DNA of 64,000 nucleotides from the NCBI RefSeq assembly GCF_028686475.1, contig NZ_JAQUCA010000009.1, positions 1-64,000 on the forward strand, in the 5' to 3' direction. The translations under genes and the position numbers were made by a program. The stretch is from Giesbergeria sp. (GTDB lineage Bacteria; Pseudomonadota; Gammaproteobacteria; Burkholderiales; Burkholderiaceae_C). Positions 1 to 64,000 of this stretch are shown piece by piece (positions within the stretch are counted from its first letter, which is position 1; every line of letters starts with the position of its first letter). The notes under the pieces are model-generated. The model was not told where the DNA came from. It made no database searches and saw nothing but the letters and a program-made list of their open reading frames with translations.

Positions 1-83
1 TTTCCACTCATGGAGTGACCATTTTTTACAAGATTGTCACTTTTGCATGAACGACAGAGATAAACAATTTTTTCTTCAATCAT
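1..83 (-). CDS. N-terminal fragment of IS1 InsA-like zinc-finger protein (partial)
   Basis: The frame starts at ATG 83-81 and stays open to the window edge, giving 27 visible residues with a C-R-S-C pair and the sequence LVKNGHS. A CxxC pair followed by VxNG is what the amino-terminal zinc ribbon of IS1-family InsA/transposase proteins looks like. The ribosome-binding site is weak (AAGAAA). It is divergent from pth and AT-rich, consistent with a mobile element. Another zinc-ribbon protein is possible, because the diagnostic downstream part is outside the window. Confidence 0.4.
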   Translation of the reverse strand, partial: MIEEKIVYLCRSCKSDNLVKNGHSMSG

Positions 84-127
84 TAAATTTCTTAAAATAA
101 TTAATCATTGGTAATTTTACCACTACC
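1..127 (-). mobile_element. Probable end of an IS1-family insertion sequence (cut by window edge)
   Basis: Very AT-rich sequence unlike the following genes. Read on the minus strand it opens at 127 with GGTAGTGGTAAAATTACC, which resembles the GG-starting terminal repeats of IS1-family elements, followed by the start of a small Cys-containing reading frame (see the 1-83 CDS). Only one end is in the window, so the second inverted repeat and target duplication cannot be seen. The assignment is inference from the partial protein plus base composition. Confidence 0.4.
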
Positions 128-200
128 TAAAAATCTATTTTGGCTATATGGATGATGACGGAATTTTCAAAAATATGGGGGTTATTTGGGATGGAACTCA

Positions 201-818
201 ATGATTAAACTGTTTGTTGGCCTAGGCAACCCCGGCCCAGAATACGAAGCCACGCGCCACAATGCCGGTTTTTGGTGGATAGATGCCTTAGCGCGCGAAC
301 TGAAGGTGTCTTTGCAACCCGAACGCAGCTATTGGGGCTTGGCCGCGCGCGCTAATCTCCACGGCCAGCCGGTCTGGTTGCTAGAGCCGCAAACCTTCAT
401 GAACTTGTCGGGTAAATCGGTGGCGGCCTTGGCGCGCTTTTTCAAAATTGCGCCTGAAGAAATTTTGGTGGCCCACGATGAGCTGGATTTTTCCCCCGGC
501 CAAGTCAAACTCAAGCGCGGCGGCAGCCACGGCGGCCACAATGGCCTGCGCGACATCCATGCCCAATTGGGCAGCCCGGATTATTGGCGCTTGCGTATCG
601 GTATCGGGCATCCCGGTGTCAAGGCCGAAGTGGTGCATTGGGTACTGAAAAAACCCGCCCCAGAGCAGCGCAACCTGATAGAGGACAGCATCGCCCATGC
701 GCTCAAAGCCTTGCCTGCGCTGTTGGCAGGCGATATGGACAAGGCCACTTTGTTGATTCATACCACCAAGCCACCCCGGCCCAAAAAATGCGACATAGAA
801 TCACCCAATGCTGGATGA
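201..818 (+). CDS. pth: Peptidyl-tRNA hydrolase
   Basis: Cytoplasmic esterase that releases peptides from peptidyl-tRNA dropped by stalled ribosomes. The N-terminus carries the family signature ([20 protein letters not shown]) with the catalytic His and conserved Asn residues, then TFMNLSG, HDELD and the GGHNGL(R) loop. I chose ATG 201 rather than the upstream TTG at 186 because family members begin right at the (I)[10 protein letters not shown] strand. This gives 205 residues, a normal length. The 3' end overlaps hrcA by 11 nt. The leader is AT-rich because an IS-like end lies just upstream, so its promoter may differ from that of relatives. Confidence 0.95.
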
Positions 819-1812
819 TCGTGCCAAGTTGTTGCTCAAGGCGCTGGTAGAGCGCTATATCGAAGACGGGCAGCCCATAGGCTCCCGCACTTTGTCGCGT
901 GCCTCGGGGCTGGATTTGTCGCCCGCCACCATTCGCAATGTGATGGCGGATTTAGAAGCGTTGGGCCTGATTGCCAGCCCGCACACCTCGGCCGGGCGCA
1001 TTCCCACTGCCAAAGGCTACCGGCTGTTTGTCGATACCATGCTCACGGCAGACCGGGGGCAAATTTTGACCCCACAATTGGCCCCAGAGCAGCCACAGCG
1101 GGTGATTGCCAATGCCGCGCAACTGTTGTCCAACTTGTCACAGTTTGTGGGCGTGGTGATGGCTCCTCGGCGCACCTCGGTGTTTCGGCATATTGAGTTT
1201 CTGCGCCTATCCGAGCGGCGCTTTTTGCTCATCATTGTTTCGCCCGAAGGTGATGTGCAGAACCGGGTAATTTTGTCCGAAACCGATTTCACCCAAAGCC
1301 AGTTGGTGGAGGTAGCCAACTTTCTCAACAGCCACTATGCCGGCATGGCGATGGAGCAGGTGCGCGAGCGCCTAGGCCAAGAGGTGGACCAACTGCGCGG
1401 CGAGATTGCCACCCTGATGCAGGCGGCAGTGCAAGTCAGTTCCGAAGCCTTTGAGCAGGCACAAGAAGAAGTGGTGATTTCTGGCGAGCGCAATTTGCTG
1501 TCCGTGAGTGATTTTTCGCAAAACATGGGCAACCTGCGCCGCGCTTTTGACCTGTTTGAGCAAAAAACACAAATTCTGCGCCTGTTAGATGTATCGCAGC
1601 AAGCCGAAGGGGTGCGTATCTACATTGGTGGCGAAAGCCAAGTCGTGCCGTTTGAAGAGCTGTCGGTGGTCAGTGCGCCTTATGAAGTGGATGGGCAGGT
1701 GGTGGGCACCTTGGGCGTGATTGGCCCCACCCGAATGCCCTACGAGCGCATGATTCAAATTGTGGATATTACTTCGCGCTTGGTGTCTAACGCCCTGAGC
1801 CACCACCACTGA
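808..1812 (+). CDS. hrcA: Heat-inducible transcription repressor HrcA
   Basis: Repressor that binds CIRCE operators of groESL/dnaK-type heat-shock operons; its activity is tuned by GroEL. The N-terminal winged-helix region shows [22 protein letters not shown] and [13 protein letters not shown], followed by the typical [14 protein letters not shown](L)FVD segment. The central and C-terminal regions match the GAF-like HrcA domain and end in a conserved [12 protein letters not shown] motif. 334 residues is typical. It overlaps pth by 11 nt. I see no CIRCE inverted repeat at its own start, so autoregulation is not evident here. Confidence 0.95.
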
Positions 1813-1879
1813 ACAGGCTACACCGCTGGCTATGGCCTGCATTAGCGGCCTAACGCGCAAAGGTGGTGTAATTCTGCCC

Positions 1880-2776
1880 ATGAAGTCCCGTTTTGAACAT
1901 ATTGCCTTGGTCGGCAAATACCAAAGCCCCAGCGCTGGCGGCATGGCCGAACATGCGCGCAAAACCTTAGAGGGCATCGCCCTGTTTTTGCGTAGCCAGG
2001 GTTGTACCGTATCGTTAGAAGCGCAAACAGCAGCCCACCTAGAGCTGCCCGGCTACGCTGCCTTGGAGGTCGATGACATCGGCAAGCAGTGTGATTTGGG
2101 CTTGGTGGTGGGCGGCGATGGCACCATGTTGAGCATTGCGCGCCAAGTGGCCCGTTATGGCACGCCGCTGATTGGCATCAACCAAGGGCGGCTGGGCTTC
2201 ATCACCGATATTCCGCTGGACAACTACCAGACCACCTTGGCCCCGATGCTGCATGGCCAATTTGAAGAAGACCACCGCCCGCTGATTCATGGCCGGGTGC
2301 TGCGCGATGGCGAATGCCTGTTTGACACCTTGGCCATGAACGATGTGGTGGTGAACCGGGCGGCTACTTCAGGCATGGTGGAGTTGCGCGTGGAAGTCGA
2401 TGGGCATTTTGTGGCCAATCAGCGTGCGGATGGGCTGATTGTGGCCTCGCCCACCGGTTCTACTGCCTATTCTTTGTCGGCGGGTGGCCCGATGTTGCAT
2501 CCGTCTTTGCCCGGCTGGGTGTTGGTGCCGATTGCACCGCACACGCTATCGAACCGCCCGATTGTGCTGGCCGACATTACCGAGATTGCCATCGAGATTG
2601 TCAATGGCCGCGATGCCAGCGCTAATTTTGATATGCAATCGCTGGCTGGTTTGCGCCAAGGCGACCGTATTTTGCTGCGCCGTGCCGAGTATTGCGTGCG
2701 CTTTTTGCACCCACGCGGCTGGAGTTACTTTGACACGCTGCGTAAAAAATTGCATTGGAACGAAGGGGGTTCTTAA
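1880..2776 (+). CDS. nadK: NAD kinase
   Basis: Phosphorylates NAD to NADP using ATP or polyphosphate. The GGDGTML motif of the NAD/diacylglycerol-kinase superfamily is present near residue 75, with the NE/D motif (MNDVVVNR) and the [15 protein letters not shown] stretch that binds NAD. The start at ATG 1880 gives 298 residues and begins with the usual F-x-x-I-A-L-V-G strand; upstream in-frame codons from 1832 lie in the hrcA-nadK spacer. It ends 2 nt before recN, so the two are probably co-transcribed. The hrcA-nadK-recN order is common in beta- and gammaproteobacteria. Confidence 0.95.
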
Positions 2777-2778
2777 AC

Positions 2779-4467
2779 ATGGCGCTCAGGAGCATCATGC
2801 TGCGCGATTTTGTGATTGTGCAGCAGTTGGATCTGGAATTAGCGGCAGGCTTTACCGCCCTGACGGGCGAGACCGGCGCGGGCAAATCTATCCTGATTGA
2901 TGCCTTGCAACTGGCTTTGGGTGCGCGTGCCGATGTGGGTTTGGTGCGCGAAGGGGCCAGCCGCACCGAAGTCTGCGCCGAGTTTGATACCCCGCCCACT
3001 TTACAGGCTTGGCTAGAAGAAAACGGCTTTGCCGTAGAAGCGCAAATTTTGCTGCGCCGCACGCTAGATGTCCAAGGCAAAAGCCGCGCTTGGCTCAATG
3101 GCACACCCGCCACAGCGGCCCAGCTGCGCGCGGTGGGCGAGTACCTGTTAGACATTCACGGCCAGCACGCTTGGCAAAGCCTGACCCGCCCCGAGGCGGT
3201 GCGCGGCCTGCTCGATGCCTATGCTGGCCTGTCGGGCCAAGCGGTGGCCGAGTGCTGGCAACGCTGGCGCGCAGCGCGCAAAGCCCTAGAGCAAGCCCAA
3301 AGCGCGCAAGAACACCTAGAACGCGACCGCGAGCGCCTGCTGTGGCAAATTGCCGAACTCGACAAGCTGGCCCCCGCTGCCGACGAGTGGGAAGAACTCA
3401 ACGCCCAACATACGCGCCTGAGCCACGCCCAAGCCCTGTTAGATACCGCCCATGCTGCCGCAGAGTGGCTCGATGGCGAAGACCACGGCGCACTATCGGG
3501 TTTATCGCGCGCCGGTGAATTGCTGCAAGAGCAGTCGCACCTAGAGCCAGAATTTCGCAATTTGCACGAATTGTTGGCCTCTAGCTTGGCCCAAGCCGAA
3601 GAAGCCGCGCGTTCTTTGCAAGCCTACCTGCGCCACGTCGATTTAGACCCCGATGGGCTGGCGGCACTGGATGAGCGCGTGGCGTTGTGGCTGACCTTGG
3701 CGCGCCGCTACAAGCGTCCACCAGCGGAGTTGCCCAGTTTGTTGGCGGCTTGGAAGCAAGAGCTGCAACGCTTAGAGGCCTGCGCCGATATTGCTGGATT
3801 AGAGGCCGCCGTGGCCCAAACGGCCACCGCCTTTGATACGGCAGCACGCCAATTGTCACGCCAGCGCGCCAAGGCCGCGCCCCAGTTAGCGCAGGCCATT
3901 ACCCAAGCCATGCAGTTGTTGGGCATGTCGGGCGGTCATTTTGAAGTGGCCCTCAGTCCCAGCGCCCCAGCGGGCGCGCATGGGGTGGATGATGTGGTTT
4001 TTTTGCTGGCCGGGCACCCCGGAGCCACGGCCCGGCCTTTGGGCAAAATTGCCTCGGGCGGCGAGTTGTCGCGTATCTCGCTGGCCATTGCCGTTACCAC
4101 CAGTGCCTTGGGCGAAGCGCCCACCCTCATTTTTGACGAAGTGGATGCGGGTGTCGGTGGCGCAGTGGCCGAAGCCGTGGGGCGGCTGATGCGCCAACTG
4201 GGCCAAGACCGGCAGGTGCTGGCCGTGACGCACCTGCCGCAAGTGGCCGCCCAAGCGCACCAGCATTTGCTGGTGGTCAAGCACAGCGATGGCCAAGGCA
4301 CCAGCAGCAGCGTGCAGCCGGTAGCTGCTACGCAGCGGGTGCGCGAAATTGCCCGCATGTTGGGCGGCCAGCAGCTGTCTAACACCAGTTTGGCGCACGC
4401 CCAAGAAATGCTGGATTTAGCCACCACTGCCCCTGCCACCTCTACCCTATTGGAGACCACGCTATGA
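2779..4467 (+). CDS. recN: DNA repair protein RecN
   Basis: SMC-like ATPase used in double-strand break repair. Walker A (GETGAGKS) lies near residue 35, a long coiled-coil middle rich in Ala, Glu, Gln and Arg follows, and the ABC signature ([12 protein letters not shown]) and Walker B ([12 protein letters not shown]) are in the C-terminal third. ATG 2779 is preferred over ATG 2755 because it sits 2 nt after the nadK stop behind a GGGGG-type ribosome site and gives the standard [12 protein letters not shown]-terminus (562 residues). The 3' end overlaps rapZ by 4 nt (ATGA), suggesting translational coupling. Confidence 0.95.
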
Positions 4468-5342
4468 GCCTAGAAATCGCTCTCATTACGGGGATGTCGG
4501 GTTCAGGAAAATCCGTGGCCCTGCGCGCCTTAGAAGATGCTGGCTACTACTGTGTCGATAATTTACCGCCCGAGTTATTGTCGGCCTTTTTAGCGCTAGA
4601 ACACCAACACCACGGCAACCGGGTTGCTATTGCGATGGATGCGCGCAGTGGTGGCTCTTTGGCCCAAGTGCCGCAAGCATTGCAGCAGCAACGCACGCAG
4701 GGCGTGGTGGTGCATTCCATCTTTTTAGATGCCACCACCGATACCCTGGTGCGGCGCTTTTCTGAAACCCGCCGCCGCCACCCCTTATCGCACGACGAAG
4801 GGTTAGGGCTGGATGGCCGCCGGGTCCTCACCCAAGCGATTGAGCTAGAGCGCGAATTGCTGGCTGAACTGCGCGAGCATTCGCACGTGATTGATACCAG
4901 CGCTATCCGTGCCGCCCAATTGCAGGGCTATATCAAGGGCTTGATGTCGGCCCTGCCCCAGCAACTGACGCTGGTATTCCAATCGTTTGCCTTTAAGCGC
5001 GGCATACCGGTCGATGCCGATTTTGTGTTTGATGTGCGTATGCTGCCCAACCCGCACTATGAGCCGGGCCTGAAAGATTTAACCGGACTCGATGCCCCTG
5101 TGGCCGAGTATTTGCAGCAACAAGCCCCGGTGGAACAAATGCAAACCCATATCGCCCAGTTTTTAGAGCATTGGCTCAAGCTGCTGGCCAGCAACCACCG
5201 CAGCTACGTGACGGTAGCGATTGGCTGCACCGGTGGGCAACATCGCTCGGTGTATTTGGTCGAGCGCTTGGCCGCGCATTTTCAGCCCGATTGGGCCACC
5301 CTGCGCCGCCACCGCGAGATGGATGCGCGTGCTTTGCCCTAA
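4464..5342 (+). CDS. rapZ: RNase adapter protein RapZ (YvcJ-type P-loop NTPase)
   Basis: Nucleotide-binding protein that in enterobacteria delivers the sRNA GlmZ to RNase E and so senses glucosamine-6-phosphate. Walker A GMSGSGKS is at residues 9-16, followed by [17 protein letters not shown], and the C-terminal half keeps FGFKRG-like (SFAFKRGIP), [10 protein letters not shown] and [12 protein letters not shown] motifs. 292 residues is full length. It overlaps recN by 4 nt. The regulatory role in betaproteobacteria is inferred from the family; no partner sRNA gene is visible in the window. Confidence 0.92.
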
Positions 5343-5404
5343 GCTGTCCTGTGTTGTTTTGAGTTGTTTTGAGTTTTTGCTTTTTTTCAAGGAAAGATGG
5401 CCTT

Positions 5405-5821
5405 ATGTCTACCACTGATTTTTCTCCTGCCCAAGGCTACGCCGGTGATGTAACGCCATCGGTGGCGTGGCAATGGGTGCAACAAGGCCAGGCGGTGCTG
5501 GTCGATGTACGCAGCGATGCCGAACGCGCTTGGGTGGGCGAAGTGCCCGGCGCACGCCCTGTGGTGTGGAAGCAATGGCCCGGCATGGCCATGAATGCTG
5601 ATTTTGATGAGCAACTGCGCGCCGCCGCGCCAGAGGGGCAAAAAGTAGTGCTACTCTGCCGCAGTGGTGTGCGCTCGATGGCTGCCGCGCAGCGCGCTAC
5701 GGAGCTGGGCCTAGAGGCTTACAACATCCTAGAGGGCTTTGAGGGCGACTTAGACGCGCAAGGCCACCGAGGCCAGCGCGGCGGCTGGCGCGCGCGTGGA
5801 CTGCCTTGGCGCCAAGGTTAA
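5405..5821 (+). CDS. Rhodanese-like domain protein
   Basis: Single-domain sulfurtransferase fold of 138 residues. It has the N-terminal LVDVRSDAERAW substrate strand, a Val/Pro-Gly-Ala motif, and the active-site loop CRSGVRS with the presumptive persulfide Cys. The C-terminal end is Gly/Arg/Gln-rich as in small betaproteobacterial rhodaneses. ATG 5405 follows an AAGGAAAG ribosome site; an in-frame upstream ATG at 5369 lies in a T-rich spacer and is unlikely. The substrate is not predictable. It is convergent with the LysM protein, with only 19 nt between stops. Confidence 0.85.
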   Translation: MSTTDFSPAQGYAGDVTPSVAWQWVQQGQAVLVDVRSDAERAWVGEVPGARPVVWKQWPGMAMNADFDEQLRAAAPEGQKVVLLCRSGVRSMAAAQRATELGLEAYNILEGFEGDLDAQGHRGQRGGWRARGLPWRQG

Positions 5822-5840
5822 AACGGCTGGCTTTGCTGGC

Positions 5841-6347
5841 TTACAGCGGTGGGATACGCAGTTTTTGTCCCGGATAAATTTTGTCCGGGTGGCTGAGCAT
5901 GGGCTGGTTGGCTTCAAAAATTTTCGGGTACTTGTTGGCATCGCCATAAAACTTTTTGGCAATCGCCGACAGGGTATCGCCGCGCACCACATCGTGGTAT
6001 TGGGCCTCGGGTTCTGGGGCTGCTACCGTCATTTGGTTGTCCACTGCCTGCACGTTGGCCACATTGCCACAGCACAGCGTCACCTTTTCTTTGGCCGCTT
6101 GGCTGGGGGCTTGGCCTTGCACCGTGACCAAGCCTTGCAGACCGTCATAGTCAACCTCTACCGCGCTCAGCCCCAAGTTTTGTGCGCCAATATAGGTGGC
6201 AATGGCCTGCGCGGCCTTGGCATTGCGCTCTGCTTGCGTCGGGCCATCGCTGGCCGGGGTGCTTGCCGCTGTGGGAGTCGCTGCAACAGCCTCTTTGCCG
6301 CCAAACAGCTTTTCGCCCGCTTCTTTGATAAAACTAAAAACGCCCAT
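5841..6347 (-). CDS. kbp: BON-LysM domain protein (Kbp/YgaU-like)
   Basis: 168 residues beginning MGVFSFIKEAGEKLFG, the typical amphipathic start of Kbp (YgaU), a cytoplasmic potassium-binding protein in E. coli that contains a BON and a LysM domain. Here a BON-like stretch (about 60-110, containing LVTVQGQAP and VANVQAVDN) precedes a C-terminal LysM (about 118-168: YHDVVRGDTLSAIAKKFYGD, then IYPGQKLRIP). There is no signal peptide. A short Ala/Thr/Pro linker at residues 19-38 is species-variable. The potassium role is from the family, not shown here. Confidence 0.85.
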   Translation of the reverse strand: MGVFSFIKEAGEKLFGGKEAVAATPTAASTPASDGPTQAERNAKAAQAIATYIGAQNLGLSAVEVDYDGLQGLVTVQGQAPSQAAKEKVTLCCGNVANVQAVDNQMTVAAPEPEAQYHDVVRGDTLSAIAKKFYGDANKYPKIFEANQPMLSHPDKIYPGQKLRIPPL

Positions 6348-6484
6348 CAGTATGCTCCTCTAGTGCTTAAACCTGGAGCTTGCACTGTAGCGCTAAACGG
6401 GCACTCTGGGCGCAGTAAAAAAAGTGGGGCCAGAAAACTCGGGATAATGCGCCGCAGGAACACTAAGGTTTCACGCACAACCTG

Positions 6485-7237
6485 ATGAAACCAGCCAAAA
6501 AAACCAGCCGCCGCACCAGCCACCCCGACCTGCCACCCTATTGGGCGCAGGCGTGCGCGCAGCTGGGGCAAAAAGACCGCGTCTTGCGCCGCCTGATTCC
6601 GCAGTTGGGCGAGCATGTAGTGCGCCCCAGCCGCGATGCCTTCACCACCTTGGCGCGCAGCATCGTCGGGCAGCAAATTACCGTGGCAGCGGCCCAAACC
6701 CTGTGGCAGCGCTTGCTGGCGCTGTTGCCGGAGCCGGTAGCTGCTGTGTCGGTGCCAGCAAACACCGTGGCCCAATTGGCCTTGGATTTGGCCGCACCAG
6801 CCACCGAAGAGGCTCCACCACGCACCATCTTGCCCGCCGATTTGCTGCAACTGCGCGCAGAAGAGATGCGCGTCGCTGGCTTGTCGCCGCGCAAGGTGGA
6901 CTACCTGCTGGCCCTAGCGCAACAATTTGCCACCGGCAAACTGCGCCCGCAAAGCTGGGCCGCCCTAGAGGATGAAGCCATCATCCAGCAACTGATGCAA
7001 TTGCGCGGCGTGGGGCGCTGGACGGCCGAGATGTTTTTGATGTTCCATCTGCTACGTCCCAACGTCTTGCCCTTGGATGATGCCGGGCTTATCAAAGGCA
7101 TTAGCCACAATTATTTTTCTGGCGACCCGGTCAGCCGCCACGAGGCACGCGAGGTAGCACAAGCCTGGCAACCTTGGTGCAGTGTGGCTACTTGGTATAT
7201 TTGGCGCTCGCTGCAAACCCAGCCGCTAACGCCCTGA
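6485..7237 (+). CDS. alkA: DNA-3-methyladenine glycosylase II (AlkA-type)
   Basis: Base-excision repair glycosylase removing alkylated purines. It is a HhH-GPD family protein of 250 residues: [12 protein letters not shown] helix, the helix-hairpin-helix [11 protein letters not shown], and the catalytic Asp in LPLDDAGL about 15 residues later. It lacks the N-terminal TBP-like domain of E. coli AlkA, as is usual in this short betaproteobacterial form. Its position just upstream of accA is conserved in Comamonadaceae-like genomes. The first ATG was used. Confidence 0.9.
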
Positions 7238-7290
7238 ACGCCGTTGCTCGTGCCATACCCGGCACCGAGAACGCACAAGGAGAACCCATT

Positions 7291-8268
7291 TTGGCCAAAA
7301 AAACCTTCCTCGATTTCGAACAACCGATTGCCGAACTCGAAGGCAAAATTGAAGAACTGCGCTACGTGCAAAACGAAAGCGCCGTCGATATTTCCGACGA
7401 AATCGACCAACTTAGCAAAAAAAGCCTACAACTTACCAAGGACATTTACAGCGAGTTGTCGCCTTGGCAAGTCACCAAAATTGCCCGCCACCCCGAGCGC
7501 CCCTACACGCTAGACTATGTGCGCGATTTGTTCACCGATTTTGTCGAGCTACACGGTGACCGCCATTTTGCCGACGATAAATCCATCGTCGGTGGCTTGG
7601 CGCGCTTTAACGGCCACGCCTGCATGGTGCTGGGCCAACAAAAAGGCCGTGACACCAAAGAGCGCGCCTTGCGTAACTTTGGCATGACCCGCCCCGAAGG
7701 CTACCGCAAAGCCCTGCGCCTGATGAAAACCGCCGAGCAATTCAAACTGCCGGTGTTCACCTTTGTTGATACGCCCGGTGCTTTTCCGGGCATAGATGCC
7801 GAAGAGCGTAGCCAATCCGAAGCTATTGGGCGCAACATCTACGAGATGGCCCAATTGGAAGTGCCCATCATCACCACCATCATTGGCGAAGGTGGTTCCG
7901 GCGGGGCGCTGGCCCTGAGCGTGTGCGACCAATTGCTGATGTTGCAGTATTCGATTTACTCGGTTATCAGCCCCGAAGGTTGTGCTTCCATCCTCTGGAA
8001 AACATCGGACAAAGCGCAAGATGCCGCCGAAGCGCTGGGCATTACCGCACACCGCCTGAAAGCGCTGGGGCTGGTGGACAAAATCGTCAACGAGCCGGTG
8101 GGCGGTGCCCACCGCGATACCAAGCACATGGCCGCCCTGCTCAAGCGGGCGTTGGGGGATGCCTTCCGCCAACTGGCCGATTTGAAGACAGACGAGCTAA
8201 TCGAGCGCCGCTATGCCCGCTTGCAAAGCTATGGCCGTTTTACCGATACCAAGGCCAATAGCCGCTAA
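7291..8268 (+). CDS. accA: Acetyl-CoA carboxylase carboxyltransferase subunit alpha
   Basis: Alpha subunit of the carboxyltransferase that makes malonyl-CoA for fatty-acid synthesis; works with AccD. The N-terminus [21 protein letters not shown] and the crotonase-fold core ([40 protein letters not shown]) are all present. I chose a TTG start at 7291, seven nt downstream of AAGGAGA, because no ATG in frame fits the family start; this gives 325 residues. The frame is open further upstream, but that part overlaps the 3' end of alkA. Confidence 0.93.
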
Positions 8269-8289
8269 CACCCGCGCCCTCGAGCAGCC

Positions 8290-9231
8290 ATGACCCACGC
8301 TGTGGAAGCGGCGATGGCAGCCTTTGTGCCAACGCTGCCGCTGGCCATCGCCTTGAGTGGTGGCGCAGATTCCACTGCGCTGCTGCTGGCCTGTGCGCGG
8401 CGCTGGCCGGGGCAGGTCTCTGCTATTCATGTTCACCACGGTTTGCAAGCTGCTGCCGATAGTTTCGAGCAGCATTGCATCGCCCTGTGTGGACAGCTGC
8501 AAGTGCCCCTGACGGTGCAGCGGGTCGATGCCCGCCATGCCCGTGGCCAAAGCCCCGAAGACGCGGCGCGCACGGCGCGTTACCAAGCCCTGCAAACCGC
8601 TGCGGCCGCCCATGCTGTTGTGCCCGCTGCTATCGCGCTGGCACAACACGCCGACGACCAAGCCGAAACCCTGTTGCTGGCGCTGTCACGCGGAGCCGGT
8701 GTGGCCGGGCTGGCCGCTATGCCTGCACAGTGGCAACGTGGCGGCTTGATGTGGTACCGGCCTTTGTTGCAAGTGCCCGGTGCCGAGATTCGCCGTTGGC
8801 TGCAAGCCCAGCAGCAAACTTGGGTAGAAGACCCGACCAACACCGATGAACGCTACACGCGCAACCGTATTCGCGCCCAACTCCTGCCTGCACTGGAGGC
8901 GGTGTTTCCGGCCTTTCGGGCTACCTTTGCGCGCAGCGCATCCCATGCGGCACAAGCCAAAGAATTATTGCTGGAGCTGGCCGTGCAAGACCTGGCCCAA
9001 GTCGGCAATCCACCCGAGATTCGCGCGCTACAAACCCTGAGCGTGGCACGCCAAGCCAATGTCTTGCGCCACTGGCTGCTCCTAGCCCACCAAACCACAC
9101 CCGCCAGCAGCCAACTGGCCCAATTGCAGCAACAAATACAGGCTTGCACGACACGCGGCCACCGTATCCACCTGAAAGTGGGGCGCGGTTTTGTGATTCG
9201 TGCTGGAGCGGTGCTGCATTGGTACAATTGA
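8290..9231 (+). CDS. tilS: tRNA(Ile)-lysidine synthase
   Basis: Modifies the C34 wobble base of the AUA-reading tRNA-Ile with lysine. The PP-loop ATP motif SGGADST is near residue 20, then HVHHGLQ, and HADDQAETLLL and RPLL(Q)VP further on. 313 residues is short compared with E. coli TilS (over 400), so it lacks most of the C-terminal domains; short forms occur in related bacteria. It lies between accA and lysC, the usual neighbours. Confidence 0.9.
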   Translation: MTHAVEAAMAAFVPTLPLAIALSGGADSTALLLACARRWPGQVSAIHVHHGLQAAADSFEQHCIALCGQLQVPLTVQRVDARHARGQSPEDAARTARYQALQTAAAAHAVVPAAIALAQHADDQAETLLLALSRGAGVAGLAAMPAQWQRGGLMWYRPLLQVPGAEIRRWLQAQQQTWVEDPTNTDERYTRNRIRAQLLPALEAVFPAFRATFARSASHAAQAKELLLELAVQDLAQVGNPPEIRALQTLSVARQANVLRHWLLLAHQTTPASSQLAQLQQQIQACTTRGHRIHLKVGRGFVIRAGAVLHWYN

Positions 9232-9327
9232 CCAGTTTTGGCCCACTTTTGCACGAAACACGGCGGCGTCCCAAAACATTGTTCAACCTGCGCCGCGCCC
9301 TCTGGGTTTCGTCACCACACATCTCCA

Positions 9328-10596
9328 ATGGCATTGATCGTTCATAAATATGGCGGCACGTCGATGGGTTCGCCCGAGCGCATCCGCAACGTTGCTAAAC
9401 GCGTGGCCAAATGGGCGCGCGCAGGCCACCAGATGGTGGTTGTACCCAGCGCCATGAGCGGCGAGACCAATCGCCTGCTCGGTCTGGCGGGCGAATTGGC
9501 CCCCACCCCAGCCAGCGCAGCGTACCACCGCGAACTCGACATGCTGGCCGCCACCGGCGAGCAAGCCTCGTCCGCCTTGCTGGCCATTGCCCTGCAAGCC
9601 GAGGGCATGGAAGCCATCAGCTACACCGGCTGGCAAGTGCCGGTACGCACCGACAGCAGCTACACCAAAGCCCGCATCGAGTCGATTGACGACCAGCGTG
9701 TGCGCGCTGATTTGGATGCTGGCAAAGTGGTGGTCATTACGGGCTTTCAGGGCATCGACGATGCTGGCCACATCACCACTTTAGGCCGTGGTGGTTCGGA
9801 TACTTCGGCGGTGGCCATTGCCGCCGCCATGAAGGCCAACGAATGCCTGATTTACACCGATGTGGATGGTGTCTATACCACCGATCCGCGCGTGGTACCC
9901 GCTGCGCGCCGCCTGCACACCGTCAGCTTTGAAGAAATGCTGGAAATGGCCAGCTTGGGCAGCAAGGTGTTGCAGATTCGCTCGGTCGAGTTTGCTGGCA
10001 AGTACAAAGTGCCCATGCGCGTGCTGTCCAGCTTCACGCCTTGGGATATTGACCTGGCCGAAGAAGCCCAATCGGGCACGCTCATCACTTTTGAGGAAGA
10101 CGAAAAAATGGAAAAAGCCGTTGTGTCCGGCATCGCGTTCAACCGTGGCGAAGCCAAGATCTCGGTGCTGGGTGTGCCCGACACCCCCGGTATTGCCCAC
10201 CGCATCCTCGGCCCGGTGGCAGATGCCAACATCGAAGTCGATGTCATCATCCAAAACATCAGCAAAGACGGCAAGGCCGACTTCAGCTTTACCGTCAACC
10301 AAGGCGACTACCAGCGCGCACTCGATTTGTTGCGTACCAAGGTAGTGCCCGAGCTGGGTGCCCAAGAAGTAGTGGGTGACCCGCACATTTGCAAGGTCAG
10401 CATCGTCGGTATCGGTATGCGTAGCCATGTAGGCATCGCCAGCACCATGTTCCGCGTGCTGAGCCAAGAAAACATCAACATCCAGATGATTTCTACTTCC
10501 GAAATCAAAACTTCGGTGGTGATTGACGAGAAGTACCTGGAGCTGGCCGTGCGCGCCCTGCACACCGCCTTCGGTCTGGACAAAGCCGCCGAGTAA
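9328..10596 (+). CDS. lysC: Aspartate kinase
   Basis: First step of the aspartate pathway to Lys, Thr and Met. The N-terminal KYGGTS motif starts at residue 6; FQGIDDAGHITTLGRGGSDTSA is the kinase core; two C-terminal ACT domains (about 265-340 and 345-420) suggest feedback control by lysine/threonine. ATG 9328 gives MALIVHKYGGTSMG, the standard start, and 422 residues; upstream in-frame codons from 9238 are not conserved-looking. No clear Shine-Dalgarno is seen. The gene is followed by a short palindrome and tRNA-Ser. Confidence 0.95.
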   Translation: MALIVHKYGGTSMGSPERIRNVAKRVAKWARAGHQMVVVPSAMSGETNRLLGLAGELAPTPASAAYHRELDMLAATGEQASSALLAIALQAEGMEAISYTGWQVPVRTDSSYTKARIESIDDQRVRADLDAGKVVVITGFQGIDDAGHITTLGRGGSDTSAVAIAAAMKANECLIYTDVDGVYTTDPRVVPAARRLHTVSFEEMLEMASLGSKVLQIRSVEFAGKYKVPMRVLSSFTPWDIDLAEEAQSGTLITFEEDEKMEKAVVSGIAFNRGEAKISVLGVPDTPGIAHRILGPVADANIEVDVIIQNISKDGKADFSFTVNQGDYQRALDLLRTKVVPELGAQEVVGDPHICKVSIVGIGMRSHVGIASTMFRVLSQENINIQMISTSEIKTSVVIDEKYLELAVRALHTAFGLDKAAE

Positions 10597-10606
10597 TTCT
10601 GGCGCA

Positions 10607-10629
10607 TACCCTGAAAATCAGGGTATAAT
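10607..10629 (+). promoter_or_regulatory. tRNA-Ser promoter -10 box overlapped by a perfect palindrome
   Basis: A consensus TATAAT lies at 10624-10629, ten nt before the mature tRNA 5' end. It is overlapped by a 7-bp perfect inverted repeat TACCCTG (10607-10613)/CAGGGTA (10619-10625) with a 5-nt AAAAT loop. No good -35 is visible. The palindrome could be a weak terminator for lysC, an operator, or chance. Confidence 0.5.
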
Positions 10630-10638
10630 GAGAGGATT

Positions 10639-10731
10639 GGAAACGTGACCGAGTGGCCGAAGGTGCTCCCCTGCTAAGGGAGTATGGGGTGTAGAGCCTC
10701 ATCGAGGGTTCGAATCCCTCCGTTTCCGCCA
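10639..10731 (+). tRNA. serX: tRNA-Ser (anticodon GCT)
   Basis: 93 nt including encoded CCA. Acceptor stem GGAAACG (10639-10645) pairs with CGTTTCC (10721-10727); the anticodon loop CTGCTAA sits on a CTCCC/GGGAG stem; a long variable arm typical of class II tRNA follows; the T-loop is GGTTCGAATCC and the discriminator is G, as for serine tRNAs. Its 3' end is the integration target of the adjacent filamentous prophage. The symbol is generic. Confidence 0.95.
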
Positions 10732-11034
10732 ATTTGCATCAGCCCCTAGCCCATCGCTAGGGGCTTTTTGCTTTGGTGCCCACTTTCCCAGTACGCGAGA
10801 AAGCGCCTCCCCCTTGGCCGTGCCTGCGTGCCGCTCCAACACTGCTCCCACAAGGGCTGCTAGTGGGTCAAACCCTGCCAGCTCGGCTATGCGTGCTTGG
10901 TCTTCTGGTGGGCATGGCCTGCTGCCGTTTTTCCACATTGATATTGCTGGCTGCGGCACTTCTAGCACCTCTGCTAGCTTCGTGCTGCTTCCTACTTTTT
11001 TACATGCTTGATTGATTAACTCGGATATTTGCAT
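10699..11034 (-). CDS. Cro/XRE-like phage regulator (DUF3693-like), ORF ends in host tRNA
   Basis: Helix-turn-helix protein; residues 1-84 contain STKLAEVLEVPQPAISMWKNG, a clear HTH, then RPCPPEDQARIAELAGFDP and a helical tail ending near LSRVLGKWAP, as in small regulators of filamentous phages. It is divergent from the early operon, with two palindromic operator candidates in between, so it is the likely repressor. The reading frame continues through the terminator hairpin, attL and antisense tRNA-Ser, ending in KRRDSNPR; those last residues are host-derived. In the excised circle the C-terminus would differ. Confidence 0.8.
   Translation of the reverse strand: MQISELINQACKKVGSSTKLAEVLEVPQPAISMWKNGSRPCPPEDQARIAELAGFDPLAALVGAVLERHAGTAKGEALSRVLGKWAPKQKAPSDGLGADANWRKRRDSNPR
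10719..10732 (+). repeat. attL core (14-bp direct repeat, tRNA 3' end)
   Basis: TCCGTTTCCGCCAA is identical at 10719-10732 and 18457-18470. The left copy is the last 13 nt of tRNA-Ser plus one base, so integration leaves the tRNA intact. Sequences on either side of the 14 bp differ between the two copies, which defines the crossover limits. Confidence 0.9.
10741..10769 (+). terminator. Phage-borne intrinsic terminator placed behind tRNA-Ser
   Basis: Perfect 10-bp stem AGCCCCTAGC/GCTAGGGGCT with loop CCATC, followed by TTTTG. It lies inside the prophage directly behind attL, so after integration it replaces the host terminator (now at 18475) for the tRNA. Confidence 0.85.
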
Positions 11035-11044
11035 GGCTTTTTCC

Positions 11045-11083
11045 TAACATTATGTTATGTTTCGGCTTCCTAACATTTTGTTA
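11045..11083. promoter_or_regulatory. Two operator-like palindromes in the regulator/early-gene intergenic region
   Basis: TAACATTATGTTA (11045-11057, a perfect palindrome about its central base) and TAACATTTTGTTA (11071-11083, one mismatch) lie 26 bp apart between the minus-strand regulator (start 11034) and the plus-strand early operon (first start 11123). Both copies are preceded by TCC. Position and symmetry suggest binding sites of the Cro-like protein; this is inference. Confidence 0.6.
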
Positions 11084-11122
11084 TGGAAGTTTGTAACTTC
11101 AACTTTACACCTAGGAGCGTCC

Positions 11123-11644
11123 ATGCACCCGAATACCACTACACTCTTTCCTGAGAATTCCCCTGCTGTAACCAGTAGCGCCCTAAGTCTGGACGCTCCG
11201 GGCCTACCGGCGCAGGGGGATTTTCTTTTTTCTGACGACCCTATCGTTAACTGGTTCGATAGCCAGACAGAAGACACCTGCCGTTTCTGGATTGACTGCG
11301 CTGCTGACTTGTTCGGTCTGCCTGATTCTGACTCTGCTACTCCTCGCCAGTGCTGGCACGCATTTTTGCTTTTTGCTAACACTGGCGTTCTTGCTCCCCC
11401 TCCCTTGCCAGTTCTCGTTACCCATTCTGCGGTTGTTCGCAAATATGGCCCCCCTTCTTTCGTTGCCTATCTGCCTTCTGGGATGCTTCATCGTCGTGAT
11501 GGCGATGGTCTTATGCCTTTCTGGTCACTCAAGGCGTTTCAGGGCTATCTAGCTGTCTTGCGTGCCCACGGCTACCGTGTTGCCTTTGATAGCCCTTCTG
11601 TGGCTTTTGTGTTTCGTCCTGTTCGTGGTTTGCATCATGGCTGA
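11123..11644 (+). CDS. Unknown early-operon inovirus protein
   Basis: 173 residues from ATG 11123, preceded by TAGGAG at an 8-nt distance. I do not recognise a family. The N-terminal 45 residues are Ser/Pro/Thr-rich. The middle has acidic and aromatic residues (DDPIVNWFDSQTEDTCRFWIDCAADLFGLP), and the rest is mixed alpha/beta without a signal peptide or membrane segment. Overlapping the next start by 8 nt and sitting first in the operon, it may help replication control. Codon choice (many CCT, TCT, GCT) differs from the chromosomal genes, as does the whole phage early region. Confidence 0.65.
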   Translation: MHPNTTTLFPENSPAVTSSALSLDAPGLPAQGDFLFSDDPIVNWFDSQTEDTCRFWIDCAADLFGLPDSDSATPRQCWHAFLLFANTGVLAPPPLPVLVTHSAVVRKYGPPSFVAYLPSGMLHRRDGDGLMPFWSLKAFQGYLAVLRAHGYRVAFDSPSVAFVFRPVRGLHHG

Positions 11645-11828
11645 TGACCTCTCCTTCCCCCTGGACTTCGCTCCCGATGATGCTTGCCTGTGGGAGGCTT
11701 GCCCCTATTGCGGCTTGCTCCTCTTGCATCCTGCCGCGCCCTGTGATTCTGCCCCTGCTGACACTTGCCCGACTGCGCTGGAATTTCTGGCGCTTGACCG
11801 TTCGGGCCTTCCTCGGGGGGGGTTCTGA
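11637..11828 (+). CDS. Small Cys-containing phage protein
   Basis: 63 residues from ATG 11637, overlapping the preceding gene by 8 nt and the rep start by 1 nt (TGATG), an arrangement typical of translational coupling. The sequence has an acidic start (MADDLSFPLDFAPDDA) and Cys at CLWEACPYCG plus two more Cys (PCDSAPADTC), so metal binding is possible. No family is recognised. The in-frame upstream extension (from 11562) lies inside the previous gene and is discarded. Confidence 0.55.
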   Translation: MADDLSFPLDFAPDDACLWEACPYCGLLLLHPAAPCDSAPADTCPTALEFLALDRSGLPRGGF

Positions 11829-13057
11829 TGTCTTTGGTTTCGGCAACTTTTCCCCGGCTCCCAGAAAGTGACGTGTATGTAACACGTCACTTTAGTCTCA
11901 CCGGTGAGACAAATCATCATTTTTTATCGCATTGTGAAAACGATGCGCTATCATTTTTGCAGCAAGAACAGGGCACTTTTTGCGATTGGTTGAGCCTCTA
12001 CCAACACCACGGCCACGGCCAAGGCCTGCCGCTGGTCAACGATGGCGCTTTTGTTCGCTACGATGCCCACGGCGTGCATGAGTCCACGACCCTGAAAAAG
12101 CTTCGTGTGGAGGGTAGCCACGAAACCGCCCTGTTTGTCCGCTGTGATGGTGAAACCGTTTGGTTCGAAGGTAACGTTTCTAAGTTCGGGCGGCCTGATA
12201 ACGTCTTTGGCTTTACTCTGGCGCAGTGCATAGACCGTATCAACGCCTTTTTGCACACTCTGGGCCTTCCCTCTTTCACCCCCGGCGTGCGCTCCGTTGA
12301 CCAGCGTGTCGGCGATAGCAAAACTGGGGACTGGCGGCCTACTTGGACGGGTGCCCGCATCACCCGCATAGACATCACCCAGAACTTCGCTGCTGGCTCG
12401 CGTGATAACGCTTATGCCTTCATGCGCCACCTTGCCAGCCAGCAGGCATCACGCTTGAAAACGGGCACTCATGGCGAAGGCGAAACCGTGGACTTTGGCC
12501 GTGGCTCTCGGCGGGTTTATTCCAAAGCCTATTTAAAAGGCCCTGAACTTTTCAAACATATCGGCAACCCTAATAAATTTAAAAAGCAAACTACCCAGTT
12601 TTCTAAACCTCACGACCCCTATATAATCGAATTAGCACAATGGTGTTCGGACATTGGCCTCGTCCGCTTTGAAACCACATATAAATCCACTTATTTAATT
12701 GATGCTGGCCTTAACTACCTTGGGGGCTTTAATATGAACGTAATTCACGCCGATTTTCAGAAAAGACAGGAAGTTTTTACCCGTGCCACCTGCGAAGCTG
12801 ACCAGCTTTCTGAGTTGCCTAAACAGTTTTTAGCCACTTACCGCATGTGGCAAGCCGGGGATGATGTCGCTAAACATCTTTCTCGCCCTACTTTTTACCG
12901 CCACCGTGTCGCCTTGCTGCCCTACGGCGTGGACATTGCTATCAAGTCTAACGTTGTCCGGCTCGCTCAACCCACCAAAATTATCACCCTTGGCCCTGTG
13001 GCCCCTCCTGATTTTTACCGTATGCCCTCCCCTTCGTTCATTTCTCTTGCTGCTTGA
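11828..13057 (+). CDS. Phage replication initiation protein (gene II/X family)
   Basis: 409 residues. It resembles the rolling-circle replication initiators of filamentous phages and related plasmids. Features: VEGNVSKF-RPDNVFGF in the N-terminal part; TRIDITQNFAAGS, where the ID motif is shared by gene II/X proteins; RVYSKAYLKGPEL; and a later block with VRFETTYKSTYLI. The nicking Tyr cannot be named without an alignment. It should nick the plus-strand origin, probably in the 16990-17791 region. It is coupled to the preceding gene by TGATG and followed 8 nt later by the ssDNA-binding protein gene. Confidence 0.8.
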   Translation: MSLVSATFPRLPESDVYVTRHFSLTGETNHHFLSHCENDALSFLQQEQGTFCDWLSLYQHHGHGQGLPLVNDGAFVRYDAHGVHESTTLKKLRVEGSHETALFVRCDGETVWFEGNVSKFGRPDNVFGFTLAQCIDRINAFLHTLGLPSFTPGVRSVDQRVGDSKTGDWRPTWTGARITRIDITQNFAAGSRDNAYAFMRHLASQQASRLKTGTHGEGETVDFGRGSRRVYSKAYLKGPELFKHIGNPNKFKKQTTQFSKPHDPYIIELAQWCSDIGLVRFETTYKSTYLIDAGLNYLGGFNMNVIHADFQKRQEVFTRATCEADQLSELPKQFLATYRMWQAGDDVAKHLSRPTFYRHRVALLPYGVDIAIKSNVVRLAQPTKIITLGPVAPPDFYRMPSPSFISLAA

Positions 13058-13065
13058 GGTCTTTT

Positions 13066-13362
13066 ATGAAATACGCTATCGGCAATCTTTTGATTCTTAC
13101 CCCAAAAACATCTACTCGTGATGGAAAATCACAAACTGACCTTTTGGTCGGCATTATGGACACTGACTCTAAGGGTGATGGTGACATTTTGAAGCTGAAG
13201 GCGAACATTGCGAATATTGAACATTGGCAAAAATTCAAAGGTCAGGAAATTGTGGTAGAGATTAAACAATGGTTTATGAACGGTAAAGCTGGCCTTTGCC
13301 TCGTGGATAAAGATGCCCTCCCCACTCTTAAAACCCCTAGCAAGTCTTTACCTGCTGCATAA
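13066..13362 (+). CDS. Phage single-stranded DNA-binding protein (gpV-like)
   Basis: 98 residues; ATG 13066 preferred over the in-frame TTG/ATG triplets from 13054 because GAGG lies at a proper distance and the protein then begins MKYAIGNLL. Small basic/acidic beta-rich protein with DTDSKGDGDILKLKANIANIEHWQKF and an OB-like pattern. In inoviruses a gene in this place coats the nascent plus strand and prevents conversion to double strand. Assignment is by position, size and resemblance to Ralstonia-type phage SSBs. Confidence 0.7.
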   Translation: MKYAIGNLLILTPKTSTRDGKSQTDLLVGIMDTDSKGDGDILKLKANIANIEHWQKFKGQEIVVEIKQWFMNGKAGLCLVDKDALPTLKTPSKSLPAA

Positions 13363-13365
13363 ACC

Positions 13366-13446
13366 ATGAAAAACCTTACTCTGCTTTTTATTAGCATTTT
13401 TGCCGGGTACGGTTTCACCTCTGCGCTTGCGTATCTTGCTGTTTGA
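13366..13446 (+). CDS. 26-residue single-span membrane protein (minor coat candidate)
   Basis: ATG AAA AAC ... GTT TGA encodes MKNLTLLFISIFAGYGFTSA-LAYLAV, essentially one hydrophobic helix after a Lys/Asn start. It starts 3 nt after the SSB stop. Minor coat proteins pVII/pIX of filamentous phages are of this size and character and lie in this part of the genome. No independent support such as comparison is available. Confidence 0.55.
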   Translation: MKNLTLLFISIFAGYGFTSALAYLAV

Positions 13447-13538
13447 TTTCAGCCGGTAGCCCTCCAACGTTGCGAAACGCCGAGGGCCTCCGGGTGCAAT
13501 CCCTGCATCATTTTTCAACCATTTTTAGGATTTCAATC

Positions 13539-13763
13539 ATGACCAACTTTGTGAAAAGCCGTTTTGTTCCTTCTGTCCGCAATGCCGCTGCTGCCACTGG
13601 TGCAGGTGCCCTGATGCTGGCTGGCCAAGCCCATGCTGCTTTGCCAGCTGGTGTTACTGATGCTCTCGATTCCGCAAAAGAAGATGCCGTCTCTATGGGC
13701 GGTTTGGTGCTGGTGGTGATTATCGCCATTGCCGCCTTCAAGTTCATTCGCCGCGCTATCTAA
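13539..13763 (+). CDS. Major coat protein precursor (pVIII-like)
   Basis: 74 residues from ATG 13539 (AGGA 12 nt upstream). Residues 1-33 form a signal peptide with basic start (KSRFVPSVR) and Ala-rich core ending AQAHA or HA|A. The mature part of about 41 residues has an acidic amphipathic head (DALDSAKEDAVSMGG), a hydrophobic span (LVLVVIIAIAAF) and a basic tail (KFIRRAI) that contacts DNA. This three-part layout is diagnostic of inovirus major coat proteins. A GC-rich spacer at 13447-13538 with CCCTC/GAGGG complementarity precedes it and may act as an attenuating hairpin. Confidence 0.9.
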   Translation: MTNFVKSRFVPSVRNAAAATGAGALMLAGQAHAALPAGVTDALDSAKEDAVSMGGLVLVVIIAIAAFKFIRRAI

Positions 13764-13772
13764 GGGCCTGCA

Positions 13773-14123
13773 ATGTTCCAAGCCGGTGCCGCTTGCTACA
13801 GCTCCCAGGCTGGCGCTCTGTCGGCGCTGGCATCGTCTCAAGTCGGGGCGGTTATCGTCGATGGTGGTACCGCTCGTGTTGTCGGTGTCCAGTCCGTCAC
13901 GGATACCGCCATCACCTACACGCTGACCCCTCTGGCCGGGGGCGCTCCTCTGGTCTCTACCGTAACCCTCCAGCCTCAACCCTGCGGCCTTTTAACGGCT
14001 TCTGATGCCCTTTCCTTGTCTTGGGCCATCGTGTTGGTTTGGCTGGCTGCATGGGGCCTTTCTGTGCTTGCTCGCTCCATCTGGGGCGAATCTGAAACCC
14101 GGTCAGACTATGGCAACACCTGA
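13773..14123 (+). CDS. Unknown inovirus membrane protein
   Basis: 116 residues, starting 9 nt after the coat gene behind AAGGG. The N-terminal 75 residues are Ala/Gly/Val/Thr-rich and probably beta-structured; a hydrophobic segment (about 82-103, SLSWAIVLVWLAAWGLSVLA) follows, with a polar tail. It has no typical signal peptide. Its place between pVIII and pIII suggests a virion or assembly role. I do not recognise the family beyond its occurrence at this position in betaproteobacterial filamentous phages. Confidence 0.6.
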   Translation: MFQAGAACYSSQAGALSALASSQVGAVIVDGGTARVVGVQSVTDTAITYTLTPLAGGAPLVSTVTLQPQPCGLLTASDALSLSWAIVLVWLAAWGLSVLARSIWGESETRSDYGNT

Positions 14124-14181
14124 GTTTTATGCGGTCGCTGCCGCTATATTGGGGGCTGCATGGCTCGCCTTTCGCGCATAG
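14110..14181 (+). CDS. 23-residue membrane miniprotein overlapping both neighbours
   Basis: ATG 14110 to TAG 14181 encodes MATPEFYAVAAAILGAAWLA-FRA: a short acidic head, one hydrophobic helix and a terminal Arg, much like phage minor coat caps. It overlaps the preceding gene by 14 nt and the adsorption-protein gene by 22 nt in different frames, which would couple translation. The evidence is composition and context only. Confidence 0.4.
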   Translation: MATPEFYAVAAAILGAAWLAFRA

Positions 14182-15482
14182 TATTCGCGGGCCTGTTGGC
14201 CCTTGCTGGGGCTTCTGCCCATGCGGGCTATGCCCAACTGGCCCCTCCTCCGGGCTTTGCGCCTATGCCCACGGCATCCCCTGCGCGTTGGGGTTACGCA
14301 AAAGCCGCTAATGAGGCATGGGTTAATCAAACTGTGCGCGTTAATCCTTCGCTTAATGTTGGTGGTCAAACTATTAAAGTTCCGGCTTCAATGAAGCTCG
14401 CTGCTAATGCTCCTCGGTTTGCTGCTGCTGCTCTCTTTCTTAATCCTCAACTTCGTTTTGCTCTCGGCGTTGTTTCTTGGCTTTCTGCTGCTAAAGTTAT
14501 ATGGGATGAGGCTTCCCAGCAATGGATGACTAAAGGAGATATTTCTTCCGGTTATAGTCTTTGGTCTGACCCTTGGTCAGGTCAACATATTCATTCTTCT
14601 CCCCCTTGCGCTTCTTGGTGGCCCGGTTCTGTATTCGTTCAAACTTCAGAACTTACGGGTCAATGCCGTCTTTCTGCCGGTACGCTAACAACTCTTAACA
14701 GAACCAAAAATTCTAACGAAGAACAATCTAGGCCTCTTACAAAAGAAGAATATGAAAGAAAACTCGCTCCTGAAGTTTTCCGACCCGGCACCCCCTCAAT
14801 AATGCCCGATTCAGTCCCCAATGAATTGCCACCGGGCACACCCCTACCTGTTGAGCAGCCAGTTATTAACCCCAGTCCGGGCACCAATCCCCAGCCACAG
14901 CCCTATTTTGTCCCCCAAGGCGACCCGGTACCCAATCCCAACTACGACCCCAACGCGGCCCCTAGTCCGCAAAATCAGCCCTACATCATCCCCGGTGTCC
15001 GTATTGTCCCAAGCCCTACCGCTGATGAGCCTTGGCGCGTCGATGTGCAGCCTGTCAATCGCCCCACGCCTACAAAAGACCCTCTCACTCCTGATGAGCT
15101 AAACCCCCAGCCTGACCCCAACGCTGACCCCAACAGCCAGCCTGACCCCGGCGCTGGCGATAACCCCAAGCCAGAAGAACAGCAGTCACTTTGTGAAAAG
15201 CATCCTGAGATTGTCGCTTGTCAAAAGCTTGGCACTCTTGGCCCTGCTGAACCCCTTAAAAATACCGATAAAAATCTATTGATTAACAAGGATGAGGGCT
15301 GGGGGCCGTCTAATGGTTCTTGCCCTGCCCCTCGGACTATTAATATAGCTTCTGCTGGTCGTTCTTATGAACTTTCCTTTCAGCCTTTATGTGATTTTGC
15401 TAACGGTGTCAGGCCCATAATAATCGCGCTTGCTTGGCTTTCTGCCACTCTAAGTTTTGTTGGAATTGGGAGGAAAAGTTAA
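14160..15482 (+). CDS. Adsorption/minor coat protein (pIII/TspB-like)
   Basis: 440 residues. A signal peptide (1-22, ending ASAHA) is followed by a globular N-domain of about 170 residues with WSDPWSGQHIHSSPPCASWWPGS. A long Pro/Asn/Asp-rich linker (about 200-345: many NPQP, PDPN, PNPN motifs) follows, then a Cys-containing C-domain (CEKHPEIVACQ, SCPAPRTINI, PLCDFANG) and a C-terminal membrane anchor (RPIIIALAWLSATLSFVGIG). This matches attachment proteins of Neisseria/Ralstonia filamentous phages, which bind the pilus and the Tol complex. The linker and N-domain use AT-rich codons relative to the host. Confidence 0.8.
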   Translation: MARLSRIVFAGLLALAGASAHAGYAQLAPPPGFAPMPTASPARWGYAKAANEAWVNQTVRVNPSLNVGGQTIKVPASMKLAANAPRFAAAALFLNPQLRFALGVVSWLSAAKVIWDEASQQWMTKGDISSGYSLWSDPWSGQHIHSSPPCASWWPGSVFVQTSELTGQCRLSAGTLTTLNRTKNSNEEQSRPLTKEEYERKLAPEVFRPGTPSIMPDSVPNELPPGTPLPVEQPVINPSPGTNPQPQPYFVPQGDPVPNPNYDPNAAPSPQNQPYIIPGVRIVPSPTADEPWRVDVQPVNRPTPTKDPLTPDELNPQPDPNADPNSQPDPGAGDNPKPEEQQSLCEKHPEIVACQKLGTLGPAEPLKNTDKNLLINKDEGWGPSNGSCPAPRTINIASAGRSYELSFQPLCDFANGVRPIIIALAWLSATLSFVGIGRKS

Positions 15483-15766
15483 TGGATTCAATTGCTGAAT
15501 GGCTTGCCAAAATTTCTTGGCCGCTTGTATCTCGTTTATTTGCCTCTATTGGCATTGGTACTGTTACTTATGTAGGAGCTGAATCCGCTATTGATGGTGC
15601 TTTAAGTTCTTCAAAACTCGCTCTTTCTGGGCTTACTTCTGAAACCCTCCAGCTTCTTGCTATGGCTGGTTTTTTCGATGCTATGTCTATCCTTTCTGGG
15701 GGTGTAATATCTGGTTTATCGTGGATTATGATGAAGCGCTTTGCACTTAATACCACTGCTGCATAA
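15482..15766 (+). CDS. DUF2523 minor coat protein (pVI-like)
   Basis: 94 residues. ATG 15482 overlaps the previous stop (TAATG) and follows GGGAGGAAAAG. Three hydrophobic segments (SRLFASIGIGTVTYVGAE, LTSETLQLLAMAGFFDAM, LSGGVISGLSWIMM) match small DUF2523 proteins encoded between the adsorption protein and Zot in many inoviruses. The pVI analogy, a cap protein at the adsorption end, is by position. It overlaps zot by 1 nt (TAATG). Confidence 0.8.
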   Translation: MDSIAEWLAKISWPLVSRLFASIGIGTVTYVGAESAIDGALSSSKLALSGLTSETLQLLAMAGFFDAMSILSGGVISGLSWIMMKRFALNTTAA

Positions 15767-16989
15767 TGATTACGCTAATCACCGGCGCACCAGGTGCGGG
15801 CAAAACTGCCGCGCTGGTGTCGATGCTAGAAGACTTGGGCAAAGACCGGGCTATCTATGCCCACGGCATCCCTGATTTGAAAATCCCCCATATTGTCTTG
15901 GATGACCCCTCCAACTGGCCCGACACCGTTCCCGACGGTGCTGTCGTCGTGATTGATGAGGTGCAAACTGTTTGGCGGCCTTCTGGCCCTACGCAGAAAG
16001 CCCATGAGAGCATCCAAAAGTTGGAAACTCACCGCCATCGTGGGCTGGATTTCTACATCATCACCCAAGGCCCAAACCTTGTGCATGCCAATGTCCGGGC
16101 GCTTGTCGGGCGGCATGTCCATCTCCGTGATATTGGCGTCTTCGGGCGCTGGTGGTATGAGTGGCCGGAAACCGCCGATAACTGTCGCACCGGCTGGAAA
16201 ACTGCCCCAGTCAAAAAACGCTATCGGCTGCCAAAACACGTTTTCAGCAAATACAAAAGCGCCTCTCTGCACGTCAAGCCTGAACGTTCCCTCCCGCCGG
16301 TGCTGTTCGTGTTTCTCGCTGCCCTGCTCGTTCTTGGCTTTCTTGGCTGGCGTGTTTATGGCTCCATACAGGCCAAAATCAATCCATCCTCTACAGCTTC
16401 TCTTCCTGTTACTGCTTCTGGCCCTGCTGCGGCCTCCTCTGGCCCTGCAGCTGGTTTTGACCCCTACACGGGCACGCAACCTGCTCCGGCCATGCCTCCG
16501 GGCGTGCTCGATGACAGAACGGCCTTTATTCCTCGTGTCCCTGATAAGCCTGAAACCGCTCCCGCATACGACCACCTCCGTCAAGTCGTCAATATGCCCT
16601 TGGTCACTGGCGCGGTGTGCTTTAAGGGCCGCTGCAAGTGCGTTACCCAGCAGGGCACTGATGCCGGGCTGAGTTCTGATCAGTGCCGCGCTTGGCTTGA
16701 TAACCCTCCATTTGACCCCTATACCGTCAAGGTGCAGGCGGCTGCCGCTGCCCCCGGAACACCTTCGGCTGGTACACCGTCCGCACCGGCTCAAACCGCG
16801 CCTGCTCCTGTGCAGACCGCAACCGCAACGATGGCCCCCTTGAACGTCGGCGGCTCCATAAACCCCAAAGCCGATGCAGCACCGCCCCCAGTGCTGCCAG
16901 CAGGGTCACCAGTCCACCCGACACTGCCCACGGGTAGCGCTGGAACACTGCCACCGCCCAACCTGCTAAACCCCCACCGTCATACATAA
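15766..16989 (+). CDS. zot: Zot-domain virion assembly ATPase (pI-like)
   Basis: 407 residues. Walker A GAPGAGKT at 7-14, Walker B AVVVIDE ending at about 65, and a cytoplasmic NTPase domain up to about 170 (THRHRGLDFYIITQGP). One membrane span lies at about 178-198 after a basic segment, and a long Pro/Ala-rich periplasmic C-terminus carries a Cys cluster (CFKGRCKCVT...C). Family members drive phage extrusion through the inner membrane. Coupled to the DUF2523 gene by TAATG. It ends the structural operon. The toxin name Zot derives from Vibrio and should not be taken as a toxin claim here. Confidence 0.92.
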   Translation: MITLITGAPGAGKTAALVSMLEDLGKDRAIYAHGIPDLKIPHIVLDDPSNWPDTVPDGAVVVIDEVQTVWRPSGPTQKAHESIQKLETHRHRGLDFYIITQGPNLVHANVRALVGRHVHLRDIGVFGRWWYEWPETADNCRTGWKTAPVKKRYRLPKHVFSKYKSASLHVKPERSLPPVLFVFLAALLVLGFLGWRVYGSIQAKINPSSTASLPVTASGPAAASSGPAAGFDPYTGTQPAPAMPPGVLDDRTAFIPRVPDKPETAPAYDHLRQVVNMPLVTGAVCFKGRCKCVTQQGTDAGLSSDQCRAWLDNPPFDPYTVKVQAAAAAPGTPSAGTPSAPAQTAPAPVQTATATMAPLNVGGSINPKADAAPPPVLPAGSPVHPTLPTGSAGTLPPPNLLNPHRHT

Positions 16990-17028
16990 AACCCCCTAAA
17001 AAAATAATTAAAAAATTTAATAAAAACT

Positions 17029-17049
17029 ATTGACTTTTGAAAAGTCAAT
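17029..17049. repeat. Perfect 10-bp palindrome (ATTGACTTTT/AAAAGTCAAT)
   Basis: Arms 17029-17038 and 17040-17049 with a single G between. It sits 39 nt after the zot stop in an AT-rich tract. It is not followed by a T-run, so a binding site or replication element is more likely than an intrinsic terminator. Confidence 0.7.
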
Positions 17050-17295
17050 CAAAAAGTAAAGATTTTTCAATATATATTTTTGTCAATAGGTACAAACCCT
17101 TATTGTTTTTAGTTGTTTTCTGTGGTTGGAAAACCGTTTTTTGCGCTGCGTTGTGCCTCGCGCGCTGCGTGTTGTGCCTGGTCGCGCGCTGCTCGTGTAC
17201 GCGCTGGGGGGTATCGGGGGCGTAGCCCCTGATGGTTACCTGCGGTCACTTACTAGCTAATGCCTGTTCGCGTGCGCTGCGTGTCGTGTATCGCT

Positions 17296-17361
17296 GCTGC
17301 TCGTCGCGTGCTGCGTTCGCGTATCAATGCAGCTCGTCGCGTGCTGATGCGTTCGCATATC
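17296..17361 (+). repeat. Imperfect 33-bp direct repeat (GC-rich)
   Basis: Two units beginning at 17296 and 17329 share GCWGCTCGTCGCGTGCTG, followed by TGCGTTCGC or CGTTCGC and TATC. Related GCGCGCTGC/CGTGCGCTGCGTGTCGTG motifs occur from about 17159. No ORF of believable composition uses them. Confidence 0.5.
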
Positions 17362-17500
17362 GCTGCCGCTCTTCCGCGCCTGTTTACTGGCTGTCCCTCC
17401 CCCTCGTGTAGAGGGGGCCGGGGGGTTAGCTGGGCCTTTGAATCAACTCCCATTTTTACTGGGCGCGTGTCCCCGCGTTAGGGATCGTTAGTGTGAAACA

Positions 17501-17645
17501 TTGAGACTTTTAATTGCTGGTAGATGATTGACACAATGCGCGGACATAGACATTAGCGCCTGAGTGCGCGGACATAGACACTACTGGCCCAATGCGCGGA
17601 CATAGACATTAGCGGCACTCATCTACCAGCAATTAAAAGGCTCAA
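17501..17645. repeat. 27-bp inverted repeat enclosing a 91-nt loop
   Basis: Left arm 17501-17527 (TTGAGACTTTTAATTGCTGG, then TAGATGA) and right arm 17619-17645 are reverse complements with one mismatch; the inner 21 bp are perfect. The loop holds three direct repeats at 28-bp pitch. It could fold as a cruciform or ssDNA hairpin, as expected of a packaging or origin signal, or be a MITE-like insertion. I see no target duplication outside the arms. Confidence 0.75.
17537..17611 (+). repeat. Three direct repeats of TGCGCGGACATAGACAYTA at exactly 28-bp spacing
   Basis: Copies at 17537-17555, 17565-17583 and 17593-17611; copies 1 and 3 are identical and copy 2 has one change (C for T at position 17). 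The 9-nt intervals differ in sequence. The pitch is close to 2.7 helical turns. They lie about 180-255 bp upstream of the serine recombinase gene, inside the inverted repeat, so they may be recombinase subsites, Rep iterons or regulator sites. Confidence 0.75.
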
Positions 17646-17664
17646 CCTTTAGGCCAGAGCCCGG

Positions 17665-17679
17665 TTTTGCGAAGCAAAA
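17665..17679. repeat. Short hairpin TTTTGC-GAA-GCAAAA
   Basis: 6-bp perfect stem with a GAA triloop just after the large inverted repeat. Similar small hairpins mark nick sites in rolling-circle origins, but nothing here proves that. Confidence 0.4.
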
Positions 17680-17791
17680 AACGCCCAAATCTTACCAACG
17701 AAACTGTTGCCCGCCACGGGCGCGGGGCTGGTCCTTTTATCGGGCATGGCTCCTGCTACGGCTTGCCCGCTGCTCTGCTTGAAAGCAGAAA

Positions 17792-18370
17792 ATGACCGTT
17801 TACGGCTATGCGCGGGTCTCTACAGCCCACCAAGACACCCATCTCCAAATTGACGCTCTCCAGCGTGCTGGTGCCTCTACCATCGTGCAAGAAAAAACCT
17901 CGTCTGTCGGGGCACGGCGCGAACTCAATCGCCTGCTCTCACAGCTCAAGCGCGGTGATTGCGTGTTGGTCTATAAGCTCGACCGCTTCGCTCGTAGCTT
18001 GATTGACTTGCTCAAAATCATTGACCGCATCGAATCTGTTGGCGCAAGTTTTCGCAGCATTACTGAATCAATCGACACAGCTACACCTGCGGGCCGCATG
18101 ATGATGCAGATGCTGGGCGCGTTCGCAGAATTTGAACGGGGCATGATTCGTGAACGGTCTATCGCTGGACAGAATGCAGCTCGTGAGCGTGGCAACTTGC
18201 CTGGCCGTCCTCGCGCATTGACGCTTGACCAGGAGCGTGAGCTGGTGGTTCTTTATCAGTCCGGTTTCTACACGCAGAAGGGTTTAGCTACTCGTTACGA
18301 TGTTTCGGTTTCTGTCGTTAAGCGTGCGCTGTATCGTGTCACCCGGCCTACATCTAGCAGCTTGAAGTAA
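17792..18370 (+). CDS. Small serine recombinase (resolvase/invertase family), candidate phage integrase
   Basis: 192 residues. The catalytic domain starts YGYARVST with Ser10 as presumptive nucleophile. YKLDRFARS, the Arg-rich helix and GRMMMQMLGAFAEFERGMIRER follow, and a C-terminal helix-turn-helix (about 148-185: YQSGFYTQKGLATRYDVSVSVVKRAL) completes the protein. Full length for the Tn3-resolvase/DNA-invertase group. It lies last in the prophage, 86 nt before attR, where an integrase gene is expected, and no tyrosine integrase is present. Small serine recombinases normally resolve or invert, so use for tRNA integration is inference. Confidence 0.88.
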   Translation: MTVYGYARVSTAHQDTHLQIDALQRAGASTIVQEKTSSVGARRELNRLLSQLKRGDCVLVYKLDRFARSLIDLLKIIDRIESVGASFRSITESIDTATPAGRMMMQMLGAFAEFERGMIRERSIAGQNAARERGNLPGRPRALTLDQERELVVLYQSGFYTQKGLATRYDVSVSVVKRALYRVTRPTSSSLK

Positions 18371-18394
18371 GCACAGAGTAAGCGTTTTAGCCAG

Positions 18395-18413
18395 CGCCGG
18401 GTAGTTTCCGGCG
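18395..18413 (+). terminator. Weak hairpin after the recombinase gene
   Basis: CGCCGG/CCGGCG stem with 7-nt loop GTAGTTT, followed by TTTGGATAT. The T-run is short, so termination would be weak. Confidence 0.4.
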
Positions 18414-18421
18414 TTTGGATA

Positions 18422-18443
18422 TAAAAAAACCGGGTTGCCCCGG
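18422..18443 (-). terminator. Minus-strand intrinsic terminator next to attR
   Basis: On the minus strand CCGGG-GCAA-CCCGG is followed by seven T. In the integrated prophage nothing obvious reads into it. In the excised circle it would lie directly downstream of the Cro-like regulator gene across attP, so it is probably that gene's terminator. Confidence 0.6.
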
Positions 18444-18456
18444 TAGCTCAAAAACT

Positions 18457-18470
18457 TCCGTTTCCGCCAA
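18457..18470 (+). repeat. attR core
   Basis: Second copy of TCCGTTTCCGCCAA. The bases to the right (GACCAGCCCCCTGAA...) lead straight into a terminator that must be the original downstream sequence of tRNA-Ser. Confidence 0.9.
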
Positions 18471-18474
18471 GACC

Positions 18475-18509
18475 AGCCCCCTGAAGCAATTCAGGGGGCT
18501 TTTTTTTTG
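18475..18509 (+). terminator. Original host terminator of tRNA-Ser, displaced by the prophage
   Basis: AGCCCCCTGAA, loop GCAA, TTCAGGGGGCT, then eight or more T. In an uninfected chromosome it would lie 4 nt after the tRNA 3' end. Confidence 0.85.
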
Positions 18510-18520
18510 CCGCAAAAACG

Positions 18521-18550
18521 AAAAAACCCGGTGTGTATTGCACCGGGTTT
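18521..18550 (-). terminator. Terminator of the histone-like gene
   Basis: AAACCCGGTG (18524-18533) pairs with CACCGGGTTT (18541-18550) around a 7-nt loop; on the minus strand it is followed by a T-run (A6 at 18521-18526). It ends the minus-strand transcript from 19207. Confidence 0.8.
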
Positions 18551-18574
18551 GAAGCTAGAGCCGCATTGCAAAAC

Positions 18575-19207
18575 TCAGGGCTTGGTGCCTTCTGGGAAGG
18601 GCCAAGCGGCCTTTTCGTTGAGGGTGGTTTTTACCACTGGGGCGGTAGTAGTTTTGCTGGCTTTTTTGGCCGCTGGCGCTTTGGCGGGTGCTGGAGCAGC
18701 GACTGGGGCAGGTGCCGGAGCCGTCGTTTTCTTGGCAGCGGGTGCTTTTTTGGCAGCGCTGGCCTTCTTGGCGGGTGCGGGTGCTGGGGCGGCCACTGCT
18801 ACGGGAGGCTCGGCCACTGCGGCTTTGGGGGCGGCAGCCTTTTTGGCCGCTGCTTTTTTGGCCGGTGGTGCCGGTGCAGGAGCTGGCTCTGTGGCAACTG
18901 GAGCTGCTGCGGCGGCTTTGGGGGCGGCAGCCTTTTTGGCCACTGCTTTCTTAGCCGGTGCCGGTGCAGCAGCAAGCTCTGCTACGGCTTCGGCGACAAC
19001 GGCTTTTTTGGCCGGAGCCGCTTTTTTGGCCGCCGTTTTGCTGGCTGGAGCGGCTTTTTTGACCTCAGTGGGTGCAGGCGCAGGGGCAGCTACCGCAGGG
19101 GCGACTGTTTCAGCCGCCACCGTTTTTTTGACAGCTGCTTTTTTGGCCGGGGCCGTTTTTTGCGGGGTTTCGGCCTTGGGGGCCGCAGGTTTCTTGGCAG
19201 TTGCCAT
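18575..19207 (-). CDS. Histone H1-like Ala/Lys/Pro-rich DNA-binding protein
   Basis: 210 residues made almost only of Ala, Lys, Pro, Val and Thr with repeated KKAAAPKAAA, APAKKA and PAPAPA units. No other domain is visible. Such proteins resemble histone H1 tails and the HctA/AlgP-type nucleoid proteins of beta- and gammaproteobacteria, and probably bind DNA non-specifically. Two ATGs are adjacent (19210 and 19207); the second has the better distance from AGGAGA. The repeats are degenerate and GC-rich, so copy number may vary between strains. It lies immediately outside attR and is not phage-like in composition. Confidence 0.8.
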   Translation of the reverse strand: MATAKKPAAPKAETPQKTAPAKKAAVKKTVAAETVAPAVAAPAPAPTEVKKAAPASKTAAKKAAPAKKAVVAEAVAELAAAPAPAKKAVAKKAAAPKAAAAAPVATEPAPAPAPPAKKAAAKKAAAPKAAVAEPPVAVAAPAPAPAKKASAAKKAPAAKKTTAPAPAPVAAPAPAKAPAAKKASKTTTAPVVKTTLNEKAAWPFPEGTKP

Positions 19208-19321
19208 CATGTTCTCCTTGGTACGGTAAGCAAACGCGCTGCCACCTGCCAACCCTTGGGGGTAGCACAGCAGCAGAACGAGAAAAGGAAAGTCATGGGG
19301 GTGCCGTGGTGTGTAGGGGAT

Positions 19322-20554
19322 TCAATCCCAAGACAGGGCACCGCCCGACTGGTATTCAATCACGCGGGTTTCAAAGAAGTTGCGTTCCTTTTTCAGATCG
19401 ATCATCTCGCTCATCCAAGGGAAGGGGTTTTCTTCGTGCGGAAACAACGCTTCTAGGCCGATTTGGGTGGCGCGACGGTTGGCGATATAGCGCAAATAGC
19501 CTTTGAACATGGACGCATTCATGCCCAGCACGCCACGCGGCATGGTGTCTTCGGCATAGGCATATTCCAAATCGACAGCGTGCAAAAACAGTGCTTTGAT
19601 TTCTTCTTGGAAACTGGCAGTCCAGAGGTGCGGGTTTTCTAGCTTGAGCTGGTTAATCAGGTCAATGCCAAAATTGCAGTGCATCGACTCATCGCGCAAA
19701 ATGTATTGGTATTGTTCAGCCGCGCCGGTCATTTTATTTTGCCGCCCCAGCGCCAAAATTTGCGTAAAACCGACGTAGAAGAACAGCCCTTCCATCAGGC
19801 AGGCAAACACAATCAGGCTCTTGAGCAGCGTTTGGTCGGTCTCGGCAGTGCCGGTTTTGAAGGCCGGGTCCATGATGGCCTCGATGAACGGAATCAGGAA
19901 CTGGTCTTTGTTGCGGATGGACGGCACTTCGTTGTAGGCGTTGAAGATTTCGCCCTCGTCCAGCCCCAATGATTCGACAATGTATTGGTAGGCGTGGGTG
20001 TGGATGGCTTCTTCAAACGCTTGGCGCAGCAAAAACTGGCGGCACTCGGGCGCGGTGATGTGGCGATAGGTGCCCAGCACGATGTTGTTGGCCGCTAGGC
20101 TGTCGGCGGTGACAAAAAAGCCCAGATTGCGCTTGACGATGCGGCGCTCATCCTCGGTCAGGCCGTTGGGGCTTTTCCAGAGGGCGATGTCGCGCGTCAT
20201 GTTGACTTCTTGCGGCATCCAGTGGTTGGCGCAGGTGGCGAGGTACTTTTCCCAAGCCCATTTGTATTTGAACGGCACCAGCTGGTTGACATCGGTTTGG
20301 CCGTTGATGATGCGCTTGTCAGCCGCATTCACGCGGCGCTGGCTGCCGGTGTTGGCCAGCACCGGGGCCGCTGGCATGACTGCTGGCGCTGCTGGTGCCG
20401 AAGGGGCAGCCACGCGCACGGTGGGCGCGGGCATGGCCTGAAAATTCAGCGGTGAAAACTCTGTGGGCGACAACGCACCCCAGCGGTTTTTAGGCAGACC
20501 GTTGTCGTGTGGTTTTTGCAGTGTGGGCGTGACGTCTTCGTCCCAAGTCAACAT
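19322..20554 (-). CDS. nrdB: Ribonucleoside-diphosphate reductase subunit beta (class Ia)
   Basis: 410 residues. Ferritin-like diiron protein that makes the tyrosyl radical for NrdA. Metal and radical residues are visible in [13 protein letters not shown] (Glu, His and the radical Tyr with the same spacing as E. coli E115-H118-Y122), and EEAQ/ME-type helices follow ([23 protein letters not shown]). The Tyr argues against a class Ic enzyme. Residues 35-75 are an Ala/Pro-rich insertion near the N-terminus. ATG 20554 gives MLTWDEDV; an upstream ATG at 20605 is less likely. It lies 95 nt downstream of nrdA. Confidence 0.93.
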
Positions 20555-20649
20555 AGATTTTCCAATGCTCGAATTATGAGAGCAGCGCTTGCAAATGGAA
20601 AGCATCCAAGCGCTGTACGGTGGGGGTTTTTACGCTTTTATGACCAAAT

Positions 20650-23600
20650 TTATTGGCAGGCTTCGCAACCGGGGTCGTCAATGGCGCAAAAGCGCACATC
20701 GGTAGCGGGTGCTTCTGGTGCTTCTAGCGCAGTAGCTGCCGCTGGGGCCGAGGCCACGGCGTTGAGGTGCTGGCGCTGTACGGTACTCATTTCGGCGTGG
20801 GTGGCGCTTTGCGTGCGCAGGTAGTAGGTGGTTTTGAGGCCACGCAGCCAAGCCAGCTTGTAGGTTTCGTCGAGCTTTTTGCCCGAAGCACCCGCCATGT
20901 AGATGTTGAGGCTTTGCGCTTGGTCAATCCATTTTTGGCGACGCGAGGCGGCCTCTACCAGCCAAGTGGGGTCAATCTCAAAGGCGGTGGCATACAGGGC
21001 TTTGATGTCGGCAGGCACCCGGTCAATCGCGTGCAAGGAGCCTTTGAAATACTTGAGGTCAATCAGCATCGCCTCATCCCACAGCCCTAAGCGTTGCAGG
21101 TCACGTACCAAGTAATGGTTGATGATGGTGAATTCGCCCGATAGGTTCGATTTGACGGACAAATTGCCAAACGAGGGTTCAATCGAGGCATCCACACCCA
21201 CAATGTTGGAGATGGTGGCGGTGGGGGCAATGGCGACGCAGTTGGAGTTACGCATCCCATCGCGGGCAATTTTGGCGCGCAGCGCATCCCAATCTAAAGT
21301 TTGCGAGCGCTCTACTTCGACATAAGCACCACGGGCTTGGGCCAGCAAATCAATCGAATCTTTGGGCAAGATGCCCCGGCTCCACAAAGAACCGTCGTAG
21401 CTGGAGTAGCGCCCACGCTCGGCGGCCAACTCGGTCGAGGCCCAGTAAGCGTAATAGCAAATGGCTTCCATTGAGCGGTCGGCAAACTCCACCGCTGGCA
21501 TGGAGGCATAGGGCAGGCGCAAGGCATACAGTGCGTCTTGGAAGCCCATCAGCCCCAAACCCACTGGCCGATGGCGCAAATTGGACTCGCGCGCTTTGGG
21601 CACGGCGTAGTAGTTGATGTCAATCACGTTGTCCAGCATTCGCATGGCCGTGCGAATGGTGCGCTGGAGCTTGTCGTGGTCCAGCTCTTTGCCGTGCGGG
21701 CCATCTTTCAGATGCTGCGCCAAATTGACCGAACCAAGGTTACAAACGGCGGTTTCGGTGTCGCTGGTGTTCAGGGTCACCTCTGTACAGAGATTAGAGG
21801 AGTGGATAACCCCCACATGCTGCTGTGGCGAGCGCACATTGCAGGCATCCTTGAAAGTAATCCACGGGTGGCCGGTCTCGAACAGCATGGTCAGCATCTT
21901 GCGCCACAGGTCGGTGGCTGGCAGTACGCGGTGGTGGGGGATTTCGCCCCGGTCGGCTTGGGCTTCGTAAGCCACATAAGCGCGTTCAAACTCAGCGCCA
22001 AACAGCTCGTGCAAATCGGGCACATCCGAGGGCGAGAACAGCGTCCAGCGGCCTTTTTCCATGACACGCTTCATGAACAGGTCTGGAATCCAGTTGGCGG
22101 TGTTCATGTCGTGCGTGCGGCGGCGGTCATCGCCGGTGTTTTTACGCAGCTCCAAGAACTCTTCGATGTCGAGGTGCCAAGTTTCCAGATAGGTACAGAC
22201 GGCCCCTTTGCGTTTGCCGCCGTTGTGCGCCAAACCGGCTACGGTTTGGTAAGACGCATCGACATCTACTTTCAAATCCACCACCAGCGGCTTGGGCGTG
22301 ATGGGACGCACGGCCCGCACGCGCGAGAACAACACGCCATCGCGCACCAGCCAATTGCGTTTGCCCACGGCTTGGCAGCCTACACGTTCTGCCAAGGCTG
22401 GGATGGCCGGAATACGTAAATCAATACTGGTGCTGCTACCGTCAAATACGGCTTGCGAACCATCGGAACGCTGGCCGGTATGGTGGTGCTGGCGGGTACG
22501 CTTTTGGCCAGACACCGGCACACCCAAGCGCAGCAATTGGTAACGCACCCCGTGGGCCAGCGGCTCGGAAGCCGAGGTGAAAGTCAACTCTTTGCCACGC
22601 GCAACACAGCCGTCGGTTTCTAGCAAGCCTTGCAACAGCGCCAGCGTTTGCGTGGTGGGCAAATGGCTTAGGCGGGGGGCAATGCGCTTTTGGTGTTGCG
22701 CGTCGTACAAATCATCATGGGTAAAGGGCAAGGTGGGCGCTCCGGCACCCACCATGCGCCCGGTGGTGCCATCGCGCAATGCGCCTTGACCTGCCGCCCA
22801 GTGGATTTGGACATAGGTGCTGCCACGGGCTGTTTCCCAGTAATGGAAGCCACGCGCCTCCAGATAATGACGCACAAAGGCCAAATGCGTGTCGCGCTGC
22901 GGGTTGCCGGAAACACCCCACTGTTGCCCCTCTTTAGACAGATGCCCATCCCCGAGCAAAATGCCATAGAGCCGGGCATCGTCTTCGTCTAGGCCCTGCA
23001 CCGGAACGACTTCGGTGGGAATAGCAAAGCCGATGTAATCGCCCGTCTGCAACTGGCCAGAATCGACCCAACGCGCGGTTATTTTGCCCTTGTCCAGCCA
23101 AGCCTCGGTGCGTGCATTGGCCTGCCCCAAAGGTACGCCTTGAATCGCCCAGAAGGGATGCGCGTCGGTCACTTCCAGTGGCTCGATAGCGTGTTTGACC
23201 TCAATCGCCACCATAGGGTCAGTCTGGTTATAGACCATGCGCTGCGTTACTGCGCGATACTGGCCGCTGTGGCCCAGCACCAAATCACCGGCATGGATGT
23301 CGCGCAGTGGGCGCGGCCCGGTGGCCGTATAGACCAAGGTATCGGGGGCAAAGCACTGGTTTACCGCTACGGCGGTATCGTTGACCACCTTCAAAAACGG
23401 CACCACGCCTTGCGATTCGCCATTCGTGCCTTGGATATGGCTGCCCAGTGCGCGCACGCGCGTCCAGTCGTTGCCCAAGCCACCGGCAAACTTGCTCAAC
23501 AGGGCGTTTTCTTTGATGGATTCGTAGATGCCGCCCAAATCGTCGGGCACGGTGGTTAAGTAGCAGCTGGACAACTGCGAGCGCAACGTGCCGCTGTTGA

Positions 23601-24639
23601 ACAGCGTGGGCGTGCTGCTCATAAAGTCAAAGCGCGACAGCACCTCGTAGAACTCAATCGCGCGCGCTTCGCGGTCGCTTTCTTGCAAGGCCAGCCCCAT
23701 CGCCACGCGCATAAAGAAGGCTTGTGGCAACTCAATGCGTTGCTTGCGTACATGCAAAAAGTAGCGGTCGTACAGGGTTTGCAGGCCCAAGTAATCAAAT
23801 TGCAAATCGCGCGTTGGTTGCAAGGCTGCCGCCAAACGCGGCAGGTCAAATTGCAACAGCTCGGGGTTAAGCAATTGTTCTGCCACGCCCTTTTGGATAA
23901 AACTGGGGAAGTAATCGGCATAGGCGTTGGCCATATCGGCCAAGGCCACCTCGCGGCCCAGCACTTCGCGCGTCATGGTGTGCAGCAACAGCCGGGCGGT
24001 GGCATAGGTGTAATCGGGGTGCTGCTCAATCAGGGTGCGGGCGGCCAAAATGGCGGCTTTATAAACTTCCTCTAGCGGCACGCCGTCGTAGAGGTTACGC
24101 AAGGTTTCTTGTACGATAGGCTCGGGCTGCACCTCGGGCGGCAGGCCAGTGCAAGCATCGGCCATCAGGCGTTGTAGGCCCTGCATGTCCAAGGCCACCA
24201 AGGCACCATCTTGTTGTAGCACCTGTAAGGGGGCCACTGGGGCTTGGGTGTCGGCCTCGGCTTGGGCGGCGGCGCGCTCTTGGGCGCGGCGCTCACGGTA
24301 CAGCACAAAGGCGCGCGCCACTTCTTGGTGGTCGGAGCGCAACAATTGCAGCTCGACTTGGTCGCGCACATCGTCAATATGGAACGTGCCGCCTTCGGGG
24401 CGCGAACGCAGCAGGGCATAAACTACTTTTTCTGTCAGGCTGGCGATTAACTCGCGCAAACTGGCCGAAGCATCTCCTTGGCTGCCCGAGACGGTTAAAA
24501 ATGCCTTGGTGACGGCAATGGCGATTTTGGCGGGCACAAAAGGCACCACATCGCCGGTGCGCCGCTGAATTTGGTAGCGAGAAAAGTCCACGTCAGCAAA
24601 GAAAGTAGCAACAGAAGAAGTCGAGGTAGCGGTGGGCAT
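20650..24639 (-). CDS. nrdA: Ribonucleoside-diphosphate reductase subunit alpha with intein
   Basis: 1329-residue precursor; 951 residues after removal of the intein. It reduces ribonucleotides to deoxyribonucleotides together with NrdB. An N-terminal ATP-cone (about 20-110, IQRRTGDVVPF...) provides allosteric activity control. The 10-stranded barrel carries SSNLCTEVTLN, with the thiyl Cys within N-L-C-T-E, and SSTPTLFNSGT and SSCYLTTV with a redox Cys. The C-terminus ends CEACQ, a CxxC for turnover. The intein interrupts the conserved AVNQ|GGKRKGAVC segment. Candidate NrdR boxes and a long hairpin lie upstream. Confidence 0.95.
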   Translation of the reverse strand: MPTATSTSSVATFFADVDFSRYQIQRRTGDVVPFVPAKIAIAVTKAFLTVSGSQGDASASLRELIASLTEKVVYALLRSRPEGGTFHIDDVRDQVELQLLRSDHQEVARAFVLYRERRAQERAAAQAEADTQAPVAPLQVLQQDGALVALDMQGLQRLMADACTGLPPEVQPEPIVQETLRNLYDGVPLEEVYKAAILAARTLIEQHPDYTYATARLLLHTMTREVLGREVALADMANAYADYFPSFIQKGVAEQLLNPELLQFDLPRLAAALQPTRDLQFDYLGLQTLYDRYFLHVRKQRIELPQAFFMRVAMGLALQESDREARAIEFYEVLSRFDFMSSTPTLFNSGTLRSQLSSCYLTTVPDDLGGIYESIKENALLSKFAGGLGNDWTRVRALGSHIQGTNGESQGVVPFLKVVNDTAVAVNQCFAPDTLVYTATGPRPLRDIHAGDLVLGHSGQYRAVTQRMVYNQTDPMVAIEVKHAIEPLEVTDAHPFWAIQGVPLGQANARTEAWLDKGKITARWVDSGQLQTGDYIGFAIPTEVVPVQGLDEDDARLYGILLGDGHLSKEGQQWGVSGNPQRDTHLAFVRHYLEARGFHYWETARGSTYVQIHWAAGQGALRDGTTGRMVGAGAPTLPFTHDDLYDAQHQKRIAPRLSHLPTTQTLALLQGLLETDGCVARGKELTFTSASEPLAHGVRYQLLRLGVPVSGQKRTRQHHHTGQRSDGSQAVFDGSSTSIDLRIPAIPALAERVGCQAVGKRNWLVRDGVLFSRVRAVRPITPKPLVVDLKVDVDASYQTVAGLAHNGGKRKGAVCTYLETWHLDIEEFLELRKNTGDDRRRTHDMNTANWIPDLFMKRVMEKGRWTLFSPSDVPDLHELFGAEFERAYVAYEAQADRGEIPHHRVLPATDLWRKMLTMLFETGHPWITFKDACNVRSPQQHVGVIHSSNLCTEVTLNTSDTETAVCNLGSVNLAQHLKDGPHGKELDHDKLQRTIRTAMRMLDNVIDINYYAVPKARESNLRHRPVGLGLMGFQDALYALRLPYASMPAVEFADRSMEAICYYAYWASTELAAERGRYSSYDGSLWSRGILPKDSIDLLAQARGAYVEVERSQTLDWDALRAKIARDGMRNSNCVAIAPTATISNIVGVDASIEPSFGNLSVKSNLSGEFTIINHYLVRDLQRLGLWDEAMLIDLKYFKGSLHAIDRVPADIKALYATAFEIDPTWLVEAASRRQKWIDQAQSLNIYMAGASGKKLDETYKLAWLRGLKTTYYLRTQSATHAEMSTVQRQHLNAVASAPAAATALEAPEAPATDVRFCAIDDPGCEACQ
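22222..23355 (-). other. LAGLIDADG intein within NrdA (378 residues)
   Basis: Starts with Cys1 (CFAPDTLVYTATGPRPLRDI), has block B TDAHPFW, a homing-endonuclease core with two LAGLIDADG-like helices (LYGILLGDGHL and LLQGLLETDGCV), and ends with a block F/G segment VVDLKVDVDASYQTVAGLAHN (His-Asn end). Boundaries are set by the intact NrdA motif NQ|GGKRKG. The residue after Asn is Gly, not the Cys/Ser/Thr that standard splicing needs. Size and two endonuclease motifs suggest a full, mobile intein rather than a mini-intein. Confidence 0.9.
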
Positions 24640-24667
24640 GGCATCCTTGGCTGGAGCGGTATAAAAG

Positions 24668-24700
24668 GCATCGGGCGCCGAAAAAATGGGCGCCCGATGC
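24668..24700 (-). promoter_or_regulatory. 12-bp hairpin in the nrdA leader
   Basis: GCATCGGGCGCC (24668-24679) and GGCGCCCGATGC (24689-24700) form a perfect GC-rich stem with a 9-nt loop, ending 28 nt before the nrdA start codon. It is too close to the gene for an upstream terminator; attenuation or mRNA protection is possible. Confidence 0.5.
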
Positions 24701-24744
24701 TCAAAACAAGAGAAACAAAAACAGGATGCAATAGCGCTTGACCC

Positions 24745-24790
24745 ACTACCTATAGCGTATGGGCCAATCTTTTTGCACTAGCGGTAGTGT
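24745..24790. promoter_or_regulatory. Candidate tandem NrdR boxes upstream of nrdA
   Basis: 24775-24790 reads GCACTAGCGGTAGTGT, close to the NrdR consensus palindrome (ACACWATATWTWGTGT in form). A second imperfect palindrome (CCCACTACCTATAGCGTATGGG, 24742-24763) is centred 30 bp away, near the three-turn spacing of paired NrdR sites. NrdR itself is not in the window. Confidence 0.5.
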
Positions 24791-24839
24791 ATCCGACCAC
24801 TGTCGCCCTTGCCGCCAACCGGGCCAGAGGCCACCGGTT

Positions 24840-25427
24840 TTAGCGGCTTATCTGTGCCGGAAAACAACCTGTATTCCAGCACAATTGCTGCTGCAACTGT
24901 ACCCAAGCAAAGCCGGGGCCGGGGTCTTGTTTGCGTCCGGGCGCAATATGCTCATGGCCAGCAATGTGGGCAATGGGATAACGCTGTGCCAAGTCTTGGC
25001 ACAGTTGCACCAAGGTGGCGTATTGTGCCGGGGTAAAGGTATCACCCTCTAAACCCTCTAGTTCGATGCCGATAGAGTCGTCATTGCACTGCGCGCGCCC
25101 CCGGTAGCATGATGCCCCCGCGTGCCAAGCGCGTTGCTCTACATCGACAAATTGCCACAGTGTGCCATCACGCTGGATAAAAAAATGCGCCGATACCTGC
25201 AAGCCGCGAATACTTTGGTAGTAGGGGTGCGCGTCCCAATCCAAGGTGTTGGTGAACAAGGCGGGCACGCCATCGCCGCCATACTCGCCCGGCGGCAAGC
25301 TGATGGAGTGCAGCACGATTAAATCCAACACCGTCCCAGCAGGGCGCGGGCCAAAGTTGGGTGAATCGCGGCGTACCGCAGTGCGATACCAGCCGCCTTG
25401 CCATACGGGATGTTCAAGGTTCGGCAT
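24840..25427 (-). CDS. ampD: 1,6-anhydro-N-acetylmuramyl-L-alanine amidase AmpD
   Basis: Cytoplasmic zinc amidase of peptidoglycan recycling; its loss raises AmpC beta-lactamase in bacteria with AmpR. 195 residues with PNFGPRP, zinc His in LIVLHSISLPPG, SAHFFIQRDGTLWQFV, the NDDSIGIELEG loop, and the His/Asp zinc ligands in AGHEHIAPGRKQDPGP. Overlaps the 3' end of pilR by 14 nt, which suggests co-transcription with it. Confidence 0.93.
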   Translation of the reverse strand: MPNLEHPVWQGGWYRTAVRRDSPNFGPRPAGTVLDLIVLHSISLPPGEYGGDGVPALFTNTLDWDAHPYYQSIRGLQVSAHFFIQRDGTLWQFVDVEQRAWHAGASCYRGRAQCNDDSIGIELEGLEGDTFTPAQYATLVQLCQDLAQRYPIAHIAGHEHIAPGRKQDPGPGFAWVQLQQQLCWNTGCFPAQISR

Positions 25428-26907
25428 GGTCAGCGCAAGACAGCGATTCAGCCGAGTCTGCCTCGTGTGGGGCGGTGATGTTCAGGCGGGCAATGCGGTA
25501 GCGAATTTGGCGCAAGCTGATGCCCAGCCGGGCGGCAGCGGCGGTGCGGTTGAAATGGGCCTCGTGCAGGGCGCGCACCAGAATGTCGCGCTCTTGCTGG
25601 TCTAACCAGGCTTGCAAATCGTTGGGCAAGTGGCTACCGTCCAAGGGAATGGCGCTGGTGGGCAAGCCTATGGGCGCTTGTGTTGGCGCGCTGCTGGCGC
25701 TGGGGGCCATTTCTAGTGCTTCTTCTACTTGCAAGTGTTCGCCATCGCTCAGGGCCACGGCGCGGTGCAGTAGGTTTTCTAGTTCGCGCACATTACCGGT
25801 CAGGGGATGGCGTGCCAGCGCGGCCAAGGCTTGCGGGGTTAAGCTGGGCACAGCCGCCCCAGATTCTTGGGCAATGCGGGCTAACAAGGTTTGGCACAGG
25901 GCGGGCAGGTCTTGGCGGCGCTCGCGCAGGGGCGGAATGACGATTTCAATCACATTCAGCCGGTAGTACAAATCTTGCCGAAAGCGCCCGGCTTGCACAT
26001 CGGCGGCCAAATCGCGGTGCGTGGCACTGACGATACGCACGTCCACGGTTTCTTCTTGCGTGCTGCCCAAAGGGCGCACACTGCGTTCTTGGATAGCGCG
26101 CAACAGTTTGGACTGCATCGGCAGGGGCAAATCACCAATTTCGTCCAGAAACAAGGTGCCGCCCTGCGCCGCCTGAAAATATCCGGGCCGGTCTTGCATC
26201 GCGCCGGTATAAGAGCCTTTGCGTGCGCCAAAAAATTCGGCCTCTAACAGGTTCTCGGGGATGGCACCGCAGTTGACGGCCACCAGCGGCCCGCCAGCGC
26301 GCTGGCTGCTGGCGTGCAGGGCTTGGGCCACCAATTCTTTGCCGGTGCCCGATTCGCCGCGCACCAGCACTGGGGCCATACTGCGTGCCACCTTGAGCAC
26401 GCGCTGTTTGACATTCCACATGGCTTCGGACTCGCCCACCAGCCGCTCTAGGGCGGCGTTGTTGTCTTCGGTGGCGATGGCGGCGGCAGCGAGGTGGTTG
26501 GGGTGCGGGCTACTGCGTGGCGGCGGCACCCCGCCCGTGCCCTGCACCGCCGAGGCCACCACCGAGCGAAACTGCTTGAGGTCCACCGGCTTGGTCAGGT
26601 AATCAAACGCGCCACAGCGCAGCGCTTCGACGGCATTTTCTGCCGAGCCGTAGGCCGTCATGACCACGCAGCGCTCGCGCCGTTGCTGCTCGCGCAAGTC
26701 TTGTAGCAATTCCATGCCAAAGCCGTCGGGCAGGCGCATGTCGGTAATCACCACATCAAAGCGCAGGGCCTGCAATTGCTGGCGGGCTTCTTGGACGCTG
26801 GCAGCTGTCTCGACCCGGTAGCCCGCGCGCAGCAAGGTCAACTCGTACAGGGTACGCAAATCGGGTTCATCGTCAACAACCAAAATCGAGGCGGCAGGAG
26901 CGTTCAT
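25414..26907 (-). CDS. pilR: Sigma-54 response regulator PilR
   Basis: 497 residues. Receiver domain (1-120; DDE near 12-14, phospho-Asp in VVITDMRLPD, Lys in YLTKPVD), AAA+ domain (about 160-400; Walker A GESGTGKE, Walker B LFLDEIGD) and a Fis-type C-terminal HTH (FNRTAAAARLGISLRQIRYRI). The sigma-54 contact loop reads GSYTGA instead of GAFTGA; PilR proteins often have GSFTGA. With PilS it activates pilA transcription in pseudomonads. Here its partner pilS lies 2.7 kb away behind an inserted, oppositely oriented gene. Confidence 0.9.
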   Translation of the reverse strand: MNAPAASILVVDDEPDLRTLYELTLLRAGYRVETAASVQEARQQLQALRFDVVITDMRLPDGFGMELLQDLREQQRRERCVVMTAYGSAENAVEALRCGAFDYLTKPVDLKQFRSVVASAVQGTGGVPPPRSSPHPNHLAAAAIATEDNNAALERLVGESEAMWNVKQRVLKVARSMAPVLVRGESGTGKELVAQALHASSQRAGGPLVAVNCGAIPENLLEAEFFGARKGSYTGAMQDRPGYFQAAQGGTLFLDEIGDLPLPMQSKLLRAIQERSVRPLGSTQEETVDVRIVSATHRDLAADVQAGRFRQDLYYRLNVIEIVIPPLRERRQDLPALCQTLLARIAQESGAAVPSLTPQALAALARHPLTGNVRELENLLHRAVALSDGEHLQVEEALEMAPSASSAPTQAPIGLPTSAIPLDGSHLPNDLQAWLDQQERDILVRALHEAHFNRTAAAARLGISLRQIRYRIARLNITAPHEADSAESLSCADHAEP

Positions 26908-27171
26908 GGTGGCCTATTTATTTACAAGTGTAAGCTGATTTTTACCAATAGGTTTGAACGGTGGCCTATTTGCATCGAACCATTCTAGCCGCTACTCTAC
27001 AGCTACTTTGGCAAATGCCGCCCGCTGACCAGGCGCTCTGTCCAGTGGCCAAAGTGCCAAAATACCGCTTTGGTGCAAAATGCAGTCACGGCTGCCCAAT
27101 GGTTATAGCAGGCCAATGCAGTGTCGTCAATGTGATAAGTGTATTATTAAACCCATCAATTTCAAAAAACG

Positions 27172-29565
27172 ATGTCGCTATATTCTCAACTGCAAGCCGC
27201 TAAGAGCGAAGAAGACGTTAAAGACGTTTATATTAAAGCCATTGGCCTTAAAGGCTTTACCAAAGGATTGATTGATATTCAAACCAAAGAAATATGGTTT
27301 GAGGCCAAAGACACAGGGCGCAATTCTAGCTACGCGATGTTTACGCAACTGCTGCATTATGTGCAAGTGGCATTGAATGCAGGCGACACCGTGCCGCCAT
27401 TTTTGGCAGTGATTGACACTGAAAAAGCCGCGCTGATGAGAAGCGCCGATGTGTTACCATTTTTGGCGAAGAAAACCGTCAAATGGGGAAAATCTGCCAG
27501 CAAATATACCCAAGAAGCCTTGGATGAAATATCGGCGCACATTGGCACGCATTTTGTATCGTTCAAAATAGCGACGCACGAAGAAGAATTTTTAGCCACC
27601 GTCAAAACGGCGATTCAATCGGGTGATTTGATTCGCACGCAAATTACGCCAGACAACCTCAAGCAGGTGTTTGATAAATGGGTAGCGATGATTGGGCGCG
27701 AAATTGCCGGGGTGAAAGAAGAAGATTATGCCCTGTTGTTTTTTGCCGATATTATGCACGATGGCACTGTGTCCACCCATGCCAATTTACCGGCGGAATT
27801 ATTGCACAAAAATGGTGCGCCGGTGTTTAGCTTGGCGGGGCGCATGTTGGAATTGGGCAACAAAGAGGGCTATCGGCAATTTTGGGCCATTTATCATAAG
27901 CCACCCAAATCAGAATACCGCGATTATCTGCTAGAGCGCCGCGATAGCCTGATTCCGGTGGATGAACGCAGTTTTAAGGGCGCGTATTACACGCCGCTGC
28001 ATGTGGTGGATAAAGCCTATGATAAGTTGACCGAAACGCTGGGCAAAAATTGGCAGCGTGAATATATTGTCTGGGATATGTGCTGTGGCGTGGGTAATTT
28101 AGAGGTCAAGCACAGCAATCCGCGCAACATTTATATGTCCACGCTAGACCAAGCGGATATTGACGTGATGCGCGCCACCAAAACCTGTGTGGGGGCGCAG
28201 CGCTTTCAGTACGATTATTTGAACGACGATATTACCGAGGATGGCAAGATTGATTACCGTTTGAGCAATAAAGTACCGCAGGGACTGCGCGATGCGATTG
28301 CAGTAGGTAAAAAGATTTTGGTGTTGATTAATCCGCCGTATGGGGAAGCTGCTAATTCGCAGGGCAACGAAGGCAAAAGTGCGATTGCCAAAACCAACAT
28401 CGGCGCATTGATGAATAATGCCGATTATGGTTACGCCGCACGGGAATTGTTTGTGCAATTTTTGGTACGCATCGCACGCGAAATACCAACCGCCACTTTG
28501 GCGATATTCAGTAAGTTGAAGTATGTAAATGCTCCCAACTTCGAAAAATTTCGCCAAGCGTGGCATGCACAGTACCGAGGGGGCTTTGTCGTGCATAGCA
28601 AGGCGTTTGATGGTCTCAGTGGCAATTTTCCTATTGGCTTTTTGATTTGGAAAATTGATTCGATTGCAAAAAAAACCACACCGCTCACAGAGATTGCCGT
28701 TGAGGTGCTTGATAAAAATGCAAAGGCTATGGGGGAGAAGGTATTTTTTAACGTCCCTAACGCACAGATGCTGAGTGGCTGGATGCAACGCCTGAAGAAA
28801 AACCAAACGGACGTTATTCCATTGATTAATGCTATTACGCCGACGAAAAAGACCGAACACATCAGAAATACAACATGGTCAGATGGGGCAATTGGCCATT
28901 TTTTCTGCAATGGCAATGATTTTCAGAATGCCGGAACGATGACCGCCATTTTTTCGTCTGTTCACTCTATCGGCCACGCTGGCGGCTATTTCATTACCCC
29001 TGAAAACCTTTGGCAATCTGCCATCGTTTTTGCGGTACGCCGCCTCATTAGGCCCACTTGGCTCAATGACCGTGACCAGTTTTTACAACCCACCGAGCCG
29101 CTCACCGACGAGTTCAAAACAGATTGCCTGATTTGGATGCTTTTTAATGGCAGCAACCTCACGGCAGGAGCCGACGGCTTGGAATGGAACGGCAAAACTT
29201 GGTCATTGGTCAATCACTTTATCCCCTTCACCGAGGCGGAGGTGGATGCCCCAGACCGTTTTGAATCCGATTTTATGGTGCAGTATTTGGCAGACAAAAC
29301 CCTGTCGGCAGAGGCGCAAGCCGTGTTGGACGCAGGGCGCAGTTTGTGGCGGGCTTATTTTTCTTACACCGATGCACGCACCGTGCGCGATGCCTACAAG
29401 CTCCATCGCCCCGATGTCGGCTGGTACCAAATTCGCAATGCGCTCAAGGCACGCAATGCCAGCGGCGACACTGCGCCCGTCAACTTCAGCCCGTTCGAGT
29501 TGGCCTACCAAGCCTTGACCGAAAAATTGCAGCCCCAAGTGTTTAGCTTGGGCTTTTTGCGTTGA
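27172..29565 (+). CDS. Single-chain restriction-modification-like protein (nuclease plus N6-adenine methyltransferase)
   Basis: 797 residues. N-terminal segment with IDIQTKEIWFEAK (Asp35, Glu44-x-Lys46), the pattern of a PD-(D/E)XK nuclease. The SAM-binding motif I (WDMCCGVGNLEV) is near residue 300 and the amino-methyltransferase motif IV NPPYG at 387-391, as in Eco57I-like type IIG enzymes. The C-terminal 300 residues may hold target recognition. Base composition is lower in GC than pilS/pilR. It stands alone, on the strand opposite to the genes it separates, with 15 nt to the pilS stop. It could equally be a defence methyltransferase without cleavage; the nuclease call is tentative. Confidence 0.75.
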   Translation: MSLYSQLQAAKSEEDVKDVYIKAIGLKGFTKGLIDIQTKEIWFEAKDTGRNSSYAMFTQLLHYVQVALNAGDTVPPFLAVIDTEKAALMRSADVLPFLAKKTVKWGKSASKYTQEALDEISAHIGTHFVSFKIATHEEEFLATVKTAIQSGDLIRTQITPDNLKQVFDKWVAMIGREIAGVKEEDYALLFFADIMHDGTVSTHANLPAELLHKNGAPVFSLAGRMLELGNKEGYRQFWAIYHKPPKSEYRDYLLERRDSLIPVDERSFKGAYYTPLHVVDKAYDKLTETLGKNWQREYIVWDMCCGVGNLEVKHSNPRNIYMSTLDQADIDVMRATKTCVGAQRFQYDYLNDDITEDGKIDYRLSNKVPQGLRDAIAVGKKILVLINPPYGEAANSQGNEGKSAIAKTNIGALMNNADYGYAARELFVQFLVRIAREIPTATLAIFSKLKYVNAPNFEKFRQAWHAQYRGGFVVHSKAFDGLSGNFPIGFLIWKIDSIAKKTTPLTEIAVEVLDKNAKAMGEKVFFNVPNAQMLSGWMQRLKKNQTDVIPLINAITPTKKTEHIRNTTWSDGAIGHFFCNGNDFQNAGTMTAIFSSVHSIGHAGGYFITPENLWQSAIVFAVRRLIRPTWLNDRDQFLQPTEPLTDEFKTDCLIWMLFNGSNLTAGADGLEWNGKTWSLVNHFIPFTEAEVDAPDRFESDFMVQYLADKTLSAEAQAVLDAGRSLWRAYFSYTDARTVRDAYKLHRPDVGWYQIRNALKARNASGDTAPVNFSPFELAYQALTEKLQPQVFSLGFLR

Positions 29566-29580
29566 TGTCTCGATGGCCGC

Positions 29581-31287
29581 TTAGAAAACGGTAGCGGTGC
29601 GCTCTTGGCGCGCAGGCTTGCGAAAATGGACGGTAAAGGCATTGCCCTCGGTGGGGCCGCGCTCGGTGGGGCGCTGCAAACGCTGGTAGCTGATAGAAGC
29701 ACCGTGGCGCTCGCACAGTTCGCGGCAGATATACAAACCCAACCCACTGGAGCGGCTTTCGGAAGAGAAAAAAGGCTCGAACAGGTGGCGCTCTACCGAT
29801 TGGTCTAGCCGCGCGCCATCGCTCCAGACTTGCACGCTCAGTTGTCCGCCACCGTGGCTGCGCGTGAGCAGTTGCAGCGCATCGGGGGCGGCGCTCATGT
29901 AGCGCAAAGCGTTGTCTAACAAATTGACCAGCACGCGGCGCAGGTGTTCGGCATCAAACTCTACCGGTGCATGGTCGGTTTGCAGTGTAACGATGCCCAT
30001 ACGCCGCGCCGGGTCGTGGTTTTGCCAGTCGTGCCAAATTTGCGCCACGGCCTCATCCAACGCCAGCGTGGCCGCTGGGGTATAGCCGATTTGGCTTTGC
30101 ACGCGCGCGATGTCTAGCACGTCTTCGGCAATACGCACTAGGCGCTCGGCGTTTTGTTGCACCATCTGCGTGAGGCGTTTTTGCAGCGGGTCGTGCAGTT
30201 CTTCATCCAGCAAGGCATTGGCTTGCATGATGGCGGCCAGTGGGTTGCGGATTTCGTGCGCCACCGCCGCCGACATGCGCCCCATAGCGGCCAGCTTTTC
30301 GGTACGCAAGCGGGCTTCTAGCTCGCGCAAGTCGTGCAAGAACATCACGCACAGGCGTTCTTCATCGCCATCAGCGTTGGCAGCGGGCAGCGGCGTGAGC
30401 CAGCAGCGTACATGCAGCCCGACCGGACTTTGACCGGGCCACAGCAGGGTGGCATCGGCGGTTTGGGCCAAACCTTGGTCAAAAGTGTGCTGTGCCAGCT
30501 GGCCCAGCGGCTGCCAAGCGGCTTGCTCTAGCAAAGAAAACGGCGGCAACAGCGTTGGCGTATGGCCCAGCAAGCGCAAAGCAGCTGGGTTGGCCATGCG
30601 GACGGTATGGGTCTCATCCAGCACCAGCACGCCATCGCTGAGGTTTTCTATCACCAAGGTACTGACTTGGCGCTGCATTTGCGCGGCGCGCCGGTTGTGC
30701 TGCGCCACTTGGCTCTCGCGCACCAAGCGGGTAGAGAGCTGATGCACCAAAAATGCCACGATAAAGTAGCCGGTGCCCGTCAATGCTGCTTGCAAATAGC
30801 GTGGTGCGGGGTCGCCATTGCCTTCCCCGCCCAGCCACCACGCCCAGCCCAGCAGCAGCAAGGTGGCCGCTGCCGTGGTGCCCCAAGCCAGCATCAAGGT
30901 GCCCAGCACTGCCGCCATCAGGATGGGCAGCCCCAACAAGGCGGTAAAGTTCATGCCGCCCGTGTGCAACCATTGCAATAAGCCCACGGCCAGCAAATCT
31001 ACCCCGATGGAGGGCAACCATTGCGGCCCCGCGTGCGGCGCCGGTGGCGCGTGGCGGCCCCAGACGCGCACCAGCAGCGTCGCTACCAAATACGCCAACG
31101 GTACGCCCAGCATCCAAGTATCGGCCTGCTGGCTCAAGACTTGGCCAATCGCTTGCAGCAACAGCAGCGCCAAGGCCACCATCACCCGCCCGGTTAAAAA
31201 CCCATGCCATAAACGCAAAAAAGGCCGGTCTTCGGCCGCCGGAGAAAACGGTGGGCGGGTCTCGGTGCCCAAACTAGACAGCGGCAT
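29581..31287 (-). CDS. pilS: Sensor histidine kinase PilS
   Basis: 568 residues. An N-terminal block of about six hydrophobic spans (about 30-210), a PAS domain (VIENLSDGVLVLDETHTVRMANPAA), HisKA with the phospho-His in AVAHEIRNPLAAI, and a HATPase domain (NLLDNALRY, SSGLGLYICRELCERHG). Membrane sensor for the PilR regulator, controlling type IV pilin expression. No good Shine-Dalgarno is seen at ATG 31287. A hexanucleotide repeat lies 14 nt upstream. The usual close linkage to pilR is broken by the 27172-29565 gene. Confidence 0.9.
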   Translation of the reverse strand: MPLSSLGTETRPPFSPAAEDRPFLRLWHGFLTGRVMVALALLLLQAIGQVLSQQADTWMLGVPLAYLVATLLVRVWGRHAPPAPHAGPQWLPSIGVDLLAVGLLQWLHTGGMNFTALLGLPILMAAVLGTLMLAWGTTAAATLLLLGWAWWLGGEGNGDPAPRYLQAALTGTGYFIVAFLVHQLSTRLVRESQVAQHNRRAAQMQRQVSTLVIENLSDGVLVLDETHTVRMANPAALRLLGHTPTLLPPFSLLEQAAWQPLGQLAQHTFDQGLAQTADATLLWPGQSPVGLHVRCWLTPLPAANADGDEERLCVMFLHDLRELEARLRTEKLAAMGRMSAAVAHEIRNPLAAIMQANALLDEELHDPLQKRLTQMVQQNAERLVRIAEDVLDIARVQSQIGYTPAATLALDEAVAQIWHDWQNHDPARRMGIVTLQTDHAPVEFDAEHLRRVLVNLLDNALRYMSAAPDALQLLTRSHGGGQLSVQVWSDGARLDQSVERHLFEPFFSSESRSSGLGLYICRELCERHGASISYQRLQRPTERGPTEGNAFTVHFRKPARQERTATVF

Positions 31288-31300
31288 TTGGCACTAAGAA

Positions 31301-31336
31301 TGGAAATGGAAATGGAAATGGAAATGAGAATGGAGG
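31301..31336 (+). repeat. Hexanucleotide tandem repeat (TGGAAA) in the pilS leader
   Basis: Four perfect TGGAAA units (31301-31324) then TGAGAA and TGGAGG. Seen from pilS (minus strand) this is a CATTTC-type repeat upstream of its start codon. A change in unit number would alter leader spacing but not frame. Confidence 0.8.
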
Positions 31337-31364
31337 TGGGGCATCGCTTCAGGCTACGGGTGCT

Positions 31365-32162
31365 TTATGTGCCGCGCCCCAGCACCACTTCCAGCACAAA
31401 GCGCGAACCCGCGTAGGCCAACAGCAGCAGCAGGGTGCCGACATAAAGCATCCGCACCGCACTGCGGCCACGCCAGCCAAAACGCCAGCGCCCCAGCAAC
31501 AAAGCCGCCAGCGTCGCCCACGACAACACCGAAAACACCGCCTTGTGGTCCCAGCGCCAAGCACGGCCATAGAGGGCCTCGGTAAACAGCACCCCAGCCA
31601 GCAGCGTGGCCGTGAGCAGCACAAACCCCGCCGCCACAAAGCGAAACGTTAGGCGCTCCAAGGTGAGCAGCGGCATACCGCTGTGGGCCTCTAGGCCCCG
31701 GCGCATTTGGCGCTCGACGCGCACCATCAACGCCGCATGGATGACTGCTGCCGCCAGTAGGCCATAGCAAGCAATGCCCAACACCAAATGCAGCGGCAAC
31801 CACGCCGATGCCGTGACGGGCAGCGGCTGACCCGGAAACAGCAGCGCCAGCAAGACCGCCAGCGTCCCGAGTAAGGCCAGCGCCCAACGCGCCTGCAATT
31901 GCGGAAACCATTGGCGCTCAATCGCATACACCGTCAGTACCAGCCAGCCGGTGGTGGACAGCGCTGGGCCAAAGCCAAAGCGCGGTACTGCGCCCAGCAT
32001 GGCCCAAGCCAGCACCGCTGCATGGCTGCACCATGCCAAAGCCAAGGCCGGACGCGCTGCTGGCGCTTGCCAACGCGCGGGCACGGCTGCCGGAACCGCA
32101 TAGGCGGCAGCAGCCACCAATCCGAGCAGCCACAGGGCCGGGGATGCACTGGGTAAAATCAT
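31365..32162 (-). CDS. ypjD: CcsA/YpjD-family membrane protein (cytochrome c assembly type)
   Basis: 265 residues from ATG 32162 (MILPSASPALWLLG), with about eight hydrophobic spans. Has the conserved WLPLHLVLGIACYGL region and DHKAVFSVLSW near the C-terminus, typical of the HemX/CcsA-like YpjD proteins found beside ffh. These resemble cytochrome c-type assembly proteins, but the function of YpjD in proteobacteria is poorly settled. The upstream part of the frame (to 32207) reaches into the divergent ffh promoter and is excluded. Confidence 0.85.
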   Translation of the reverse strand: MILPSASPALWLLGLVAAAAYAVPAAVPARWQAPAARPALALAWCSHAAVLAWAMLGAVPRFGFGPALSTTGWLVLTVYAIERQWFPQLQARWALALLGTLAVLLALLFPGQPLPVTASAWLPLHLVLGIACYGLLAAAVIHAALMVRVERQMRRGLEAHSGMPLLTLERLTFRFVAAGFVLLTATLLAGVLFTEALYGRAWRWDHKAVFSVLSWATLAALLLGRWRFGWRGRSAVRMLYVGTLLLLLAYAGSRFVLEVVLGRGT

Positions 32163-32266
32163 GATGCTGCACAGTTTACCTTTGCCCGCTGCCCACCGCC
32201 TTGGCACCGCCGCTTGCTGCCATCTTGGCGCTAGGCGCTTCTTTCCTCATTCCAGAATACCGCTCT

Positions 32267-33649
32267 ATGGCCTCCGCACTTACCGATAAACTCTCGCGCC
32301 TCGTCAAGGAGATGCGTGGCCAGGCCCGCATCACCGAATCCAACGTGCAAGACATGCTGCGCGAAGTACGCATGGCCTTGCTGGAGGCCGACGTGGCCTT
32401 GCCCGTGGTGCGTGACTTTATCGCCCGCGTGAAAGAAAAAGCCCTGGGCCAAGAAGTGCTGGGCAGCCTCAAGCCGGGGCAGGCGTTGGTGGGCATCGTC
32501 AACCGCGAGTTGGCCGCCACGATGGGCGAGGGCGTCTCTGACATCAACTTGGCCGCACAACCTCCGGCGGTGATTTTGATGGCCGGTTTGCAAGGGGCGG
32601 GTAAAACCACTACCACCGCCAAGCTGGCCAAGCACTTGATTGAAAAGCGCAAGAAAAAGGTACTCACCGTTTCGGGCGACGTGTACCGCCCAGCCGCGAT
32701 TGAGCAGCTCAAAACCGTCACCAAGCAAGCTGGGGCCGAGTGGTTTCCTAGTACGCCGGACCAAAAGCCGCTTGATATTGCCCATGCAGCGCTGGATTAC
32801 GCCAAAAAGCACTACTTTGACGTGCTGCTGGTAGATACCGCAGGCCGTTTGGCGATTGACGAAGCGCTGATGCTAGAAATCCAGCAACTGCACGCGGCGC
32901 TCAATCCGGTCGAAACCCTGTTTGTGGTCGATGCCATGCAGGGCCAAGATGCCATCAACACCGCCAAAGCCTTCAAAGAAGCGCTGCCCCTGACGGGCAT
33001 TGTGTTGACCAAGTTGGATGGTGATTCGCGCGGCGGTGCAGCGCTGTCGGTACGCCAAATTACCGGCGCACCGATTAAATTTGCCGGGGTCAGTGAAAAA
33101 ATTGACGGCCTAGAAGTGTTTGATGCCGAACGCCACGCCGGGCGCGTGCTGGGCATGGGCGACATTGTGGCCTTGGTCGAGCAGGTAGCTGCTGGCGTGG
33201 ATATGGAAGCGGCGCAAAAGCTGGCCGCCAAGGTCAAAAGTGGCGATGGCTTTGACCTGAACGACTTTTTAGGCCAGCTCCAGCAAATGAAGCAAATGGG
33301 CGGCCTGTCCAGCCTGATGGACAAGCTCCCGGCGCAACTCACCGCCCAAGCGGGCGCGGTGGACATGGAAAAGGCCGAAAAAGAAATCAAGCGCAAAGAA
33401 GGTATCATCCAAAGCATGACGCAGTTAGAGCGGCGCAAGCCCGAACTGATTAAAGCCACACGCAAAAAACGCATCGCCAACGGTGCCGGGGTGCAGGTGC
33501 AAGAGGTCAACCGCCTGCTCAAAGAGTTTGAGCAAATGCAAACCATGATGAAAAAAATGAAAGGCGGCGGCCTGATGAAAATGATGAAAAAGCTCGGCGG
33601 CATGAAGGGCATGGGTGGCATGGGCGGAATGCCCAAAATGCCGTTCTGA
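32267..33649 (+). CDS. ffh: Signal recognition particle GTPase Ffh
   Basis: 460 residues. Binds signal sequences and 4.5S RNA and delivers ribosomes to FtsY. N-domain start (MASALTDKLSRLVKEMRG), G-domain motifs GLQGAGKTTTTAKLA, DVYRPAA, DTAGR and TKLDGDSRGGAAL, and the Met-rich M-domain with a C-terminal run of MKMMKKLGGMKGMGGMGG. ATG 32267 is chosen over the GCG-rich upstream frame from 32201 because it gives the family N-terminus. Divergent from ypjD with about 100 nt between. Confidence 0.95.
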   Translation: MASALTDKLSRLVKEMRGQARITESNVQDMLREVRMALLEADVALPVVRDFIARVKEKALGQEVLGSLKPGQALVGIVNRELAATMGEGVSDINLAAQPPAVILMAGLQGAGKTTTTAKLAKHLIEKRKKKVLTVSGDVYRPAAIEQLKTVTKQAGAEWFPSTPDQKPLDIAHAALDYAKKHYFDVLLVDTAGRLAIDEALMLEIQQLHAALNPVETLFVVDAMQGQDAINTAKAFKEALPLTGIVLTKLDGDSRGGAALSVRQITGAPIKFAGVSEKIDGLEVFDAERHAGRVLGMGDIVALVEQVAAGVDMEAAQKLAAKVKSGDGFDLNDFLGQLQQMKQMGGLSSLMDKLPAQLTAQAGAVDMEKAEKEIKRKEGIIQSMTQLERRKPELIKATRKKRIANGAGVQVQEVNRLLKEFEQMQTMMKKMKGGGLMKMMKKLGGMKGMGGMGGMPKMPF

Positions 33650-33678
33650 AAATACTTTTTTAACGCACGGAGTCTGCC

Positions 33679-34611
33679 ATCAGCCACGCCGCCGCCCCCC
33701 TCCTTCCGCCCGATATAACGGTACTAGAGCGCGGTTGGTTGTCGGCCAATAGCGTGGTTTTTACCGGCGGCCCCGCTGGTGCCGCCGTGGTCGATACCGG
33801 CTATGGCAGCCACGCGGCGCAAACACTGGCTTTGCTAACGCAGGCACTCAATGGGCACCAGTTAGAGCGCATTCTCAACACCCACCTGCACAGCGACCAC
33901 TGCGGCGGCAACGCCACGTTGCAGCAACATTGGCCGCACGTAGAAACCGCCATCCCGCCGGGTTTGGCCGCTGCCGTAGCTGCCTGGGATGCCCACGCCC
34001 TGAGCTACACGCCCACCGGCCAAGATTGCCCCCGCTTTACTTACCAAACCCTGCTGCAACCGGGTAGCCAAGTCTGGCTAGGCCAACGGCCTTGGCAAAT
34101 CCACGCCGCACCCGGCCACGACCACCATGCCATCCTGTTGTTTGAGCCAGCGCAAGGCATTTTGATTTCGGGTGATGCGCTGTGGCAAAACGGCTTGGGC
34201 GTGGTGTTTCCAGAGTTGGATGGCGATGCTGCCTTTGCCGAAGTCGCTGCCACTTTAGACCTGATTGCCGCTTTGGCCCCACGCACCGTTATACCGGGGC
34301 ATGGCCCGGTGTTTCAAGCAGTGCAGCCAGCGCTAGACAACGCCCGTCGCCGCCTAGAGCGTTGGGCGCAAAACCCCACACAACACGCACAGCACGCGGC
34401 CAAGGTGCTGCTCAAATACAAATTGCTAGAGTGGCAGCAGATTGCACAGCCCGCGCTGCAACACTGGCTAGAGAGTACCCCTTACTTTAGCCAGCTACAC
34501 CGTACCTATTTTTCCGAGCAACCGTTACAGTATTGGCACCGCAACTTGGCCGATGAACTGGTGCGTTCTGGAGCGGCCCGTTGGCAGGGCAGCTACCTGC
34601 ATAATCTTTAA
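33679..34611 (+). CDS. Metallo-beta-lactamase-fold hydrolase (apparent ATC start)
   Basis: Zinc hydrolase of the glyoxalase II/beta-lactamase fold: HLHSDHCGGN metal motif, later His in HAAPGHDHHAI, ISGDALW and PGHGPVF. The first ATG/TTG in frame (TTG 33739) would cut the N-terminal strand. An ATC at 33679 lies 6 nt after GGAG and adds SHAAAPLLPPDITVLERGW, which looks like the normal N-terminus of relatives. That gives 310 residues. The substrate is unknown. Downstream helices (about 200-290) resemble the C-terminal domain of LACTB2/glyoxalase-like members. Confidence 0.75.
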   Translation: MSHAAAPLLPPDITVLERGWLSANSVVFTGGPAGAAVVDTGYGSHAAQTLALLTQALNGHQLERILNTHLHSDHCGGNATLQQHWPHVETAIPPGLAAAVAAWDAHALSYTPTGQDCPRFTYQTLLQPGSQVWLGQRPWQIHAAPGHDHHAILLFEPAQGILISGDALWQNGLGVVFPELDGDAAFAEVAATLDLIAALAPRTVIPGHGPVFQAVQPALDNARRRLERWAQNPTQHAQHAAKVLLKYKLLEWQQIAQPALQHWLESTPYFSQLHRTYFSEQPLQYWHRNLADELVRSGAARWQGSYLHNL

Positions 34612-34735
34612 TCGGTTCTGTTGTTTAAGCATCCAAGATAGCCCAGCAAAAAAGGATGCGGGAAAGGGTTGTGCCCCGGCACGACGCGCTATCCACCCTT
34701 GGCATAGTGTGCCAGGGCCTCCCGCAAGTTACCCG

Positions 34736-36127
34736 ATGCGTACTGTGTTCGATCCGCTGCTTCTGTCTTCGCTGTCCATGGATGTCATGGCCGTCAATCG
34801 GGGCACGCCACAAGGCATTGCCCAGCGCCAGCAGGCCCGTTTGGCCCAGTTGCTAGAGTCCACCTTGCGCGGATCGCGTCTGTACCGCTCACTCTGGCCC
34901 GCTGGCACCACAGCCCAAACGCCGCTAGAGCAATTGCCCGTGGTCACGCGCAGCCAGCTCATGGCCCATTTTGACGACTGGGTGACCGACCCGCAGATTA
35001 AGCTAGACGCTGTGCAGCAATTCACGGCTGACCCAGCCCACATTGCCGAGCCTTGGCTAGGGCGCTATATGGTCTGGGAAAGCTCCGGCACCAGCGGCCA
35101 GCCGGGCATTTTTGTGCAAGATGTGGCCACTATGGCCGTCTATGATGCGCTAGAGGCTTTGCGCCGCTGTGCCACCCGCCCCTTAGCGCGCTGGTTAGAC
35201 CCTTTGGGCCTGACCGAACGCATCGCCTTTGTTGGGGCCACCGGCGGGCACTTTGCCAGTTACGCCTCGGTGCAGCGCCTGCGCGCCATCAACCCGGTGC
35301 TGGCCAACACCATGCGGAGCTTTTCTATCCAAGTGCCCACCCCAACGCTGGTGGCGCAGCTGAATGCGTTTTCTCCTACCGTGGTCGTCACCTACCCCAC
35401 CGTGGCTGCTTTGCTGGCCGACGAGGCCCAAGCGGGCACCTTCCGCGCCCGCCCGCGCGAAATCTGGACGGGTGGCGAATCCCTAGGCCCAGCCGTGCGT
35501 ACCCACATCCAAAAACGCTTGGGCAGTTTGGTACGCAACAGCTATGGCTCCTCCGAGTTTTTGGCCATAGGCTGGGAATGCGCCCACGGCCAGATGCACG
35601 CCAACACCGATTGGGTCATCTTAGAGCCTGTGGATGAGCATTTGCGCCCGGTGCCGCCGGGCCAGCCTTCACACAGCGTCTTGCTCACCAACTTGGCTAA
35701 CCGGGTGCAACCTCTGGTGCGCTACAACCTCAGCGACCACCTGACCCTGCACCCCGAACGCTGCGCCTGCGGCTCGCCGCTGCCGGTGATTAGCGTACAA
35801 GGCCGCCACGACGAGCCTTTGGTGATGGCCGGTGCCAATGGCCAGCTGGTTACGCTGCTGCCGATGGCCTTGTCCACTGTGCTAGAAGATGAAGCCGGGG
35901 TGTTTGATTTTTATTTGCACCAATTGGACGATTGCACCTTGGTGCTGCACCTGCCCCTAGAGGGCGACGTAGGCCGCGCTGCCTTGGCCAGAGGCTGTGC
36001 CGCTTTGGTGGCCTTTGCCACCGCCCAAGGCGTGGAGGCCATCCAAGTGCAGGCACAATTGGGCCAAGCGGTGCCGCGTGGCCGCAGTGGCAAAGCGTGC
36101 CGCATCACCGCCTGCCCACCGGCCTAA
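34736..36127 (+). CDS. AMP-binding enzyme (phenylacetate-CoA ligase/PaaK-like)
   Basis: 463 residues from ATG 34736. ANL-superfamily features: phosphate loop WESSGTSGQPG, ATYPTVAALL-type region, GGESL, NSYGSSEF(L) motif and RYNLSDHLTLHPERCACGSPLP, as in PaaK and F390-synthetase-like proteins. It should form an acyl-adenylate and perhaps an acyl-CoA, substrate unknown. An in-frame extension upstream (to 34553) overlaps the MBL gene and is rejected. No paa operon is nearby. The preceding 124 nt shows no clear promoter. Confidence 0.75.
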   Translation: MRTVFDPLLLSSLSMDVMAVNRGTPQGIAQRQQARLAQLLESTLRGSRLYRSLWPAGTTAQTPLEQLPVVTRSQLMAHFDDWVTDPQIKLDAVQQFTADPAHIAEPWLGRYMVWESSGTSGQPGIFVQDVATMAVYDALEALRRCATRPLARWLDPLGLTERIAFVGATGGHFASYASVQRLRAINPVLANTMRSFSIQVPTPTLVAQLNAFSPTVVVTYPTVAALLADEAQAGTFRARPREIWTGGESLGPAVRTHIQKRLGSLVRNSYGSSEFLAIGWECAHGQMHANTDWVILEPVDEHLRPVPPGQPSHSVLLTNLANRVQPLVRYNLSDHLTLHPERCACGSPLPVISVQGRHDEPLVMAGANGQLVTLLPMALSTVLEDEAGVFDFYLHQLDDCTLVLHLPLEGDVGRAALARGCAALVAFATAQGVEAIQVQAQLGQAVPRGRSGKACRITACPPA

Positions 36128-36411
36128 AGCCACTGCCACCAAATTTTGCCAGATAGCTGGCCTGCGGCCCAGCCGTAGGCTGCTGTTGTGCGCCTTGGTT
36201 TTGTCATAGAAACCGCATTTTTTTGTCACAGATTTGTCGCCAAACGTGGCATACCATGTGCCAAGCATCCAGTACGGGCACCAAGAAACTAATCTTGCTT
36301 GCGGGCATCCCAAGAAGCAGAAGGCCTTTCATGGGCTGATTGGTGTGTCAGTCATAAACGGACTTTGGCATACTGCCTTTTTTGTAATGTATTGAGCCTG
36401 AAGGTTTTGCA

Positions 36412-38229
36412 ATGGATAAAGCTACTACTGCCTCCTCGGTGCCATTTGAACGTCAGCGTGAAGCCACCAAAGCGCTAGATGAAACGTTTCATGGTTTTTT
36501 AACACGCAGCACAATGGGCTTGTCACCGATTGCGCTGGCACTGGCCGCTGCCGATTGGGCGATGCACTTGGCCGCCTCGCCGGGGCGACAAATGGTGCTG
36601 GCACAACGCGCCTTGGCCCTGAGCCAGCAGGCCGTGGCCACCGCTGTTTCTCCGCCCGAGAACGAACACGGCCAACCGCTGGTGGACAACGACAACCGCT
36701 TTACCGACCCCAGCTGGCACCAATGGCCTTTTAGTATGCTCAAAGAGGGCTACAAGGCCAACAGCACTTGGTGGCGCGAAGCCACGCAGGTCGAGGGCGT
36801 GTCGCGCCACCACAACCACATGGTGGAATTTTTTACCCGCCAAATCACCGACACCTTTACCCCCTCCAACTGGCTACTGACCAACCCCGAGGCCCTCAAC
36901 AAGGCGCAAGAAACCCAAGGCCAAAGCCTGCTGCAAGGTTACGAACATTTTGCCGCAGACCTGCGTAAGGCCGAAATGGCGCGTAGCGAGCCAGAAACCC
37001 TAGAGCCGTTGACCTTTGAAGTGGGCAAAGACGTAGCCATCACCCCCGGCAAGGTGGTTTATCGCAACCGCCTGATTGAGCTGATTCAGTACAGCCCGAC
37101 CACCGACAAAGTTTATCCAGAGCCACTGCTCATCGTGCCTTCGTGCATCATGAAGTATTACATCTTGGATTTGTCGCCGTCCAACTCGATGGTGCGCTAT
37201 TTGGTGGGCCAAGGCTACACGGTGTTCATCATTTCGTGGCGCAACCCCGATGCCTCCGACCGCGAGTTGGGTATGCAAGATTATTTGCATTTGGGCGTGA
37301 TGGATGCCTTGGCAGCCGTCAAAGAGCGCACCGGTGCGCCGCGTGTTCATGCCTTGGGTTATTGCTTGGGCGGCACCTTCTTGGCGATTGTGTCTGCCGC
37401 AATGGGCCGCCACACCCGCATGGTGAAAAACCAAGGCAATGCCCGCCGCCGTGCCGAAGACAAATCCATGGAGCGCCTGCCCGAGCTGGCCACCGTGACG
37501 CTGCTGGCCGCCCAAACCGACTTTACCGAGCCGGGCGAGATGGGGGTCTTCATTGACGATGAACAGCTCAAAACCCTGCGCCATCAAATGGACGAAAAGG
37601 GCTACCTGCCCGGTAGCGTGATGGCTGGCTCCTTCCAGTTCTTGAACATGCGCGAGCTGGTGTTTATGCGTAACACCCGGCGCTATTTGCTGGGCCAAGA
37701 AGAAGCCGATTTTGACTTGATGAGCTGGAACGCTGACCTGACACGCCTGCCCGCACGGATGCACTCCGAGTACCTGTCTTCGTTGTTCTTGAACAACGCT
37801 TTGGCCACTGGCAAGTACCGTGTCGATGGCCAAGGCATTGCGCTGATGGATATTCATGCCCCGATGCTGGTGGTAGGTACCACGCGCGACCACGTCTCGC
37901 CTTGGCGCTCGGTCTATAAAATCCATCTGCAAACCGACACCCACGTCACCTTTATTTTGGCCGCTGGTGGCCACAACGCCGGTATTGTGTCCGAGCCTGG
38001 CCGTCCACGGCGTAGCTACCAAATCAACAGCATCGAAGACAACCAAGGTTGGGTGGACCCCGATGAATGGTTGGCCAATGCCCCCACACGCCAAGGCTCG
38101 TGGTGGGAAGCGATGGATGCTTGGCTGAAAGAGCGTTCGGGCAAACCGGTAGCCCCCCCAGCCATAGACCCTGCCAACGTACTCTGCGATGCCCCCGGCG
38201 AGTATGTCATGGTGCGCTATGTCGATTGA
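36412..38229 (+). CDS. phaC: Class I poly(3-hydroxyalkanoate) synthase
   Basis: 605 residues. Polymerises 3-hydroxyacyl-CoA into PHA storage granules. The lipase-like box has Cys in place of Ser (GYCLGG, near residue 325), with catalytic Asp in TTRDHVSPW and His in AAGGHNAG. The PhaC N-domain carries the PSNWLLTNPEA motif and WRNPDASDRELGMQDY follows. Size fits class I. Genes phaA/phaB are not in the window. The 284-nt upstream gap contains a putative promoter region but no feature I can name. It overlaps the next gene by 11 nt. Confidence 0.93.
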   Translation: MDKATTASSVPFERQREATKALDETFHGFLTRSTMGLSPIALALAAADWAMHLAASPGRQMVLAQRALALSQQAVATAVSPPENEHGQPLVDNDNRFTDPSWHQWPFSMLKEGYKANSTWWREATQVEGVSRHHNHMVEFFTRQITDTFTPSNWLLTNPEALNKAQETQGQSLLQGYEHFAADLRKAEMARSEPETLEPLTFEVGKDVAITPGKVVYRNRLIELIQYSPTTDKVYPEPLLIVPSCIMKYYILDLSPSNSMVRYLVGQGYTVFIISWRNPDASDRELGMQDYLHLGVMDALAAVKERTGAPRVHALGYCLGGTFLAIVSAAMGRHTRMVKNQGNARRRAEDKSMERLPELATVTLLAAQTDFTEPGEMGVFIDDEQLKTLRHQMDEKGYLPGSVMAGSFQFLNMRELVFMRNTRRYLLGQEEADFDLMSWNADLTRLPARMHSEYLSSLFLNNALATGKYRVDGQGIALMDIHAPMLVVGTTRDHVSPWRSVYKIHLQTDTHVTFILAAGGHNAGIVSEPGRPRRSYQINSIEDNQGWVDPDEWLANAPTRQGSWWEAMDAWLKERSGKPVAPPAIDPANVLCDAPGEYVMVRYVD

Positions 38230-38647
38230 GGAGATTGCACCCTCTGACGCGCACCTGACGGGCTATTTGCAACGCATGAGCGATTCGGTCGAGTCTATCA
38301 ATGCACGCATTGCCCGACTGGCCACCACGCTGGGTATCAATCTGCAAAACGAGAGCGAACTCAACGATGTGCTAACGCAAAACGACGAGCGTCCCGTTTT
38401 GGTCGAGCGGCGCAAGCCCGGCGCTGCCCGCCCCGAAATGACCCCCGAGCGGCGCAAATCCCATTTGCGCCAAGAACTGCGTGCCTTGCTGGTACTGCGC
38501 TACGGCGTGACCACCCGCTACGTAGAGCAGCTGGGTGCCGATACCACGCGCCATATTTTGGTCAGCGCCCAAGACAAACTCGAACGCGAGGGCTTCAAGC
38601 CCGGTGCTGCCGGGGTTGACTTGCGGCGTGTATTTAAGGGGCTTTAG
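38219..38647 (+). CDS. Unknown small protein linked to phaC
   Basis: 142 residues from ATG 38219. Helical and charged, no signal peptide or membrane span. Features: RMSDSVESINARIARLATTLGINL near the start, VERRKPGAARPEMTPERRKSHLRQEL in the middle, and an alpha/basic C-terminus. An 11-nt overlap with phaC suggests translational coupling and a role with PHA granules (phasin or regulator), but no phasin signature is seen. The function is unknown. Confidence 0.6.
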   Translation: MSIEEIAPSDAHLTGYLQRMSDSVESINARIARLATTLGINLQNESELNDVLTQNDERPVLVERRKPGAARPEMTPERRKSHLRQELRALLVLRYGVTTRYVEQLGADTTRHILVSAQDKLEREGFKPGAAGVDLRRVFKGL

Positions 38648-38726
38648 CCCATTTTCTGGCACACCTTGTGCTTTGCCAGCAGACGCAGCGCCGCTGCGCC
38701 TGGCTTTTCTTTGGAGTTTTTTGTCC

Positions 38727-39506
38727 ATGACGCTCAACACATCCTCTTTCGGTTTGGCAGGTAAAAAAGGTCTCATCCTCGGCGTGGCCAACAACAGCAG
38801 CATCGCCTGGGGCTGCACCCAAGTGATGCACCAACTGGGTGCCGATTTGGTAGTTTCCTGCCTGAACGAAAAGGCGCGCCGCTTTGTCGAACCCCTGACA
38901 GAGCCTTTGGGCGTGGAGCTGCTCAACTGCAACGTCGAAGTGCCCGGCGAGTTGGAGGCCACCGTAGAGCGCGCCGTAGAACGCTTGGGCCATCTGGATT
39001 TTGTCATCCACTCGATTGCCTGGGCACCGCTGGAAGACCTGCACGGCGACGTGATTGACAGCTCCAGCGAAGGTTTTGCGCGCGCCATGAATGTCTCTTG
39101 CCATTCGTTTGCCCGTCTGGCCAAGTTGGCATCACCACACATGCGTAATGGTGGCTCCATGCTCAGCATGACCTACTTGGGCGCCGATGAGGCTGTGCCC
39201 CATTACGGCCTGATGGGCCCCGTCAAGGCGGCGCTAGAGTCTTTAACCCGCTACATGGCGATGGAACTCGGCCCGCAAGCGATTCGCGTGCATGCGGTAT
39301 CGCCCGGCCCCATCCTGACCCGTGCCTCCTCGGGCATTGCCAGCTTTGACGACCTGATGGCCAACGCCGCGCAAAAATCGCCGCTCAAGCGCTTGGTCAC
39401 CTTGGAAGAAATTGCCAATCTGTGCGCCTTCCTATGCTCCGATGCTGCTTCGGGCATGACGGGCCAAACCATTTATGTCGATGGCGGCTGCCACGCAATG
39501 GCCTAA
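38727..39506 (+). CDS. fabI: Enoyl-[acyl-carrier-protein] reductase (NADH), FabI
   Basis: 259 residues. Last reduction of fatty-acid elongation, target of triclosan-type inhibitors. Short-chain dehydrogenase fold with GVANNSSIAWG as nucleotide loop, catalytic Tyr/Lys in MTYLGADEAVPHYGLMGPVKAALE, and GPILTRASSGI near the C-terminus. ATG 38727 has a GGAG site 11 nt upstream; the open frame from 38535 is out of register with the family start and overlaps the previous gene. Genes on both sides deal with acyl-CoA and acetate. Confidence 0.93.
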   Translation: MTLNTSSFGLAGKKGLILGVANNSSIAWGCTQVMHQLGADLVVSCLNEKARRFVEPLTEPLGVELLNCNVEVPGELEATVERAVERLGHLDFVIHSIAWAPLEDLHGDVIDSSSEGFARAMNVSCHSFARLAKLASPHMRNGGSMLSMTYLGADEAVPHYGLMGPVKAALESLTRYMAMELGPQAIRVHAVSPGPILTRASSGIASFDDLMANAAQKSPLKRLVTLEEIANLCAFLCSDAASGMTGQTIYVDGGCHAMA

Positions 39507-39561
39507 GCCGCGCGCCTTGCCTGCCCATTGACTGTTTTTTAATTTCAAGGATTTTTGTACC

Positions 39562-40995
39562 ATGAACATGCCAACCCCCACCGCTGAATGGATGGAAAAC
39601 GTCACTTTTGACGAAATGAGCGTGGGTCAAAGCGCCCGCTTGTTGCGTACCGTCACACAGGCCGACATCGAAGCCTTTGCCGCCGTCTCTGGCGACATCA
39701 ACCCGGCCCACCTGAACCCCGAATACGCCGATGCCACCATGTTCCACGGCGTGATTGCCCACGGCATGTTGGGTGCAGCGCTGATTTCGGCCCTGTTTGG
39801 CACCAAGTTCCCCGGCCCCGGCACCATTTACTTGGGTCAAGAACTCAAGTTCACCAAGCCGGTGCGTATTGGTGACACCCTCACCGTCAGCGCTACGGTG
39901 TCGGAAAAAGACGAAGAGAAAAAGCGCGTCAAGATGAGCTGCTTGGTCACCAACCAAAAGGGTGAAACCGTGCTCAAGGGCGATGCCAATTTGATGCCCC
40001 CCACTACCAAGGTGCGCGTCGAAAAAATCAACGCTCCCCAAATCCAACTGTTTGACCCCGAAGCGCGCTTCAATGACCTGCTGGCGCGCGCCGAGGGCTT
40101 GGAGGCCGTGCGCTGCGCCGTGGTGCATCCTTGCGATGAAGGTTCGCTCAGCGGTGCAATGGACGCTGCCCGCCACAAGCTGATTGTGCCGGTGCTGATT
40201 GGCCCCGAAGTGCGTATCCGCCAAATCGCTGCCGAGTTTGAGATTGACCTCACGGGGGCAGAAATCATCTCGGTCGAGCATAGCCACGCTGCCGCTGAAC
40301 TGGCCGCCAGCATGGCCGCCAAGGGCCAAGTCGAAGTGCTGATGAAGGGCAGCTTGCATACCGATGAACTGCTGCACGCCGTGCTGTTGCAACCCAGCTT
40401 GCGTACTGGCCGCCGCATGTCGCATGTATTCCGCTTTGACGTGCCGCTGTACCCCAAACCGTTGCTGATTACCGATGCCGCCCTCAACATCCAGCCCACG
40501 CTGGCCGAGAAGGTGGACATCATCCAAAACGCCATCAACTTTGCCCATGTGATGGGTGTAGCCAACCCCAAGGTGGCGATTTTGGCCGCCGTGGAAACCG
40601 TCAGCCCGAATATGCCCTCCACCTTGGATGCCGCCGCGCTGTGCAAAATGGCCGACCGGGGTCAAATCAAGGGTGGCGTACTCGACGGCCCCTTGGCTTT
40701 TGACAACGCCATCTCGCGCCATGCTGCCGACATCAAGCACATCAAGTCCGTAGTAGCTGGCGATGCCGACATTTTGGCGGTGCCCGATTTAGAAAGCGGC
40801 AACATGCTGGCCAAGCAGTTGGAATACCTGGCCGGTGCCTCTGGTTCCGGTTTGGTGCTGGGTGCGCGCGTGCCGATTGCCCTGACCAGCCGCGCCGACG
40901 GCCCCATGAGCCGCGTGGCTTCGGCCCTGCTGGCGGTGTTGGCGGCCCACGCGGCCCGCGCTGCCAAAGTGGCGGCTTCTACCACTGCGGTCTAA
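39562..40995 (+). CDS. Bifunctional enoyl-CoA hydratase (MaoC)/phosphate acetyltransferase
   Basis: 477-residue fusion. N-terminal MaoC-like hot-dog hydratase (about 1-150: SGDINPAHLNPEYAD, FHGVIAHGML, the (R)-hydratase His/Asp) fused to a phosphate acyltransferase domain (about 165-465: MKGSLHTDELLHAVL, AADIKHIKSVVAGDADILAVPDLESGN, VPIALTSRADG). The fusion is known in beta- and alphaproteobacteria and would hand acyl groups between CoA and phosphate. The next gene is acetate kinase, completing an acyl-CoA to acyl-phosphate to ATP route. The (R)-hydratase side could also supply PhaC. Confidence 0.9.
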   Translation: MNMPTPTAEWMENVTFDEMSVGQSARLLRTVTQADIEAFAAVSGDINPAHLNPEYADATMFHGVIAHGMLGAALISALFGTKFPGPGTIYLGQELKFTKPVRIGDTLTVSATVSEKDEEKKRVKMSCLVTNQKGETVLKGDANLMPPTTKVRVEKINAPQIQLFDPEARFNDLLARAEGLEAVRCAVVHPCDEGSLSGAMDAARHKLIVPVLIGPEVRIRQIAAEFEIDLTGAEIISVEHSHAAAELAASMAAKGQVEVLMKGSLHTDELLHAVLLQPSLRTGRRMSHVFRFDVPLYPKPLLITDAALNIQPTLAEKVDIIQNAINFAHVMGVANPKVAILAAVETVSPNMPSTLDAAALCKMADRGQIKGGVLDGPLAFDNAISRHAADIKHIKSVVAGDADILAVPDLESGNMLAKQLEYLAGASGSGLVLGARVPIALTSRADGPMSRVASALLAVLAAHAARAAKVAASTTAV

Positions 40996-41004
40996 GGGGG
41001 CACT

Positions 41005-42240
41005 ATGGCTATTCTTGCTGTCAATGCCGGTTCGTCTTCGCTGAAGTTCTCTCTGCACCCGCTCCAGCATGGCGGCAAGGTGCAGCCTAGTGTACTCAAT
41101 GGGTGCATCGAGGGCCTAGAACCCGGCGGCACCCCCAGCATGGATTGGAGCTTTGCCGGGCAGCGCCACCAAGAGGTGATTAACACCCCTGCGGGCGAGT
41201 CCTCCTTCCAACGCGCGCTGGCCCGCCTGCGTGCTTTGCTGGCCGAGTTAGAAGGTGCGCCCACCATCCATGCGGTGGCGCACCGCGTGGTGCATGGCGG
41301 CCAAGCCTTCAAGCACAGCGTCTTGGTAGATGCTACGGTGCTGGCGCAACTGGAAAGCCTCAACTCGATGGCCCCGTTGCACCAGCCGCACAATGTCGCT
41401 GGTATTCGCTCGTTTCAGCAGGCTTTTCCCAGTCTGCCGCAAGTGGCCTGCTTTGACACCGCCTTCCACACCAGCCTGCCCGAAGTGGCCAGCGCGTTTG
41501 CGCTGCCGCAATCCCTGACCGAGCAAGGCGTGCGCCGCTATGGTTTTCATGGTTTGTCTTACCACTACATCATGGACACCCTGCTGGAGCAATCGCCGCG
41601 CGCCAAGGGGCGGGTGCTGATGGCCCACTTGGGCAATGGTGCCAGCTTGTGCGCTGCCGTCAATGGCCGCAGTGCTGCCACCACGATGGGCTTTTCTGCC
41701 TTGGATGGCCTGATGATGGGCACGCGCAGCGGCACGATTGATGCCGGTGTGCTGCTGTATCTGATGGAGCAAGGCTGGGACCACGACCGCATCCAAAAAC
41801 TGCTGTACAAGCAAAGCGGTTTGCTGGGCGTGTCGGGCATCTCGGCCGACATGCGCCGTCTGCGCGCCGATGGCAGCGATGCCGCACAGCGCGCCATTGA
41901 CCAGTTTACCTACCGCGTCGTGCGCGAAGCGGGTGCCCTGATTGCCAGCATCGGCGGTTTGGACGTGCTGGCCTTTAGCGGTGGCATTGGCGAACACGAC
42001 ACCGTCTTGCGCGCCCAAGTTTGCCAGCGTTTGGGCTGGCTGGGCGTGCAAATTGACGAAAGCCGCAACGCCCAAGCCACGCGCGATGCTATCTGCGCTA
42101 TCCATGCGCCGGGCAGCAGCATCGAGGTCTGGGTGATTCCAACCGACGAAGGGCGCGTTGCCGCACGCGAAGCCGCTGGCCTGTTGGGCCAAAGCGATGA
42201 TGAGCTGGAAGACGCAGCCGCGCTAGAAGCTGTCGCATAA
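41005..42240 (+). CDS. ackA: Acetate kinase
   Basis: 411 residues. Converts acetyl-phosphate and ADP to acetate and ATP (or the reverse). ASKHA fold: ILAVNAGSSSLKFSL N-terminus, HRVVHGG, FDTAFH, RRYGFHGLSYHY, HLGNGASLCA, and FSGGIGEHD motifs. It follows the MaoC-Pta fusion by 9 nt, so they are co-transcribed and functionally paired. A strong terminator follows at 42260. Confidence 0.95.
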   Translation: MAILAVNAGSSSLKFSLHPLQHGGKVQPSVLNGCIEGLEPGGTPSMDWSFAGQRHQEVINTPAGESSFQRALARLRALLAELEGAPTIHAVAHRVVHGGQAFKHSVLVDATVLAQLESLNSMAPLHQPHNVAGIRSFQQAFPSLPQVACFDTAFHTSLPEVASAFALPQSLTEQGVRRYGFHGLSYHYIMDTLLEQSPRAKGRVLMAHLGNGASLCAAVNGRSAATTMGFSALDGLMMGTRSGTIDAGVLLYLMEQGWDHDRIQKLLYKQSGLLGVSGISADMRRLRADGSDAAQRAIDQFTYRVVREAGALIASIGGLDVLAFSGGIGEHDTVLRAQVCQRLGWLGVQIDESRNAQATRDAICAIHAPGSSIEVWVIPTDEGRVAAREAAGLLGQSDDELEDAAALEAVA

Positions 42241-42259
42241 GCGCGCCAGTTTGCCAAAC

Positions 42260-42286
42260 ATCGGGGCCGAGTGCCCCGATTTTTTT
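42260..42286 (+). terminator. Intrinsic terminator after ackA
   Basis: ATCGGGGC, loop CGAGT, GCCCCGAT, then six T. It ends the phaC/fabI/maoC-pta/ackA transcript and separates it from the RpfE-like operon. Confidence 0.9.
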
Positions 42287-42300
42287 GGGCGTTAGGCGCT

Positions 42301-43332
42301 ATGCCAGAAAATACGCCCATGCCCCATCCTCTTGACCTGATTGTGGCCTACGCCGCCACGCCAGACCCGGCCTGCCAAGCCAGCCTGCAAGGCTTGCGCC
42401 TGCCCCATTTGCAGCGCCTGTTGGCCCGTTTGTCCCCCGCAGCGCAAGCACTGGCCGAGCCAGACCCGGCCCAGATTCCACTCTCTTTACCGCATGAACG
42501 CGCTTGGGCGCAGGCATGGGGCCTGCCCGATTGCAACGGCCATATCCCTTGGGGCGCTTGGCACGCGCAACAGCAGGGGCTGCTCAATACTCCCAACAGC
42601 GGCAGCGGCAGCGCTTGGGCTTTGCTGGTGCCCTGCTATTGGCAAGTAGGCACCGACCACATTACCGTGCATGACCCAGCGCAACTGCAACTGACGCAGC
42701 AAGATGCCCAAACGCTGCTAGAAATTGTCGGACCTTGGTTGGCCGAAGAGGGCTTGCAGGTGCAAGCCGACACCCCCACGCGCTGGCTGATGCAGGGGCC
42801 ACTGCTGGCCGATTTGCCCATGCCCTCGTTAGAGCGCGTACAAGGCCAAGACGTGCGCCAGTGGATGCAGCACCAAGCACAAAATCCACACATCAGCGCC
42901 AGCCAGCGCCGCGCAATGCAAGTTTGGCAGCGCCTGCACAGCGAGCTGCAAATGCTGCTCTACACCCACCCCTTTAACGATGCCCGCCAAGCCCAAGGCT
43001 TAGCCCCCGTGAATGCCTTTTGGCTGCATGGCGCGGGCTGCTTGCCCCAAGCCGCGCCGGTGGATGCGGCCTCAGTGCAGTGCATTCAGACCCTGCAAAC
43101 ACCGGCCCAAAACGGCGACTGGCAAACGTGGGCCAAGGCATGGCAAGCACTGGATGCCGGGCCGCTGGCACAATGGCTAGACCATATCCAAACCGGTGGT
43201 GCAGCACGGCTAACGCTGTGCGGGCCACACACGGCCCTGACTTGGCACACGGCAGCGCCGCGCAGCCTAAGCCAGCGCTTGTCTCGGCTGTTGAGGCCGG
43301 TGTCTTTCCTTGAGGTGGCCAAAAAATTATGA
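42301..43332 (+). CDS. RpfE-like protein (phosphoglycerate-mutase-like annotation in relatives)
   Basis: 343 residues, no signal or membrane span, Gln/Ala/Leu-rich. The central and C-terminal parts (PTRWLMQGPLLADLPMPSLERV, MLLYTHPFNDARQAQGLAPVNAFWLHGAG) match a conserved betaproteobacterial/xanthomonad family annotated as RpfE or alkaline-phosphatase-like; its biochemical role is unknown to me. Alternative start ATG 42319 is possible. It overlaps the next gene by 4 nt, forming an operon with the CWC and transporter genes. Confidence 0.55.
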   Translation: MPENTPMPHPLDLIVAYAATPDPACQASLQGLRLPHLQRLLARLSPAAQALAEPDPAQIPLSLPHERAWAQAWGLPDCNGHIPWGAWHAQQQGLLNTPNSGSGSAWALLVPCYWQVGTDHITVHDPAQLQLTQQDAQTLLEIVGPWLAEEGLQVQADTPTRWLMQGPLLADLPMPSLERVQGQDVRQWMQHQAQNPHISASQRRAMQVWQRLHSELQMLLYTHPFNDARQAQGLAPVNAFWLHGAGCLPQAAPVDAASVQCIQTLQTPAQNGDWQTWAKAWQALDAGPLAQWLDHIQTGGAARLTLCGPHTALTWHTAAPRSLSQRLSRLLRPVSFLEVAKKL

Positions 43333-43556
43333 ACTCCAATGAAACCCTGCAACGCTTGTCTTGGACGGCCTCGTGCCCACTGTGCGGCCAGCCCAACCAA
43401 TGTGCTATCGCTTTAGGTAAATCCGCCGAGAGCTGTTGGTGTATGACCACCCCCATGAGCCTGCTGGCCTTGGCCCTGATGCCCGAGCAAGAACGCGGCC
43501 AACGCTGTATCTGTCCGGCTTGCGCCCAAGGGATTAATCCAGCTTCGCACCCATGA
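43329..43556 (+). CDS. Cysteine-rich CWC family protein
   Basis: 75 residues with CPLCGQPNQCAI, SCWC and CICPACA, the pattern of the small CWC family, likely binding zinc or iron. It overlaps the preceding and following genes by 4 nt each. No function is established for the family; context with an efflux transporter gives little help. Confidence 0.8.
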   Translation: MNSNETLQRLSWTASCPLCGQPNQCAIALGKSAESCWCMTTPMSLLALALMPEQERGQRCICPACAQGINPASHP

Positions 43557-45037
43557 GCCAAGCCCAATCGGTGGCGGCCCTCGAAGCCCGCTATGGCGAA
43601 CGTTACCGCTGGCTGCTGCTGTTATCGGTGATGGTGGGCACGATGGCCTCCATCATGTCCTCCACCGTGGTGAATGTGGCCGTGCCCGGCATGAGCCAAC
43701 ACTTTTCCTTAGGGCAAGAGCGGGCGCAGTGGGTATCTTCGGGCTTCATGATGGCGACTGCTGTTGCCATGCTGACCACGCCGTGGTTGCTCAATCGCTA
43801 TGGCTACCGGCGCACCTATGTTGGCGCAGTGTTGCTGCTGTTGCTGGGGGGCGTGGTGGGGGGCAGCACCAACCAGTTTGACGTGGTCTTGCTGGCGCGC
43901 GTGGCCGAAGGGCTGGCAGCGGGCGTGGTGCAACCGATTCCAGCTGTCATCATTTTGCACGCCTTTTTGCCGCACGAGCAAGGGCGCGCCAGTGGCATTT
44001 TTGGCATGGGTGTGGTGCTGGCCCCAGCACTGGGGCCGAGTGTGGGCGGCTTGCTGGTGGACTGGTGGGGCTGGCGCTCCATCTTTTTCATGGTGGTGCC
44101 CTTGTGCTTGGCCTCGTTGTGGCTGGCGTACCGCTTTGTGCCCGTCACGGCACCCGGTGGCGTCACGGCGGGCCGCCATGCGGCAGCCTTAGATTGGCGC
44201 GGCCTGCTGCTGGGGGCGGTGGGTACGCTGTGCCTGCTCAATGGGCTGGTGATGTTGCACAGTGGGCCGGGGCTGCAAGCGGCGGCCCTGTTGGGGGCCG
44301 CCTTGCTGGCGCTGCTGGTGTTTGTCTGGTGGCAACTGCGGCAAACCACCCAAGGGCGCAAGCCGTTGATGGATTTACGCATCTTTGCCTATCGTCCGTT
44401 TGCAATGGGCAGCGTGGTGGCCTTTATTTACGGTACCGCCTTGTTTGGCTCGACCTATTTGCTGCCGGTGTTTATGCAGGTGGGGCTGGATTTATCCGCC
44501 TCCCATGTGGGCACCATCATGCTACCAGCTGGGGTGGTGTTGGCCACTACCATTCCCCTGGTGGGGCGCATGGCCGACCGCCAACCCACGCACCGCTTGG
44601 TGATGATTGGGCTGGCACTGATGGCGCTGTCGTTTATCTTGATGGTCTGGGTGCGCCAAGAAATGTCTTTGTGGGTGTTGGTGGTGTTTACCGTGATTGG
44701 ACGTATCGGGCTGGGCTTTGTGTTGCCCTCGCTCAATTTGGGGGCCATGCGCCCACTAGAAAAAAGTTTAATTTCGCAAGGCTCTAGCGCCATCAGCTTT
44801 TTGCGTACCTTGGGGGGTGCAGCGGGGGTGGGCTTGTGTGGCATGGTGCTGGAATGGCGCTTGGCCGCGCACGGTGCCTCGCTGCACGCTGCTGGCCCCA
44901 ATGCCGAACGTCTGGCCGCCTTTGGCGAAGCCTTTTTGCTGCTGGGGGCCTTGTGTCTGCTGGCTTTGGTGGCCGCTTGGCAGTTGGGCCTGCCACCCGC
45001 TACGCCAGCGGTGCCGGTGGCCCCGCCAGCTCCCTGA
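43553..45037 (+). CDS. DHA2-family MFS drug efflux transporter (EmrB/QacA type)
   Basis: 494 residues with about 14 membrane spans. It shows MSSTVVNVAVPGM in span 1, the Gly-rich motif C region of antiporters (ASGIFGMGVVLAPALGPSVGGLL), and the loop GRMADRQPTH. Members export hydrophobic cations or other toxic compounds with protons. No emrA-like fusion protein gene is adjacent, so it may act alone. It overlaps the CWC gene by 4 nt. The substrate is unknown. Confidence 0.88.
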   Translation: MSQAQSVAALEARYGERYRWLLLLSVMVGTMASIMSSTVVNVAVPGMSQHFSLGQERAQWVSSGFMMATAVAMLTTPWLLNRYGYRRTYVGAVLLLLLGGVVGGSTNQFDVVLLARVAEGLAAGVVQPIPAVIILHAFLPHEQGRASGIFGMGVVLAPALGPSVGGLLVDWWGWRSIFFMVVPLCLASLWLAYRFVPVTAPGGVTAGRHAAALDWRGLLLGAVGTLCLLNGLVMLHSGPGLQAAALLGAALLALLVFVWWQLRQTTQGRKPLMDLRIFAYRPFAMGSVVAFIYGTALFGSTYLLPVFMQVGLDLSASHVGTIMLPAGVVLATTIPLVGRMADRQPTHRLVMIGLALMALSFILMVWVRQEMSLWVLVVFTVIGRIGLGFVLPSLNLGAMRPLEKSLISQGSSAISFLRTLGGAAGVGLCGMVLEWRLAAHGASLHAAGPNAERLAAFGEAFLLLGALCLLALVAAWQLGLPPATPAVPVAPPAP

Positions 45038-45068
45038 TATTTTTTACCCGATTCGCGAAAGCCCTGCC

Positions 45069-45833
45069 ATGTGCCAATTGCTTGGAATGAACAGCAACAC
45101 CCCCACCGATATCACCTTCAGCTTTAGCGGCTTTGCCCAACGCGCCGGGCGCACCGGCGACCACTGCGACGGTTGGGGCATTGCCTTTTTTGAAGACAAA
45201 GGCGTGCGCCATTTTGTCGATCACCAGCGGGCGGTAGATTCACCCATTGCCGATTTGATTCGGCGCTACCCCATCCACAGCCGCAACGTAATTGCCCATA
45301 TCCGCAAAGCCACCCAAGGCGTGGTCAGCCTAGAAAACTGCCATCCGTTTGTACGCCAACTCTGGGGGCGCTATTGGGTATTTGCCCACAATGGTGATTT
45401 GAAAGACTTTCGTCCGCGCCTGCACAGCCATTTTCAGCCCGTGGGGGCCACCGACAGCGAACATGCCTTTTGCTGGATCATGCAAGAGTTGGCCAAATCC
45501 CATGCCGATGTGCCCAGCGTGCCCGAACTGACCCTCACCCTGCGCGAGTTGGCTGCCCGCATCGCACCGCATGGCACCTTCAACTTTTTGCTCTCTAACG
45601 GCCAAGCGCTGTGGGCACACGCCTCGACCAATCTCTACTACATCGAGCGCCAACACCCGTTTGCCGAAGCCCAATTGGCCGACGAGGACATGCGCGTTGA
45701 TTTTTCTACCCAAACCGCCCCCACCGACCGCGTGGCGGTCATCGTCACCGCCCCCCTGACCAGCAACGAAAATTGGCAGGCTTTTGCCCCCGGCCAGCTT
45801 AAGGTGTTTGTGCAAGGTCAAGCTTGCGGCTAA
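45069..45833 (+). CDS. Class II glutamine amidotransferase (YafJ-like)
   Basis: 254 residues starting MCQLLGMNSN: Cys2 is the Ntn-hydrolase nucleophile after Met removal. Other family elements are the HCDGWGIAFFED loop, IAHIRKATQG, FAHNGDL and ATDSEHAFCW. Stand-alone amidotransferase domain; its acceptor partner is unknown. It starts 31 nt after the transporter and reads in the same direction. Confidence 0.85.
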   Translation: MCQLLGMNSNTPTDITFSFSGFAQRAGRTGDHCDGWGIAFFEDKGVRHFVDHQRAVDSPIADLIRRYPIHSRNVIAHIRKATQGVVSLENCHPFVRQLWGRYWVFAHNGDLKDFRPRLHSHFQPVGATDSEHAFCWIMQELAKSHADVPSVPELTLTLRELAARIAPHGTFNFLLSNGQALWAHASTNLYYIERQHPFAEAQLADEDMRVDFSTQTAPTDRVAVIVTAPLTSNENWQAFAPGQLKVFVQGQACG

Positions 45834-45987
45834 AACTTGCCAATGGCCCGATGTTGCATTGCAGCGTGCAATTTTCTTGTCAGGCGGGTAGAGTAAGCCT
45901 CTTCTATCTGCTATTGCAGCCTTTGTGACCGCTCGTACCCCTGTCCATACCCCCATTACCGTGCCCACCGGCACAGGAGAACTGTCT

Positions 45988-46797
45988 ATGGCGAGATGGA
46001 TTCTCTTTCCCTATCCGCAGCGCTACCAATACGAGCCAGACAGCTTGGCCGTACAGTGGCCGCTGCTGCACCAAGGCGATACGGAGCCTGTGCCCCATGA
46101 TGGGCAGCTGCTGGCTGCTTGGGCGGCGTTTCACAACGGACAGTTTCAGCAAGCCCGCGAGCTTGGTTTGGCCGCTGGCCCTGCCGGTTTTACGGTGGCC
46201 AATTTGGCCACGGTGGTCTATGCCCGTTACCTAGAAAAACGCGAACGCACCCGGCAAGAATTGTTTTTAGAGGCAGCCGAACGTGCCCAAGACCAATTGC
46301 AGGCCGAAGTCCACAACCCCAATGCTTGGTATTGCCACGGCTTGGCGTTGCAGCATTACAGCCAAGGCATTAGCGTGGCCAAAGCCTTGGCCCAAGGCAT
46401 AGGCAACAAGGTCAAACACTCCTTAGAGCGGGCAATTGCTTTGGCCCCCGGCCATGCCGATGCACGTATTGCCTTGGGGGCCTTCCATGCCGAAGTGATT
46501 GACAAAGTAGGCCCCTTGATTGGTGGCATGACCTATGGGGCCAAAAAAGACGTGGCTTTGCGTCTGTTCCAAGAGGCATTGCAACTGCATCCAGAATCGC
46601 CCTTGGCACGCACCGAATATGCCAATGCCTTGCTGATGCTAGAGGGGGATAGCCGCATGGCCGATGCCACCGCCCTGTATGAGCAAGCCGCCAGCAGCAA
46701 CCCACTGGATGCAGCGCAATACTTGGCCGCCGAAATGGCCCAAACCGAATTGGCCACCGATGATTGCGACGATTGGCAGGCCACAATCCCGCGTTAA
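45988..46797 (+). CDS. TPR-like repeat protein
   Basis: 269 residues from ATG 45988, behind AGGAGA. Unknown family, soluble. Helical repeats visible at ARELGLAAGPAGFTVANLATVVYARYLE, NPNAWYCHGLALQHYSQG, HADARIALGAFHAEV and LFQEALQLHPESPLARTEYANALL, of tetratricopeptide type, so probably a protein-binding scaffold. The frame is open upstream to 45925, but those residues do not look conserved. 154 nt without a gene precede it. Confidence 0.65.
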   Translation: MARWILFPYPQRYQYEPDSLAVQWPLLHQGDTEPVPHDGQLLAAWAAFHNGQFQQARELGLAAGPAGFTVANLATVVYARYLEKRERTRQELFLEAAERAQDQLQAEVHNPNAWYCHGLALQHYSQGISVAKALAQGIGNKVKHSLERAIALAPGHADARIALGAFHAEVIDKVGPLIGGMTYGAKKDVALRLFQEALQLHPESPLARTEYANALLMLEGDSRMADATALYEQAASSNPLDAAQYLAAEMAQTELATDDCDDWQATIPR

Positions 46798-46816
46798 ACC
46801 GCGTTAAACCGCGTTA
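46788..46816. repeat. Three tandem copies of CCGCGTTAAA-type decamer
   Basis: CCGCGTTAAA, CCGCGTTAAA, CCGCGTTAAG. It begins at the stop of the plus-strand TPR gene and ends at the stop of the minus-strand coaX, spanning the 16-nt convergent gap. It probably arose by slippage. Confidence 0.8.
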
Positions 46817-47581
46817 AGCACCAAAGCGGCGCGCGGCAATTTCTAGCAAGCCATCAAAAATCAGGTTATCTACCAGCTCGAAGCTGCGCCCCATGCTGGG
46901 GGCCATCTTCCAGCCTGCGCCACCGGTCATCATGCAGGCGGGTTCGGCACCGCAATGTTGAATGACATGCTGCACCATGCGCTCTACCGCCCCGGCAATG
47001 GCAAAGGTACCGCCGCTGGTTAAAGCATCGCTGGTGTTGGTTGGGAACATGCAGACTTCGCCCGTGGGTACATGCAGCCCAGCCGTGCCCGACTCTAAGG
47101 CGCGCAACATGATGCCGTGGCCGGGCAAGATAAAACCGCCCAAAAAATGGCCCTCCGCATCAATTGCCTCTACCGTGACGGCGGTGCCCACCATCACCAC
47201 CACCAGCGGGCGGGCGGGGCCGTGGGCCAGCAAACGTTGGCGCGCGCCAATCATGGCAATCCAGCGGTCACAGCCTAGGCGTGCTGGGTGGTCGTAGCCA
47301 TTGACAAGGCCCGCCTCTTGGGCCGAGGCCACCACCCATTGGGCCGATACATCCCACAGCTCCATCTGCTCTTCTACCCGGCGTTTGATGGCATCGCCCG
47401 CCACCACGCAGCCCAGCATGTGCGTAGGAAGGGGCAACTGCGCCCAAGCGCCTTCGGCCAGCCGGTCCACATGGTCTAAAAATTCGGCCCCTTGCGCCAG
47501 CAGTGCCGCTCCGGGGCTAGGGGTTTCGTACAGCGCCCATTTGAGGCGGGTATTGCCGATGTCGATGGCCAAAAAAGTCAT
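46814..47581 (-). CDS. coaX: Type III pantothenate kinase
   Basis: 255 residues. First step of coenzyme A synthesis. ASKHA fold: [15 protein letters not shown] (P-loop equivalent), [31 protein letters not shown] and the [20 protein letters not shown] motifs. ATG 47581 fits the family start ([10 protein letters not shown]) and overlaps the cysS stop by 4 nt. Type III enzymes are not feedback-inhibited by CoA. Confidence 0.92.
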
Positions 47582-48954
47582 GACACCGCTTCCCAAGTGG
47601 TACCGTTGGGGCTGTCTTTCAGCACAATGCCTTGTTCTAGTAGTTGTTTGCGGATACGGTCGGCCTCGGCCCAGTTTTTGGCGGCTTTGGCGGCGGCACG
47701 GGCGGCAATTTGGGCTTCGATGGCGCTGGCAGCCAAAGTGCTACCAGCTTGCAAGAAGTCTTGTGCTGGCGTTTGCAACAGGCCCAAAATGCCCCCCAGC
47801 GCTTTGAGCAGCCCGGCCACTTGGGGCGATTTGCTGCGGTGGGCCTCGCTGGCCAAATCAAATAGCACCGCTACGGCTTCGGGGGTGCCAAAATCCTCAT
47901 TCATTGCGGCTTGGAAGCGGGCTGCATACGGGTCAGTCCAGTCGATGCTGACTTGGGCGGGCGCTACTTCGTGCAAGGCGGTATAGAGGCGCTTGAGCGC
48001 GGCGCGCGCATCGTTCAGATGCACATCGCTGTAATTGAGTGGGCTGCGGTAGTGGCTACGCACGACAAAGAAGCGCACCGTCTCGGCATCAAACTTTTGT
48101 AGCACATCGCGGATGGTGAAAAAATTGCCCAGACTCTTGGACATTTTCTCGTTGTCGATGTTGATAAAGCCGTTGTGCATCCAAAACTGCGCCAGCGGCT
48201 GACCGTGTGCGCCTTCGCTTTGGGCGATTTCGTTCTCGTGGTGCGGAAACTGCAAATCAGCGCCGCCACCGTGGATGTCAAAAGTAGGGCCTAGCAGCGC
48301 GCAACCCATCGCCGAGCATTCAATATGCCAGCCGGGGCGGCCTGTGCCGAAAGGGCTGTCCCATTGCACGTCTGCTGGCTCGGTCGGCTTGGCGGATTTC
48401 CAGAGGACAAAATCCAGCGGGTCGTGTTTGCCGTCTTGCACCGCCACGCGCTCACCCGCATTCAACTCGTCCAAAGATTTGCCCGACAGCTTGCCATAGC
48501 CCACAAACTTGCGTACTGCATAGTTCATATCGCCATTGCCAGCTTGGTAGGCCAAGCCCTTGTCTTGCAGTTGGCCAATCAAGGACAGCATCTGCGGCAC
48601 GTAGTCGGTGGCGCGTGGCTCGTGGCTCGGGCGCTCGATGCCCAAAGCATCGGCATCTTGGTGCAGCGCGGCAATCATGCGGTCGGTCAGGCTGCGGATG
48701 GATTCGCCATTTTGTACCGCGCGCTGGATGATTTTGTCGTCAATATCGGTAATGTTGCGTACATAACTGACGCGGTAGCCACTGGCTTTGAGCCAGCGTT
48801 GCACCACGTCAAACGCCACCATAGAGCGCGCATGGCCCAGGTGGCACAGGTCATACACCGTCATGCCGCAGACGTACATGCGTACATGGCCCGGCTCCAG
48901 CGGCGAAAATGCTTCCAAGGCACGCGATAGCGTGTTGTAGATACGCAGACTCAT
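47578..48954 (-). CDS. cysS: Cysteinyl-tRNA synthetase
   Basis: 458 residues. Class I synthetase with zinc-site Cys ([10 protein letters not shown]), HIGH motif as HLGHARS, later ligands Cys/His in [11 protein letters not shown] and [18 protein letters not shown], and KMSKS signature. ATG 48954 (MSLRIYNTL) is the family start; an in-frame ATG at 49005 is not. A few nt overlap with coaX indicates an operon. Its position here rather than next to alkA differs from some relatives. Confidence 0.95.
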
Positions 48955-49119
48955 GGGGTAGTGGGGGAGATATAGGAAAAGAAGAGGCCGACGGCCGACC
49001 GGCAAGCAATAGCCGCACGCACAGAGGGAATAGACAGCAGCGCAATACCCCCTCCGCTACAATCCGCGCCAGTATAAGCGCCAGCGGGTCTGTTTCGGCC
49101 CTTCCATTTTTCCCTCTTC

Positions 49120-50178
49120 ATGATGCACGTTCGCCGCACCTTCTCCCATGCTCTGCGCCTGTTAACTTTAACTGCACTGCTGGGTGCCAGCGTGGCCTAT
49201 GCCAATGAATATGCCAATATCCAGAAGCTATTGAGCGTCGGCAAATCCGCAGAAGCATTGGCCCAAACCGACCAACTATTGCGTGCCAAGCCGCGCGACC
49301 CCCAATTGCGCTTTCTGCGTGGCATCGCCTTAACGCAAGAAGGCAAGCGCGAGCAAGCGATTGCCGTTTTTACCAAACTGACCCAAGATTACCCCGAACT
49401 GCCCGAGCCTTACAACAATTTGGCGGTGTTGTATGCCGGGCAAAACCAGTTTGACAAAGCACGCGCAGCGCTAGAAATGGCCATTCGCACCAACCCCAGC
49501 TACGCCACTGCCCACGAAAATTTGGGCGATGTCTATGCCCGCTTGGCCAGCAGCGCCTACAACAAAGCCCTGCAAATGGATGCCACCCAAACCGCCAGTG
49601 TGCAGCCTAAGCTAGAACTCATCCAAGGGCTGCCCCAGCTGGGGGCGGTGCCTGCCCCCATCGTAGTGGCAGCGGCCCCAGCCATTGCGGCCAAGCCTGC
49701 GCCTGCGCCTGCCCCTAGCCCGGCTTCTGCACCACCGCCACCGCCGCCTGTGGCCAGCCCAGTGGCTGCACCTGCCGTTGCTGCTGCTCCGGTGCCTGCT
49801 CCTGCACCTGCTCCAACAGCCGCGCCTGTGGATGCCGCTGCCGTAGCCGCCGTGACCACTGCCGTACAAACATGGGCCAGCGCTTGGGGCAATAAAGACC
49901 TGAATACTTACTTTGCCGCCTATGCCAAAGATGCCGTTCCCTCGGGCAAACAAAGCCGTAAACAGTGGGAGGCTGACCGGCGCGCACGCATCACGGGCAA
50001 GACCAGCATCAGCGTGAAGGTGCAAGACCTCAAAGTAAGCCCGCAAGGCGATAGCGCTACGGCGCGTTTTCGCCAAGATTACAGCGCTGGTGCGCTACAA
50101 ACCAGCAGCCGCAAAACACTAGAACTGCGTAAAGTGCAAGGACGCTGGGTCATTGTGCGCGAAACGGTGGGCCAATGA
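49120..50178 (+). CDS. Periplasmic TPR protein with C-terminal NTF2-like domain
   Basis: 352 residues. Signal peptide (1-28, ending AYA), about three TPR units (residues 30-150, e.g. RFLRGIALTQEGKREQAIAVFTKL), a Pro/Ala-rich linker (about 180-235), and a C-terminal domain (about 240-352) with VQTWASAWGNKDLNTYFAAYAKDA, a SnoaL/NTF2-like fold. No enzyme function evident. The next gene, an L,D-transpeptidase, ends in a related domain, so the two may act together in the periplasm. Adjacent ATG codons at 49120 and 49123 are both possible starts. Confidence 0.75.
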   Translation: MMHVRRTFSHALRLLTLTALLGASVAYANEYANIQKLLSVGKSAEALAQTDQLLRAKPRDPQLRFLRGIALTQEGKREQAIAVFTKLTQDYPELPEPYNNLAVLYAGQNQFDKARAALEMAIRTNPSYATAHENLGDVYARLASSAYNKALQMDATQTASVQPKLELIQGLPQLGAVPAPIVVAAAPAIAAKPAPAPAPSPASAPPPPPPVASPVAAPAVAAAPVPAPAPAPTAAPVDAAAVAAVTTAVQTWASAWGNKDLNTYFAAYAKDAVPSGKQSRKQWEADRRARITGKTSISVKVQDLKVSPQGDSATARFRQDYSAGALQTSSRKTLELRKVQGRWVIVRETVGQ

Positions 50179-50235
50179 GCCTTGCGCCGCATCCTGTCGG
50201 CAGCCCAGGGCAGCGCTACCCAGTGTTTTAAGGAT

Positions 50236-51543
50236 ATGCAAGTAATACCATCAATGCACATGGATTTAAATTCTCGGCATGTAGCCCGTGCCCCCCTGCT
50301 GGCGCTGGTTTTAGGCGCTTTATTGGCAGTGCAGGCTCCCCTTGTCGGCGCGCAAACGGGCAAAAACAGCCCAACCGCCAAAACCAACCGCAAGACCGAG
50401 CGCGCCCCGCTGGTCGATGGTCAAGCCGAAACCCGCTTGTTAGCGGTGTACCAAACCATTGGCCAAGGCCAGCACCGCCAAGCCTTGGCCGATGCCGAAG
50501 CGCTGGTGCGCGATTACCCCAACTTCCAGTTAGCCCAATTGGTGTTGGGCGATTTGCTGGCTGCCCGCGCCCGCCCCATGCAGCCCACGGGGGCCGTGCC
50601 CGGTGCCCACCTGCCCGACAACTTGACCAGCGTCAGCGACAACACCAATCTCCATGTATTGCGCGAAGAATCTCGCCGCCGTTTGCAAGCCTTGCACGCT
50701 CGGCCACCAGCCAACACCATCCCAGCGCAATTTTTAACCTTGGCACCGCGCCAGCGCCATGCGGTGGCCATCGATGCCTCGCGTTCGCGCCTGTACCTGT
50801 TTGAGAACACCCGCGATGGCCTGCGCTTGGTGGCCGACTATTACGCCTCGGTGGGCAAGTTGGGTATTGATAAATACGTCGAGGGCGACCAGCGCACCCC
50901 GATTGGCGTTTACTTCATCACCAGCCGCCTAGACCCGCGCAACCTGCCCGAGTTTTACGGTGCTGGCGCTTTGCCAATCAACTACCCCAATCCGCTCGAC
51001 CAAAGCCGGGGTAAAACCGGCAGTGGCATTTGGCTGCATGGCACACCGCCCGATCAATTTGCGCGCGCCCCCCAAGCCTCAGACGGTTGCGTGGTGCTGT
51101 CTAACCCCGATTTAGAACGCCTGTTACGCAATGTAGAGCGCGCCACGCCCGTGATTATTGCCCCAGAACTGCAATGGGTGGCCCCCGACAGCGTGGCCAC
51201 GGCCCGTCAACAGTTTGACACCATCTTGCAAGCCTGGAGCGACGCTAAACTGCAAGGCAATGTCGATGGCTTGCAGCGTTTTTATGCCCCAGAATTTAAA
51301 AACGCCGCGCAGCAACCGCGCCAGCAATGGCTCAGTAAACTGGCTATCAGCACCGACGCGCAGCGCAGCAAAGGCATAGAGCTGAAAGATAAATCGTATC
51401 TGCACTGGCGCGATAGCAACGAAACGATGGTCGTCACCTTTGGCGAAGTCACCAAGGGCGAGCGCAGCGGCACCACGCGGCGCCAATACTGGAAGCGCCA
51501 AGGCGAACAGTGGCAAATATTCTATGAAGGAGTGATTGGTTGA
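50236..51543 (+). CDS. L,D-transpeptidase (YkuD family) with NTF2-like C-terminus
   Basis: Signal/anchor segment ([16 protein letters not shown]...), a TPR-like stretch (about 60-110), the YkuD catalytic domain ([24 protein letters not shown], with His, Gly-Cys and the catalytic Cys in SDGC), and an NTF2-like domain at the C-end (about 330-430). It cross-links or trims peptidoglycan by 3-3 bonds or anchors proteins. The start is uncertain: the frame opens at TTG 50182; I chose ATG 50236, though ATG 50254/50260 also gives a signal peptide. It ends overlapping ppiA by 1 nt. Confidence 0.85.
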
Positions 51544-52130
51544 TGCTGTCCAAAAGAAAATCCCTGCTGGCGCTGGCCAGCACCAGCTTGGCCCTGTGCT
51601 TGGCCAGCTTGCAACCCGTAGCCGCCCAAGAGGCAGCGCCCAAAGTCAAGCTCAGTACCTCGATGGGCGACATCGTGGTGCAGCTAGACCCGGCCAAAGC
51701 GCCCAAATCGGTAGAAAATTTCCTCAGCTACGTTAAAGATAAGCACTACGATGGCACCATCTTTCATCGGGTGATAGATGGTTTCATGATTCAAGGGGGT
51801 GGCTTTACTGCCGACATGCAGCAAAAACCCACCAAGGCCCCCATTTCATTGGAATCGGGCAACGGCCTGAAAAACCAAACCTACACCATCGCAATGGCGC
51901 GCACCGGCAACCCGCACTCGGCCACGGCGCAGTTTTTTATCAACGTCAAAGACAACGACATGCTCAACGCGCGCCAGCCCGGCCACGATGGCTACGCCGT
52001 GTTTGGCAAGGTGATTGACGGCACCGCTGTGGTGGACAAAATCAAAGCCGTGCCCACTGGCAACAAGGGCTTTCACCAAAACGTGCCCAGCACCCCCGTC
52101 ACCATTACTTCAGCTACGCTGTTACCTTAA
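51543..52130 (+). CDS. ppiA: Periplasmic cyclophilin-type peptidyl-prolyl isomerase
   Basis: 195 residues. Signal peptide 1-28 ([13 protein letters not shown]), then cyclophilin core with [15 protein letters not shown] (Arg and Phe/Met/Gln of the active site), [19 protein letters not shown] and VFGKVIDG. Assists folding of periplasmic or outer-membrane proteins. TGATG overlap with the transpeptidase gene. Followed 24 nt later by its cytoplasmic paralogue ppiB. Confidence 0.92.
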
Positions 52131-52154
52131 TTTTCTTCACCAAGGTTTTTTGTT

Positions 52155-52661
52155 ATGAGCAACCCTCAAGTCGAACTGCACATTGCCAACTACGGCGTTA
52201 TCACCCTGGAGCTGGATGCCGAGAAGGCCCCCAAATCCACAGCCAACTTTTTGGCCTATGTCAACAAGGGCCACTACGACAACACCATTTTCCATCGCGT
52301 GATTCCGGGCTTCATGATTCAAGGCGGCGGCTTTGAGCCGGGCATGAAACAAAAAGAGTGCGATGCCCCGATTGAGAACGAAGCCAACAACGGCCTGAAA
52401 AACGCCACCTACACCGTCGCAATGGCGCGCACCAATGACCCCCATTCGGCCACTGCCCAGTTCTTTATCAACGTGGCCAACAACGGCTTCTTAAACCACA
52501 CGGCCCCCAGCGCCCAAGGTTGGGGCTATGCGGTGTTTGGTGAGGTGGTCTCGGGCACTGAAGTGGTAGACAAAATCAAGGCGGTCAAAACCGGCAACAG
52601 CGGCTTCCATGCCGATGTGCCCAAAGAAGACGTCGTGATTGAAAAGGCTGTCGCCCTGTAA
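52155..52661 (+). CDS. ppiB: Cytoplasmic cyclophilin-type peptidyl-prolyl isomerase
   Basis: 168 residues with no signal peptide. Same core as ppiA ([54 protein letters not shown]). The two adjacent genes are clear duplicates adapted to different compartments. It lies directly before lpxH, a frequent order in Burkholderiales. Confidence 0.95.
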
Positions 52662-52681
52662 GCCTACCGCCCTGTATCGCC

Positions 52682-53455
52682 GTGCTTGCCACCGTGCCCC
52701 GGTTCGAGGAGTTTGCTGCTCCATCGCACTGGCGCACGGTGGATTTCATTTCAGACTTGCACCTGCATCTGGGCGATGCAGCCACCGTAGCCACATGGCA
52801 GCGCTATTTGCACAGCACCCCTGCCGATGCGGTGTTTATGTTGGGTGATTTATTTGAGGTCTGGGTGGGCGACGATGCCTTGGCCGAGGTCGGTAGTTTC
52901 GAGGCCGAATGCGCCAGCGTATTGCACGCCGTGGCCCAGCAGCGTGCGCTTTTCTTTCTGCCCGGTAACCGCGACTTTTTGTTCGGCCAGCGTGCCGCCC
53001 AGCATTGTGGTCTGCATCTGTTGTCCGACCCCTGCGTGCTGCAATGGCGGCAGCAGCGTTACCTGCTCAGCCACGGCGATGCCCTGTGTGTGGACGATGT
53101 GGATTACCAGCGTTTTCGGCTGGTAGCGCGCAGTGCGGCATGGCGAGACGCTTTTTTAGCCCAGCCTTTAGCCCAGCGCCGCACGCACGCACGCCAAATG
53201 CGCCAAGCCAGCGAAGCGCGCAAACAACCGGCCACCTTCTATCCCGATGTGGATGCGCCTAGCGCCATTGCTTGGCTACAAGCCGCAGGGGCCAGCAGCC
53301 TCATTCACGGCCACACCCACCGCCCGGCAGAACATACTTTGGCCCCGCATTTATCGCGCACCGTCTTGAGCGATTGGGACCTGCTGGCCCAGCCACCGCG
53401 CGCCGAGGTACTGCGTTTGGATGGCCACGGTTTGCAGCGCATCGCGCTGGCCTAA
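52682..53455 (+). CDS. lpxH: UDP-2,3-diacylglucosamine diphosphatase
   Basis: 257 residues, GTG start at 52682. Calcineurin-like phosphatase that forms lipid X in lipid A synthesis. Manganese motifs in order: DFISDLHL, GDLFEVWVGDD, GNRDF, LSHGD, HGHTHRP. These match LpxH rather than LpxI. It follows ppiB by 20 nt and precedes mtfA by 6 nt. Confidence 0.92.
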   Translation: MLATVPRFEEFAAPSHWRTVDFISDLHLHLGDAATVATWQRYLHSTPADAVFMLGDLFEVWVGDDALAEVGSFEAECASVLHAVAQQRALFFLPGNRDFLFGQRAAQHCGLHLLSDPCVLQWRQQRYLLSHGDALCVDDVDYQRFRLVARSAAWRDAFLAQPLAQRRTHARQMRQASEARKQPATFYPDVDAPSAIAWLQAAGASSLIHGHTHRPAEHTLAPHLSRTVLSDWDLLAQPPRAEVLRLDGHGLQRIALA

Positions 53456-53461
53456 TGCGCT

Positions 53462-54286
53462 ATGGGTAGGCCATTTTGGCAACGCGGTTGGCAGCGTTTG
53501 CGCGGCCTTATCGCCCCACTGCCCACCATCACCGATGCCCTGTGGCTGCCTACCCTGCACCGCTACCCTTTTTTGGCCCACTTGGACTTGGCCGAACAGG
53601 CCAAACTGCGCGTGCTGGCCGCACTGTTTTTGCGCGACAAAGAATTCCAAGGCGTGCATGGCTTAGCAGTGACTGACCAGATGGCGGTAGAAATTGCCGC
53701 CCAAGCCTGCCTGCCGTTGCTGCATTGGGGCCAGCCCGAAGATGCGCTAGGCTGGTACGACGATTTTGTCGGTATCGTGCTGCATCCAGCGCCTGCGCGC
53801 GCACGCCGTCAGGCGGTGGATGCAGCAGGTGTGGTACACCACTACCGCCAAGTGCTGGCGGGCGAGGCCATGTCCGGCGGCCCCATCATGCTCAGTTGGC
53901 CCGATGTGCGCCACAGCCGCGCCGGTAGCAATGTGGTTATCCACGAGTTTGTGCATAAACTCGATATGCGTAACGGCCCCGTCGATGGTTGCCCACCCTT
54001 GCCTGCTGGCTTCATGGGCACACACAGCGCCCGTGCGGCCCATGAATGCTGGTGGGCCGCTTGGGAGCCAGCCTATGCCCATTTTCAGGAACAGGTCAGT
54101 CTGGCTGAGCGTTTTGGCCACCACTGGCCGTGGTTAGATGCTTATGGAGCCACCGACCCGGCAGAATTTTTTGCCGTGGTATGTGAAGCCTATTTTGTGC
54201 AGCGCCAGCGTTGCGGGGCAGAGTTTCCGACGCTGCTGCCCTTGCTCGATGCGTTTTTTGGCCCAGCAGCGGGCGCGCAGCCTTAA
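53462..54286 (+). CDS. mtfA: MtfA-type zinc peptidase (M90)
   Basis: 274 residues. The zinc motif VIHEFVHKLD gives the HExxH catalytic site (residue about 160), with a Glu ligand further on in AEFFAVVCEAYF. Pattern as in E. coli MtfA, which cleaves and binds the glucose repressor Mlc; here that partner is not evident. Starts 6 nt after lpxH and ends overlapping the convergent esterase-like gene by 4 nt. Confidence 0.85.
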   Translation: MGRPFWQRGWQRLRGLIAPLPTITDALWLPTLHRYPFLAHLDLAEQAKLRVLAALFLRDKEFQGVHGLAVTDQMAVEIAAQACLPLLHWGQPEDALGWYDDFVGIVLHPAPARARRQAVDAAGVVHHYRQVLAGEAMSGGPIMLSWPDVRHSRAGSNVVIHEFVHKLDMRNGPVDGCPPLPAGFMGTHSARAAHECWWAAWEPAYAHFQEQVSLAERFGHHWPWLDAYGATDPAEFFAVVCEAYFVQRQRCGAEFPTLLPLLDAFFGPAAGAQP

Positions 54287-54966
54287 AAAGAAGGCTGCCG
54301 CGTGGCCAGTGCTTCTGCCCATGCTACCGTGGCTGCTACCTCGCCCACGCGCAATTCGTGGCCCACGGGAAACTCCCGAAAGGTGGTATGGATGGGCGTG
54401 TGTTCTAACTGGCGACGAATGGATTGGGCATGTACTGCGGGCACCATCGCATCGTGTGTGCCGTGGCTGACCCACAACTGGCGACCTTGAAAGGCCGTGC
54501 GCTCGGCCTGAAAATCTAGCATTTTGGGCAATATTTCGGGCAACAAGCGCCCATGCCAAACCACCGCAGCGCGCATCAGCTCTGGACGCATCAACAACAG
54601 CGAGAGCGCCATGATGCCCCCTTGGCCAAAACCGGCCAGCACCACATGCTCGGGGGCAATGCCCAAAGACAGCGCTGCGGCCACAATGCTTTGCACAATC
54701 AAGGCGCTGCTTTGCGCTTCTTGTTCCAAATTAATCACTGGGCTGCCGCCGGGCGGAATGGCAAAATCAAACCAAGCATGTGACCCTGGCCCCATGCGGT
54801 GTGGTGCGCGCAGACTTAGCACATAAAAACGCTCAGGAAACGCTGTGACCTGTTTGAGAAAATCGTGTTCGTTGCTGGCCACATCGTGCAGCAGCACCAG
54901 CAACCAAGGCCGTGGCGTGCCCGGTGCAGCAGCGCGTTGTGCAAAAGTGAGTGGCAAATTCAGCAT
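54283..54966 (-). CDS. Carboxylesterase-like alpha/beta hydrolase with Ser-to-Gly change at the nucleophile
   Basis: 227 residues, close to the phospholipase/carboxylesterase (EstB) family. The elbow normally GFSQGG reads GFGQGG (GGC codon), so the catalytic Ser is missing. Other triad elements remain (Asp in SHGTHDAMVP, His in FPVGHEL). The oxyanion region has LLHDVASNEHDF rather than LHGxG. Either a pseudoenzyme or a sequencing error; one base change (AGC to GGC) explains it. It lies just downstream of aroQ, 3 nt away. Confidence 0.8.
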   Translation of the reverse strand: MLNLPLTFAQRAAAPGTPRPWLLVLLHDVASNEHDFLKQVTAFPERFYVLSLRAPHRMGPGSHAWFDFAIPPGGSPVINLEQEAQSSALIVQSIVAAALSLGIAPEHVVLAGFGQGGIMALSLLLMRPELMRAAVVWHGRLLPEILPKMLDFQAERTAFQGRQLWVSHGTHDAMVPAVHAQSIRRQLEHTPIHTTFREFPVGHELRVGEVAATVAWAEALATRQPSF

Positions 54967-54969
54967 GTT

Positions 54970-55422
54970 TTAGTTCCCGGCTTGCAGGGCCAGCGCGTCA
55001 ATGGCTAAACCGTAACCTTGCACGCCAAAACCGCACATCACCGCTTTGGCCACGGCGGACAGGTAAGAATGGTGGCGAAAGCTCTCACGCGCATGGACGT
55101 TGCTGATGTGCAGCTCAATCAGCGTCACGCCCGTGCCCTTGATAGCATCGGGCAGGGCAATGCTGGTGTGGGTATAGGCCCCGGCATTCAGCACCACACC
55201 GGCCAGCTTTCCGCCAGCGTGCAGACGGCCCGCCTCGTGAATCCAATCGAGCAGCGCGCCTTCGTGGTTGCTTTGGTGAAAACGCAGGGCAAAGCCGTGG
55301 CGGGCGCAGGCAGCGGCACAAAGTTGCTCTACATCGGCCAGCGTTTGGGCACCATACACGCTAGGCTCGCGCGTGCCCAGCAGGTTGAGATTGGGGCCAT
55401 TAAGGACAAAAACGGTTTTCAT
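54970..55422 (-). CDS. aroQ: Type II 3-dehydroquinate dehydratase
   Basis: 150 residues. Shikimate pathway dehydratase. N-terminal LNGPNLNLLGTREPSVYG contains the catalytic Tyr; NHEGALLDWIHEA and the NAGAYTHTSIALPDAI motif with active Asn; ISNVHARESFRHHSYLS with His. Dodecameric class II, unrelated to AroD. Divergent from nothing obvious; the upstream 30 nt gives way to a secreted-protein gene read in the same direction. Confidence 0.95.
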   Translation of the reverse strand: MKTVFVLNGPNLNLLGTREPSVYGAQTLADVEQLCAAACARHGFALRFHQSNHEGALLDWIHEAGRLHAGGKLAGVVLNAGAYTHTSIALPDAIKGTGVTLIELHISNVHARESFRHHSYLSAVAKAVMCGFGVQGYGLAIDALALQAGN

Positions 55423-55452
55423 GGCGCGATTATCCGCGCCAGCAGGCCAGTT

Positions 55453-55875
55453 TTAGCGACGCTCTGGATGCCGATGGTGGTGGTGGCCTCGGTCATGGCG
55501 GTCATAGCGGTCATAGCGGTCATAGCCGTGGTCTCGTCGGTTATCGCGGTCACGCACCATATAGGCTGGTGGTGGGCTGACATACACCGGCGCTGGCGCA
55601 TAGTACACCGGACGCGGCGGCGCGTAATACACTGGCTGCGGTGGTGCCGGGTAATACACCGGACGCGGTGGCGGCGGTGGTGGGGCCAAATAAACCGGTG
55701 GCGGCATCACGCGCACCCCACGGCTATTGTCCATGCCCACGACCACGCCCGGCGAACTGATGCCGACGGACCAGTTCACATCACGGGCTTGGGCCACGCC
55801 TGCCCCCAGTAATGCCACCAGTGCCAGACCCGCACTTGCCAGCATAGAACGCACCGAACGTTGATTTTTTGCCAT
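55453..55875 (-). CDS. Secreted Pro/Tyr-repeat protein with His/Arg/Asp tail
   Basis: 140 residues from ATG 55875, behind TAGGAG. Signal peptide (residues 1-30, SMLASAGLALVALLGAGVAQA), then a short globular part (VNWSVGISSPGVVVGMD), a repeat block of PPPPRPVYYPAPP/PVYYAPP units, and a charged tail with RDRDNRRDHGYDRYDRYDR and HHHH clusters. Periplasmic or surface; possibly metal-binding by the His tail. Function unknown; similar proteins are common in Burkholderiales. Confidence 0.7.
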   Translation of the reverse strand: MAKNQRSVRSMLASAGLALVALLGAGVAQARDVNWSVGISSPGVVVGMDNSRGVRVMPPPVYLAPPPPPPRPVYYPAPPQPVYYAPPRPVYYAPAPVYVSPPPAYMVRDRDNRRDHGYDRYDRYDRHDRGHHHHRHPERR

Positions 55876-56062
55876 ACCAAAAACTCCTAAAAAGCACACG
55901 ACACACCCGCAGCGCGGATGGCCTCATGAGGCTATAACGCTTCAGCCCAGCCATAGGATGGCACATTCAGGTAAAGAATGCGGTTTAACTTGTTTCTGGA
56001 CGTATATGGAGCCTGAGAAACCTAGACGCGCAGCGCCCATCCTCCGGCCTAAAATGCCCGTT

Positions 56063-57874
56063 ATGAGTATCCCCACACCTGCCCCTGCCGCCACTGCGGC
56101 CCCCGAAAGCCAAAAGCCGAGCAACTTTTTGCGCCAAATCATCGAGAGCGATTTGGCCAATGGCACCTACGCCAGCCGCCGTTGGGCTGGCAGCCCCGGC
56201 GATGCCGCACACCACGCCGCTGGCGCACCAGACCCGGCCAAAATCCGCACGCGCTTTCCGCCCGAACCCAATGGCTACCTGCATGTAGGCCATGCCAAGT
56301 CGATTTGCCTCAATTTTGGCCTGGCGCGTGATTACGGTGGTGTCTGCCATTTGCGCTTTGACGATACCAACCCAGAAAAAGAAGACCAAGAATACGTCAA
56401 CAGCATCATGGACACGGTGCGTTGGCTAGGCTTTGACTGGAGCCAGCCCGGCAACGACCAGCCCTACCAAGCCAGTGATTATTTTGGTTTCATGTACCGT
56501 GCCGCTGAAGCCCTGATTGAAGCTGGCCATGCCTATGTGGATGAACAAAGCGCCGAAGAAATGCGCGCCAACCGGGGTGATTTTGGCAAGCCCGGCATGG
56601 ATAGCCCATTCCGCAACCGCACCCCAGCAGAAAATTTGGCCCGCTTTCGCCAAATGCGCGATGGAGTCTTGCCCGATGGTGCTGCCGTGTTGCGCGCCAA
56701 AATCGACATGGCCAGCCCCAACATCAACCTGCGTGACCCGGCCATCTACCGTATCAAGCACGCTACCCACCACCATACCGGCGACCAATGGTGCATCTAC
56801 CCGATGTACACCTTTGCCCACCCGATTGAAGATGCGCTGGAGCAAATCACCCACAGCATCTGCACGCTGGAGTTTGAAGACCAACGCCCGTTTTACGACT
56901 GGCTGTTGCAGCGCCTGATAGAAGGCGGTCTGTTGGCCAGCCCACCACCGCACCAATACGAATTTGCCCGCCTGAACCTGACCTACGTCGTGACCAGCAA
57001 ACGCAAACTGGCCCAATTGGTGAATGAGGGCAAAGTGAACGGTTGGGACGACCCGCGTATGCCCACCATCGTCGGCCTGCGTCGCCGGGGTTACACCCCC
57101 GAAAGCCTGCAACTGTTTGCCGAGCGCATTGGTGTCACCAAGAGCGATAGCTGGATTGATTACAGCACGCTAGAAGGCTGCCTGCGTGAAACCCTAGAAG
57201 CCACAGCCCACCGGGGTATGGTGGTGCTAGACCCGGTCAAGCTGGTGTTGAGCAACTGGGACGAGGTGATGGGCGCAGGCCACCTAGAGCCTTGCACCCT
57301 GCCCGCATTGCCCCATCCACCCGAGGGCACCGCGTCCCCCACGCGCCACTTCAGCATCGGCAAAGAAGTTTGGATTGAGCGCGAAGACTTTGCCGAAGTG
57401 CCGCCCAAGGGTTACAAGCGCCTGTTCCCCGGCAACAAGGTACGCCTCAAGGGCGGCTATGTGATTGAATGCACCGGCTGCACCAAGGATGAAAACGGCC
57501 ACATTACCGAGGTACTGGCCACCGTAGTGCCCGACACCAAGAGCGGCACCCCCGGTGCCGACAGCGTTAAAGTGAAAGCGGCGATTACCTGGGTGGGCGT
57601 GAGCGATGGCGTACAGGCCGAAGTACGCATGTACGACCGCCTGTTTGTCGATGCCCAACCCGATGCCGGTGGCAAGGACTTTTTGCAAGCCCTCAACCCC
57701 AACAGCCTGAAGGTGGTCACGGCCATCATTGAGCCATCACTGGCCCATGCCCAGCCCGATGCCAAGTTCCAGTTTGAACGCCACGGTTATTTTGTCGCTG
57801 ACCGACTTGACCACGCGCCCGGCAAGCCGGTGTTCAACCGCGCCGTCGGCCTGAAAGACAGCTGGGGCACCTAA
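56063..57874 (+). CDS. glnS: Glutaminyl-tRNA synthetase
   Basis: 603 residues. Class I synthetase: RFPPEPNGYLHVGHAKSICLNFG (HIGH motif as HVGH), RFDDTNPEKE, and a KMSKS equivalent in VTSKRKL. The C-terminal beta-barrel anticodon domain starts near 350 (PTRHFSIGKEVWIEREDF). ATG 56063 gives MSIPTPAP; upstream ATG 56006 or 55958 would add unlikely residues in the leader. Convergent with the large pilus kinase. Confidence 0.95.
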   Translation: MSIPTPAPAATAAPESQKPSNFLRQIIESDLANGTYASRRWAGSPGDAAHHAAGAPDPAKIRTRFPPEPNGYLHVGHAKSICLNFGLARDYGGVCHLRFDDTNPEKEDQEYVNSIMDTVRWLGFDWSQPGNDQPYQASDYFGFMYRAAEALIEAGHAYVDEQSAEEMRANRGDFGKPGMDSPFRNRTPAENLARFRQMRDGVLPDGAAVLRAKIDMASPNINLRDPAIYRIKHATHHHTGDQWCIYPMYTFAHPIEDALEQITHSICTLEFEDQRPFYDWLLQRLIEGGLLASPPPHQYEFARLNLTYVVTSKRKLAQLVNEGKVNGWDDPRMPTIVGLRRRGYTPESLQLFAERIGVTKSDSWIDYSTLEGCLRETLEATAHRGMVVLDPVKLVLSNWDEVMGAGHLEPCTLPALPHPPEGTASPTRHFSIGKEVWIEREDFAEVPPKGYKRLFPGNKVRLKGGYVIECTGCTKDENGHITEVLATVVPDTKSGTPGADSVKVKAAITWVGVSDGVQAEVRMYDRLFVDAQPDAGGKDFLQALNPNSLKVVTAIIEPSLAHAQPDAKFQFERHGYFVADRLDHAPGKPVFNRAVGLKDSWGT

Positions 57875-57912
57875 AAAAACAACGCCGCCAAGCCCTAGCG
57901 GCTGGCGGCGTG
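57874..57912 (-). terminator. Terminator of the large pilus kinase
   Basis: ACGCCGCCA (57882-57890) pairs with TGGCGGCGT (57903-57911), with inner GCC/GGC pairing; on the minus strand it is followed by a T-rich run (A7 at 57873-57879). It overlaps the end of glnS closely, so it may act bidirectionally. Confidence 0.8.
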
Positions 57913-57945
57913 TGTGTGCGGTGGCGCGCGGCGGATGGCAGGCGT

Positions 57946-60900
57946 TTAAGTCGCCTGCTCGACCGCCTCGGCCTGCGCGGCGGCCAATTGGGCGTAGTGC
58001 TTGACCAAGCTCATCAGCTCTTCGTCCGAATAGGGCTTGCCCAGATAGTGGTTCACGCCCAACTCCATCGCGTGTTCTTGGTGCTTTTGCGCGATACGCG
58101 AGGTAATCATGATGATAGGCAGACCTTGCAGCTTTTCATCCATGCGGATATTGCGCGCCAAATCGAAGCCATCCATGCGCGGCATTTCGATGTCGGACAG
58201 CACCACGGTGGGGCGTTCTTCCTGCAAACGCTCCAGCGCTTGTAAGCCATCGGCGGCCAGCGAGACGCGGTAACCTTCGCGCTGCAACAGGCGCTGCGTC
58301 ACGCGGCGCACGGTGATGGAGTCGTCCACCACCAACACCAAGGGCACTTGGGGCGCAGCAGTCATGGCGGCGGGCTTGGCGCTGGCGGTAGCCGTAGCCA
58401 CCCCCGCCTGCACGGCTGGCGATACGGCCTGCAAGGCAGCGCGCACCCGCTCGCCATACACCGTGACCAAGGCCACTGGGTTGTAAATCAGTACCACCGC
58501 CCCCGAGGCCAGCACCGACATGCCGGCCAACCCTGGCAAACGTGCCAACTGTGGCCCGAGGTTCTTCACCACCACTTCTTGGTTGCCCAGCACTTCATCG
58601 ACGTGCAAGGCGACCCGTTGTGAGGCACTGCGGAACACCACCACTGGACGGTTTTTGCCTTGGTGTTCTTCGCTGTGCAAGGTGGCTTGCAACAAGCCAC
58701 CGGCCCAGAAGAAGGGCACCTTCTCGCCTGCTACGTCAAATTGGCCGCTTTGGTAGGCTTGTTCTAAATCGGCAATCGGTGTGCGGCGCACCACTTCGAC
58801 CAAGTTGGCCGGTACACCAAACGACAGGTTGCCAGCGCGCAGCATCACCACCTGCGTCACGGCCGTGGTCAGGGGCAGCACCATGCGGAAAGAGGTACCC
58901 TTGCCCGCTTCGGTACTGGTTTCAATCCGGCCACCCAGCGCTTTGATTTCGGAGCGCACCACGTCCATGCCGATGCCACGTCCGGCAATGCCAGACAGGC
59001 TGGCCGCTGTGGTAAAGCCGGGCATAAAGATGAGGTTAGCGGCTTCGGCATCGGTGATTTGGGCACCGGGAGCCACCAAGCCTTGCTCTTGCGCTTTGGC
59101 CAAAATACGTGGCAAATTCAAACCCGCACCATCATCGCGGAACTCTACCGACACGTCGTTGCCTTCGTGGCGCAGATGCACGGCAATGGTACCGATGGTT
59201 GGTTTACCGGCGGCTTGGCGTTGCTCGGGCGACTCAATGCCGTGGGCGACACAGTTACGCAGCAAGTGCTCAAAGGCCGGGGTCATGCGGTCGAGTACGC
59301 CACGGTCCATTTCAATCGAGCCGCCGGTGATGTCGAGCTTGATTTGTTTGCCCATCTCTTTGGAGGCCAAGCGCACCACGGCATACAGGCGCTCCGAGAT
59401 GCCTTCAAACTCCAACATGCGGGTACGCAATAAATCGCGCTGCAACTCGCGTGCTTGGCGGCCTTGGGCAATCAGCTCGTCTTCGGCACCGACCATCGAG
59501 CGTTGCAGGTTGCGCTGCACCGTGGCCACGTCGTTGACGGATTCGGCCATCATGCGCGTGAGTTCTTGCACGCGGGTAAAGCGGTCAAACTCTAACGGGT
59601 CAAAGCCAGCGGCCATTTCCTTGGTTTGTGCCAAGCGCGATTGCATTTGCGACTCAGATTGCAACTCAATGTCACGCAGTTGCTGGCGCAGCTTGTCCAA
59701 GTTGACCGACAAATCGGCCAAGGAGGTTTTGATTTGGCCCACATGCGACTCTAGCCGTGAGCGGCTAATCATCACCTCACCGGCTTGGTTGACCAAGCGG
59801 TCCAGCAACTGCGCGCGCACGCGCACCGATTGTTGCGATGCCGCGCGCGATGGTGCCGCTGCTTTAATCGTCTGCAAGCGTGCTGGGATGGCCGCCAGTA
59901 GCGGATGCTGGGCCGAAGACGACGAAGCGCCGTCTGCACTGGTGGACGGACTGCCATCGGTGGCACCGACCGGTGCCGAGGCCGTGGCGTTGCTGGACTT
60001 GGGTGCTTCCACCACCACCGGCTCGGCCGGGCCTTGGGCGCTGATGACGCGCAGCACATCAAAATTGGCCTGCAAGCTGTCAAGCCGGGCCAGCATCGGG
60101 TCTATTTGCTCGCTGGTGACGGTATCGACATCCAGCTCTTCAATCGCTGATTCGAGGCGGTGTGCCATCTCGCCCAAGCGCATGGCACCAGCCAAGCGCG
60201 CGCTGCCCTTGAGGGTGTGCAAAGCGCGCAGCAGTTCACTGCGGGCGGCCAAGTTGGCCGGACGCGCCGACCACTGGCGCAAGGAGGCTCCCAAACGTGG
60301 CAACAGTTCCTGTGCTTCTTCCTCAAAGATGGGGAACAGGTCGGGGTCAATCATGTCCAGCACGTCGATATCGTCGTCGTGTTCGGTGTCCAAAGCCATC
60401 GCATTGGCAATGGCGGCATCGACTTGCTGGTCGTTGTCGGGTGCTGCTTGGGCGGCGGGCGGCGACGCTGGCGGTGCTTGTGTTACCGGCGCTGGTGCTG
60501 GTGCTGGTGGTTCGATAGCCTCTGGCGCTGACCAGGTCGGCTCTGCCATCGGGGTGATGGCTGCCGTGCTGGCGGCTACGGCTTCGGCTTCCATTGCCGC
60601 CAGTTCTTCTTCCAGTGACAGCTCGAAGCTGCCTTCCTCGTCAGAGGCGGGTGCAGGTGCAGGCGTAGCAAAAGGTGCTGGCGCGGCTGGAGCCAAGCTG
60701 TGGGCATGGTGTTGCGCTGCTTCGGCTGCTGCTTGGGCTTGGGCCTGGGCGGCGCGGGCTTCTTCTTGTTCTTCTAGTTCGGCCAAGGCGGCCAGCGTGT
60801 CCTCTAGCGGTGGTGACAGGGTGGTGATGACCTCAGTTTGCAGGATGTGGCGCAGGTCTTCTTGTACCTGCACGTTGGCTGTGACCAATACGCCTTCGGC

Positions 60901-63900
60901 AAACTGCTGCAACAAATAGTCAATATCTTGGGCAGCGGCCAAGAACACTTGGGCCTGTTCAGGCTCGCCGTGGTGTTGCGGTTGCACATGCAGCAGCGTG
61001 TGTTCTAGCAGGCGTGCTGTTTCGGACAAGGCCATGAAGCCCACCGTGGCCGAGCTGCCCGCCAAGGAGTGGGCCAACGCTACGGCGGTGTCCGAGACGG
61101 GTTCTTGCAGCGCCTGCGCCCAGTCTTGTAGGCTGCGGTTGAGGCGGCGCACCCATTCTTGGGCTTCACTGACATAGACGTTGTACAAGGCGGTGCCAAT
61201 ACGCAAACTGCCAATGCGTTGGACCTGCTCTTCTTCTTCAATGCGGGCTTGTTCTTCGGCTTCTGCTTTGGCGATGGCTTCGGCTTCAGCGCGGGCTTGC
61301 GCTTCAGCTTCTGCTTTGGCGATGGCCTCGGCTTCGGCGCGTGCTTGTTCTTCGGCTGCTGCTTGGGCGAGGGCCTCGGCTTCAGCGCGGGCTTGCGCTT
61401 CTGCTTCTGCTTTGGCGATGGCTTCGGCTTCAGCGCGGGCTTGCGCTTCAGCTTCAGCTTCTGCTTTGGCGATGGCCTCGGCTTCGGCACGGGCTTGTGC
61501 TTCGGCTTCTGCCTTGGCGAGGGCCTCGGCTTCGGCGCGTGCTTGTGCTTCGGCTTCTGCCTTGGCGAGGGCTTCGGCTTCGGCACGTGCTTGTTCTTCA
61601 GCTGCTGCTTTGGCGAGGGCCTCGGCTTCAGCGCGGGCTTGCGCTTCGGCTTCTTCCTTGGCGCGTGCCTCGGCTTCGGCACGTGCTTGCGCTTCGGCTT
61701 CTTCCTTGGCACGTGCCTCGGCTTCAGCGCGTGCTTGCGCTTCGGCTTCTTCCTTGGCACGTGCCTCGGCTTCAGCGCGGGCTTGCGCTTCAGCTTCTTC
61801 CTTGGCGCGTGCCTCGGCTTCGGCACGTGCTTGCGCTTCGGCTTCTTCCTTGGCACGTGCCTCGGCTTCGGCGCGGGCTTGCGCTTCAGCTTCTGCCTTG
61901 GCGCGTGCCTCGGCTTCGGCACGGGCCTGTGCTTCGGCTTCTGCCTTAGCGAGGGCTTCGGCTTCAGCGCGGGCTTGCGCTTCAGCTTCTGCCTTGGCGC
62001 GTGCCTCGGCTTCGGCACGGGCCTGTGCTTCGGCTTCTGCCTTAGCGAGGGCCTCGGCTTCAGCGCGGGCTTGCGCTTCGGCTGCTGCTTTGGCGCGTGC
62101 TTCGGCTTCGGCACGGGCTTGCGCTTCAGCTTCTGCCTTAGCGAGGGCCTCGGCTTCAGCGCGGGCTTGTGCTTCGGCTTCTGCCTTGGCACGTGCCTCG
62201 GCTTCGGCGCGGGCTTGCGCTTCAGCTTCTGCCTTGGCTTGTGCCTCGGCTTCGGCACGGGCTTGTGCTTCGGCTTCTGCCTTAGCGAGGGCCTCGGCTT
62301 CGGCGCGTGCTTGCGCTTCGGCTTCTTCCTTGGCACGTGCCTCGGCTTCAGCGCGTGCTTGTGCTTCAGCTTCTGCCTTGGCGCGAGCTTCAGCCTCGGC
62401 GGCAGCTTTGGCTTGCGCTTCAGCTTCTATTTGGGCGGCTGTCGGTGTGGCACTGTCGAGAGTGACGCTAAATTGCGAGAAGTCGATTTCTTCTGCCACC
62501 ATTTCGGGCAAGCTGGGCGCTGGAGCGGGGGCAAGCGATAAACCTGCTGGCTCGGTATTGGCCCATTCCAAAGGTGCGGCACCAGCACCAGCCGCAGCTT
62601 GGGGCATGGTGAGGGACAAATCGGGCCATGCTGGCGCTTGCAGGGTAGGCTCCACAGCGGGGGGTGGCACCGCCACAGCCGGTGTCGGTGCAGCCGCTGC
62701 GGGTATAGCGCTGGCAGTGGCCGCAGCAGACAAATTGAGCGGCACTACTTTATGCTCTAAGCGCAGGGCATCGGCAGATACTTGAAATGGCGCTACTTGC
62801 CAGCCGTCAAACTGGCCTTTAGCGATGTCATCGGCCCAACGGTCAAAGGCGCGCAAGGCATCACCAGACAATTGCAACAGTGGTGGCTGTGCAGGTTTTT
62901 GCTCGGCCAGCCACGCATTGAGCAGCTGCTCCATCGACCAGGCAGCTTCGCCAAAATCGTTCAGCCCCACCATGCGTGAGCTGCCCTTGAGCGTATGAAA
63001 TGCCCGGCGCAGGGTGGTTTGTTCGCTCAAATCCCCCGGATTTTCTTCCAAGGTGGCCACAGCGGCCAAGCCATTGCCGACCACTTCTTTGGCTTCTTCC
63101 AAGAAAATGTCCAGCAGTTCGTCGTCCAAATCCAGTGTCGGGCGTACCACCGTGGTGGGCAGCGCTGGAGCTGGGGCCGCTGGCGTGGCTGGCGTAGCGA
63201 CTGCCGGTGTTGGTGCTGCTGCTGGCGCTGGGCTGGGGGCGGGTGTGGCCACTGGCGACGGCGGCGCAGCAGCAACCACAGGTGCAGCACTGGGGGCAGA
63301 AGGCGGTGGCACCACTGCCGCCGGAGGGGCAGCAGCGGCCACTGGGGCTTTGGGGGCCACCTCGGGCAAGGCTTGGGCGGCGCGCGCTTCGATTTTTTCT
63401 GTGGCTTCTTCTTCCTCGTCGTCGGCACGGGTGCGGGCGCGGCCCATGAGCGAGCGCAACTCGCCCAGCGCTTCGTCATAGACAAACAGCTTGCGCGCCA
63501 AAGTGCGCTGGTAGCTGAGCATGTCAATCAAGAAGCCCAAGGCCCCCAAACTGTTACCCAGTTTTTCAAAACTTTGGCTGCGCTCTTGCGGCGTTTGCAC
63601 CTCTTTGAGCAGCAAGCGTTCGATGGTGTCGCGCATCCGCACTACGGCCAGCGAAGCTTGGTCTAATCCCAAGACCGACAACACGCCGCGCATTTGCGCC
63701 AATTGGTTGGGCACGCCTTTCAAGGGGCTGGTGTCGTCGGGCTTGCGGAAGAACTGGTCCATCGCCCGCTCAGCTTCGCCCAAGGCAATACGCAGCTCAT
63801 CGACGACGCTGCCCATCGTTTGGTGGTCACTGACGCGCCGGTACAGGTCTTCCATCCAATGTTCTAGTGGGTCGGGTTCAGCGCCCATGCGTACTTGGTC

Positions 63901-64000
63901 TAGCCGCTCGGCCAAACGTTTGGCGCGCTGCGACATGTGTTCTTCGGCGCTGTCTAGCTCTTCAAAGGCCGCTTGCAGGTACAGCACCGAGGTTGCTACC
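57946..64000 (-). CDS. pilL: Pilus-chemotaxis hybrid kinase (CheA/PilL-ChpA type), N-terminus beyond window
   Basis: Over 2,000 residues seen; the frame is open at the window edge, so it is partial. In order: helical N-part; Hpt ([12 protein letters not shown]); about 49 tandem charged octapeptides; a degenerate Hpt ([12 protein letters not shown]); Hpt ([12 protein letters not shown]); CheA dimerisation, HATPase ([33 protein letters not shown]) and CheW domains; C-terminal receiver (VDDSITVRR, phospho-Asp in [17 protein letters not shown]). This is the hub of the pilus-twitching Pil-Chp system. pilG/H/I/J would lie beyond the edge. The repeat makes it longer than usual. Confidence 0.88.
61241..62430 (-). 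repeat. Tandem 24-bp/octapeptide repeats coding for a charged helix
   Basis: About 49 copies of AEAEA[QRLI]A[RKQ] (some with KEEAEAQAR or an AE insertion), built of alternating 8-residue units. Nearly all Ala, Glu, Lys/Arg and Gln, like the TolA helical domain; it should form a long single helix or coiled coil joining the Hpt modules. The antisense frame is open too (a shadow of the repeat). Confidence 0.9.

Follow-up and report, generated by a model that had tools for sequence, protein, structure and literature searches.

All three classes of inteins reach a branch on a Cys, Ser or Thr at position +1, the first residue of the C-extein, and type A BIL domains lacking a nucleophile at this position can also splice, as outlined in an excerpt of PMC4031507. 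The route proposed for these BILs in the same excerpt runs through an N-terminal thioester, the cyclization of the Asn and an attack by the freed amine; cleavage dominates among their products, and one BIL spliced only after its +1 residue had been changed to Cys (PMC4031507). A-type BILs sit in hypervariable regions of non-conserved proteins, according to an extract of PMC7765530, and mostly cleave.

NrdA, the large subunit of ribonucleotide reductase (RNR), is also a known host of mobile elements. In phage Aeh1, NrdA is split by mobE and is nonetheless fully functional, as reported in extracts of PMC2988022 and PMC3653736; there, separate genes result from a free-standing endonuclease gene and no self-splicing is involved. 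The NrdA of Azotobacter chroococcum (Achr_15980) carries at amino acids 442-800 an intein with a LAGLIDADG-3 endonuclease, conserved in A. vinelandii (Avin_33290), as described in the extract of PMC4465626. This Azotobacter intein lies at about the same residue as the one studied here (Gln442|Gly443 of 5im3_A) and has a LAGLIDADG-3 endonuclease, but it differs in having 359 residues; the likeness is one of position as given in the text, and its +1 residue is not discussed in that extract (PMC4465626). An intein in loop 2 of NrdA may thus already be on record with Azotobacter. An RIR1 entry of A. vinelandii was reportedly classed in InBase as a BIL.

The nrdA gene of Giesbergeria sp. analysed here carries an intein followed by Gly, and the element probably represents a mobile, class 1-like lineage at NrdA loop 2 that splices without a side-chain nucleophile from the C-extein. 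This Gly+1 family sits in an enzyme of DNA synthesis, which is the sole such enzyme found in several genomes. What is new here is the breadth of the family, its invariant Gly+1 and the argument from genomes with a sole RNR. Among the titles and abstract starts of the matches listed in the open-licence literature, no paper on a Gly+1 homing intein appeared, which is a weak negative.

The intein in loop 2 of NrdA

The window, meaning the whole stretch of 64,000 nucleotides of Giesbergeria sp. DNA that was analysed, includes a nrdA gene with an in-frame intein (Table 1). The intein begins with CFAPDTLVY and ends with SYQTVAGLAHN, with NQ before and GGKRKG after it, and its removal would leave an extein of 951 residues (1329 minus 378). 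On the minus strand, codons 22219-22221, 22222-22224 and 22225-22227 read GGC (Gly), AAC (Asn) and CAC (His). The coordinates, the 951-residue extein and the Gly+1 of the original prediction all agree with this direct reading of codons, and its account of a complete intein, with Cys1, a block B (T63-D-A-H66), two LAGLIDADG-type stretches and a His-Asn end, is confirmed. Around the intein, Pfam places the ATP-cone, Ribonuc_red_lgN (all-alpha) and Ribonuc_red_lgC (barrel) domains of NrdA. Two LAGLIDADG-type stretches are visible within it (Pfam LAGLIDADG_3, E 2.9e-10), whose Asp136 and Asp248 presumably have a catalytic role in the endonuclease.

Table 1. Features of the nrdA locus, in positions of the window
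Feature	Position	Strand	Evidence
nrdA (large subunit of ribonucleotide reductase) with its in-frame intein	20650..24639	minus	open frame of 1329 codons; Pfam domains around the intein
Intein, HINT splicing domain with LAGLIDADG endonuclease, 378 residues	22222..23355	minus	translation, Pfam, predicted model, Foldseek
N-extein of NrdA	23356..24639	minus	frame and Pfam
Gln-1, last N-extein residue	23356..23358	minus	aligns with Gln288 of 3hnc_A (hand-counted alignment)
Cys1, N-terminal nucleophile	23353..23355	minus	51/51 distinct inteins
Block B, T63-D-A-H66 (TxxH)	23158..23169	minus	Thr63 and His66 in 51/51
Asp136, acidic residue of the first LAGLIDADG-type stretch	22948..22950	minus	Asp in 47/51
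Asp248, acidic residue of the second LAGLIDADG-type stretch	22612..22614	minus	Asp in 46/51
Asp360 of block F, at F:4, the position of Cys in class 3 inteins	22276..22278	minus	Asp in 51/51
A367-S368-Y369-Q370-T371, Ala replacing the usual F:13 His	22243..22257	minus	S-Y-x-T invariant
His377-Asn378, end of block G	22222..22227	minus	His in 49, Ser in 2; Asn in 51/51
Gly+1, first C-extein residue, codon GGC	22219..22221	minus	codon reading; Gly in 51/51
C-extein of NrdA	20650..22221	minus	frame and Pfam
Neighbouring frame, putative NrdB (small subunit), by inspection of the sequence alone	19322..20605	minus	open frame

The boundary of the intein is unique, since an upstream shift would require HN to equal NQ and a downstream shift would require CF to equal GG. 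The empty site reads AVNQGGKRKG in all 23 intein-free loci (L008-L030) of the same genus and family. A shifted boundary, one of the explanations initially offered for the Gly, is therefore excluded, and a misread +1 codon, named at the time as a possible refutation, falls away with the GGC read directly and the Gly+1 of all 51 inteins compared below. Adjoining the putative nrdB, the minus-strand frame at 18575-19252 encodes 225 residues with Ala/Lys/Pro-rich repeats and a histone H1-like look.

An AlphaFold model of the intein, built on 29 aligned sequences with that of the window first, has a mean pLDDT of 90.1 and a pTM of 0.88. Its top Foldseek matches are TliVMA (7qsu, E 1.4e-18), PhoVMA and PI-SceI (1ef0), and the predicted structure resembles a HINT splicing domain bearing a LAGLIDADG endonuclease. 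By sequence, no PDB chain matched the intein at E up to 1. Against general intein models, the window protein scores 13.4 bits for TIGR01445 (cut-off 24.5) and 28.3 for Hint_2 (cut-off 28.4), and neither TIGR01443 nor Intein_splicing is among the matches listed for it. Among 29 relatives searched at E up to 1, Intein_splicing matches 15 (best 6.3e-07), TIGR01443 matches 1 and LAGLIDADG_3 matches all 29. Removal of the insert at the RNA level was considered and rejected, as Rfam at the gathering threshold shows only a tRNA in the whole window.

The intein interrupts NrdA between the residues equivalent to Gln442 and Gly443 of 5im3_A, which we take to be the RNR chain of Pseudomonas aeruginosa, and to Gln288 and Gly289 of 3hnc_A, presumably the human chain, as it fits published RRM1 numbering (both positions were hand-counted on the printed alignment). 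Loop 2 comprises residues 285-295, and in the yeast enzyme its Gln288 and Arg293 are crucial in recognizing the substrate, as stated in an extract of PMC3483043. As read from the alignment, the intein splits this loop, through which the specificity signal reaches the active site. Because the cut comes directly after Gln288, a substrate-recognition residue, ligation should matter.

An intein family with invariant Gly+1

In the genus, at least 7 of 26 genomes have the intein, that of the window included (one copy is partial and one is broken across two frames). Strong matches were found in 6 of 399 genomes of the order and 9 of 369 genomes of the class, the window's genome being counted each time, and the window itself was the sole strong match in 398 genomes of the phylum; the other matches of these searches (18 of 24, 9 of 18 and 14 of 15, respectively) were weak or partial, to other Hint or LAGLIDADG proteins, and were left uncounted. 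When the orders surrounding two of the class matches were searched, the intein was present at least partly in 6 of 201 genomes in one and in 22 of 63 in the other, centre genomes included, with 11 of 17 and 2 of 24 matches, again weak or partial to other Hint or LAGLIDADG proteins, left uncounted. A scan of named genome contigs, which overlap partly with the earlier genomes, yielded 17 loci, all 17 with HN|GGKRKG. The carriers include Giesbergeria anulus, Macromonas bipunctata and Simplicispira psychrophila, together with drafts that bear the names Polaromonas, Comamonas, Sphaerotilus, Lautropia and Thiotrichaceae.

All loci were pooled and cut at AVNQ and xxKRxGA with the +1 position left free, giving 51 distinct inteins with a lowest pairwise identity of 42%. 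Left out were two loci with a two-frame break (L007, L070), three partial ones (L006, L160, L197) and L161/L173, the 52nd intein. Cys1, Thr63, His66, Asp360 (F:4), Asn378 and Gly+1 are each found in 51/51, as are Ser368, Tyr369 and Thr371, and the penultimate position holds His in 49 inteins and Ser in the other two. The original prediction had proposed aligning RIR1 inteins inserted at NQ/GG sites for their +1 residues; for this NrdA intein family, such an alignment gives Gly throughout.

Position 367 was equated with F:13 because it is spaced in the same way as the F:13 His in the intein of L086. That intein, from a genome of the class and in a protein read as DnaE, has Ser+1, ends in DHSYQTSSFAVHN|S and shares the S-Y-x-T stretch; an apparent start of a second intein lies further on in L086. 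At F:13, the 51 inteins have Glu (38), Ala (6), Arg (5) or His (2), with Glu, Ala or Arg in the 49 whose penultimate residue is His and His in the two with penultimate Ser. These two, L159 (G1226) and L196 (G1394), are Gly+1 inteins that end in Ser-Asn with His at F:13, the opposite of the arrangement in the other 49. Judging from such residues, the assisting His may swap place between the penultimate position and F:13. Both penultimate-Ser inteins may share one origin, the swap being a single event. The 52nd intein (L173, G1313), which lies at the same site in a divergent NrdA, has 310 residues, Gly+1 and His at both F:13 and the penultimate position.

Class 1 inteins with a LAGLIDADG endonuclease, such as PI-SceI and TliVMA, are like the NrdA intein in the combination of HINT domain and endonuclease (as modelled), in Cys1, TxxH, Asp at F:4 and, mostly, the His-Asn end, as well as in a conserved functional site and a patchy distribution, but the NrdA intein has Gly+1 and, in 49 of 51 cases, a residue other than His at F:13. 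Class 1 is defined by Cys or Ser at position 1, where Cys is found in 51/51, and by Cys, Ser or Thr at +1, where Gly is found in 51/51. On account of this Gly, the intein is not filed as class 1, and as Gly has no side chain, transesterification at +1 cannot occur. Class 2 combines Ala1 with Cys+1, where Cys1 and Gly+1 are present here. Class 3 inteins, with a WCT motif, a block F Cys at F:4 and no N-terminal nucleophile, likewise depart from the class 1 route; the NrdA inteins instead have Cys1 and Asp at F:4 in 51/51. Moreover, no Cys column other than Cys1 is conserved in 30 intein sequences, which rules out the class 3 route.

To our knowledge, A-type BIL domains lack a homing endonuclease. 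The NrdA family shares with them a non-nucleophilic +1 residue (Gly in 51/51) and the His-Asn end (49/51, with two Ser-Asn) and by analogy may share the amine attack proposed in the excerpt of PMC4031507, but it occupies conserved loop 2 and not a hypervariable site, interrupts a housekeeping enzyme whose empty site is fixed and bears an endonuclease domain (LAGLIDADG_3 in 29/29). In the broad sense, it has the attributes of an intein, namely a predicted HINT fold, an in-frame insertion at a conserved site and relatives with an empty site, and we infer its excision with ligation of the exteins from the genomes that have NrdA as sole RNR.

The +1 residue is set by the host, as the Gly-Gly belongs to NrdA, and the intein family has lived with this pair. 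A second NrdA intein (SNLC|CMTAD...ITKN|TEI, Thr+1) lies beside the Gly+1 intein in L005, L063, L076 and L153, and another (EIAV|CFPAGT...VVHN|CNLGS, Cys+1) in L145. Since these second inteins in the same NrdA have an ordinary +1 residue, the missing nucleophile belongs to the site and lineage and not to the hosts.

Dependence on NrdA and candidate splicing routes

Other RNRs were surveyed in 33 chosen intein-bearing genomes (first 20, then a set of 17 that shared 4 with these and so added 13, mostly well assembled), most of them drafts, with absence judged by PF02867 and NRDD family searches. A second PF02867 RNR is present in 14, including the window's genome, and absent from 19; among the latter, NRDD is matched in 6 and unmatched in the remaining 13. 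NrdA is the sole RNR found in 11 genomes (G507, G736, G583, G1383, G1384, G1392, G1393, G1395, G1398, G1403 and G1404), one of which, G1393, consists of one contig and is rated 100% complete. Two irregular cases come in addition, G489 with an interrupted NrdA C-terminus and G530 with an extra NrdA fragment nearby. A search for RTPR-type RNR in 7 genomes, including G507, G583 and G736 of the 11, gave a weak match inside NrdA in 6 and nothing in one. The SSC, NLCxE, VCNL, YYLR and CEACQ-tail stretches, which we take to be functional landmarks of NrdA, are present in 13/13 genomes checked, the 11 included.

In the 11-13 of 33 genomes without another detected RNR, a working NrdA has to come from the precursor, whereas splicing need not be obligatory in the 14 that have another PF02867 RNR, the window's among them. 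The early suggestion that another RNR supplies the activity thus holds some ground in Giesbergeria, which has a second PF02867 gene on contig C30, but it does not extend to these 11-13 genomes. Judging from the gene content of the carriers, it is very likely that removal of the intein leaves a working NrdA by some route.

Ratios of dN/dS (Nei-Gojobori) were obtained for 13 pairs over the endonuclease and over two parts each of the splicing domain and the exteins. They are at or below 0.2 in 53 of 61 region-by-pair ratios and above it in 8, namely four for the N-extein (0.21-0.27), three, reaching 0.41, for the short C-terminal part of the splicing domain and one for the decayed endonuclease of L067/L076, with synonymous sites near saturation in several pairs. 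Purifying selection predominates in the intein as well as in the exteins. For L067/L076, a pair from Sphaerotilus, dN reaches 0.249 in the endonuclease against 0.016 in the N-terminal splicing part, and L076 has a shortened intein of 309 amino acids with endonuclease motifs lost or altered and splicing residues intact. Similarly, G1392 (L198/L210) and G1404 (L199/L209) have a 315-residue intein in which the first endonuclease motif was not found and the second is altered, the splicing residues being kept. Because splicing residues persist where the endonuclease has decayed, selection seems to act on intein removal and not on homing alone.

The residues for thioester formation and Asn cyclization are kept (51/51, and penultimate His in 49/51) and the +1 nucleophile is absent in 51/51, which favours a route by way of the freed amine. 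By analogy, we consider it rather probable that the Gly+1 intein splices by amine attack on the thioester, as proposed for A-type BIL domains. The unusual route suggested at the outset also gains from the sole-RNR genomes, as far as their gene content indicates. In a first step, Cys1, aided by Thr63/His66 and Asp360, would convert the Gln-Cys bond to a thioester, and in a second one Asn378, aided by His377, would cyclize and release the C-extein with a Gly N-terminus; the residues are seen and the reactions presumed. The folded halves of NrdA would then keep the unhindered Gly amine by the thioester, as may happen in A-type BILs, and its attack would restore loop 2 with its native Gln-Gly bond and expel the intein. 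In general, Asn-Gly is the residue pair most prone to cyclization, and the amine of Gly is the least hindered. The endonuclease would spread the element and splicing would keep the host alive. The predicted junction peptide of ligated NrdA is ...NDTAVAVNQGGK, its tryptic form being VVNDTAVAVNQGGK or a local variant.

The mainly cleaved products of BILs count against the amine route here. The chances appear even that the family amounts to a fourth splicing class, a mobile lineage that has long been without a +1 nucleophile, uses an efficient direct amine attack adapted to the Gln-Gly of loop 2, does so in an enzyme indispensable to its hosts and places its His at the penultimate position or at F:13. 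If the intein splices cleanly, efficient amine-attack splicing exists in nature, and inteins might serve at Xaa-Gly sites, with no Cys, Ser or Thr left behind.

Alternatively, the intein could only cleave at both ends, the N- and C-fragments of NrdA reassembling unligated into a working enzyme. Such activity of cleavage products, already raised in the original prediction, stays unlikely. It would need the same conserved residues, domains without a +1 nucleophile mainly cleave, and the split but fully functional NrdA of phage Aeh1 (extracts of PMC2988022 and PMC3653736) means that ligation is not proven necessary; against it, the break would fall inside loop 2, at Gln288|Gly289, which links the specificity and catalytic sites. 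Since a single open frame was a condition of the search that gave the 51 inteins, they have no bearing on natural gene fission at this site.

It is quite improbable that a residue of the intein itself, for instance Ser368 or Thr371 of block F, replaces the +1 nucleophile, with the branched ester resolved by the freed Gly amine. The invariance of Ser368, Tyr369 and Thr371 would suit such a role, but the S-Y-x-T of the L086 intein, albeit a single example, accompanies a normal Ser+1, so the stretch is not tied to the loss of the +1 nucleophile.

For the window's genome, one could suppose that the intein does not splice, that NrdA is lost and that the other RNR supplies deoxynucleotides. The second PF02867 gene makes this conceivable, yet very improbable, as dN/dS is low in exteins and intein of same-genus pairs, there are relatives that share the intein and in which no further RNR was detected, and the second RNR is itself intein-bearing. 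Finally, there is next to no chance that Gly+1 is an artefact of a boundary shift, a misread codon or an assembly error, for which no supporting point was found and which is refuted by the relatives (51/51 Gly+1, 23/23 NQGG empty sites) together with the unique parse and the GGC codon.

Spread of the element and further inteins

In a tree built from the NrdA proteins of 26 carriers and 23 intein-free hosts (49 in total), unevenly sampled and with all empty sites from the window's family, intein presence requires 6 changes (5-7 over bootstraps). G240 is a genome from a different family; its intein clusters with those found in the window's family, whereas its host NrdA does not. This mismatch and the changes on the tree fit homing and loss. 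A viral origin of the intein was examined as well and rejected, as a scan of viral contigs with two conserved peptides gave no relative and searches of phage and plasmid proteins gave only partial matches at about 28-35% identity, in three phage records (two of one phage) and one plasmid.

The Giesbergeria genome has further inteins of its own. The other RNR on contig C30 (L032:2122-3243; class II by reading, found by the PF02867 search) bears a 374-residue intein, NP|CVTGDT...FNGLVSGQ|CGEQ, which ends in Gly-Gln and not His-Asn and is a second atypical intein in the same organism. On contig C37 (L095), a frame of 1476 amino acids, read as GyrB-like, has an intein running apparently from Ser1 to His-Asn, with Thr+1. 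From these readings, the genome seems to contain at least three inteins.
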